This document shows, one piece after another, positions 1 through 33,137 of a stretch of DNA of 33,137 nt (its first letter is position 1; each line of letters opens with the position of its first letter). The notes under the pieces were generated by a model. The model was given only the letters and a program-made list of their open reading frames with translations, ran no database searches and had not been told where the DNA came from. A program made the translations under genes and the position numbers. This stretch comes from Oscillospiraceae bacterium (GTDB lineage Bacteria > Bacillota > Clostridia > Oscillospirales > Oscillospiraceae), in the NCBI GenBank assembly GCA_021203045.1, contig JAJQBY010000102.1:1-33137 (forward strand), read 5' to 3'.

Positions 1-938
1 TAAATAACCTAGCATATTTATTACAGCGATCCATCCAATCATGGTCAACATGGACAGCATGGTGGTCATCACCACCGCTTGACTGGCTAATCTCGCATTT
101 CCGCCCATCTGAGAAGCCATCAGATAGGATGCTACCGCCGTAGGGGACGCGGCTAGCAGAATCAGCGCAAACAAATCCTTCTCTCGAAATCCAATCAGGA
201 TACCCAACGGCAGGAAAATTGCTGGGATTACTATCAACCGAATCACAACAATCCAGGTCAGCATTCCCTTATCTTCCTCAAGTCGATCAAACGAGAATTG
301 CGCCCCCATAGAAATTAACACCAACGGAGTCGCCAACGCTGCGATTTTCTGTATTGTAGTATCCAGAAAATTGGGAATAACTTGAACCGGAATGAAATGA
401 AATACCAATCCTAGTGTTGTTCCAATAATAAATGGATTTTGAAGTATATGGAGCACTAGTTTTCCCGGTGATAGCTTGTTCCCCGCCATCGTTTCAAACA
501 GCGTCACCGCAAGCACATTCGTTATCGGAACCACAATAGCAACCAGATAGCTCACCGGACCAGTATTGCCGGATCCATACATAAACTCCGCAATAGCCAC
601 ACCGAATAGCGCAAAATTACTACGATAAATAGCCTGTACGATGGTTACTGCATTTCGTTTATCCGATACAACCCGAGGTACAAAAAAAATGCCATTACAT
701 AAGGAATCACCACAATTAGCGCAGCAAAGAAGATAAGTCTCAAATTTACTGTGGTGTCCACTGACATATGATACATATCGCTGAAAAGTAATATAGGTAA
801 GAATACTCGAAAGGAAATTGCGTTAATCTCCCTTGCCGTTTCTTTCGTCATCAATTTTATCTGTCGGAATAAAATCCCAAGGCCTATCTCCAAAAACAGT
901 GGGAATACAACGCCAAACGCCACCACAAAGCTCTCCAT
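1..938 (-). pseudogene. AEC-family (auxin efflux carrier-like) permease, frameshifted and cut by the window edge
   Basis: A membrane permease of the AEC family, which exports or imports small organic anions. The first about 85 codons (from ATG at 938) read MESFVVAFGVVFPLFLEIGL and hydrophobic helices, then run off frame to a stop at 645-647. The next part of the protein continues in another frame without a stop from about 680 to position 1, including the family motif IYRSNFALFG and a PVSYLVAIVVPITN helix. The two halves join if the run of eight A at 672-679 is nine A long, giving FFFVPRVVSDKRNAV, the expected family sequence. Combined length is about 312 codons, close to a full AEC protein, so only the last residues lie outside the window. 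RBS-like AGAGGCG precedes the start. Either a real inactivated (or phase-variable) gene or a homopolymer sequencing error. The adjacent LysR gene suggests shared control with the island; the substrate is unknown. Confidence 0.8.
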
Positions 939-974
939 GCAATTATCGCCTCTCTATACGCCGCATGTTAAAAA

Positions 975-1019
975 AAGAACGTCGGTACAGCAGAAAACTC
1001 CTGCTGTACCGACGTTCTT
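975..1019 (-). terminator. 19-bp perfect hairpin with U-run between lysR and the AEC gene
   Basis: The arms 975-993 and 1001-1019 are perfect inverted repeats with a 7-nt loop. Read on the minus strand the stem ends in a run of T (976-970), the form of an intrinsic terminator. It lies downstream of lysR but also downstream of a good promoter (1049-1077) and 37 nt before the AEC start, so it may terminate lysR, attenuate the AEC gene, or both. Confidence 0.75.
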
Positions 1020-1048
1020 AAACTTGCGGCTTTATTTTCTGCCCTTTA

Positions 1049-1077
1049 ATTATATATGCTGGGCATTTATCCCGCAA
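1049..1077 (-). promoter_or_regulatory. Predicted sigma-A promoter for the AEC permease gene
   Basis: Minus strand TTGCGG, 17-nt spacer, TATAAT. Transcription would start near 1042, giving a leader of about 100 nt that contains the hairpin at 975-1019 before the AEC start at 938. Confidence 0.6.
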
Positions 1078-1129
1078 GAAACCATGCAGTAATTACATAT
1101 AGTATGTGTGATTTTTATGTCGAGTTCAG

Positions 1130-2056
1130 TTACTTTCGTGGTATTCTAAAGTTATAAATCTTAGCGGCATGCTCTAGGCATTCAATGAAATTCTGAATCT
1201 CCTGATTTGGATTATTCCTTTTCCATACCAGTGACAAAAGGGAACCTAAACTGCTATCCTCGATTTTCAATGAAATTGCCACCTCAGAAACATCACGCAC
1301 GGCACTGCCCAGCAAAAGTGCTACTGACTGTTCGTGCTGCATTTTAAATCGGAGCATCTTCCCGTTTTCACAGCTAACATTGCAGTCCTGGATGCCGTGG
1401 CGGTGCAATTCCTCCAGCAATCCGCACTCAGCTGTCGGGTCAATAGGCCTAACCAGATTATAATATAGCAGATCGCTAAACCGGCAGGTCCCGTTCTTTG
1501 ATTTAGCCAATGGATGGTCTGGCATTACCACCGCACACAAATAGTCCTGACGGACAGGCAGAATTTTTAGAAGGTCCTTTTCTTCGTCCGGAGCTGCATC
1601 CAAACTCATAGAAGTCACATAAGCAATATCGGTGACACCGTTATTGACCATTTTCAGCGCCGCTTCTCCTGAAAGCGGATTCAGTGTGACAACCACCTTC
1701 GGATGAGTGCTGTAATAATCGATTAATGTCCGGTAAAAAGGCTGACTTGTCATCGTGAATGTGTTGATTGTCAATTTTGGCTGATCTGCCATCTGATCCT
1801 TTCGAAGAAGGTTTTCTATCATCGTTGCAGCATGGTTTAGCAACTCCGCACCTTCCACTTTTAGTAGCTCCCCAGTAGGGGTAAGTGAGACTGAATGCCC
1901 GTCACGTATGAACAATGACACACCAAGCTGTTTCTCCAATCCAGCCATCTGTCTGCTGAGCGTAGGTTGTGTGATATACAATCTACGGGCAGTTTTGGTT
2001 AAATTCATGTCCTCGGTCAGCGATATGAAGTGCGCCAGGAGTTCCAGGTCAATCAT
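1130..2056 (-). CDS. LysR-family transcriptional regulator
   Basis: A 308-aa LysR-type regulator. The N-terminal winged helix-turn-helix covers about residues 1-60 (NLTKTARRLYITQPTLSRQM, then LGVSLFIRDGHSVSLTPTG), followed by a periplasmic-binding-protein-like effector domain from about residue 90. I chose ATG 2056 (MIDLELLAHF) because it has GGGAG upstream and matches the usual LysR N-terminus; an in-frame ATG at 2083 would add nine atypical residues. It is divergent from the VOC/hydrolase/permease operon starting at 2344 and has a consensus promoter at 2129-2157. By family habit it probably controls that operon, and perhaps the AEC gene behind it, in response to the pathway substrate; the effector is unknown. 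Confidence 0.93.
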   Translation of the reverse strand: MIDLELLAHFISLTEDMNLTKTARRLYITQPTLSRQMAGLEKQLGVSLFIRDGHSVSLTPTGELLKVEGAELLNHAATMIENLLRKDQMADQPKLTINTFTMTSQPFYRTLIDYYSTHPKVVVTLNPLSGEAALKMVNNGVTDIAYVTSMSLDAAPDEEKDLLKILPVRQDYLCAVVMPDHPLAKSKNGTCRFSDLLYYNLVRPIDPTAECGLLEELHRHGIQDCNVSCENGKMLRFKMQHEQSVALLLGSAVRDVSEVAISLKIEDSSLGSLLSLVWKRNNPNQEIQNFIECLEHAAKIYNFRIPRK

Positions 2057-2128
2057 ATTTCGTCTCCCTTTCCAAGTTACCAATATCGTTCCGATTAGTG
2101 GATATGTGGTATTTTATTTCTCGTGTTA

Positions 2129-2157
2129 ATTATAATTGAATCCTTATACAGTGTCAA
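2129..2157 (-). promoter_or_regulatory. Consensus sigma-A promoter for lysR
   Basis: Minus strand TTGACA, exactly 17 nt, TATAAT: full consensus in both boxes. It gives a leader of roughly 65 nt before ATG 2056. Confidence 0.85.
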
Positions 2158-2197
2158 TTCTTCTGTTCATGCTTATTGTTCTAAAAACATAGCTTCC

Positions 2198-2219
2198 CCA
2201 CAGAGATATGCTCATGTGG
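2198..2219. promoter_or_regulatory. Possible LysR operator dyad in the divergent intergenic region
   Basis: CCACA-N12-TGTGG is an interrupted dyad in the 287-nt region between lysR and the divergent operon. It is upstream of the lysR promoter and about 125 nt before the VOC start. Placement fits a LysR activator site, but this is a single short dyad and unproven. I found no convincing plus-strand promoter in 2160-2330, which fits an activator-dependent promoter. Confidence 0.3.
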
Positions 2220-2343
2220 AAAAAAACTGAAAGTTAAGGCGTTTCTCTCATATATCAAATTTTCTCGGTTTCAAGAAGAAAATGTAGCTCCTATCTTCAA
2301 ATCAACCGCGGAAGTTAAATCTTCAATATAAGGAGGTGATAAT

Positions 2344-2811
2344 GTGAATCCGATTATCAAAAAAATCGTGCAGCTGGGAATCATCACTGATGACCGGGAT
2401 GCCATGGTGAAAAAGTATAATGACGAGTACGGCATCGGCCCGTGGTTTCTTTATACATTCCCCAATGGCAACAAGCTAGGTGTCTGCGATGCGCTAAATA
2501 TTCAGCTGGAAGTTGTGGAACCGGCAGAAGGAACATACCAGCGCGAGTGGTTAAATATCCACGGTCCTGGCATTCAGCACATTGCTACCAATGTCAATCC
2601 AGACTATCTGCCTACCAAGCAGCGCCTAATAGACGGCGGTAACAATCTATTGTGGACTTCAAAGGATCCTACGGGCTCGGAGTGTTCCTTTATCAATGGC
2701 AACAAAAATCTAGGCATGACCTTTGAGCTGTACGACCGCGAAGAGGGCTGGCAGCCGCCTACACCGAACGCTGTCTATCCGCCTGATGCAGTGTTCACCT
2801 ACAAGCCCTAA
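2344..2811 (+). CDS. VOC-superfamily (glyoxalase/epimerase-like) protein
   Basis: A 155-aa single-domain VOC protein related to methylmalonyl-CoA epimerase-type glyoxalase-fold proteins. The opening KIVQLGIITDD and GIGPWFLYTF, then GIQHIATNV and GMTFELYD, follow the paired beta-alpha-beta-beta-beta units. Likely metal-site positions are Gln10 (His in many relatives), Glu56, His79 and Glu128. Translation starts at GTG 2344 behind a near-perfect AAGGAGGTGAT at 2330-2340; the overlapping ATG at 2342 runs straight into a stop. It is the first gene of an operon with the C-C hydrolase at 2915 and the permease at 3806. VOC enzymes do isomerisation, epimerisation or ring-opening chemistry, so it may act on the hydrolase's substrate or product; the reaction is not deducible. 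Confidence 0.85.
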   Translation: MNPIIKKIVQLGIITDDRDAMVKKYNDEYGIGPWFLYTFPNGNKLGVCDALNIQLEVVEPAEGTYQREWLNIHGPGIQHIATNVNPDYLPTKQRLIDGGNNLLWTSKDPTGSECSFINGNKNLGMTFELYDREEGWQPPTPNAVYPPDAVFTYKP

Positions 2812-2820
2812 GGAGCCCTG

Positions 2821-2860
2821 GCCTAAAGTTGACACTAGTTTTTTCTTGTCGACTTTAGGC
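2821..2860 (+). repeat. Intercistronic 14-bp hairpin with T-rich loop
   Basis: Arms 2821-2834 and 2847-2860 pair over 14 bp with one G-T wobble around a 12-nt T-rich loop. No T-run follows, so it is not a standard terminator. It sits 10 nt after the VOC stop and 54 nt before the hydrolase start and could protect or separate the two messages. Confidence 0.6.
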
Positions 2861-2914
2861 AATTCATCTCAATTTAATGCCGCGCTAGTAATAAATCAAA
2901 AAGGAGATATTTTC

Positions 2915-3757
2915 ATGTCTAAACCCGATCTGTTCCCCGAGGAACGAGCAATTAGCTATTCTAAATATTACGACTGGAAGATGCCGCCTCTTAATCCACT
3001 CTCCACAGAGCTTCTGCATTTACAACCTATTGCTCCCGAGGATGTTTTACCCCTAGATCGCCTGAGTGATTTGCTTAAACCCGGTTATATGAAGCGAGAA
3101 CAGGGATACTGTGTCTTGCCTGATGGCACTGGCTATCATGCCGACTATATTTGGATGCCAGGTGTCAGCGTCGATATGATCGACTGGTGGTATTGTTGGC
3201 ATTTCGTCGGACCAAATCCCAACCTGGTGGATCGTCAGAAGTGCGGAAACCTACGTTATAAAATCTGGAATCCAGAGGAACATATTGACACCGGCTTTGA
3301 CGATGATTTCAGCCGTGATCTTATGCTCTCTGATTTGCCCTATCGTATGCGCAGATATGGGCAGAAAAACTTTATCATCGAGCGTATTGCAGGCAAGGAC
3401 AGCGATGTCATGCACCTGCATGCAATATGTGAGGATCCGATTAATTTTGGCTTTGACGAAAAACTGGTCAACATGCCTGAAAACGGGACATTGGTCTGTG
3501 GTCGTACCGTCACCCGCAGTGTGCTGAATATTTATCAATTCCGTCCTTGTTATAACGGCGTTGAAATGCGCATTCGGTCCTACACCGGCTGGAAGTTTAT
3601 TGGGAATGGGCTTTTTGAGCGTGATCCCGAAGCGAACGCCTCCGCTAAAATGCTGATTGCCAATGGAACTCACGCCTTAACTGAGTATCCCCATTTAGCA
3701 TACTTCCTGCCAAAATTCTATGCTGAGGAAGCCTGCAAGCCCTTAGATGCATATTAA
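2915..3757 (+). CDS. DAPG hydrolase (PhlG)/phloretin hydrolase-family C-C bond hydrolase
   Basis: A 280-aa protein of the family containing 2,4-diacetylphloroglucinol hydrolase PhlG and the phloretin hydrolase of gut flavonoid degraders. These are zinc enzymes that cleave an aryl-acyl C-C bond of phloroglucinol ketones. Family landmarks are GYCVLPDGTGYHADYIWMPG (residues 64-83), DWWYCWHF (90-97), LRYKIWNPEEH (113-123) and, near the C-terminus, His253 and Glu257 in an HxxxE pattern. Likely metal ligands are drawn from His96, Glu121/122, His253 and Glu257 by analogy with PhlG; I could not align them residue by residue. Start ATG 2915 has AAGGAG upstream; a longer in-frame extension overlaps the VOC gene and lacks family character. 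Substrate is inferred only: a dihydrochalcone or acylphloroglucinol is the obvious candidate. Confidence 0.82.
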   Translation: MSKPDLFPEERAISYSKYYDWKMPPLNPLSTELLHLQPIAPEDVLPLDRLSDLLKPGYMKREQGYCVLPDGTGYHADYIWMPGVSVDMIDWWYCWHFVGPNPNLVDRQKCGNLRYKIWNPEEHIDTGFDDDFSRDLMLSDLPYRMRRYGQKNFIIERIAGKDSDVMHLHAICEDPINFGFDEKLVNMPENGTLVCGRTVTRSVLNIYQFRPCYNGVEMRIRSYTGWKFIGNGLFERDPEANASAKMLIANGTHALTEYPHLAYFLPKFYAEEACKPLDAY

Positions 3758-3805
3758 AACGTCTCTAAAACAACCTTAACATTTTAAAAAGAGAGGTATA
3801 GAAAT

Positions 3806-5123
3806 ATGTCGAGTAGCGTTATATTTTCCGCTGTATGTATTGTAATCTCGCTTATTCTGTTCTTTGTCTTAAGTATGCGGGGTCTACATGGCATAGTTTG
3901 CGCCATTATCTGCGCCTTTGTCGTTGGTCTCTCCGTGGAAGGTGGCCCTGTATCTGCTCTGTTTAACCAGTTCTCCTCAGGCGGAGGAGGAATGATCGGC
4001 GGCCTCTTTCTTCCCTATCTAACGGGAGGTGTGTTCGGTGCCTTGATGAGCGCCACAGGTTCAAGTGAGAAATTTGGGCGTGTGCTAATTAGAAAATTTG
4101 GCACCCGCTTTGCGCCGTACGCATTGATGATTTTCGTGTTTATTCTTCCAATGTGTGGCATTGCCAGTTGGATGCTGCTTGCAGCTTATCTGGCTCTTCC
4201 CCTGCTAAAGGCTGCCGATCTTCCTCGTCGTCTTGGAGCGGCAATACTGATGGGTTCCTTCTGCATTGGCTATTATATCCCCGGTGCAATGAACACCACC
4301 AATATTATTGCTGTATCAGCCTATGGTGTCACACTTTACGATGGCGCTCAAATCATGATTCCCACTGGGATCCTGTTTGTTGGCCTTCTTATAACCTATG
4401 TTGAGCTAACTGTCAAACATTGCCGTCTCGTTGGCGAGGGATACACACCTTCCCCGGTTGAGCTCCCTGGTTCTGTTGGCGAGTTAACCGAAGAAGAAAT
4501 GCCTTCCTTCATTATGTCCGTTATACCGATGATTATAGTGATTGTTGGCACCTTCATTTGCCAGCTTGGCTTTGGGGTTAGGGGCCTACGATTCCTGCTG
4601 GATTAGCCTCGTGCTGGCTTCTCTCTTTGTTATTTTTACCAGGTGGAACCAACTTACTCAAAAATTCAAGGTACTTTCAGAAGGAGCCTGTTCCGGTGGT
4701 ATTCCACTGCTTCAAGCAGGCGCAATGGTCGGTTACGCCACTGTTGTTACTTCTACTGCTTTTTATGATTACGTTACTACTAACTTTCTCGGAAATGGCC
4801 TTAATCCTTATGTCCTTGTTGCAGTGGGTACCGCTATTATGGCTCTGGTTAATGCTGACTGCGCGGCTGGTGTTTCTAGTTCTACCAAAATGTTTGCATC
4901 AAGAGCAATATCCATGGGCGCCAATCCTGCAATTTGCGCCAGACTAACAACCGCTTGCGCCGTTTCTTTGGATTCTCTGCCTCATTGCGCAAGCCTAAAT
5001 GTTTGCATGAATTTCCTTGGCCTGAGCCACAAGGAAGCATACAAAGACATTGCAATCGTTCAATTAGGTTGTACATCTATCGCCGCAATCTTTGCCACTG
5101 TTTTGGCAACGATTATTGGATAA
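3806..5123 (+). pseudogene. GntP-type gluconate/organic-anion permease, single frameshift
   Basis: A permease of the GntP (gluconate:H+ symporter) superfamily in two frames. The first part starts at ATG 3806 (GAGAGG upstream) and includes GGVFGALMSATGSSEKFGRV and AADLPRRLGAAILMGSFCIG, then stops at 4604-4606. The second frame carries the remaining helices (AYDSCWISLVLASLFVIF to the stop at 5121-5123). Removing one G from the runs at 4574-4577 or 4581-4584 joins them as GFGLGAYDSCWISLVL, giving about 438 aa, normal for GntP. The ATG at 4542 is inside the first frame and has no RBS, so the second part is not a separate gene. Likely uptake system of the hydrolase operon; inactive if the frameshift is real, otherwise an assembly error. 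Confidence 0.8.
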
Positions 5124-5159
5124 ACTTTTTTCCTTATAGCTCACAAATTCATAAAGCGA

Positions 5160-5193
5160 GTAGCGCTATGGGTTGAACCACAGCGCTACTTTT
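5160..5193 (+). terminator. Terminator of the VOC/hydrolase/permease operon
   Basis: GTAGCGCT at 5160-5167 pairs with AGCGCTAC at 5182-5189, with an inner TGG/CCA extension, followed by TTTT. It lies between the permease stop and the convergent DUF2461 gene, whose stop codon begins at 5192. Confidence 0.7.
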
Positions 5194-5869
5194 ATATTGT
5201 CATCAGATACTTATACAACGGGGCCAGCTGGCAAAAGGCCTCGGTCATCTCGTCCAGCAGCTCCGGGCCAGGAGGATCGGGGTCGAACCAGACGGTCTTG
5301 CCCACGGCGATATCCCGGGTATTGTACCAGTCGTACAGCAGAGGGCCGGGGTCGCCCTTGGGACGCTTATAGGTCTGGCCCATAAACTCCAGGCCCTCTA
5401 TTTTGTTCACCTTCCTCACGATGCGGGACAAAGGGGCCGGGTCCGCGTCTATGGCGTCCCGCCAGCGATCCAGGGCCGCCCCGTCCATATTCCAGACGCC
5501 CAGGCCCCAGTTATAGCTCTCCGCATGGATGCCGAACCAGTATTGTGGCTGAGCGGTATACAGCTGCGCCGTCACCCCCAGGGAGAACCACAGGTGATCG
5601 TTGAACGGCCCCCGGCCATAGAGACGCCGTGCATCCCGATAGATACGGGAGACATGCACCTCCGGCGCCAGGCCGGGTATGCGCTCCTCCAGCCGGTCCC
5701 GGAGCTGCCATGCCAGGGCCTGAACGGGCTGATGGAGACAGCGCTCATATTCCTCCTTATGCGCCAGGAACCAGGGCTTTTCATTATTGAAGGAAAGACC
5801 CCACAAAAAATCCCTCAGCTCCTTGGGAAAGCCCTCAAAGGGCGGTATATCTTTGGGTATCGTCTGCAT
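5192..5869 (-). CDS. DUF2461 family protein
   Basis: A 225-aa soluble protein of the DUF2461 (TIGR02453-type) family, function unknown. Recognisable features are FLWGLSFNNEKPWFLAHKEEYE near the start (family pattern LxxNNxxxWFxxxKxxYE), VSRIYRDARRLYGRGPFNDHL mid-protein (family RiyRDtRFs..K.Py) and YWFGIHAESYNWGLGVW. It is last in a minus-strand gene set with aldolase, lactonase and CoA-transferase, 7 nt after the aldolase stop. The catalytic neighbours suggest passive co-transcription or an accessory role; neither can be proven here. Confidence 0.85.
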   Translation of the reverse strand: MQTIPKDIPPFEGFPKELRDFLWGLSFNNEKPWFLAHKEEYERCLHQPVQALAWQLRDRLEERIPGLAPEVHVSRIYRDARRLYGRGPFNDHLWFSLGVTAQLYTAQPQYWFGIHAESYNWGLGVWNMDGAALDRWRDAIDADPAPLSRIVRKVNKIEGLEFMGQTYKRPKGDPGPLLYDWYNTRDIAVGKTVWFDPDPPGPELLDEMTEAFCQLAPLYKYLMTI

Positions 5870-5876
5870 GAGTCCC

Positions 5877-6521
5877 TCACTGTCCGTAGGTACCGAACCG
5901 CTTGCGGGCCCGGGCCATTTCCTCCGCCGTCAGCAGCACCGGCTCCCGGCCGGTGGCCAGACAGCGCAGATAGATATCCGCGCAAAACTCCATTTCCTGG
6001 ACCAGCTGGAAGGCGGCGGCCAGCTCCTTTCCCAGTGCCACAAGGCCGTGATTGGCCAATATCACCGCATCGCAGCCGTCCGCCGCCTCCACGGCAGCCT
6101 GTGCCAGCTCCGGCCCGCCGAAATCCCGGTAGGGGGCGCAGGGTATCTCATCCCGGCCGGAGAGAGCCACCAGAAAGCTCACCGGCGGCAGGGGCAGCCG
6201 CAGGCAGGACAGGGCCGTGACCGCCGGGGAGTGGGTATGCACCACCGCGCATCTGTCCGGCCGCGCCTTATAAAACAGCAGGTGCATGGGTGCCTCAGAG
6301 GAGGGCTTTCGCGCCCCGTCGGCGATCGACCCGTCCGGGTCCAGGACCGTCACATCCGCCGGCTCGATGGCGTCATATTCCATGCCGCTGGGACTGACGG
6401 CCACCAGCCCCGCCTGCCGGTCATAGATACTGAGATTTCCCCCTGTGCCGGAGGTCAGGCCGGCGGCGATGAGTTTCCGGCCATAGTCCGCGATCAACGC
6501 CCGTTCCTTCTCTAAGATCAT
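5877..6521 (-). CDS. Class II aldolase/adducin-family protein (FucA-like)
   Basis: A 214-aa zinc-dependent aldolase/adducin-domain protein, the family of L-fuculose-1-phosphate aldolase and related epimerases and decarboxylases. Metal and catalytic residues are visible: Glu76 in SSEAPMHL, His95 and His97 in VVHTHSP, and His158 in LANHGLV. The glycine-rich phosphate loop GLTSGTGGNLS sits at 21-31 and SPSGMEY at 43-49. Its ATG overlaps the end of the lactonase gene by 4 nt (ATGA), so the two are translationally coupled. The substrate is probably a hydroxy-acid or aldol linked to the neighbouring lactonase and CoA-transferase, not necessarily a sugar phosphate. Confidence 0.88.
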   Translation of the reverse strand: MILEKERALIADYGRKLIAAGLTSGTGGNLSIYDRQAGLVAVSPSGMEYDAIEPADVTVLDPDGSIADGARKPSSEAPMHLLFYKARPDRCAVVHTHSPAVTALSCLRLPLPPVSFLVALSGRDEIPCAPYRDFGGPELAQAAVEAADGCDAVILANHGLVALGKELAAAFQLVQEMEFCADIYLRCLATGREPVLLTAEEMARARKRFGTYGQ

Positions 6522-7432
6522 GGCTGTCCCTCAAAGAAGCGACGGGGATTGCCCTCCAGAATCTCCGCTATATCCGCCTCGGTCATGCCTCCCGCCCGGA
6601 GCAGGGGCACGGCCTGGGTATGAACAACGGTGAAATCCTCCACATGGCTTCTGCTCTTTTCCCAGCTGTCCCAGAAGGCCAGATATACCGCCGCATCGTG
6701 GGACAGGAGGATACGGTCCCGATAGCCCATGGAGCAGAGCCAGAGGATATTATCCGTCACCGCCTGAACGGAATTATCCCGGTCGCAGTGGCCCAGCCGG
6801 TCAAAGCCCAGATAGCAGCCGGTCTCCGCCACGGCCTTCAGATAGCCCCGGTCGTTGGTGTCCCCGGTGTGGCCCAGGATGATACGATGGGCGGGAACAT
6901 ATTTTCCCAGCCGGTCAAAGGCGTCCGGCCCCACGCCGAAGGGGCTGGCGGTGTGGCAGAATACGGGCAGCTCCCGCTCCGCCGCTACCCGGCCGGTGAC
7001 GGCCAGCAGCTTATCCATCAGGGGCGTCACCCCCTGGCGCTCCACGGCGCATTTCATGATGCCGCACTGGGCCGCGTCCTCGTACATCAGGACATATATC
7101 TCCTCCGGGCTGCGCTCCTGGAGCCATGGCTCCTCCTGGAAATAAAAGCCGCAGGAGGCGATGATATTCAGCCCCGTGGCCTCCGCCACCGCCCGGATCA
7201 GGGACAGATCCCGCCCCAGGTTGAAGGGCGTTCCGTCCACAATGGTCTTCACCCCCATGGCCTGCACCGGGGCAAACGCCTTTTTCGCCAAGTCCACCAC
7301 GGTGTCTGCGTCAAAGAATTTATCCCCGAAGTTCATGCGCATGGACCAGTCGGCGCAGCTGATATGCTCGTGCATCAGAGTCTGGCCCATATCCGCTGTG
7401 TCAATGGGACCAAGAATCGATTGTATCTTCAT
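6518..7432 (-). CDS. Phosphotriesterase-family (PTE-like lactonase) metal hydrolase
   Basis: A 304-aa amidohydrolase-superfamily protein of the phosphotriesterase-related group, most members of which hydrolyse lactones. The binuclear metal site is complete: His21 and His23 (LMHEH), Lys127 (GIMKC, the carboxylated lysine), His160 (VFCHTA), His188 (ILGHTGD) and Asp246 (LSHDA). I use ATG 7432 (MKIQSILGPID), which has GAGGAAGG about 10 nt upstream and the standard family N-terminus. An ATG at 7459 would overlap the CoA-transferase and add nine residues without support. Placed between the CoA-transferase and the aldolase, it could open a lactone to a hydroxy acid that is then activated as a CoA ester. 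Confidence 0.88.
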   Translation of the reverse strand: MKIQSILGPIDTADMGQTLMHEHISCADWSMRMNFGDKFFDADTVVDLAKKAFAPVQAMGVKTIVDGTPFNLGRDLSLIRAVAEATGLNIIASCGFYFQEEPWLQERSPEEIYVLMYEDAAQCGIMKCAVERQGVTPLMDKLLAVTGRVAAERELPVFCHTASPFGVGPDAFDRLGKYVPAHRIILGHTGDTNDRGYLKAVAETGCYLGFDRLGHCDRDNSVQAVTDNILWLCSMGYRDRILLSHDAAVYLAFWDSWEKSRSHVEDFTVVHTQAVPLLRAGGMTEADIAEILEGNPRRFFEGQP

Positions 7433-7452
7433 GTTACGCAAGCCTTCCTCTC

Positions 7453-8751
7453 TTACCATATTTGAAGCCGGTTGGCTTCCTTCCGCAGCTCAGCCCGGAA
7501 ATCGGGGTGGGCCACGGCGATCAGCTCCTCCACCCGCTGGCGGATGGATTTGCCCCGCAGATGGGCCACACCGTACTCCGTCACCACCATATCCACAATG
7601 TTCCGGGGAATGGACACCACGCTCCCCGCCGTGAGCTGGGGCACGATACGGGAGATGGTCCCGCTCTTGGCCGTAGACTGAAGCGCGATGATGCCCCGGC
7701 CGTTTTTCGCGTGGAACGCTCCATAGGCGAAATCCCAGGCCCCGCCGGTGCCGGAATACTGCTTGCCCAGCAGGGTTTCCGAGCATATCTGGCCGGTCAG
7801 GTCGATCTCCAGGGCGGTATTCACGGAAACCATGTTGTCGTTTTTTGCGATATTGAAGGGGTCGTTTACATAATGCACCGGCAGCAGCTCCACCATGGGG
7901 TTGCCGTTTATATAGTCATACAGCCCCTGATCGCCCCAGGCAAAGGCGGCGATGGTGCGGTTGCGGTAAAACATCTTCCGGCTGTTGTTCACCGCGCCAC
8001 ACTCCATCAGTCTGCCCATGGCGGAGCCCAGCATCTCTGTATAGATGCCCAGATCATGCCGGTCCATCAGCCGCTCCGCTACCGCGTCCGGCATACCGCC
8101 GATGCCCAACTGGATGGTGTCCCCGTCATGTATAAGGCTCGCGGCATAGTCCGCGATGGTCTCCTGCACCTGGGTGCGGGGATAGATGGGGGACATGGAT
8201 ACCTCCCGCTCCCCCTCCACAAAAAAGTCCACCTTCTCCGCCGATATGCGGGTGGTGCCGCTGGTATAGGGGAGGTTGGGATTGATCTCCAGGATCACAG
8301 TCTCGCAGGTGTCGAACAGCTCCAGCTCCATCTGCTGGCTGGTGGACATGCACACATAGCCGTACCGGTCCATAGGCGCGACCGCCCCCACGAACACGTT
8401 GGGCCGCTTGGTCTCGTACATGGCCTGGAAGCACATATGCAGGTTATTCGGCACGAAGCTGACCCGGCCGGTAGGATGGAGCCGCCGCAGGCTGGGCCCA
8501 TAGAAGATGGAGAGGATGGAGATCACGTCCTCCATCCCATCCATGGTCAGGAAGGGATATTCCTCCTGGGGATTGGCCAGCCAGATGGTCACGTCCCGGA
8601 CGCCCCGGTCCTTTATCTCATGCAGGCGGCGGAGAAATTCCACCGGCTCGTTGCCGTAGGCCGCCACTGCGATTACGTCCCCGGACTTGATCTTTCCCAG
8701 CACATCGTCCATGGAGATGAATTTTGAATCATACAGTTTATATTTGTCCAT
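7453..8751 (-). CDS. Acetyl-CoA hydrolase/transferase-family CoA-transferase (4-hydroxybutyrate CoA-transferase-like)
   Basis: A 432-aa family I CoA-transferase of the acetyl-CoA hydrolase/4-hydroxybutyrate CoA-transferase/butyryl-CoA:acetate CoA-transferase group. The CoA-binding GIGGMPD is at 216-222 and the likely catalytic glutamate is Glu239 in GIYTEMLG; the C-terminal domain has SGTGGAWDFAYGAF and VTEYGVAHLRG. Start ATG 8751 is preferred over ATG 8778: the promoter at 8791-8820 would place the transcript start within a few bases of 8778, while 8751 has AAAGGGCG upstream and the usual N-terminus. First gene of the operon running down to 5192. It moves CoA from an acyl-CoA donor onto a carboxylic acid; the exact acid is not determinable. 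Confidence 0.9.
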   Translation of the reverse strand: MDKYKLYDSKFISMDDVLGKIKSGDVIAVAAYGNEPVEFLRRLHEIKDRGVRDVTIWLANPQEEYPFLTMDGMEDVISILSIFYGPSLRRLHPTGRVSFVPNNLHMCFQAMYETKRPNVFVGAVAPMDRYGYVCMSTSQQMELELFDTCETVILEINPNLPYTSGTTRISAEKVDFFVEGEREVSMSPIYPRTQVQETIADYAASLIHDGDTIQLGIGGMPDAVAERLMDRHDLGIYTEMLGSAMGRLMECGAVNNSRKMFYRNRTIAAFAWGDQGLYDYINGNPMVELLPVHYVNDPFNIAKNDNMVSVNTALEIDLTGQICSETLLGKQYSGTGGAWDFAYGAFHAKNGRGIIALQSTAKSGTISRIVPQLTAGSVVSIPRNIVDMVVTEYGVAHLRGKSIRQRVEELIAVAHPDFRAELRKEANRLQIW

Positions 8752-8790
8752 AAAAAGCACGCCCTTTATATAAAACATTCTTACTCTTTT

Positions 8791-8820
8791 ATTGTATCAT
8801 AAAAACCCGCCGGGGAACAA
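8791..8820 (-). promoter_or_regulatory. Predicted promoter of the CoA-transferase operon
   Basis: Minus strand TTGTTC, 18-nt spacer, TACAAT, with the start site expected near 8784. It helps decide the start codon of the CoA-transferase. Confidence 0.55.
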
Positions 8821-8902
8821 CTATCTTCCACGAACTTTGGAGCCCCGCCCAAAAGTATTGCCCGGATGCAGGGCCGCTCTCTGACAAATCGGGGAAAGCC
8901 TA

Positions 8903-8930
8903 TTGATTTATGGAGGAAAAGTGGTATAAT
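8903..8930 (+). promoter_or_regulatory. Predicted sigma-A promoter of scfA
   Basis: TTGATT, 16-nt spacer, TATAAT, ending 62 nt before the scfA GTG. Confidence 0.65.
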
Positions 8931-8992
8931 AATTTTGTATTTTATCCGTGATCGGATGTCCATATCTAAATATAATTTGGAGGTTTGCTACT

Positions 8993-9148
8993 GTGGAACA
9001 CATCAAAACTCTTGAGACCCGCAATTTGTGTGACAGCGCCAAGAACGGCGGCTGCGGTGAGTGCCAGACATCTTGCCAGTCTGCCTGCAAGACCAGCTGC
9101 GGCATTGCCAATCAGCAGTGTGAGAACGTATATAAAAACGAGAAATGA
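8993..9148 (+). CDS. scfA: SCIFF ribosomal peptide precursor (six cysteines in forty-five)
   Basis: A 51-aa ranthipeptide precursor of the SCIFF family, nearly universal in Clostridia. After MEHIKTLETRN the core has the family block CGECQTSCQSACKTSC and a late NQQCENVY. Seven cysteines are present (13, 21, 24, 28, 32, 36, 43); the last six fit the SCIFF pattern and Cys13 is extra. Cysteines become thioether-linked to neighbouring alpha-carbons by the radical SAM enzyme encoded next (scfB). Start is GTG 8993, 9 nt after GGAGG; a longer in-frame reading from ATG 8948 has no RBS and breaks the family N-terminus. The mature function in the cell is not settled. Confidence 0.97.
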   Translation: MEHIKTLETRNLCDSAKNGGCGECQTSCQSACKTSCGIANQQCENVYKNEK

Positions 9149-9164
9149 TCTGCAAAACAAAAGG

Positions 9165-9191
9165 ATGCCGCCGGGTCTGGCGGCATTTTTT
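9165..9191 (+). terminator. Intrinsic terminator between scfA and scfB
   Basis: ATGCCGCC (9165-9172) pairs with GGCGGCAT (9179-9186) across a 6-nt loop, followed by T to 9191. Partial read-through would keep maturase expression well below that of its peptide substrate. Confidence 0.85.
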
Positions 9192-9233
9192 GTTGAACAG
9201 CTCCATCACCTATATACAGGAAAGGCGGCCGCC

Positions 9234-9267
9234 TGTCCGCGCTCTTACAGCCCAGTCCGGGCGGACA
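9234..9267 (+). promoter_or_regulatory. Inverted repeat just upstream of scfB
   Basis: TGTCCGC (9234-9240) and GCGGACA (9261-9267) can pair 25 nt before the scfB start, where no strong RBS is visible. It may lower scfB translation; weak evidence. Confidence 0.3.
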
Positions 9268-9292
9268 CATCGCGGCCGGATGGTTAATCCAT

Positions 9293-10675
9293 ATGATACA
9301 TCAATATAAATTGGGCGGCTATAATATCGTTCTCGATATCTGCTCCGGCTCCGTCCACACCGTGGACGAGGTCGCCTATGAGATGATCGCCCGGTATCCC
9401 GATATGGATGAGCAGACGCTCATCCACGAGATGAACGACCGATACAGGGACCGGGAGGATATCACCGAGGACGACCTCCGGGAATGCTATGCCCAGATCA
9501 CCCGGCTCAAGGAGTCCGGCAAGCTCTTTACCCCCGACACCTTTGAGGAAATGGCAGGCGCGCTGAAGAAAAAGACCTCGGGCGTGGTAAAGGCGCTTTG
9601 CCTCCATGTTGCCCATACCTGCAATCTGAATTGCTCCTACTGCTTTGCCAGCCAGGGCAAATACAATGGAGAGCGGGCCGTCATGAGCTTCGAGGTGGGC
9701 AAGCGGGCCCTTGACTTCCTGATCGAGCATTCAGGCAGCCGCCGCAATCTGGAGGTTGACTTCTTCGGCGGCGAGCCCCTCATGAACTTCGACGTGGTGA
9801 AGGCCCTGGTTGCCTATGCCCGCTCTATCGAAAAGGAAAAGGGCAAGAATTTCCGCTTCACGCTGACGACCAACGGTGTTCTGATCGACGACGATGTCAT
9901 CGACTTTGCCAACCGGGAATGCAGCAACGTAGTGCTCAGCCTGGATGGACGCAAGGAGATACATGACCGCTACCGGGTCGATCACGCCGGCCACGGTAGC
10001 TGGGAAAAGATCGTGCCGAAATTCCAGAAGCTTGTTCAGGCCCGCGGTGGGAAAAATTATTATATGCGCGGCACCTTCACCCACGCAAACCCCGATTTTC
10101 TGAAGGATATCCAGGAGATGCTGGACCTGGGCTTCCGGGAGCTGAGCATGGAGCCTGTGGTGGCGGCGGCGGACGACCCCTCCGCCCTCACCGAGGAGGA
10201 TATCCCCATCGTCATGGAGCAATATGAGCAGCTTGCGGAGCTGATGCTCCGGCACGACCGGGAAAACGACCCGTTCACCTTCTATCATTACATGATAGAC
10301 CTGACCGGCGGACCCTGTATCTACAAGCGCATATCCGGCTGCGGCTCCGGAACGGAATATATGGCGGTCACCCCCTGGGGCGATCTGTACCCCTGTCATC
10401 AGTTCGTCGGCGACGAGCGCTTCCGGCTCGGGGATATCTGGCAGGGCGTGACGAATCACGAAATCCAGGACGAATTCGCCTCCTGCAACGTATACGCCCA
10501 TCCCGAATGCCGGGACTGCTGGGCAAGACTCTACTGCTCTGGCGGCTGCGCCGCCAACGCCTATCACGCCACCGGTTCCATCCGCGGCGTTTATAACGCA
10601 GGCTGCCGGCTGTTCCGCAAGCGGATAGAATGCGCCATCATGGTGGCGGTAGACCGCGCCTTTTCCCCGAAGTGA
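9293..10675 (+). CDS. scfB: SCIFF maturase, radical SAM/SPASM thioether-forming enzyme
   Basis: A 460-aa radical SAM peptide maturase that makes Cys thioether links in the ScfA precursor. Residues 1-90 form the peptide-recognition (RRE-like) N-terminus starting MIHQYKLGGYNIVLDICSG. The radical SAM 4Fe-4S motif CNLNCSYC has Cys110, Cys114 and Cys117; FFGGEPL and TTNGVLI are typical core motifs. The SPASM/twitch region carries the auxiliary-cluster cysteines in GGPCIYKRISGCGSG, LYPCHQF and ECRDCWARLYCSGGC. It follows scfA by 144 nt with a terminator between, and its TGA overlaps the ATG of the next gene (TGATG). No strong Shine-Dalgarno precedes ATG 9293. Confidence 0.97.
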   Translation: MIHQYKLGGYNIVLDICSGSVHTVDEVAYEMIARYPDMDEQTLIHEMNDRYRDREDITEDDLRECYAQITRLKESGKLFTPDTFEEMAGALKKKTSGVVKALCLHVAHTCNLNCSYCFASQGKYNGERAVMSFEVGKRALDFLIEHSGSRRNLEVDFFGGEPLMNFDVVKALVAYARSIEKEKGKNFRFTLTTNGVLIDDDVIDFANRECSNVVLSLDGRKEIHDRYRVDHAGHGSWEKIVPKFQKLVQARGGKNYYMRGTFTHANPDFLKDIQEMLDLGFRELSMEPVVAAADDPSALTEEDIPIVMEQYEQLAELMLRHDRENDPFTFYHYMIDLTGGPCIYKRISGCGSGTEYMAVTPWGDLYPCHQFVGDERFRLGDIWQGVTNHEIQDEFASCNVYAHPECRDCWARLYCSGGCAANAYHATGSIRGVYNAGCRLFRKRIECAIMVAVDRAFSPK

Positions 10676-12024
10676 TGGATACGCCCATATGTGATTTCGT
10701 CTCGGAATATAAGGAAAAGAACAGTCTCCGCCTGCATATGCCGGGCCATAAGGGCAAGGCTATTCTCGGCTGCGAGCCGTGGGACATCACCGAAATCCCC
10801 GGCGCGGACAGCCTGTACGACGCGGACGGCATCATCCGCCAAAGCGAGCTGAACGCCGGCAGTCTTTTCGGCGCCAGGACCTTCTATTCCACAGAGGGCT
10901 CCTCCCACACTATACGCGCTATGCTGGCGCTGGTATGCCAGCATGCCGCCGCCATGGGAAGCCCGCACCTTGTCTGGGCAGGCCGGAACGTTCACAGCTC
11001 CTTTCTCTCCGCCGCTGCTCTGCTCGATCTTTCCGTCGAATGGCTCTACTCCTCTGGGGAGGACTCCTATCTCTCCTGCCAGATCGAGGCGGCGGACCTG
11101 GACCAAAAGCTGCGGGAGGCCTCCCCCCTGCCGGCGGCGGTGTATATCACATCCCCTGACTATCTGGGGAACCTGTCGGATGTAAGGGCGCTGGCGGAGA
11201 CATGCCACAAATACGGCGTCCTGCTGTTGGTGGACAATGCCCACGGGGCATACCTGCGGTTTCTGCCCTGGCCCGCCCATCCTATGGAGCTGGGCGCGGA
11301 TATCTGCTGCGATTCCGCCCACAAGACCCTCCCCGTCCTGACCGGCGGCGCTTATCTGCACCTGGCGGATGGGCTGTCCTGCTTTTCGGATAAGGATGTG
11401 AAGGAGGCCCTCCGGCTGTTCGGCTCCACGAGCCCGTCCTATCTGACGCTGCAATCGCTGGACAGGGCAAACCTCTATCTGGCGGAGGAGCTGCCCGCCC
11501 GGCTGCGGGGCCTTCTCCCCCTGGTGGAATCGATGAAAAGGGAGCTTGTCTCCTGCGGCTACAGGCTGATCGGAACCGAGCCCATGAAGCTTACCATATC
11601 GGCAGGCCGGCGCGGCTATACGGGAGCGGAAATAGCGGCGCTTCTTGCCGAACAGAATATGATCGTGGAATTCTTCGACCCGGACCATGTCGTTATGATG
11701 CTGACGCCGGCCCTGGGCGCGGAGGCCATCGATAGGCTGACCGGGGCTCTGACGGCCATTCCCCCCAAGGGCCCTGTCGAAAATACCGCACCGGCCTTCG
11801 CCCGTCCCCGGGCGGGGATGAGCATACGCGAGGCCGCACTGGCCCCCTTTGAGACCCTTCCCGTCGAACAATGCCTTGGCAGAACGCTGGCCCGGGCCGC
11901 CATCGGCTGTCCCCCCGCCGTGCCGATTCTGGTCTGCGGAGAGGTCATCGACGAGCACGCCATAGACTGCTTCCGCTATTATGGCATCGGGACCTGCGAC
12001 GTAGTCCGGAAGCGCCGGGGCTGA
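10675..12024 (+). CDS. Orn/Lys/Arg decarboxylase-like PLP-dependent enzyme
   Basis: A 449-aa fold-type I PLP enzyme of the Orn/Lys/Arg decarboxylase major-domain group (YaaO-like). Landmarks are HMPGHK at 21-26, STEGSSHTIRAML at 72-84, Asp187 in LLLVDNAHG (PLP ring nitrogen) and Lys217 in DSAHKTLPVLTGGAYLH (Schiff base). The C-terminal small domain is present (VEFFDPDHVVMMLTP). The ATG overlaps the scfB stop by one base, so translation is coupled; an upstream in-frame ATG at 10630 lies inside scfB and is not used. Amino-acid decarboxylation to a polyamine precursor is the family role, but the real substrate and the reason for coupling to a peptide maturase are unknown. Confidence 0.88.
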   Translation: MDTPICDFVSEYKEKNSLRLHMPGHKGKAILGCEPWDITEIPGADSLYDADGIIRQSELNAGSLFGARTFYSTEGSSHTIRAMLALVCQHAAAMGSPHLVWAGRNVHSSFLSAAALLDLSVEWLYSSGEDSYLSCQIEAADLDQKLREASPLPAAVYITSPDYLGNLSDVRALAETCHKYGVLLLVDNAHGAYLRFLPWPAHPMELGADICCDSAHKTLPVLTGGAYLHLADGLSCFSDKDVKEALRLFGSTSPSYLTLQSLDRANLYLAEELPARLRGLLPLVESMKRELVSCGYRLIGTEPMKLTISAGRRGYTGAEIAALLAEQNMIVEFFDPDHVVMMLTPALGAEAIDRLTGALTAIPPKGPVENTAPAFARPRAGMSIREAALAPFETLPVEQCLGRTLARAAIGCPPAVPILVCGEVIDEHAIDCFRYYGIGTCDVVRKRRG

Positions 12025-12048
12025 ACCGCCCCTGGCGCTTTGCGTTTT
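12010..12048 (+). terminator. Terminator after the decarboxylase-like gene
   Basis: AAGCGCCGGGGC (12010-12021) pairs with GCCCC-T-GGCGCTT (12028-12040) with one bulged T, then TGCGTTTT. The stem includes the last codons and the stop. Confidence 0.65.
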
Positions 12049-12063
12049 CCGGTATCTGCACAG

Positions 12064-12092
12064 TTGACGATTTTCTCCGGACATGTTATAAT
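12064..12092 (+). promoter_or_regulatory. Predicted sigma-A promoter of the CNNM/CorC pair
   Basis: TTGACG, 17-nt spacer, TATAAT. The leader to ATG 12175 is about 75 nt with a small GCGGG/CCCGC hairpin at 12126-12139; too short for a known magnesium riboswitch. Confidence 0.75.
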
Positions 12093-12174
12093 ACTATAAT
12101 ATTTTAGTCCCGGACTGAACCGGGCGGCGGGTCTTCCCGCTATCTCTGCAAGAAATAAGAGGTGGTTATCCCCT

Positions 12175-13464
12175 ATGGATGATGGCAGTTGGCTATCGAT
12201 CCTGGCGCTGGCCGTGCTTCTGCTCGGCGCAGCCTATTTTGCACTGATGGAGTCCTCCTTCGCCTCCGTCTCCCGCGCCCGTATCCGCGCCCGGCAGGAG
12301 AAGGGCGACGCCCAGGCGGAAAAAGTCCTTTTGATACTAGACGATTTCGACCGGGCCATCACAACCATCCTGATCGGCACGAATATCATCCACCTGTCCG
12401 CCGCTGCCATCGTGACCCTGCTGGTCACCAGGCTGTGGGGAACAGGCGCTGTTGTATGGGGCACCCTCATCACCACCCTGGTGCTGTTCTTCGCCGGGGA
12501 GATGCTCCCAAAGACCATAGCGCGCAAATACAGCGAGCGGATCTGTCTCAGGTTCGCGGGTTCGCTGTGCTTTTTTATGCGCATTTTCACCCCTGTTTCC
12601 GCCGTGCTGACCGCCATAGGCCGGGGCGTGGCCAGGCTGATGCCGGCCAATGAGGAGGAGGTCTCCGTCACCGAGGACGAGCTATATGACATCATCGAGG
12701 ATATGACCGATGCCGGAAGCCTTGAGGAGACCCAGGGCGATCTGGTGCAGTCCGCCCTGGAATTCGGGGATGTGACCGTCGATCACGTCCTCACTGCCCG
12801 GGTGGACATGGCGGCGATCGACGCCGTCTGGCCGATAGACAGGGTCGTGGATTTCATCCGCTCCCACCGGCACAGCCGCCTGCCCGTATATGACGGGACG
12901 GCGGACAACATTATCGGCGTTCTGCAAATACGGAAATACATCAAGGCCTGGCTGGAGCAGGGGGACAGCGTAAACCTGCGGGACCTGCTGGACGAGGCGT
13001 ATTTCGTCCCCGCCGGCACCAACGTGGACGCCCTTCTGCCGGAGATGAGCAAAAAGCGGCTGAACATGGCCATCGTCACGGACGCCTGGGGCGGGACCCT
13101 GGGCCTTGTGACGGTGGAGGACATATTGGAGGAGCTGGTAGGCGAGATATGGGACGAGGAGGACGTAGTGGAGGAGCACTTCCAGCCTCTGGGTGGCGGC
13201 CGGTATGAGGTGGACGCCCAGCTGGATGTGGACGAGGTCTTTGAGCTTCTTGGCTATGACGACCCGGAGGACGACCCGGAGCTGACCCACAAATCCCTGA
13301 CAGAGTGGACGCTGGAGCAGTTCGAGCTGATGCCCGCCCAGCGGGATAAGTTCCTGTACCACGACCTGGAATTCACCGTGTCCGACATCTATAAGCACCG
13401 CATCCGCAAGCTGATCGTCCGGCAGCTGCCCAAGGCACCGGAGGAAGGGGGCGATGAGGCATGA
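12175..13464 (+). CDS. CNNM/CorC (HlyC)-family membrane protein with CBS pair, first copy
   Basis: A 429-aa hemolysin-C/CNNM family protein; relatives take part in magnesium or cobalt ion export and homeostasis. The N-terminal DUF21 domain has about four hydrophobic segments (about 6-28, 60-82, 90-112, 122-148) and FAGEMLPKTIARK. A CBS pair follows (about 185-310, with HSRLPVYDGTADNIIGVLQI and MAIVTDAWGGTLGLVTVEDILEELVGEIWDE), then the C-terminal CorC_HlyC domain. It overlaps the second copy by 4 nt (ATGA), so the two are co-translated and may form a heteromer in the membrane. Confidence 0.92.
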   Translation: MDDGSWLSILALAVLLLGAAYFALMESSFASVSRARIRARQEKGDAQAEKVLLILDDFDRAITTILIGTNIIHLSAAAIVTLLVTRLWGTGAVVWGTLITTLVLFFAGEMLPKTIARKYSERICLRFAGSLCFFMRIFTPVSAVLTAIGRGVARLMPANEEEVSVTEDELYDIIEDMTDAGSLEETQGDLVQSALEFGDVTVDHVLTARVDMAAIDAVWPIDRVVDFIRSHRHSRLPVYDGTADNIIGVLQIRKYIKAWLEQGDSVNLRDLLDEAYFVPAGTNVDALLPEMSKKRLNMAIVTDAWGGTLGLVTVEDILEELVGEIWDEEDVVEEHFQPLGGGRYEVDAQLDVDEVFELLGYDDPEDDPELTHKSLTEWTLEQFELMPAQRDKFLYHDLEFTVSDIYKHRIRKLIVRQLPKAPEEGGDEA

Positions 13465-14723
13465 CCGGTTATATCATAGCCCTGCTGGTATGCGTGGCCC
13501 TGTCCGGCTTCTTCTCCGCCTCGGAGATGAGCCTCTCCTCCGCCAACCGCCTCCGGCTGGAAAACGCCGCGGAGGACGGCAGCCGTTCCGCCAGGACCGC
13601 CCTGGGACTTCTGGACAGATTTGAGGACGCGCTGAGCGCTATCCTGATCGGCAACAATCTGGTGAACGTGGCCTCCTCCTCTCTCTGCTCCGTGATCGCT
13701 CTGGGGCTGGCCGCCAGCACCGGCGTTCCGGAGGGAGCCTGCGCCACTCTGGCCACGGTCATCGACACCGTTATCATTATTATCTGCGGGGAAACCATCC
13801 CCAAGATTCTGGCGAAGAAAAACGCCAACCACCTGGCCCCTGCCGTGGCCGGGCCCATAAGGGGGCTGTCCATCGTCCTCAAGCCGCTCATATGGTGCGT
13901 CACCTCCCTGATCGGCCTGATCACCGGACACCTGCCGGCGGCAGATGAGGAGAACAGCCAGGAGGCGGCGGTGGAGGAGCTGCAATCCATCATCGAGACC
14001 GCCGAGGACGAGGATGTGCTGGACGAGGAGCGCAGCGAGTTGCTGCAGGCCGCTCTGGATTTCGGGGACATATCCGCCAGCCAGGTCATGACCTCCCGGG
14101 TGGATATGCTGGCCATCGACATCCACGACAGCTGGGACGATATTCTCCGCATCGCCGCCGATGCGCCTTATTCCCGCCTGCCCGTATACGAGGGGGACAC
14201 GGACAACATCATCGGCGTGCTGCATCTGAACGCCCTTTACCGGGCCATGCTGGACGGCGAGGCCCATGATCTGCGGCCCCTCCTCAGCGAGCCCTGCTGG
14301 ATCTATAAGACCGTAAAGCTCCCCGCCGTGCTGGAGCAGCTCCGCTCCCGCCAGACCCATCTGGCCATCGTCACAGACGAATACGGCGGCACCGCCGGCG
14401 TCATCACCATGGAGGACGTGCTGGAATCCCTGGTGGGAGACATCTGGGACGAGACGGACGAGATCGCCCCGGAGGTGGTGCAGACCGGAGACGGCCTGTG
14501 GGAGCTGGACGGCGACCTGCCCATCGGGGATTTTCTGGAGCTGACCGGCCTGGACGAGAAGTCCTTCGACTTCGAGAGCGAGACCGTTGGGGGCTGGGTC
14601 ATGGAAATGGTGGGAGGCTTCCCCGCCCCCGGCTGCTGCGTAGCCTATGAAGACCTGGCCATCACCGTCCTGGAGGCCGACGGCAAACGGGTAGAAAAGC
14701 TCCGGGTAGAGAAAAAAGTGTAA
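13461..14723 (+). CDS. CNNM/CorC (HlyC)-family membrane protein with CBS pair, second copy
   Basis: A 420-aa paralogue of the preceding protein with the same architecture: DUF21 membrane domain (FFSASEMSLSSANRLRLENA, then CGETIPKILAKKNA), CBS pair (YSRLPVYEGDTDNIIGVLHL; LAIVTDEYGGTAGVITMEDV) and CorC_HlyC C-terminal domain (ELDGDLPIGDFLELTGL). The ATG overlaps the end of the first copy by 4 nt. The usual TDEYGG motif is intact here, while the first copy has TDAWGG, a hint of divided roles. Probable divalent-cation transport or sensing at the membrane. Confidence 0.92.
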   Translation: MTGYIIALLVCVALSGFFSASEMSLSSANRLRLENAAEDGSRSARTALGLLDRFEDALSAILIGNNLVNVASSSLCSVIALGLAASTGVPEGACATLATVIDTVIIIICGETIPKILAKKNANHLAPAVAGPIRGLSIVLKPLIWCVTSLIGLITGHLPAADEENSQEAAVEELQSIIETAEDEDVLDEERSELLQAALDFGDISASQVMTSRVDMLAIDIHDSWDDILRIAADAPYSRLPVYEGDTDNIIGVLHLNALYRAMLDGEAHDLRPLLSEPCWIYKTVKLPAVLEQLRSRQTHLAIVTDEYGGTAGVITMEDVLESLVGDIWDETDEIAPEVVQTGDGLWELDGDLPIGDFLELTGLDEKSFDFESETVGGWVMEMVGGFPAPGCCVAYEDLAITVLEADGKRVEKLRVEKKV

Positions 14724-14747
14724 CACCGCCCGGATACCTCTGCAAAA

Positions 14748-14793
14748 GCCGCCCTCACCTGCCAATGACGCAGGCGAGGGCGGCCTTTCTTTA
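14748..14793 (+). terminator. Terminator after the CNNM pair
   Basis: Arms 14748-14762 and 14770-14784 form a 15-position stem with one A-C mismatch, followed by CTTTCTTTATT. Confidence 0.85.
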
Positions 14794-14816
14794 TTATGTT
14801 CAGCCCGCCGCCCGGC

Positions 14817-15896
14817 TCACCGATCGGCCGCGGTCTGCTCCACATCCGGAAGATCATCATAGGTCTCCCCGCCGATGGTGACGCTGACCACATCCTCCGG
14901 GCTGATGGAATCGGAGAAATACATGACCTCTATCAGCGTATCATCCGGCAGGGCGATGCAGCCTCCTGTGGGCAGCCATGTGAGCGCCGTTCCGTCTGTC
15001 AGGGTCAGATATGTACCGGCCTCGGACAAAAACCGCAGGGCGCTGTTCTGCCAGTCGATATATTTCGGATAGGCCTGGGCATCCTGGAAATATCGCCGCT
15101 CCATATCGTATATTCCCTCGATATGGTAATATAGAATCAGACAGCCGGTGTGTATCTCCACGCCGGTGAGCTGGCCGGTCTCACCGGTCTCCCGGTTTTC
15201 AAAGGAAATGTCCTCCAGGGCGAGATACACACTCTCGTCCGTGGCAGGCACGTCCACGGAGACCGTGCCTATCCGCTCAATAGTGAAGGTATTCTCCTCT
15301 GTCTCGAGCCCCCCGCAGACCGTAAGCCGCAGGCTATCGGACTGAATGCTCTCCCGCAGGATGGTCACCCGCACCACCGCCCACCGGCCGCTTTGATAGC
15401 AGACCGGTTCGGCGGGGATATAGCCCGCGTCCTCCGCCCCCTGGAGCTGTACCCGCCACACATAGCTTTGGTACTGTTCCTCCGTCACGGTGGAGAGCCA
15501 CAGCTCCACTGTGAGGAAGCTTTCGCTGTATACGCTGCTCCCGGCGGTGGCATATACCTCCCCGGCGCCGCTGTGATGCACATCGGCATTACGGGCGTTT
15601 TCTGCCTCCGTCACGGTGTCGTACTGTATATATTCCGGTACGGCGCCGCCATCGATGCCCAGCAGCAGCCGCAGGCTTTCCGATATTTCCTCATAGCTGA
15701 ACCCGCCCACAGCCATGGCAGCGCAGGAGAGAGCTAATACAGCGGCGACGATGGCGGCAGTCATCTTCAGCGCCATGCGGCGCTTTTTCATGGACACAGG
15801 CCGGGGGCGGCCCTGCGCAATCGCGCTCATGATACGCTGGTCTGCGTCATGAGACAGCTCCACCTGGTCCCATGCGTCACGATAAGCCTGATTCAT
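14817..15896 (-). CDS. Membrane-anchored anti-sigma-factor-like protein (DUF4179-type)
   Basis: A 359-aa protein with a short cytoplasmic N-terminus (about 1-42, basic toward the membrane), one transmembrane helix at about 43-65 (MTAAIVAAVLALSCAAMAVG) and an extracytoplasmic beta-rich domain. This layout and the 4-nt overlap with the upstream ECF sigma gene mark it as the partner anti-sigma factor. No zinc-binding HxxxCxxC motif is visible, as in the DUF4179 type. The extracellular domain presumably senses the envelope signal; ligand unknown. Confidence 0.75.
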   Translation of the reverse strand: MNQAYRDAWDQVELSHDADQRIMSAIAQGRPRPVSMKKRRMALKMTAAIVAAVLALSCAAMAVGGFSYEEISESLRLLLGIDGGAVPEYIQYDTVTEAENARNADVHHSGAGEVYATAGSSVYSESFLTVELWLSTVTEEQYQSYVWRVQLQGAEDAGYIPAEPVCYQSGRWAVVRVTILRESIQSDSLRLTVCGGLETEENTFTIERIGTVSVDVPATDESVYLALEDISFENRETGETGQLTGVEIHTGCLILYYHIEGIYDMERRYFQDAQAYPKYIDWQNSALRFLSEAGTYLTLTDGTALTWLPTGGCIALPDDTLIEVMYFSDSISPEDVVSVTIGGETYDDLPDVEQTAADR

Positions 15897-16351
15897 ATTG
15901 CGTCCTCCTCTGATAATTTATCCCGCAGATGCCTCCGCGCCCGGCTGAGCCGGGAGGTAACGGCGGTCTGGCTGATATGCAAAATGGAAGCGATCTCTTT
16001 GGTGGAATACCCCTCGTAATAGTGCAGATATACCGGCACCCTCTCCCGGACGCTCAGAGCCATGACCGCCCAGAAAATATCCGTCTGCTCCTTCGTCTCA
16101 AAGATTAGCTCCTCCGTCAGCGGCTCCGTCCGGCGGCGCTTGGCCGCCCGGAGCTGGTCCCGGCATAGATTCGCCGTCACAGCGGCCAGCCATGCCCGCT
16201 CCTTTCCGGGGCGGATGGACTTCTGCCGCTCCATAAGCTTTAAAAACACGCTCTGGCAGATATCCTCCGCATCAGGCCGGGACTTCATATAGCTCAGCGC
16301 CAGGTGATACACCATGCTCTTATGGGTCTGATACAGCTCCTGCACATCCAC
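15893..16351 (-). CDS. ECF-type RNA polymerase sigma factor
   Basis: A 152-aa extracytoplasmic-function sigma factor. Region 2 includes YHLALSYMKSRPDAEDICQSVFLKLM (core and -10 recognition); region 4 includes HYYEGYSTKEIASILHISQTAVTSRLSRARRHLRDKL, a helix-turn-helix for -35 binding. I prefer GTG 16351 as start because AGGGAGGTGG lies 9 nt upstream of it, inside the longer reading from ATG 16372, which itself has no properly spaced RBS. The stop overlaps the ATG of the anti-sigma gene. It is probably held at the membrane by that protein until released. Confidence 0.88.
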   Translation of the reverse strand: MDVQELYQTHKSMVYHLALSYMKSRPDAEDICQSVFLKLMERQKSIRPGKERAWLAAVTANLCRDQLRAAKRRRTEPLTEELIFETKEQTDIFWAVMALSVRERVPVYLHYYEGYSTKEIASILHISQTAVTSRLSRARRHLRDKLSEEDAI

Positions 16352-16399
16352 GAGGCTCCACCTCCCTTTCATCGCTCCATCAAGGAGACGAATAAAAGC

Positions 16400-16422
16400 C
16401 CCCCCTTTGTCACAAAGGGGGG
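16400..16422 (-). terminator. Terminator of the YfcE-like gene
   Basis: A 10-bp stem (16400-16409 / 16413-16422) of six G-C pairs, three A-T and one G-C with a 3-nt loop; on the minus strand it is followed by GCTTTTATT. It separates the phosphodiesterase gene from the ECF sigma gene. Confidence 0.75.
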
Positions 16423-16440
16423 AAGAAAAATATCAGATTC

Positions 16441-17013
16441 TTATTTCAGCACACCCATCCCATCCGGGGACAGGACCAGGGTACGGTAGGGCTGACCCTC
16501 CAGGGTGTACCAGGTAAAGGTGCTGCCTTCCAGGGTCATATAGCTGTTGGGGGAGCCCTTCTTGGGAATGGAGACGGAGCCGGGGTTCAAAAACCAGCGG
16601 CCCTCCCGCTCCTGCCAGGCGGGGACGTGGGTGTGTCCGGAGAGCACGACCTCGCCCCTGGCCAGAAAGGAGGGAGGCAGGTCCGGGCTGTAAAGATGGC
16701 CGTGGGTCATAAACAGCCTCCGCCCATCCTCCACCAGCCAGCCATAATCCGCCGTCACGGGAAAATCCAGCACCTGCTGATCTACCTCCGCCTCACAGTT
16801 GCCCCGGACGCAGATGAGCCTGTCCGCCAGGCCGTTCAGCAGCTCGATGGCCCGCTTGGGGCCGTATTGGTCAGGCAGCGCGTTCCGGGGACCATGATAA
16901 AGCAGGTCTCCCAGCAGCAGCATATAATCCGCCTGATGACGGGAAAAGGCATCCGCCAGCTTCTGGACGCATTGAGCCGCCCCGTGGAGGTCGGAGGCAA
17001 TGATATATTTCAT
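16441..17013 (-). CDS. yfcE: YfcE-type metallophosphodiesterase
   Basis: A 190-aa calcineurin-like phosphoesterase of the YfcE/MJ0936 family. The metal-binding motifs are complete: ASDLHG (Asp8, His10), LLGDLLYHGPRNALP, RGNCE, THGH and SGHTHVP, followed by NPGSVSIPK, typical of YfcE. It hydrolyses phosphodiester substrates in vitro; the cellular substrate is unknown. RBS AAGGGAG precedes ATG 17013. Monocistronic, ending at the terminator at 16400-16422. Confidence 0.92.
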   Translation of the reverse strand: MKYIIASDLHGAAQCVQKLADAFSRHQADYMLLLGDLLYHGPRNALPDQYGPKRAIELLNGLADRLICVRGNCEAEVDQQVLDFPVTADYGWLVEDGRRLFMTHGHLYSPDLPPSFLARGEVVLSGHTHVPAWQEREGRWFLNPGSVSIPKKGSPNSYMTLEGSTFTWYTLEGQPYRTLVLSPDGMGVLK

Positions 17014-17061
17014 GATATTCTCCCTTCTGTAGGCTAATCCGGCGATTTCCCAAAAACAGGA

Positions 17062-17090
17062 TTGACCGCCGGGCCATTCAAATTTATAAT
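17062..17090 (+). promoter_or_regulatory. Predicted sigma-A promoter of the MoxR/VWA operon
   Basis: TTGACC, 17-nt spacer, TATAAT in the divergent region between yfcE and the MoxR-type gene. Confidence 0.75.
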
Positions 17091-17147
17091 AGGATATATT
17101 ATTTTAACTGTGAGCGGCAGCGCTCCCATATATATGAGGTGAAAAGA

Positions 17148-17966
17148 ATGGATCAATTTCGCGGCAGCGCGGGGTATGTGGCCTCGCCGGAGCTGCTGGG
17201 CAGCGTGAACATCGCCATGGCCCTGGAAAAGCCCCTGCTGGTAAAGGGGGAGCCGGGCACAGGCAAGACCATGCTGGCCCAGGCGGCGGCAGAGGCCCTG
17301 GGGATGGAGCTTCTGGTGTGGAGCATCAAATCCACCACCAAGGCCCAGGACGGGCTGTATGTATACGACACCGTCCAGCGGCTGTATGACAGCCAATTCG
17401 GAGCGGACGTGTCCGATATCGGCAAGTATATCAAGCTGGGCATGCTGGGACAGGCGTTCAAAAAGGAAGCCCGCTGCGTGCTGCTGATCGATGAGATCGA
17501 CAAGGCGGATATAGAATTCCCCAACGACCTGCTATGGGAGCTGGACAGGATGGAATTTTATATCCCGGAGACAAAGGAGACGGTGACGGCGGCCCAGCGG
17601 CCCCTGGTCATCATCACCTCCAACGCGGAAAAGGAGCTGCCGGACGCCTTTTTGCGCCGGTGCATCTTCCACTATATCGACTTTCCCGATGAGGAGATGA
17701 TGGAAAAGATCCTCCGGGTACACTTCGACCATCTGGAGGACAAGCTCCTTCGCCAGACGCTGGAGGCGTTTTACGCCGTCCGGGCCCTGCCGGGATTGCA
17801 GAAAAAGCCCTCCACCTCGGAGCTGATCGACTGGGTGCAGGCCCTGCAGATCGGCGGCGTGAGCCCCGACCGCATCCGGAAGGAAATGCCCTTCGCCGGC
17901 GTCCTTCTGAAGAAAAACGAGGATCTGGACGCCCTGACCCGCGCCCAGAAGAACAAGCGCTGGTAA
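17148..17966 (+). CDS. MoxR-type AAA+ ATPase
   Basis: A 272-aa AAA+ protein of the MoxR/CoxD group. Walker A GEPGTGKT is at 34-41, Walker B LLIDEID at 112-118, sensor 1 ITSN at 156-159 and a likely arginine finger in FLRR at 168-171. ATG 17148 is used because GAGG is 8 nt upstream; a GTG at 17139 overlaps that RBS. It is followed after 4 nt by a VWA-domain protein, the classic MoxR-VWA pair that acts as a metal-cofactor or protein-complex assembly chaperone. The client is not in the window. Confidence 0.92.
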   Translation: MDQFRGSAGYVASPELLGSVNIAMALEKPLLVKGEPGTGKTMLAQAAAEALGMELLVWSIKSTTKAQDGLYVYDTVQRLYDSQFGADVSDIGKYIKLGMLGQAFKKEARCVLLIDEIDKADIEFPNDLLWELDRMEFYIPETKETVTAAQRPLVIITSNAEKELPDAFLRRCIFHYIDFPDEEMMEKILRVHFDHLEDKLLRQTLEAFYAVRALPGLQKKPSTSELIDWVQALQIGGVSPDRIRKEMPFAGVLLKKNEDLDALTRAQKNKRW

Positions 17967-17970
17967 GAGC

Positions 17971-19164
17971 ATGTTCACGGGATTTTTCTTTCTGCTCCGG
18001 GTCAGGGGGTTGAAGGTCTCCCTTCAGGAATGGCGAACGCTGCTGGAGGGGCTGGAAAAAGGCCTGCACGAGTCGTCCCTGACCGGGTTTTACTATCTGG
18101 CCCGGGCCGTGCTGGTGCATACGGAGGCGGATTTTGACCGCTTCGACCAGGTGTTTCTGGAGTATTTCCGGGATGTCCAGCCCTTTGACGAGCTGCCCAG
18201 GGAGCTGGAGGAGTGGCTCTCCAAGCCCATCGACCCGGTGGAATACGACCCCGCCGCCCTGACAAATCAGGGTCTGGACATCGAGACCATCCGGAAAATG
18301 CTGGAGCAGCGGATGCAGGAGCAGCACGAGCGTCACGACGGCGGCACCCATTGGGTGGGCACCGGCGGGGCCTCCCCCTTCGGAAATTCCGGCTATTACC
18401 CCGGGGGCATACGGGTAGGCGGCCAGGGCCGGAACCGCTCCGCCCTGCAGGTGGCAGGAGAGCGGAGCTTTCGGGATTTCCGGGAGGACACAGTGCTGGA
18501 GACAAGGCAGTTCCAAATGGCCTTCCGGCGGCTGCGGCAGTTTTCCGCCCTGGAGGACGGGCCGAAAACAGAGCTGGAGCTGGACGAGACCATCAAGCAG
18601 ACAGGCGACAACGCCGGTCAGCTCCGTCTGGTATTCGGCCGGCCCCGGCGGAACACGGTGAAGCTGCTGATGCTGTTCGACTCCGGCGGCTCCATGTGGG
18701 AGTTCACCAAGCTTACCGCCAGCCTGTTCCAGGCCGTCAGCAAGGAATCGAAGTTCAAGGATTTAAAAATATACTACTTCCACAACTGCTTTTACGATGA
18801 CCTGTACACCGCCCCCGGCTGCCATCACTCCACAGCCGTCAGCACGGAATGGGTGCTGTCCCAGCTGGGCCAGGACTATAAGGTCATCGTGGTGGGGGAC
18901 GCCTCCATGGCTCCCTATGAGCTGCTGAGCCCCGGCGGGTGCAGCGATTACTACACCTATAATAAGGAGCCGGGCATCGACTGGATCGGAAAATTCACCG
19001 GCCGCTATGACCGGATGATCTGGCTCAACCCGCTGCCGCAGGAAAACTGGGAGTGGGGCTACGGTAGCGACACCATCCGCATCATCAAAAAGGCGGTGCC
19101 CATGTATCGCCTGACCCTGGAGGGGCTGCAGCAGGGGCTGAAATATCTGACCGCCGCAAGATAA
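17971..19164 (+). CDS. VWA (CoxE-like) domain protein, partner of the MoxR ATPase
   Basis: A 397-aa protein with an N-terminal helical region (about 1-120), a Gly-rich linker (about 123-155) and a C-terminal von Willebrand A domain. The MIDAS motif is DSGGSM at 237-242 (DxGxS, a CoxE-group variant of DxSxS), with GDASM later in the domain. Gene order and 4-nt spacing after the AAA+ ATPase support a functional MoxR-VWA complex. Its stop lies 5 nt before the stop of the convergent transporter gene. Confidence 0.88.
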   Translation: MFTGFFFLLRVRGLKVSLQEWRTLLEGLEKGLHESSLTGFYYLARAVLVHTEADFDRFDQVFLEYFRDVQPFDELPRELEEWLSKPIDPVEYDPAALTNQGLDIETIRKMLEQRMQEQHERHDGGTHWVGTGGASPFGNSGYYPGGIRVGGQGRNRSALQVAGERSFRDFREDTVLETRQFQMAFRRLRQFSALEDGPKTELELDETIKQTGDNAGQLRLVFGRPRRNTVKLLMLFDSGGSMWEFTKLTASLFQAVSKESKFKDLKIYYFHNCFYDDLYTAPGCHHSTAVSTEWVLSQLGQDYKVIVVGDASMAPYELLSPGGCSDYYTYNKEPGIDWIGKFTGRYDRMIWLNPLPQENWEWGYGSDTIRIIKKAVPMYRLTLEGLQQGLKYLTAAR

Positions 19165-19169
19165 GCGCG

Positions 19170-19941
19170 TCAGACCCTCTCTGCCGCCTTTTTCGGGGTG
19201 CGGAGATGGATGACAGAGCAGCGCTCCCAGGCCTGCCCCGCCTGTCATATTCCCCAGGGTGACGGGCAGCAGGTTTTTCCACAGGAAGGCTCCCCAGCCC
19301 AGTCCGGCCTCCGTCACGCCATAGCGGATGCAGGCGAACAGCCCGCCGGGGATATAGAACATATTGGCCACGCTGTGCTCAAAGCCGCACAGAACGAACA
19401 CCATGATGGGCAGATAAAGGGCGCCGATCTTTCCCGCCGGGCCGCTGGCCCCCATAGCCATCCACACGGCCGTGCACACCAGGAAATTGCAGAGGATTCC
19501 CCGAAGAAAGGCCGTTCCGAAGGGCAGCGCCGTCTTTGCCGCCGCTGTGGCGATAAGGCTTTCATAGCAGCTGTCAAAGGTCCCGGCCCATACGGTCATG
19601 GCCGCCACCAGGACAGACCCGGCAAAATTACCCAGATACACCACCAGCCAGGCGATCAGAAGCCTTCGGACGGTGAGCCGCTTTTCCAGCACGGGAATAA
19701 TCATCAGATTGTTCCCGGTGAAAAGCTCGCTGCCCATGACCACCACCATGGCCAGGCCTGCCGGAAAGATCAGAGCGCCGGCCATCTTCCCCAGCAGGGC
19801 GGAGCCGATGGTGGAGGCTGTCCCCGCCAGGGCGATAAAGGCCCCGGCCAGCATGGCCAGCAGGAACATCCGCCCCTTGGGAGTATCCGCCTTGGCGGCC
19901 CCGGCGGTGATATAGTTTTCTGCAATCTGTTTTGATGTCAT
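19170..19941 (-). pseudogene. Formate/nitrite transporter (FNT) family channel, C-terminal frameshift
   Basis: An FNT-family channel for small monovalent anions such as formate or nitrite. From ATG 19941 (AGGAGGT upstream) it reads MTSKQIAENYITAG and the family helices, with VVMGSELFTGNNLM and GFEHSVANMFYIPGGLF clearly visible. After LGNMTGGAGLGALL the frame continues as non-membrane sequence for another 130 codons antisense to the VWA gene, down to 18763. A +1 shift somewhere in about 19205-19230 would instead give the C-terminus VIHLRTPKKAAERV and a stop at 19170-19172, the normal FNT length (about 257 aa), with no overlap. The frameshift is inferred from family length and context; it is a sequence error or a real C-terminal change. 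Confidence 0.75.
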
Positions 19942-19974
19942 AACGTACCTCCTGATGTTACCTCTACCAGTGAG

Positions 19975-20002
19975 GATATACCAAAACCTCCCGATATGTC
20001 AA
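19975..20002 (-). promoter_or_regulatory. Predicted promoter of the FNT gene
   Basis: Minus strand TTGACA, 16-nt spacer, TATATC, about 34 nt upstream of ATG 19941. Confidence 0.6.
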
Positions 20003-20062
20003 CAGGCCGGTAAGCCCGCCGGCCAAATATTATTATTTTATTACAAGAGAGAGAATTTGCTT

Positions 20063-21361
20063 ATGCTGAACCAACCAAATCTTGCCGTAAACCAGGCGGG
20101 TCATCTGATCATCGGCGGCGTGGACGCCATGGCCCTGGCGGAAAAATACGGCACGCCCCTATATGTGCTGGATGAGGACATGGTCCGAAGCCAGATGGCC
20201 CTTTATGCGGAGGAAATGGCAAAAAACCTTCCCCCCGGCAGCCGTCCCTATTTTGCCAGCAAAGCCCTGAGTTGCAAGGCGATGTACCGCATCGCAAAGG
20301 AGCAGGGCATCGGGGCGGACACCGTCTCCATGGGAGAGATCTATACCGCCCTGTCCGCCGGGTTCCCGGCGGAGGATATCTACTTTCACGGCTGCGCCAA
20401 GCCCTGGGCTGAGATAGAATACGCCGTGAAAGCCGGGGCGGGCCTTTTCGGGGTGGACAGTCTGGAGGAGCTGGCCCGCATCGACCGCTGCGCCGGAGAG
20501 CAGGGCGTCCGCCAGCGGGTGCTCCTGCGTGTCACTCCGGGGATAGACCCCCACACCTTCGATGCGGTGGACACCGGCCAGGTGGACTGCAAATTCGGCG
20601 AGGCCATCCAGACCGGCCAGGCCATGGCCATGGTGCGCCAGGCCCTGGCGTCGGAAAATATCCGGATAGCGGGCTTTCACTGCCACATCGGCTCCCAGAT
20701 CGGGGGGCCGGAGCCGCTTTTGCAGGCAGTGGATATCATGCTGGAATTTATGAACGAGGTGCGCCGGGAGCTGGGCTATACCGCCGGGATACTGGATCTG
20801 GGCGGCGGCCTGGGTGTCCCCTATACGGCGGAGGAACCGGCTGTGGACTATGCCGCCGTCATCCGCAGCGTGGGCGAGCATCTGACCCACCGGTGCCAGG
20901 CCCTGGACTATCCTCCGCCCGCCGTTTTCATGGAGCCGGGGCGCAGCATCGTGGCCGCCGCCGGTGTGACGCTGTATACCGTTCAGGGTGTTAAGCCCAT
21001 CCCCGGCTGCCGGGACTATGTGCTGGTGGACGGAGGAATGACGGATAACCCCCGCTACGCCCTGTATCAGTCCCGGTATACCGCCCTGATCGCCAATCGG
21101 GCCGGGGAACCGGCAGACTGCACCGTCACCCTGGCGGGACGCTGCTGTGAGAGCGGAGATCTGATCGGTGTGGATATGCCCATGCAGAGGCCCGCTGTGG
21201 GCGATATTGCGGCGGTGCTGGTCACGGGAGCCTATAACTACTCCATGGCCTCCAACTACAACCGCATCCCCCGTCCCCCGGTGGTCATGCTCCGGAACGG
21301 TCAAGACCGTCTGGCCGTCCGGCGGGAGACTATGGAGGATCTGGTATCCTGCGACATATAA
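20063..21361 (+). CDS. lysA: Diaminopimelate decarboxylase
   Basis: A 432-aa fold-type III PLP enzyme catalysing the last step of lysine biosynthesis, meso-diaminopimelate to L-lysine plus CO2. Landmarks are the PLP lysine Lys67 in FASKALS, GFHCHIGSQI, DLGGGLGVPY, EPGRSIVA, and the C-terminal AGRCCESGDLI that supplies the catalytic cysteine and substrate contacts from the dimer partner. ATG 20063 has AAGAGAGAG upstream; an in-frame extension to 19955 has no family support. A short GGCCGG/CCGGCC hairpin (20005-20024) precedes it; no lysine riboswitch fits the space. Likely co-transcribed with the amidotransferase-like gene 15 nt downstream. Confidence 0.96.
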   Translation: MLNQPNLAVNQAGHLIIGGVDAMALAEKYGTPLYVLDEDMVRSQMALYAEEMAKNLPPGSRPYFASKALSCKAMYRIAKEQGIGADTVSMGEIYTALSAGFPAEDIYFHGCAKPWAEIEYAVKAGAGLFGVDSLEELARIDRCAGEQGVRQRVLLRVTPGIDPHTFDAVDTGQVDCKFGEAIQTGQAMAMVRQALASENIRIAGFHCHIGSQIGGPEPLLQAVDIMLEFMNEVRRELGYTAGILDLGGGLGVPYTAEEPAVDYAAVIRSVGEHLTHRCQALDYPPPAVFMEPGRSIVAAAGVTLYTVQGVKPIPGCRDYVLVDGGMTDNPRYALYQSRYTALIANRAGEPADCTVTLAGRCCESGDLIGVDMPMQRPAVGDIAAVLVTGAYNYSMASNYNRIPRPPVVMLRNGQDRLAVRRETMEDLVSCDI

Positions 21362-21376
21362 CGGGAGGGAACAGCT

Positions 21377-22030
21377 ATGAAAACCATCGCTATCGTGGGC
21401 ATCGAGAAAAATCTGAAGCATTATATCGCCGCAGTCCATGGGCTGGAGCTGGAGCCGGTCATCACCACCGACCCCGCTGCAGCGGCGGCCTGCGACGGGC
21501 TGCTGCTGCCGGGGGGCGGAGACATCGACCCGGCCCTGTTTCACGAGGAAAATCAGGGCTCCACAGACATCGACCGGCCCCTGGACGAGGCCCAGCTGGA
21601 GGCCCTGGCCCGGTTCGTTCAGAAATCGCGGCCCGTGATGGGCATCTGCAAGGGTCACCAGGTCATCAACGTCTATTTCGGCGGGACCATCATTCAGGAT
21701 CTTGCCACCGCCCCGGCCCACAGGCACCTGGGCGAGGCAGGGGACAACGTCCACCCCCTGACCGTATATCCCGGCTCTCCCCTGTATGATCTGTACGGCG
21801 CTCATATCGCCGTGAACAGCGCCCATCATCAGGGGCTGGGCGCCATCGGGGCGGGCCTGCGGGTCACCGCCGCCGCTCCGGACGGCACGGTGGAGGCCAT
21901 CGTCCACGAAGGCCTCCCTATCCTGGGGGTGCAGTTTCACCCGGAACGGATGTGCTTTGCCAAGGCCCGCCCGGACACCGCGGACGGAGAGCCCCTGCTG
22001 CGGTATTTCAAATCCCTGCTGGACAGATGA
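21377..22030 (+). CDS. Class I glutamine amidotransferase-like gamma-glutamyl hydrolase (PuuD/peptidase C26 type)
   Basis: A 217-aa protein of the peptidase C26 family, which includes gamma-glutamyl-GABA hydrolase PuuD. The nucleophile Cys91 sits in GICKGHQ and the catalytic His188/Glu190 in QFHPE; LLLPGGGDIDP at 43-53 forms the oxyanion region. It hydrolyses gamma-glutamyl amides or esters; the specific substrate is not determinable. RBS GGGAGGG precedes ATG 21377, 15 nt after lysA, so the two probably form an operon. Confidence 0.9.
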   Translation: MKTIAIVGIEKNLKHYIAAVHGLELEPVITTDPAAAAACDGLLLPGGGDIDPALFHEENQGSTDIDRPLDEAQLEALARFVQKSRPVMGICKGHQVINVYFGGTIIQDLATAPAHRHLGEAGDNVHPLTVYPGSPLYDLYGAHIAVNSAHHQGLGAIGAGLRVTAAAPDGTVEAIVHEGLPILGVQFHPERMCFAKARPDTADGEPLLRYFKSLLDR

Positions 22031-22061
22031 GCCCTCCGGCATCCGTCCACCCAATACAGAA

Positions 22062-22099
22062 AAGAGCCTGTACCCGTGGTCCCACGGATACCGGCTCTT
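22062..22099 (-). terminator. Terminator of groESL
   Basis: A long interrupted hairpin (AAGAGCC/GGCTCTT outer stem, CCGTG/CACGG inner stem) in the gap between the convergent amidotransferase-like gene and groEL; on the minus strand it runs into CTCTTTTCTG. It may serve both genes. Confidence 0.65.
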
Positions 22100-22124
22100 G
22101 AATTGCGGTCGATTTATTGATTTA

Positions 22125-23771
<1,647 letters not shown>

Positions 23772-24056
23772 TTATTCCACAACAGCCAGGATGTCGCCCT
23801 GGCGCACGATGGTGTACTCCTCGTCCTCCACCTTCACAGTGGTGCCGCTGTACTTGCCGGTGATGATACGGTCGCCGGTCTTGACCTCCATTTTGACCTC
23901 GTTTCCGTCTACCATGCCGCCGGGGCCAACGGCCACGACTTCAAAGATCTCCGGCTTCTCCTGGGCGGATGCGGCGAGGATGATGCCGCTCTTGGTCTTT
24001 TCCTCCGCCTCCAGGCGCTTGACGACTACCTTGTCTGCCAACGGTTTCAGTGTCAT
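23772..24056 (-). CDS. groES: 10-kDa co-chaperonin GroES
   Basis: A 94-aa GroES. MTLKPLADKVVVKRLEAEEKT starts the protein; the mobile loop SGIILAASAQEKP that binds GroEL and GEYTIVRQGDILAVVE-type C-terminal strands are present. RBS AGGAGG precedes ATG 24056. First gene of the groESL operon, downstream of CIRCE. Confidence 0.99.
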   Translation of the reverse strand: MTLKPLADKVVVKRLEAEEKTKSGIILAASAQEKPEIFEVVAVGPGGMVDGNEVKMEVKTGDRIITGKYSGTTVKVEDEEYTIVRQGDILAVVE

Positions 24057-24105
24057 GATGTAACTGCCTCCTGTTGCTATAGAAATATTTTTTTAAACAA
24101 ATTTT

Positions 24106-24144
24106 TATACGTTAGCACTCATTGACTCGGAGTGCTAACGTATA
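24106..24144 (-). promoter_or_regulatory. CIRCE operator (HrcA binding site)
   Basis: Perfect CIRCE: TTAGCACTC (24112-24120), 9-nt spacer, GAGTGCTAA (24130-24138). The palindrome extends perfectly to 15-nt arms (24106-24120 and 24130-24144). It lies in the groESL leader just downstream of the promoter, where the HrcA repressor binds. Confidence 0.98.
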
Positions 24145-24145
24145 A

Positions 24146-24174
24146 ATAATAACCTACTTATTGGCTTTCTTCAA
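24146..24174 (-). promoter_or_regulatory. groESL sigma-A promoter
   Basis: Minus strand TTGAAG, 17-nt spacer, TATTAT, directly upstream of CIRCE. Confidence 0.8.
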
Positions 24175-24219
24175 CTGGTAATCTGCACAAAAATGAATGA
24201 ATTTCCAGTTTCTGTATTG

Positions 24220-25326
24220 TTAAAAATACATATATAGATTGCACTGTATCATGCCGTTATACAATTTACGGCGCTTATCGGCAGGTTTCCCGTAAAACTG
24301 CTCGAAGGACGGCTCAGAGGATATGACGAACCGCTTCCACCCCTCGGCCTGGGGTCTTGCCCCCATAGCCCGATAGAGGGCGCGGGCCTGGTCAATCTCC
24401 AGCATCCGCTTGCCGTAAGGGGGATTGCACACCATGACGCCCTTTTCCGCGGGGACAGGGGCCTTCAGGGCGTCCGCCACAGAGAAGGTAATATCCTGGG
24501 CCACCCCGGCCCGGCGGGCGTTCTCCCGGCTCAGGGCCACGGCCTTGGGGTCGATATCCGAGGCGAAGATGTGATAGGGGCCGGGGTATTCCAGGCTGCG
24601 GGCCTCCTCCGCCGCCTGACGCCAAAGCGTCCTGGGGGCAAAGGCCCCCCATTCCTGGGCGGAAAAGCTCCGGTTCAGACCGGGAGCACGGTTATGTGCG
24701 GCCAGGGCCGCCTCGATGGGGATGGTGCCGCTGCCGCAGAAGGGGTCGTAAAAGGCATCCCGCCCCCGATAGCGGGCAAAGCCCACCATGGCCGCCGCCA
24801 GCGTCTCCCGCAGGGGCGCGGTCACATGGCCCGGGCGGTATCCCCGCTTGAACAGGGGTGCGCCGGAGGTATCCAGATATAGCTCCGCTTGGTCCTTCAC
24901 GATGGCAAACTGCAGCTGATACAGCGCACCGCTCTCCGGCAGCCACTGGACGCCGTAGGTCCGGCCCAGAGCGGTGGCCGCCGCCTTCTTGATGATCTTC
25001 TGGCAGTCCGGCACGGAATGGAGCTGACTGTCCAGGCAATGTCCCTTCACGGGGAACTGCCCGTCCCGGGGGATATAGTCCCCCAGGGGCAGGGCGCGCA
25101 CGCCCTCGAAAAGCTCGTCGAAGTTCCGGGCGGGAAAGCGGCCCAGGAGCAGCAGCACCCGCTCCCCGGTACGCAGGCGGATGTTGGCCTTGGCGCAGGC
25201 CAGGCCATCGCCGGAAAACCAGACCCGGCCGTTCTCCGCCCGGACGTTTTCCAGCCCCATCCGCCGCAGCTCCTCCGCCGCAGGCCCCTCCAGGCCGAAA
25301 AGACAGGGGACAGCAAAATCAGGCAT
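24220..25326 (-). CDS. THUMP-domain class I SAM-dependent RNA methyltransferase (RlmL N-terminal type)
   Basis: A 368-aa RNA methyltransferase resembling the m2G2445-forming half of 23S rRNA methyltransferase RlmL/YcbY (YpsC in Bacillus). A ferredoxin-like/THUMP part occupies about 1-160; the Rossmann methyltransferase follows with YDPFCGSGTIPIEAA (SAM site), FASDIDPKAV and the catalytic VCNPPYGKRM (NPPY motif). ATG 25326 overlaps the end of the upstream membrane-protein gene by 8 nt and begins MPDFAVPCLFGLEG, the normal family start; an upstream extension to 25443 is antisense-like low-complexity sequence in another gene. Confidence 0.9.
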   Translation of the reverse strand: MPDFAVPCLFGLEGPAAEELRRMGLENVRAENGRVWFSGDGLACAKANIRLRTGERVLLLLGRFPARNFDELFEGVRALPLGDYIPRDGQFPVKGHCLDSQLHSVPDCQKIIKKAAATALGRTYGVQWLPESGALYQLQFAIVKDQAELYLDTSGAPLFKRGYRPGHVTAPLRETLAAAMVGFARYRGRDAFYDPFCGSGTIPIEAALAAHNRAPGLNRSFSAQEWGAFAPRTLWRQAAEEARSLEYPGPYHIFASDIDPKAVALSRENARRAGVAQDITFSVADALKAPVPAEKGVMVCNPPYGKRMLEIDQARALYRAMGARPQAEGWKRFVISSEPSFEQFYGKPADKRRKLYNGMIQCNLYMYF

Positions 25327-26230
25327 TATCCTCAGTATCCTCCCGGGCGGCGTCCGCAGGCGCTGCCGGTGTCTCCGGGGCGGCAGGCTCCGCAGGGGTC
25401 TCGGACTCCTCAGGAGCCGCCTCCGCAGGCGCTGCTTCCGCATAGGTCACGGCCTCCGCCACCTGCTCCGGCGCCACGGGAGCTTCGGGCTCGGCCTTTC
25501 CGGGCGCTGCGGCAGGCTTGGGGGCCGGCTCCTTCTTTTCCTTGGCCGCCTTGGTCTTTTTCGTCTTCTTGGGATCATAGACCCCCGCCAGGATCAGCAC
25601 CAGCTCTACGACCGCATAGACGATCAGCACCGCCGCGATAATGGACAGGGCCACGGCCGCGCCATAGGACAGGGTGCCCACCTTATCAGCCTGCACCGTC
25701 ACGGCGCTGAGATAGGTATAGCCATCCTCCACCTCCGCGATAACGCCGGAGGAGACCATCCACTCGCTGTTGCTGTCATACCACTGTGCCAGCAGCCGGT
25801 CCACGGTGGTGATATTGTCTGTAGTCAGGCCGGACACGATGATGTGATAGCTCATGGAGCTGCTGGCCCCGGTAAGGTAATCGCTGGTCTCCGTGGTCAG
25901 GCCGGCAAACTCCTCATACTGGGAGGCCGGGAAGCGGATAGCCACGAACTGATTGCCCACCGGCGTCACGGCATAATAGGCCACCACATTGCCGCTGGCA
26001 TCGCTCTCCGAGCCGATGATATCCATAACATAGCTGACATCGATCTGCACATACTGCCCGGCCGCGAGGGTGGAGCCGTCCGTCACCTCTGTCGGCCCGG
26101 CGATCAGGTCCACGACAGCAAAGCCGCTGACAGCCAGCAACACCACCGCCAGGACCACTGCGATCAGGGCCCGGATCAGTGCAAAGGTCTTTTTGGATGT
26201 GTTCTTCTTGGTCTTGACTTGTTTTTCCAT
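25319..26230 (-). CDS. Uncharacterised two-TM membrane protein with Ala/Pro/Glu-rich tail
   Basis: A 303-aa protein I do not recognise by name. A basic N-terminus (KQVKTKKNTSKK) precedes a hydrophobic helix at about 17-45; an extracytoplasmic domain of about 140 residues follows; a second helix lies at about 194-218. The cytoplasmic end has a Lys-rich stretch (YDPKKTKKTKAAKEKKE) and then about 70 residues of Ala, Pro and Glu. The last codons overlap the start of the RlmL-type gene. Start ATG 26230 follows AAAGAGAG. No catalytic motif is visible; the topology suggests a membrane scaffold or sensor. Confidence 0.8.
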   Translation of the reverse strand: MEKQVKTKKNTSKKTFALIRALIAVVLAVVLLAVSGFAVVDLIAGPTEVTDGSTLAAGQYVQIDVSYVMDIIGSESDASGNVVAYYAVTPVGNQFVAIRFPASQYEEFAGLTTETSDYLTGASSSMSYHIIVSGLTTDNITTVDRLLAQWYDSNSEWMVSSGVIAEVEDGYTYLSAVTVQADKVGTLSYGAAVALSIIAAVLIVYAVVELVLILAGVYDPKKTKKTKAAKEKKEPAPKPAAAPGKAEPEAPVAPEQVAEAVTYAEAAPAEAAPEESETPAEPAAPETPAAPADAAREDTEDNA

Positions 26231-26267
26231 GGTAAAACGCTCTCTTTCTGAAAATTAGGTCATTTAT

Positions 26268-28226
26268 TTACGACAGGCGTATTGCCGTTACAGCCTGATC
26301 GTCCGCAAGGTATTGATACTCCCGCTCCTGGCAGGAGAAAAGAAGAATCTGCCGCGAGCCGCCCAGCTCCCGGAGAAATGCCAGGGCCTGCTCCATCCGG
26401 GCCTGGTCAAAGGTTACCAGGGCGTCGTCCAATATAATGGGACAGGGATCGTCCTCCGGCAGCACCAGCTCGCACAGAGCCAGCCGCAGGGACAGATAGA
26501 GCTGATCTCTGGCTCCCTGGGAGAGATATCCCTCCTCCTGACTGGCCGTGTCCTCCGTCCGCTTGGCTTTGGCGGACAGGTCCCGCGCCAGGGTGATCTG
26601 GTCATATCGTCCCATGGTCAGGCGGGCGAATATCTCCGCCGCCCGAGCGGCGATCCTCGGGGAGAACCGGCTTCGCAGCTCCCGGTCAGCCTGCTCCAGG
26701 ACCTCTATGGCCAGGCCAAGGGCCTCGTCCTGCTCCAGAAGGGCCTGACGCCGCTGCTCCTGCTCCGCGATGGCGGAGCGCAGCACCATGGGGTCTCCCA
26801 GGGCCTTGGCCTGTCCCACCGCCATGGCCCGCTGCTGACGCAAAGCGTCCAGCCGCTCCCGTCCGGCCTGGACGGTCTGGCTTGCCAGGGCGGCGGGACT
26901 GCTGCCGCTGTCGGTGAAGTCCAGCCCCGCCATGGCCCGGCTCTCCGCCTCCTTCTGGGCGGCCTGAGCCCTGGTCAGGGCGTTCTCCGTCTCCTCCAGA
27001 TGATAGGAGGCCCGCTGCCATACATCCCAAAGGCGGCGGTATTCCGCCAGCAGCGCCTCCATCTCCTCCGGACTGTCCGCGCCGTAGGCGTCCAATATCT
27101 TATCCCGCTCCGCCAGGGTATCCTCCTTGGCCTTTTTCAGGTTCTGCATCCGCAGATATACCATAACGAACAGCAAAACCAATATGCCTCCGGTGGCGAT
27201 CAGCTCCGTCTGCCAGGGCAGCACCAGGGCCAGCAGAAAGGCGATCGCGCCCAGGCCCAGCGGTACAAAGGCGATCCAGGGCGGCGGCAGCTTGGCGGCC
27301 AGCTTTTCCAGCTCCCGGACGTTTCCCGCATCGATATCCGTCCGGCGGCGGGCCTCCTCCGGCCCCATGTCTCCATAGGGTGTGTCATCCAGGGCGGCCT
27401 GAGCGGCAGCCTCCTCCTTTTCCGCCTGGGTCTGGGCCTGCTGGCATTCCTGAACGGACTGCCGCGCCCGGGTCATATCCCCCAGGGCGTCCCGCCGCTG
27501 CTGGGCCCGGGCCTGCTCCATCTGACGAACGGCCTGGGTCTGGGCCTCCTCCGCGGCAGCGATGGATTTATCCAGAGTTTCCACCGTCTTGGCGGCCTGA
27601 GCAAGCTTATCCAGGGCAGCCTGGTTTTCCGCCATCTCCGCCTCCAGCTCCTGGATAGCCCCCCGCCTGCCGCTGCGCCGCCGACGCCAGGCCTGGAGCT
27701 GCTTGTCCGCCTGAGAACAGGACTGCTCCTCGTCCCCGGCGGTCACAAGGGCGTTGATACGCTTTTCCAGCTCCGGGTCGTTTGATATGCCCAGGCCGGC
27801 CTGCCGGATGAAAGCGGTGCGTTCAAACACCTCTCTCGGCGCGCCGGTCAGGGTCTGGCCGCAGGAATCCCCGGTCAGACCGGGCACCGGGGTGTCCGTT
27901 CCCGTAACGGTGGCGGAAAACGCCTGCATGGGCTGGTTGGCCCGCTCTGTCCGCCGCTGAAGGGTGACAGGGCCCTCCGCCGTCTCTATATCCATGGTCC
28001 CGGCCATGGGCGTGCCGCTCCAGGGGCGGTATTTGACCTTATCCGGCTGCTGGCCCTGCCTGGCCCGCTGAGCGGTGCTGATGCCGTACAGCATGGCCCG
28101 TATGAAAGCGCACCAGGTGGATTTTCCGCTCTCGTTGGGCGCATATATGACGTTCAGCCCATCTCCCAGGGTCAGTGTCTTATTTTCCAGCGCCCCGAAG
28201 GACGCGGTCATTTTTTTGATCTTCAT
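26268..28226 (-). CDS. YhaN/SbcC-like AAA ATPase with central transmembrane hairpin
   Basis: A 652-aa SMC/RecN-like ATPase, partner of the YhaO-type nuclease encoded upstream. Walker A APNESGKST is at about 29-37; the ABC-type signature is in LSQGARDQLYLSLRLALCE and Walker B in PIILDDAL near the C-terminus. Coiled-coil arms flank a hydrophobic hairpin at about 325-365 (WIAFVPLGLGAIAFLLALVLPW, then GGILVLLFVMVYLRM), the place where SbcC has its zinc hook, so the tips may be membrane inserted. It is separated from the nuclease gene by the structured repeat at 28324-28484. Confidence 0.87.
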   Translation of the reverse strand: MKIKKMTASFGALENKTLTLGDGLNVIYAPNESGKSTWCAFIRAMLYGISTAQRARQGQQPDKVKYRPWSGTPMAGTMDIETAEGPVTLQRRTERANQPMQAFSATVTGTDTPVPGLTGDSCGQTLTGAPREVFERTAFIRQAGLGISNDPELEKRINALVTAGDEEQSCSQADKQLQAWRRRRSGRRGAIQELEAEMAENQAALDKLAQAAKTVETLDKSIAAAEEAQTQAVRQMEQARAQQRRDALGDMTRARQSVQECQQAQTQAEKEEAAAQAALDDTPYGDMGPEEARRRTDIDAGNVRELEKLAAKLPPPWIAFVPLGLGAIAFLLALVLPWQTELIATGGILVLLFVMVYLRMQNLKKAKEDTLAERDKILDAYGADSPEEMEALLAEYRRLWDVWQRASYHLEETENALTRAQAAQKEAESRAMAGLDFTDSGSSPAALASQTVQAGRERLDALRQQRAMAVGQAKALGDPMVLRSAIAEQEQRRQALLEQDEALGLAIEVLEQADRELRSRFSPRIAARAAEIFARLTMGRYDQITLARDLSAKAKRTEDTASQEEGYLSQGARDQLYLSLRLALCELVLPEDDPCPIILDDALVTFDQARMEQALAFLRELGGSRQILLFSCQEREYQYLADDQAVTAIRLS

Positions 28227-28323
28227 AGCTTTATCCTGATATATAGAAACAAATTATCCAATAGTCTCCCATACTACCGCCCGCTGGCGGTGTATACTGC
28301 TGCACAAAGCACGACTGCTAAAT

Positions 28324-28484
28324 AAGCCTCGCAGAGTTCGCCGCCGCAGCGGCGAATAGAGTTGGATTATTTTTTGCCGCGGCGTGTACGTGGCAAAAAA
28401 TTCTTCTCGGCCCGGGAGTGTGCGAGCGCAAGCGAGTGCGCGGGTCGGGCCGATGCCCCTTCATCTGCGATTGTATCGCAGATG
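28324..28484 (-). repeat. Structured 3'-UTR repeat, copy A
   Basis: A 161-nt element read on the minus strand, starting 2 nt after the stop of the YhaO-type gene. Modules in order: a 10-bp hairpin (28462-28471 / 28475-28484); a 93-nt core (28461 to 28369) holding a GC-rich CGGCCCG/CGGGCCG stem-loop and an ATTTTTTGCC...GGCAAAAAAT stem; an 8-bp hairpin with TGCG loop (28337-28356); and CTCTGCGAGGCTT. The core matches copy B at 92 of 93 positions; the end hairpins differ in sequence but keep their pairing. Not a standard terminator. No open reading frame in it is credible. Confidence 0.9.
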
Positions 28485-28486
28485 AT

Positions 28487-29590
28487 TTATGGCAGGGGCG
28501 GTTCCTCCCCGTTTTCCAGAGCCTGAAGGCCGAACCGGGCCGCAAGGCTTATCCGCGCCCGCTCCGGTCCCTCCGGGGCGGCCTGATACTGCGCCCACAA
28601 TCTGGCCAAAAACAGCCCCCGCAGGCTGTCCTGCTCCCGGCCCTCCCAGATATCCCGCCGGGGGCGGGTCTCATCCCGCAGCTCCAGGGCAAAAAATCGT
28701 CCCTCCAGCGCACGGGTCAGGGCCGCCCGGTCCGGGGCCTGATCTGTCTCTCCGGTCAGCCGTATACGATATATGTCCCGGGCCGTATCCCGGCAGAGGG
28801 CCTCCTCCACGGCGGCCAGGGGGTCCCGGTCCGTCACGTCCACAGAGAGAAGCTCATACCGCCGCCCGTCCATGGGAAGCTGCTCTATCCGGCAGGCGCC
28901 CGGCTCCAGCTCGGCCAGAATGACCCCCTTCTGCCCTGTCTCATCAAAGCCCCGGCCCTCCGGACAGCCCGGCCAGGCATAGACGGTGCTCCCCGCCAGG
29001 CGGGGGCCGCTGTAGCTGTGGATATGGCCCAGGGCCGCATAATCCATGCCGCTGGCGGCAAGCTCCGATTCCGTGATGGCTCCATAAGGGGAGTCCGGGT
29101 CTCCCACCTCTCCGTGGAGCACCAGGATATCCGTCACCCCCGGGACCTTTTCCGGGGGACGGAAGCCGGCCAGGGGCGGATTTCTGTGATGACCGGTGAA
29201 GGCCGCGCCGAATATCCGGGCGTTCAGCTCCGGCAGCGGGACGCATTGGATATCCTCCCCGGTGAATACATGTACATTCTCCCCCAGCCGCAGGCCGGAC
29301 CAGGGAGAGCGGGGGCCGTACCAGTCGTGGTTCCCGGGGGCGATGAACACAGGAACGGCCATCTCCGCCGTCACCGCCTCGATGAGCCGGGCGGTCTCCG
29401 CAAAGGCGTTATCCGAATCGAACAGGTCCCCCGCAAAAAGGACCATATCCACCCGCTCCTCCCGGACGATGGCGGCCATGCGCTCCAGCAGGGTGCGCTG
29501 CTCCGCCCGCCGCTGGGCGGAGCGCTCCCGGCCCAACGCCTGAAAGGGAGAATCCAGATGCAGATCCGCCGCATGAAGAATGCGTATCAT
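28487..29590 (-). CDS. YhaO/SbcD-like DNA repair exonuclease (metallophosphoesterase)
   Basis: A 367-aa Mre11/SbcD-type nuclease. The five phosphoesterase motifs are visible: HAADLHLDS (Asp9, His11), FAGDLFDSDN, APGNHDWYG, LHGEVGDPDS and LGHIHSY. A capping domain follows at about 240-367. With the YhaN-like ATPase downstream it forms the Gram-positive YhaO-YhaN pair, equivalent to SbcCD for processing DNA ends. The ATG overlaps the ymdB stop by 4 nt (ATGA), so the two are translationally coupled. Confidence 0.9.
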   Translation of the reverse strand: MIRILHAADLHLDSPFQALGRERSAQRRAEQRTLLERMAAIVREERVDMVLFAGDLFDSDNAFAETARLIEAVTAEMAVPVFIAPGNHDWYGPRSPWSGLRLGENVHVFTGEDIQCVPLPELNARIFGAAFTGHHRNPPLAGFRPPEKVPGVTDILVLHGEVGDPDSPYGAITESELAASGMDYAALGHIHSYSGPRLAGSTVYAWPGCPEGRGFDETGQKGVILAELEPGACRIEQLPMDGRRYELLSVDVTDRDPLAAVEEALCRDTARDIYRIRLTGETDQAPDRAALTRALEGRFFALELRDETRPRRDIWEGREQDSLRGLFLARLWAQYQAAPEGPERARISLAARFGLQALENGEEPPLP

Positions 29591-30366
29591 AGAATTCTCA
29601 TAGCCTCCGCCTTCACACAGAGGCCCGTCTCCGTATCGATATCAAACAGACAGCACTCCATCTTTCCCGGCCCGTTCCCCGAGCGGTAGCGTCTAGGCGG
29701 GTCGCCCAAAAATTTATTGATGGACTGCTCCACATCTATCCCCAGGACGCTGTAGGTAGCTCCGGTCATGCCCAGATCGCTGATGTAGCCCGTTCCCTTA
29801 GGAAGAACGGCCGCATCGGAAGTCTGCACATGGGTATGGGTGCCCCACACGGCGCTGACCCGTCCATCCAGGAAATAGCCCATGCCCAGCCGCTCGCTGG
29901 TGGCCTCGGCGTGCATATCCACCAGGATGATCTTCGGCTTCGGGTCAAGCTCCTTCAAAAGGCAATCCACCTCCACAAACGGGTTGTCCGTATTGGTATC
30001 CAGGGTGAAGCGCCCCAGGGCGTTTATGACGCATATCTCCCCGAAGGGGGTGCGGTATACCCCAAAGCCCCGGCCGGGACACAGGGGGGCATAATTGATG
30101 GGCCGCAGGACACGCACGTTGTCCGCCAGATAGGGCTGAAGCTCCCAGCGCACCCAGGTGTGGTTTCCCAGGGTGATGACGTCCGCCCCGGCGGCCAGGA
30201 TACGGTCGCACTGCTGGGGGGTCACGCCCACCACATTGGCGTTTTCCCCGTTCACCACCACAAAGGAGGCCCCCAGCTCCCGCCGGAGGGTCCGCAGACG
30301 GTTTTCCAGAAAGGTGAGGCCGGGGGCGCCGCAAACGTCCCCCACGGCCAGAATGCTGATTATCAT
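29587..30366 (-). CDS. ymdB: YmdB-type metallophosphoesterase (TIGR00282)
   Basis: A 259-aa phosphodiesterase of the YmdB family, which hydrolyses 2',3'-cyclic nucleotides (and some 3',5'-cAMP) and influences biofilm and sporulation decisions in Bacillus. Metal residues: Asp10 (AVGDV), Glu41/Asn42 (NGENAN), Asn68/His69 (LGNHTW), VDMHAEATSE and WGTHTHVQTSD; ISDLGMTG is typical of the family. RBS AAGGAG precedes ATG 30366. First gene of an operon with the YhaO-type nuclease. Confidence 0.94.
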   Translation of the reverse strand: MIISILAVGDVCGAPGLTFLENRLRTLRRELGASFVVVNGENANVVGVTPQQCDRILAAGADVITLGNHTWVRWELQPYLADNVRVLRPINYAPLCPGRGFGVYRTPFGEICVINALGRFTLDTNTDNPFVEVDCLLKELDPKPKIILVDMHAEATSERLGMGYFLDGRVSAVWGTHTHVQTSDAAVLPKGTGYISDLGMTGATYSVLGIDVEQSINKFLGDPPRRYRSGNGPGKMECCLFDIDTETGLCVKAEAMRIL

Positions 30367-30466
30367 GCTTTGCTCCTTGAGAGGCCGTCAGGCCCCTGAA
30401 ATTTTTTCATGTATTAAATATATCACAACACGACGGGAAATACTAGCGGTGAAAGAGGGGTAAAGT

Positions 30467-30628
30467 ATGAACAAATTGTCATTTTTTAAGGGCGTCGGCA
30501 TCGGATTGATGGTCGGCTCCGTAGTGGGGATGGCGGCCGCGCCCCGGAAAAAGAAGATGAACATCGGCAAAGCCCTGCGGTCCATGGGCGACGTGATGGA
30601 CAATGTGGCCGGCAGTATAGGGCTTTAA
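30467..30628 (+). CDS. 53-aa YtxH-like small membrane protein
   Basis: A small protein, MNKLSFFKGVGIGLMVGSVV followed by GMAAAPRKKK and an amphipathic tail (MNIGKALRSMGDVMDNVAGS). One glycine-rich hydrophobic helix (about 8-25) then a basic patch resembles YtxH-type stress-related small membrane proteins, though it is too short for a firm family call. RBS GAGGGG lies 8 nt before ATG 30467. Its stop codon is inside the first hairpin of repeat copy B. Divergent from ymdB. Confidence 0.7.
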   Translation: MNKLSFFKGVGIGLMVGSVVGMAAAPRKKKMNIGKALRSMGDVMDNVAGSIGL

Positions 30629-30796
30629 TCAGATAAAAAGCGAGTTTTTATCTGATTAAAGGGGCAGCGGCCCGACCCGCGCACTCGCTTGCGCTCGCAC
30701 ACTCCCGGGCCGAGAAGAATTTTTTGCCACGTACACGCCGCGGCAAAAAATGATCTAATTTTATTTGCGCCTGCGGGCGCAAACTCTGCGAGGCTT
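30624..30796 (+). repeat. Structured 3'-UTR repeat, copy B
   Basis: A 173-nt element in the sense of the 53-aa gene. Modules: a perfect 16-bp hairpin (30624-30639 / 30645-30660) that contains the gene's stop codon; the 93-nt core (30659-30751); an 8-bp hairpin with TGCG loop (30764-30783); and CTCTGCGAGGCTT. Against copy A the TGCG-loop hairpin has three compensatory pair changes (C-G to T-A, C-G to G-C, G-C to C-G) and no unpaired change. After GGC a T-run and a CCCC/GGGG hairpin follow, so transcription may stop there. Confidence 0.9.
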
Positions 30797-30883
30797 TTTC
30801 CCCATAAGGGGAGAGTCAACGGGCGTGTATAAGGGATTAACAGAAAAATTTTTTCCGAAAATATATTTTTTCTAAACACCCCC

Positions 30884-30912
30884 TTGCAATCTGGTTCGGC
30901 TTGTGCTACAAT
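30884..30912 (+). promoter_or_regulatory. Promoter of tRNA-Arg
   Basis: TTGCAA, 17-nt spacer, TACAAT, ending 12 nt before the tRNA. Confidence 0.75.
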
Positions 30913-30924
30913 ACTTGGGCGCGA

Positions 30925-31001
30925 GCGGCATTAGCTCAGCTGGATAGAGCGTCTGGCTACGGACCAGAAGGCCGGGGGTTCGAATCCCTCATGCCGTGCC
31001 A
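30925..31001 (+). tRNA. tRNA-Arg(ACG)
   Basis: A complete 77-nt tRNA. Acceptor GCGGCAT pairs with ATGCCGT (a G-U at 1-72), D arm GCTC/GAGC, anticodon stem TCTGG/CCAGA with loop CTACGGA giving anticodon ACG, T arm GGGGG TTCGAAT CCCTC, and encoded CCA. It reads arginine CGU (with A34 to inosine, CGC and CGA too). Confidence 0.96.
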
Positions 31002-31008
31002 ATCGGAG

Positions 31009-31053
31009 GATCCGGATTTGTTTTCATCTCAGGAAACAGGTCCGGGTCTTTTG
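31009..31053 (+). terminator. Terminator of tRNA-Arg
   Basis: A 15-bp stem (31009-31023 / 31034-31048) with three G-U pairs, followed by TTTTG. Confidence 0.8.
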
Positions 31054-31071
31054 TTATTCCCGGACAGGCCG

Positions 31072-31108
31072 CAAAAAATGAGGGGCACGCTTTATACGCG
31101 CCCCCCAT
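31072..31108 (-). terminator. Terminator of rplJ-rplL
   Basis: A 12-bp stem (31078-31089 / 31097-31108, two G-U pairs, 7-nt loop); on the minus strand it is followed by six T. It begins about 20 nt after the rplL stop. Confidence 0.85.
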
Positions 31109-31128
31109 TTCTTTCCATGTCGCTTTGA

Positions 31129-31500
31129 TTACTTGAGCTCGACCTTCGCGCCCACATCCTCCAGCTGCTTCTTCAGAGCCTCGGCCTCGTCCTTGGAGAC
31201 CTGCTCCTTGATGGTGGCGGGAACGCCCTCCACCTTGGCCTTGGCCTCAGCCAGGCCCAGGCCGGTGATAGCGCGGACTTCCTTGATGACCTTGATCTTC
31301 TCAGAGCCGAAGTCGGTCATGACCACGTCAAACTCGGTCTTCTCCTCCACGGCGGGGCCGGCAGCGGCAGCGGGAGCGGCCACAGCGGCAGCGGCGGAAA
31401 CACCGAACACATCCTCGATCTCGTGAACCAGCTCAGCCAGTTCCATAACGCTCAGAGCCTTGATCTCGTCGATCATGGCGGTAACTTTTTCGCTAGCCAT
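31129..31500 (-). CDS. rplL: 50S ribosomal protein L7/L12
   Basis: A 123-aa L7/L12 stalk protein that recruits translation GTPases. The N-terminal dimerisation helices ([20 protein letters not shown]) are followed by an Ala-rich hinge ([15 protein letters not shown]) and the conserved C-terminal domain [20 protein letters not shown] with [16 protein letters not shown] 31500 is chosen because AGGAGG is properly spaced before it; the in-frame ATG at 31509 is only 3 nt from that RBS. Second gene of the L10-L12 operon. Confidence 0.98.
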
Positions 31501-31551
31501 TTTAAACATATCCTCCTAAGTAGTTAGTAAAAATAAGGGGTGCCGAATCGA

Positions 31552-32082
31552 TCATTCGGCGGCGGGGGCTTCCTCTGCGGGAGCGCCGCCCTTCTGCTCC
31601 AGGACCTGGCCCAGTACTACGGCCAGAGAAGTGATGGGAGCGAGCATGGTGCCCAGCACCTTGGAATACAGCGCGTCCTTAGAGGCCAGACCGGACAGCT
31701 CCGCGATCTCGGCGGCGTCCAGCACCTTGCCCTCCACGAAAACGCCCTTGATGGTGAACATATCACCCATCTTTTCGCTGAAATCGTTCAGCTGATAGAG
31801 CGGGGTCAGGGGGTCCTCTGCGCTGGTGGCGAGGGATGTGGTACCGTTGAGCTGGTCTACCAGCTCGTCCAGCCCCACCTGGGTCATGGCGAGACGGGTC
31901 AGGGTATTCTTCACCACGGAGTACTCCACGTTCTCCGCCCGCAGGTTCCGGCGAAGCTCGGTATCCTGCGCCACATTGATGCCCCGGTAATCCACCAGAA
32001 CGCCACCCTGTGCGGCCTGGAGCCGCTCCTTCAGAGCCTCCACGATGGCCTGCTTTTCAGAAAGTATGGCTTTGCTTGGCAT
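31552..32082 (-). CDS. rplJ: 50S ribosomal protein L10
   Basis: A 176-aa L10, the stalk base that carries L7/L12 dimers. MPSKAILSEKQAIVEALKER, then VLVDYRGINVAQDTELRRNLR (family DYRGLTV...LR..LR) and SVVKNTLTRLA mark the RNA-binding domain; the C-terminal helix (SLAVVLGQVLEQK) binds L12. The tail is Ala/Glu/Pro rich. AGGAGGTG precedes ATG 32082. Autoregulated through the leader at 32105-32215. Confidence 0.98.
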   Translation of the reverse strand: MPSKAILSEKQAIVEALKERLQAAQGGVLVDYRGINVAQDTELRRNLRAENVEYSVVKNTLTRLAMTQVGLDELVDQLNGTTSLATSAEDPLTPLYQLNDFSEKMGDMFTIKGVFVEGKVLDAAEIAELSGLASKDALYSKVLGTMLAPITSLAVVLGQVLEQKGGAPAEEAPAAE

Positions 32083-32104
32083 ATTGGTTTTTCACCTCCT
32101 GAAA

Positions 32105-32215
32105 TAAAAAATGTCCTTGTCCAAAGAGACAACGGCACACAGAAAGATGCAGTATTAAGCGATTCATCTGATGTCCTCGGCGGGTCTTACGCCCGAAGGC
32201 CGCCTGCTGTCTTTG
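32105..32215 (-). ncRNA. L10 ribosomal-protein leader RNA
   Basis: The rplJ leader matches the L10-leader pattern: GACAGCAGG near its 5' end, the kink-turn region with GACCCGCCGAGG, and a 3' TTGTC/GACAA hairpin followed by TTTTTT before the rplJ RBS. L10 (with L12) binds it to repress the operon when not assembled into ribosomes. Confidence 0.9.
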
Positions 32216-32226
32216 AACAGTTATGT

Positions 32227-32255
32227 ATGATAGCATAGTTTCCCGGCAGTGTCAA
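32227..32255 (-). promoter_or_regulatory. rplJ-rplL sigma-A promoter
   Basis: Minus strand TTGACA, 17-nt spacer, TATCAT, just upstream of the L10 leader. Confidence 0.85.
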
Positions 32256-32329
32256 GAAATTTTTGAGAGAGATCCCATTTATAATATGTATCGACGGACC
32301 GCGGCCCTGGAGCAGATCGGCCCGCAGGC

Positions 32330-32369
32330 AAAAAAAGACCCCTCAAACCATTGCAGTTTAAGGGATCTT
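32330..32369 (-). terminator. Native terminator of the displaced tRNA-Thr
   Basis: A 14-bp stem (32335-32348 / 32356-32369, two G-U pairs, 7-nt loop); on the minus strand it is followed by seven T. It begins 2 nt after the CCA of the tRNA fragment, so it is the original terminator of that tRNA. Confidence 0.8.
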
Positions 32370-32371
32370 CA

Positions 32372-32416
32372 TGGAGCTGCTGGGCGGATTCGGACCGCCG
32401 ACCTCGTCATTACCAA
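32372..32416 (-). other. tRNA-Thr(GGT) 3'-half fragment, probable attachment site
   Basis: On the minus strand 45 nt match a tRNA from the anticodon loop (TTGGTAA, anticodon GGT) through the T arm (GGCGG TCCGAAT CCGCC) to the acceptor 3' end and CCA. The 5' half is missing: bases before the loop do not pair with the anticodon stem and no D arm is present. A 3'-half tRNA followed by a terminator is the usual mark left by an element integrated in a tRNA gene. Antisense it gives a spurious GRIRTADLVITN reading frame. Confidence 0.75.
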
Positions 32417-32541
32417 TCCTCTCAAAGCGGTTGCATCTTAACGCGTCTTTTTGCAATTTATCGTTTCAATCCATTCTGCTGCAACGGTTTTACAATTTCA
32501 CCTCATGCAACCTATTATGTCTTATTGTCCGCTTTTATGGC

Positions 32542-32616
32542 CTATTTTTTCATGAATGTTGCGACTTTTGTTGCGACTTTTTGGAGGTAATTTTTCCATC
32601 CCTGAACCTGGCCACT
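32542..32616 (-). pseudogene. Tyrosine-integrase C-terminal tail remnant
   Basis: A 24-codon open stretch on the minus strand ends GWKNYLQKVATKVATFMKK and stop; the VATKVAT end is typical of the last residues of ICE/phage tyrosine integrases in Clostridia. A TGA at 32617-32619 cuts it upstream, so only a tail survives. It lies 125 nt from the tRNA-Thr fragment, where an integrase gene is expected. The call rests on a short motif. Confidence 0.4.
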
Positions 32617-32666
32617 TCACCTTGTGAACATCATCGCGCACTCTGATTGCATAGGGAGACATCAAC

Positions 32667-32823
32667 ATGGAGGAAAAAAGAATCTCCGGCAAGTGTACGG
32701 TGAGATCGTTGTCTATCAGACCGAGGACGGACGCGACTGGATGTGAAATTTGAGTATGAAACCGTCTGGCTCTCTCTTGAGCAGATGGCTGAGCTGTTTC
32801 AACGAGATAAGTCTACCATATGA
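32667..32823 (+). pseudogene. RhuM-family protein, decayed N-terminal fragment
   Basis: Translation in two frames gives KKNLRQVYGEIVVYQTEDGR and then DVKFEYETVWLSLEQMAELF plus QRDKSTI, matching the N-terminus of RhuM/virulence-protein family sequences common on mobile elements. From ATG 32667 one extra A in the run at 74-79 (32674-32679) and one extra G near 32739 would restore a single frame. A stop follows at about 32821, where the family continues for 250 or more residues, so the gene is truncated as well as shifted. Confidence 0.65.
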
Positions 32824-33080
32824 TATGGTTCAGCCATAGGATAATCTCCTTCTATTACCCCAGACCAATTACTAGCAACTTACACATGTGCGCCACTCGC
32901 AAGCCTTCTTTAGTTTTTATTATATCAATTTTCGCGAGTCTTGTAAATGTATCCGCGTTCCCCAGGTGGCTCAAATTTTCATGAGCGCGGTGTCTCTAGG
33001 TACCGTTTCCTTTGAATTGCAGTCGTAGCAGTGTTTGGCGGCAGCTCTGATACCAGAACTGCCGCCATCGCTTCTTCCTT
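32824..33080. other. No gene seen; hairpin at 33037-33066
   Basis: This 257-nt stretch is AT-rich at first. I see no gene in it. A hairpin at 33037-33066 (GGCGGCAG/CTGCCGCC outer stem, TCTG/CAGA inner stem) lies 14 nt downstream of the partial minus-strand gene and may help end its transcript, though no clear T-run follows. Confidence 0.4.
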
Positions 33081-33137
33081 TCAGGCCAGCGCCTTCCCCA
33101 TCGCCAGGCACGCCGCCTCCGCATCGCTGTCCGGTGC
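33081..33137 (-). CDS. C-terminal end of an unidentified minus-strand gene (partial)
   Basis: Reading in from the window edge, 18 codons (APDSDAEAACLAMGKALA) end in TGA at 33081-33083. The GC-rich codon use and the hairpin just downstream suggest a true gene end. Too short to identify. Confidence 0.4.
   Translation of the reverse strand, partial: APDSDAEAACLAMGKALA

Follow-up and report, generated by a model that had tools for sequence, protein, structure and literature searches.

Two copies of a hairpin element behind genes of the window

The window, i.e., the whole stretch of DNA analysed here (33,137 nucleotides, positions 1 to 33,137 of contig JAJQBY010000102.1, Oscillospiraceae bacterium, assembly GCA_021203045.1), contains one long inverted pair according to repeat search, 28321-28461 with 30659-30799 (141 nt, 91 % complementary). 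It reflects two copies, A and B, of an element composed of a chain of hairpins (P1 to P5), each located behind a gene:

28487..29590, minus strand: gene upstream of copy A, calcineurin-like phosphoesterase (Pfam PF00149)
28326..28485, minus strand: copy A, P1 to P5 (R1 core match 28326-28459, 145.2 bits)
28461..28485, minus strand: copy A P1, arms TCATCTGCGAT/ATCGCAGATGA, beginning 1 nt past the stop codon
28408..28452, minus strand: copy A P2 with inner region
28369..28401, minus strand: copy A P3
28337..28356, minus strand: copy A P4, TGCG loop
28326..28336, minus strand: copy A P5 and 3' end
30467..30628, plus strand: gene upstream of copy B, 53-aa protein, no Pfam match
30623..30794, plus strand: copy B, P1 to P5 (R1 core match 30661-30794, 153.2 bits)
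30623..30661, plus strand: copy B P1, copy-specific free hairpin containing the TAA of the upstream gene
30668..30712, plus strand: copy B P2, stem CGGCCCG/CGGGCCG around a CGCAC..GCAC frame
30719..30751, plus strand: copy B P3, hairpin TTTTTTGCC..CG-TACACGC-CG..GGCAAAAAA
30764..30783, plus strand: copy B P4, TGCG-loop hairpin (the covarying one of the original prediction)
30784..30794, plus strand: copy B P5 and 3' end CTCTGCGAGGC, 3-bp hairpin CTC-TGC-GAG, with a T-run next to it (30795-30799)

The product of the gene upstream of copy A is read as an SbcD-like exonuclease; in Vescimonas, one copy (476883-477030) lies behind a gene (ending at 476846) annotated as 'DNA repair exonuclease'. The 53-aa protein encoded upstream of copy B is presumably YtxH-like, as judged by eye.

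Alignment of the two copies confirmed the previously noted near-identical core of 93 nt (a single mismatch over 30659-30751 of copy B) as well as the three compensatory pair changes in the TGCG-loop hairpin, both sides of which are changed (TTCGCCGC/GCGGCGAA in copy A, TTTGCGCC/GGCGCAAA in copy B). Since both versions of P4 recur among other copies of the same genome, these changes are not private to A and B. Both copies also run in the sense of the preceding gene, as described before. The reported start at the stop codon holds for copy A, shifted by 1 nt, while in copy B the stop codon (TAA, 30626-30628) is located inside the first hairpin. This hairpin, P1, abuts the stop codon, differs completely between the two copies and had been missed in the earlier description; the P1 arms of copy A are also present in four other copies of the same genome (L003, L006, L009 and L015). 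Copy B yielded a weak terminator match (6 pairs, ending before the T-run) and copy A none, with 4 terminator-like matches over the region compared to 2.9 in shuffles.

Architecture and covariation of the element

The element is about 170-200 bp long and comprises P1, a free hairpin of copy-specific sequence, P2, a stem whose frame in many copies encloses an inner hairpin (P2b) that can be exchanged, P3, which combines a highly conserved loop with a covarying stem, P4, and the 3-bp P5; it also has conserved unpaired segments. In the printed copies, the element ends at the base of P1 on one side and with GCGAGGC on the other. A T-run follows GAGGC in many copies and is missing in many others. 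Reading by eye revealed no general terminal inverted repeat, but complementarity of TGTCGAAAAA and TTTTTTGACA in Vescimonas-type copies. Some copies hold a nested second palindromic repeat, which is unrelated. GAGG at the 3' end could serve as ribosome-binding site for the next gene: GCGAGGC is followed at a distance of 3-10 nt by a potential in-frame start in 15 of the 49 tandem-sense copies from the window's genus (a count still including L048 and L050, which belong to other genera), and in 3/23 tandem-sense copies from other contigs, 0/13 from Vescimonas and 0/21 from the f7 group. Loops of the genus are strand-asymmetric in P1 (AGA 11, TCT 1) and P4 (TGCG 60, CGCA 0).

Among 103 distinct copies, 29 of the 30 pairs covary, a level reached by none of 500 shuffles, and this family-wide test also supported covariation in the TGCG-loop stem. 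The original prediction took a conserved core next to a covarying arm as evidence of selection, most simply as RNA. This conclusion was not supported. Among the 6,840 paired cells (6,593 Watson-Crick, 157 other), G-U (42) and A-C (48) are equally rare, and copies sharing an orthologous site, unlike their flanks, do not exceed other between-genome pairs in similarity. As controls, 26 tRNAs from the same material yielded 501 Watson-Crick, 49 G-U and 0 A-C pairs, with the tRNA caller itself favouring G-U, and terminator-like hairpins showed hardly any excess of G-U (29) over A-C (24). Because the latter act as RNA and yet lack a G-U excess, the comparison weakens the RNA inference without excluding RNA. 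Pair counts for P1 are biased and only illustrative, since the P1 finder favours Watson-Crick stems; in f7 it often picks an inner hairpin.

Copy number, placement and site occupancy

Copy B as query retrieves copy A at E = 1.2e-52, far above chance, and 17 places in the window's genome match at E < 1e-20; the model finds 18 matches there, copies A and B among them. The highest numbers were obtained for two 1.9-Mb genomes, G066 (94 matches) and G089 (73), as compared to 17 for G027 and 34 (E ≤ 2e-11) for an 860-kb replicon of Vescimonas. The family is present in 46 of 99 genomes searched (including that of the window) and patchy across the order (32 of 295 genomes). In agreement with the earlier failure to recognise a named family, Rfam gave no match at gathering score, and a relaxed search (E up to 10) returned nothing relevant, the best overlapping match scoring 22.1 bits where the cut-off is 70. 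A description was not found in the open-access literature, a scope outside which most subscription papers and all supplements lie; this family of gut Oscillospirales is apparently undescribed.

Strand bias relative to upstream genes, proposed originally as a check, is far from random. In tandem gaps of the window's genus, 49 sense copies face a single antisense copy (36 and 1 distinct sites), and of the 71 copies of the genus that are tandem-sense or convergent, 64 have the start of P1 no more than 9 nt from the stop codon. Omission of L048 and L050 from this recount changed the ratio from 49:2 to 49:1 and left the stop-codon counts unaffected. Sense to antisense ratios in tandem gaps are 21:4 in f7, 23:3 on other contigs and 13:7 in Vescimonas, where 4 of 34 copies lie in divergent gaps. 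Among 241 copies, the gene finder called none inside a gene. The upstream genes, where named, are unrelated to one another. No known transposon end was recognised on unsystematic inspection.

Filled and empty orthologous sites were found, some sites being empty in relatives, and P1 is missing along with the rest of the element in the empty sites read by eye. Copies at orthologous sites are 81 % alike (21 pairs) and their upstream flanks 91 % identical, compared to 80 % for non-orthologous copies between genomes (2,407 pairs; p = 0.14 versus orthologous) and 84 % for copies within a genome (422 pairs, p = 1.7e-26). In 23 of 39 orthologous pairs, P3-P5 resemble each other less than even the less similar flank does, and the similarity of P1 arms at orthologous sites slightly exceeds chance (62 versus 53 %, p = 0.02).

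A hairpin duplicated on both sides of the element was observed in 9/34 copies of Vescimonas (control 0/680), 5/41 contig copies (control 2/820) and 2/4 copies of G056 (control 0/80), little above background in f7 (2/75, control 12/1,500) and in none of the 79 copies of the window's genus. The counts given with controls were made independently of P1 placement. P1 of the genus group did not stand out as derived from a nearby downstream hairpin (2/83 reaching score 22 versus 0.9 % in controls; L048 and L050 included). One of these two, L185, carries behind the element a second hairpin that clearly resembles P1. Exact abutment of the stop codon also occurs at sites without visible terminator in the empty relative.

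Candidate mobilisers were rejected on the basis of genome content. A Y1/RAYT transposase (PF01797) is encoded in 33 of 99 genomes, but was not found in the richest ones, G066 and G089, nor was IS110. RVT_1, present in 7 of 10 genomes examined, was not found in G066, G089 or G027; this and the lack of an Rfam match also disfavour an origin from group IIC introns.

Competing explanations and relation to known repeats

The family is present in high copy number, occupies sites that are empty in relatives, is homogenised within genomes and strongly prefers gene ends in the sense of the gene. It probably represents non-autonomous mobile palindromic repeats of Oscillospirales tolerated at gene ends (probability roughly 0.6). 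A mobile palindromic element was one of three alternatives offered by the original prediction and fits best among them.

A cis-acting 3'-UTR RNA, which stabilises the upstream mRNA, separates operon genes or is released, and which spread by copying and was kept for its function as RNA, appears rather unlikely. Covariation, the sense bias in the window's genus, in f7 and on other contigs, the proximity of P1 to stop codons, the conserved unpaired segments and the strand-asymmetric P1 and P4 loops of the genus would all agree with it. However, G-U is not in excess over A-C, the bias in Vescimonas is only 13:7 with copies even in divergent gaps, and the upstream genes, where named, are unrelated; moreover, orthologous sites are empty in relatives, and where filled, P3-P5 are frequently less similar than the less similar flank and no closer than in non-orthologous copies. 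Sense bias and stop-codon anchoring would also result from a SINE-like RNA, co-transcribed with the upstream gene and terminating in a U-run, that a reverse transcriptase acting in trans returns to DNA. This origin is improbable: the T-run present in many copies is absent from many others, G-U and A-C are equally rare, and RVT_1, despite its occurrence in 7 of 10 genomes, was not found in three carrying 94, 73 and 17 matches (G066, G089 and G027, respectively).

Near-strict Watson-Crick pairing without strand preference and the many copies in small genomes could alternatively point to a chromosomal DNA site (a protein-binding or supercoiling-related palindrome) located in those gaps in which it is least harmful, with hairpins kept as cruciforms. 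This is likewise improbable in view of the patchy occurrence among related genomes (53/99 without match) and the strong orientation relative to genes, which a general chromosomal site would not need. Finally, the covariation could be a functionless product of template-switch homogenisation of inverted repeats at replication, a process described for yeast (PMC8604942). The near-perfect Watson-Crick arms without G-U intermediates, the similar behaviour of terminator-like hairpins, the nearly balanced f7 loops and reverse complements (GAA 12, TTC 9; AAA 11, TTT 7) and one orthologous site at which the two species differ by carrying GAA and TTC, respectively, conform to such a process, but the expected spacer inversion is rare in the genus (P1 loops, see above) and in Vescimonas (TTC 11, GAA 1), and copy number, orientation and the conserved P3 loop are left unexplained, rendering it very improbable.

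In case of mobile repeats, an enzyme acting in trans would recognise the hairpins as DNA and insert the element at intrinsic terminators or after stop codons; in some lineages, Vescimonas among them, a hairpin would end up duplicated on both sides. The host may tolerate the element at gene ends because it can replace what it displaces: P1 can contain a stop codon, and GAGG can provide a minority of the copies with a ribosome-binding site for the next gene. Near-perfect pairing would be kept since imperfect copies do not move or get replaced, rather than by a need of the mRNA for the fold, and effects on mRNA ends may be side effects. One may tentatively propose an undescribed mode of transposition guided by structure instead of sequence, in which the enzyme inserts a multi-hairpin element at gene ends in the sense of the gene, behind stops or at terminators whose hairpin is duplicated, with the element able to bring its own stop codon and ribosome-binding site at low cost within operons. 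Terminator targeting leaves the exact abutment of stop codons at sites without visible terminator in the empty relative unexplained.

The present case suggests that strong covariation need not mean functional RNA: the balance of G-U and A-C together with the comparison of orthologous and paralogous copies suggests homogenised mobile DNA, and pipelines scoring covariation could list families of this kind as structured RNAs. In addition, the family offers a testable case of gene-end-directed insertion in little-studied gut bacteria.

Several known repeats share single traits with the element, as described in the sources cited. The BOX and SPRITE elements of S. pneumoniae are interspersed hairpin elements, BOX supplying the stop codon of the preceding gene in 36 cases and SPRITE being enriched near gene 3' ends (PMC3049150); they differ in modules, ends and host group, and orientation strongly follows the upstream gene in most groups studied here. 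REP/GTAG palindromes are numerous, extragenic and near coding regions, have alternative complementary stem residues and often provide a stop codon with their termini (PMC3733652). Their stems often show G-T pairing (PMC3733652), which is rare in the present element; the latter is also much longer than REP/REPIN, has no GTAG end in the printed copies and is accompanied by no Y1 transposase in the richest genomes. ERIC/IRU/RU-1 (127 bp) is a small mobile element co-transcribed with genes, with effects on mRNA depending on orientation (PMC2229807); TA termini or a general terminal inverted repeat were not seen in the present family, and no shared sequence is claimed. By description, the nearest kind appears to be YPAL/RU-2, the Yersinia palindromic sequence of about 168 bp (PMC2229807 section 11, citing De Gregorio et al. 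2006). The Oscillospirales family is set apart from it by description rather than sequence: its hosts are Bacillota instead of Enterobacterales, its duplications, confined to some lineages, involve entire hairpins (about 25-42 nt, as opposed to 3-26 bp in YPAL; PMC2229807), its P1 adjoins stop codons in the window's genus, and its hairpins are swapped. YPAL targets span or adjoin dyad symmetry (PMC2229807), to which the hairpin duplications of some lineages may correspond. Both share size, internal inverted repeats, a composition that is not A+T-rich, the lack of TA termini, and the occurrence of filled and empty sites (PMC2229807).

Architecture of the element and its variants

Repeat search retrieved a single long inverted pair from the window (28321-28461 and 30659-30799; 141 nt, 91 %), bearing out the original prediction of two copies. 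Alignment likewise confirmed the one mismatch within the 93-nt core of copies A and B and the three two-sided pair changes in the TGCG-loop hairpin. The element is longer than originally described, an extra 5' hairpin (P1) touching the stop codon; its sequence differs entirely between the two copies.

Features in the window
28326-28485, minus strand: copy A of the element
28461-28485, minus strand: P1 of copy A
30623-30794, plus strand: copy B of the element
30623-30661, plus strand: P1 of copy B
32097-32234, minus strand: ribosomal protein L10 leader (RF00557; Rfam score 44.2, just above the gathering score of 44)

The successive hairpins comprise (i) P1, free in sequence, (ii) P2, a 7-bp stem enclosing a CGCAC..GCAC frame, within which many copies carry an exchangeable hairpin, (iii) P3, whose pair-swapping stem carries a highly conserved loop of the TACACGC type, (iv) P4, the covarying TGCG-loop hairpin, and (v) P5, a 3-bp hairpin with TGC in its middle and GCGAGGC at its end. 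P3 of both copies contains the same promoter-like match (9/12, a consensus match only; 30724-30751, plus strand, and 28396-28369, minus strand). Directly behind copy A, the stretch 28272-28322 (minus strand; CACCGCCAGCGGGCGGTAG) resembles by eye a decayed GTAG-ended second repeat; it was absent among the genome-search matches of that repeat.

In the genus of G066 and G089, two copy-rich genomes of ~1.9 Mb, copies such as L128, L131 and L142 have an expanded 5' part, with a long bulged hairpin (TTCGCGGGAAATCGC..TTACCAATTTCCCGCGAA) ahead of a second one. The MAG CAMDZY carries a P3 variant with TTTTTTGTGACG..CGCCGCAAAAAA (loci L061, L064, L067, L075 and L076), and in L061 another palindromic insert splits a P3. 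Three CAMDZY contigs start within the element, a sign that assemblies may break at its copies.

Spread and placement relative to genes

The element had no match in Rfam. Copy B as DNA query yielded 21 matches at E <= 1 in the window's own genome, including 17 at E < 1e-20. Run against 99 genomes, the own one among them, it matched in 46; this search scored no more than about 8 candidates per genome, so that its copy counts are lower bounds. Covariance model R1, for which 39 copies were used with P1 left out, matched 18 times in the own genome, 94 and 73 times in G066 and G089, which belong to another family of the order, and not at all in genomes G041 and G068; across 295 genomes drawn from the order, 32 had a match (own included). 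Among the named carriers in the genome collection, Oscillospiraceae MAGs predominate, further ones being Candidatus Scatomorpha and MAGs labelled Ruminiclostridium, Ruminococcaceae, Clostridiales and Clostridia. The 860-kb replicon of Vescimonas fastidiosa contains 40 matches at E <= 0.01 (34 at E <= 2e-11). NZ_AP023416.1 (V. fastidiosa pMM35_01), deposited as a plasmid, is chromosome-like, since it carries rpoB, rpoC, gyrA, recA, tuf and large ribosomal protein operons. Pieces of the element occur in five unannotated fecal phage records (MT836333.1, MT836293.1, MT835783.1, MT835961.1 and MT838885.1) and seven IMG/VR contigs (L239-L245) contain its P3 pattern; these may mark a transfer route.

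Gene calls came from a finder based on codon usage, with Vescimonas as its starting point; by eye, they agree with the Vescimonas annotation in the one stretch compared. None of the 241 distinct copies thus placed was called within a gene; in the Vescimonas annotation, a small hypothetical gene (376926-377105) overlaps one copy. The predicted orientation in the sense of the upstream gene held strongly for tandem gaps of the window's genus (49 sense, 1 antisense; 36 and 1 distinct sites after grouping similar upstream flanks), but more weakly in Vescimonas (13:7). Ratios were 21:4 in G066/G089, 23:3 on other contigs and 3:0 in genome G056, counts outside the window's genus including copies at orthologous sites. 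In divergent gaps, the window's genus has 2 copies, G066/G089 have 6 and Vescimonas has 4. Reading the Vescimonas annotation by eye placed 31 copies (tandem 13 sense and 5 antisense, 4 divergent, 9 convergent), and an additional one (201343) lies in a convergent gap.

In the window's genus, the start of P1 falls between -9 and +7 nt relative to the stop codon for 44/49 tandem-sense and 20/22 convergent copies (49/55 by distinct site); no such anchoring was found in G066/G089. A possible in-frame start codon, in some cases an alternative to the predicted one, follows GCGAGGC by 3-10 nt in 15 of the 49 tandem-sense copies of this group, for which GAGG would be the ribosome-binding site; corresponding counts are 3/23 on other contigs, 0/13 in Vescimonas and 0/21 in G066/G089.

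Pairing, turnover and probable mobility

The original prediction took the conserved core and covarying arm to mean selection on the structure, most simply as RNA. Covariation itself is evident: two-sided changes affect 29 of 30 modelled pairs among 103 distinct aligned copies (alignment A6; 415 cells observed versus 104 expected from shuffles), and slid partners performed far worse, although A6 leans towards structure because it was fitted to the model. Selection on a sense RNA is, however, expected to tolerate G-U and not A-C, and no G-U excess appeared: the 6,840 modelled cells of alignments A5 and A6 (137 and 103 distinct rows) comprise 6,593 Watson-Crick, 42 G-U, 48 A-C and 157 other combinations. 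The control of 26 distinct tRNAs from the same material gave 501 Watson-Crick, 49 G-U and 0 A-C, the tRNA caller itself being biased in favour of G-U. Terminator hairpins act as RNA, and 156 terminator-like hairpins chosen by a strand-neutral rule gave 1,839, 29 and 24, respectively. The missing excess thus weakens the RNA inference but is compatible with an RNA role; there is a real, though lesser, chance that the element is maintained through its RNA at the ends of genes.

We rather assign the element, with a probability of about 0.6, to the non-autonomous mobile palindromic repeats, as a new family unusual in its stop-codon anchoring in one genus and hairpin duplication in others. Several sites are filled in one species and empty in a congener, P1 being missing there too (clearest by eye: L182:5231 versus L043 and L181 versus L193). 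At 21 orthologous pairs of filled sites in the window's genus, upstream flanks are 91 % identical and P3-P5 81 % alike, which is no closer than the 80 % of 2,407 pairs from different genomes at non-orthologous sites (p = 0.14); similarity among copies of one genome reaches 84 % (422 pairs, p = 1.7e-26). Orthologous sites show slightly more similar P1 arms than expected by chance (62 vs 53 %, p = 0.02). Less strict selection, giving 39 orthologous pairs from all groups, yielded 78 % for P3-P5 versus 91 and 86 % for the flanks, P3-P5 falling below the less similar flank in 23 pairs. Turnover of the element is thus no slower than that of its surroundings, with its pairs being kept, which makes concerted replacement or re-insertion more probable than gradual compensation in copies that stay in place.

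As to mobilisers, 33 of 99 genomes encode Y1 transposases, and among 10 element-bearing genomes RVT_1 was found in 7 and IS110 in 5; none of the three was detected in G066 or G089, and they were rejected as candidates.

Nested repeats and flanking hairpins

Some copies of the element enclose a second, unrelated palindromic repeat of ~62 bp with a GGTAG end.

Copies with the nested GGTAG-ended repeat
L016/L018
L017
L031
L081
L097
L105
L106
L110

It is present in 5 of 60 genomes (18 copies in G027) and lies in the inner region of P2, in L105 after P4; in cases read by eye, it is inserted between AC and T.

Two similar hairpin copies flank the element in 9/34 Vescimonas copies (control 0/680), 5/41 on other contigs (2/820) and 2/4 in G056 (0/80), with little or nothing above background in G066/G089 (2/75 vs 12/1,500) and none among the 79 copies of the window's genus. 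In several Vescimonas cases the duplicated hairpin is terminator-like, its upstream copy having no following T-run; in one case, L114, an arm is T-rich.

The nested repeat resembles GTAG-tagged REPs, which the portion of PMC3733652 considered here reports from other phyla. The hairpin-flanked placement of the element itself resembles that of YPAL/RU-2, whose targets, according to section 11 of PMC2229807, span or adjoin dyad symmetry.
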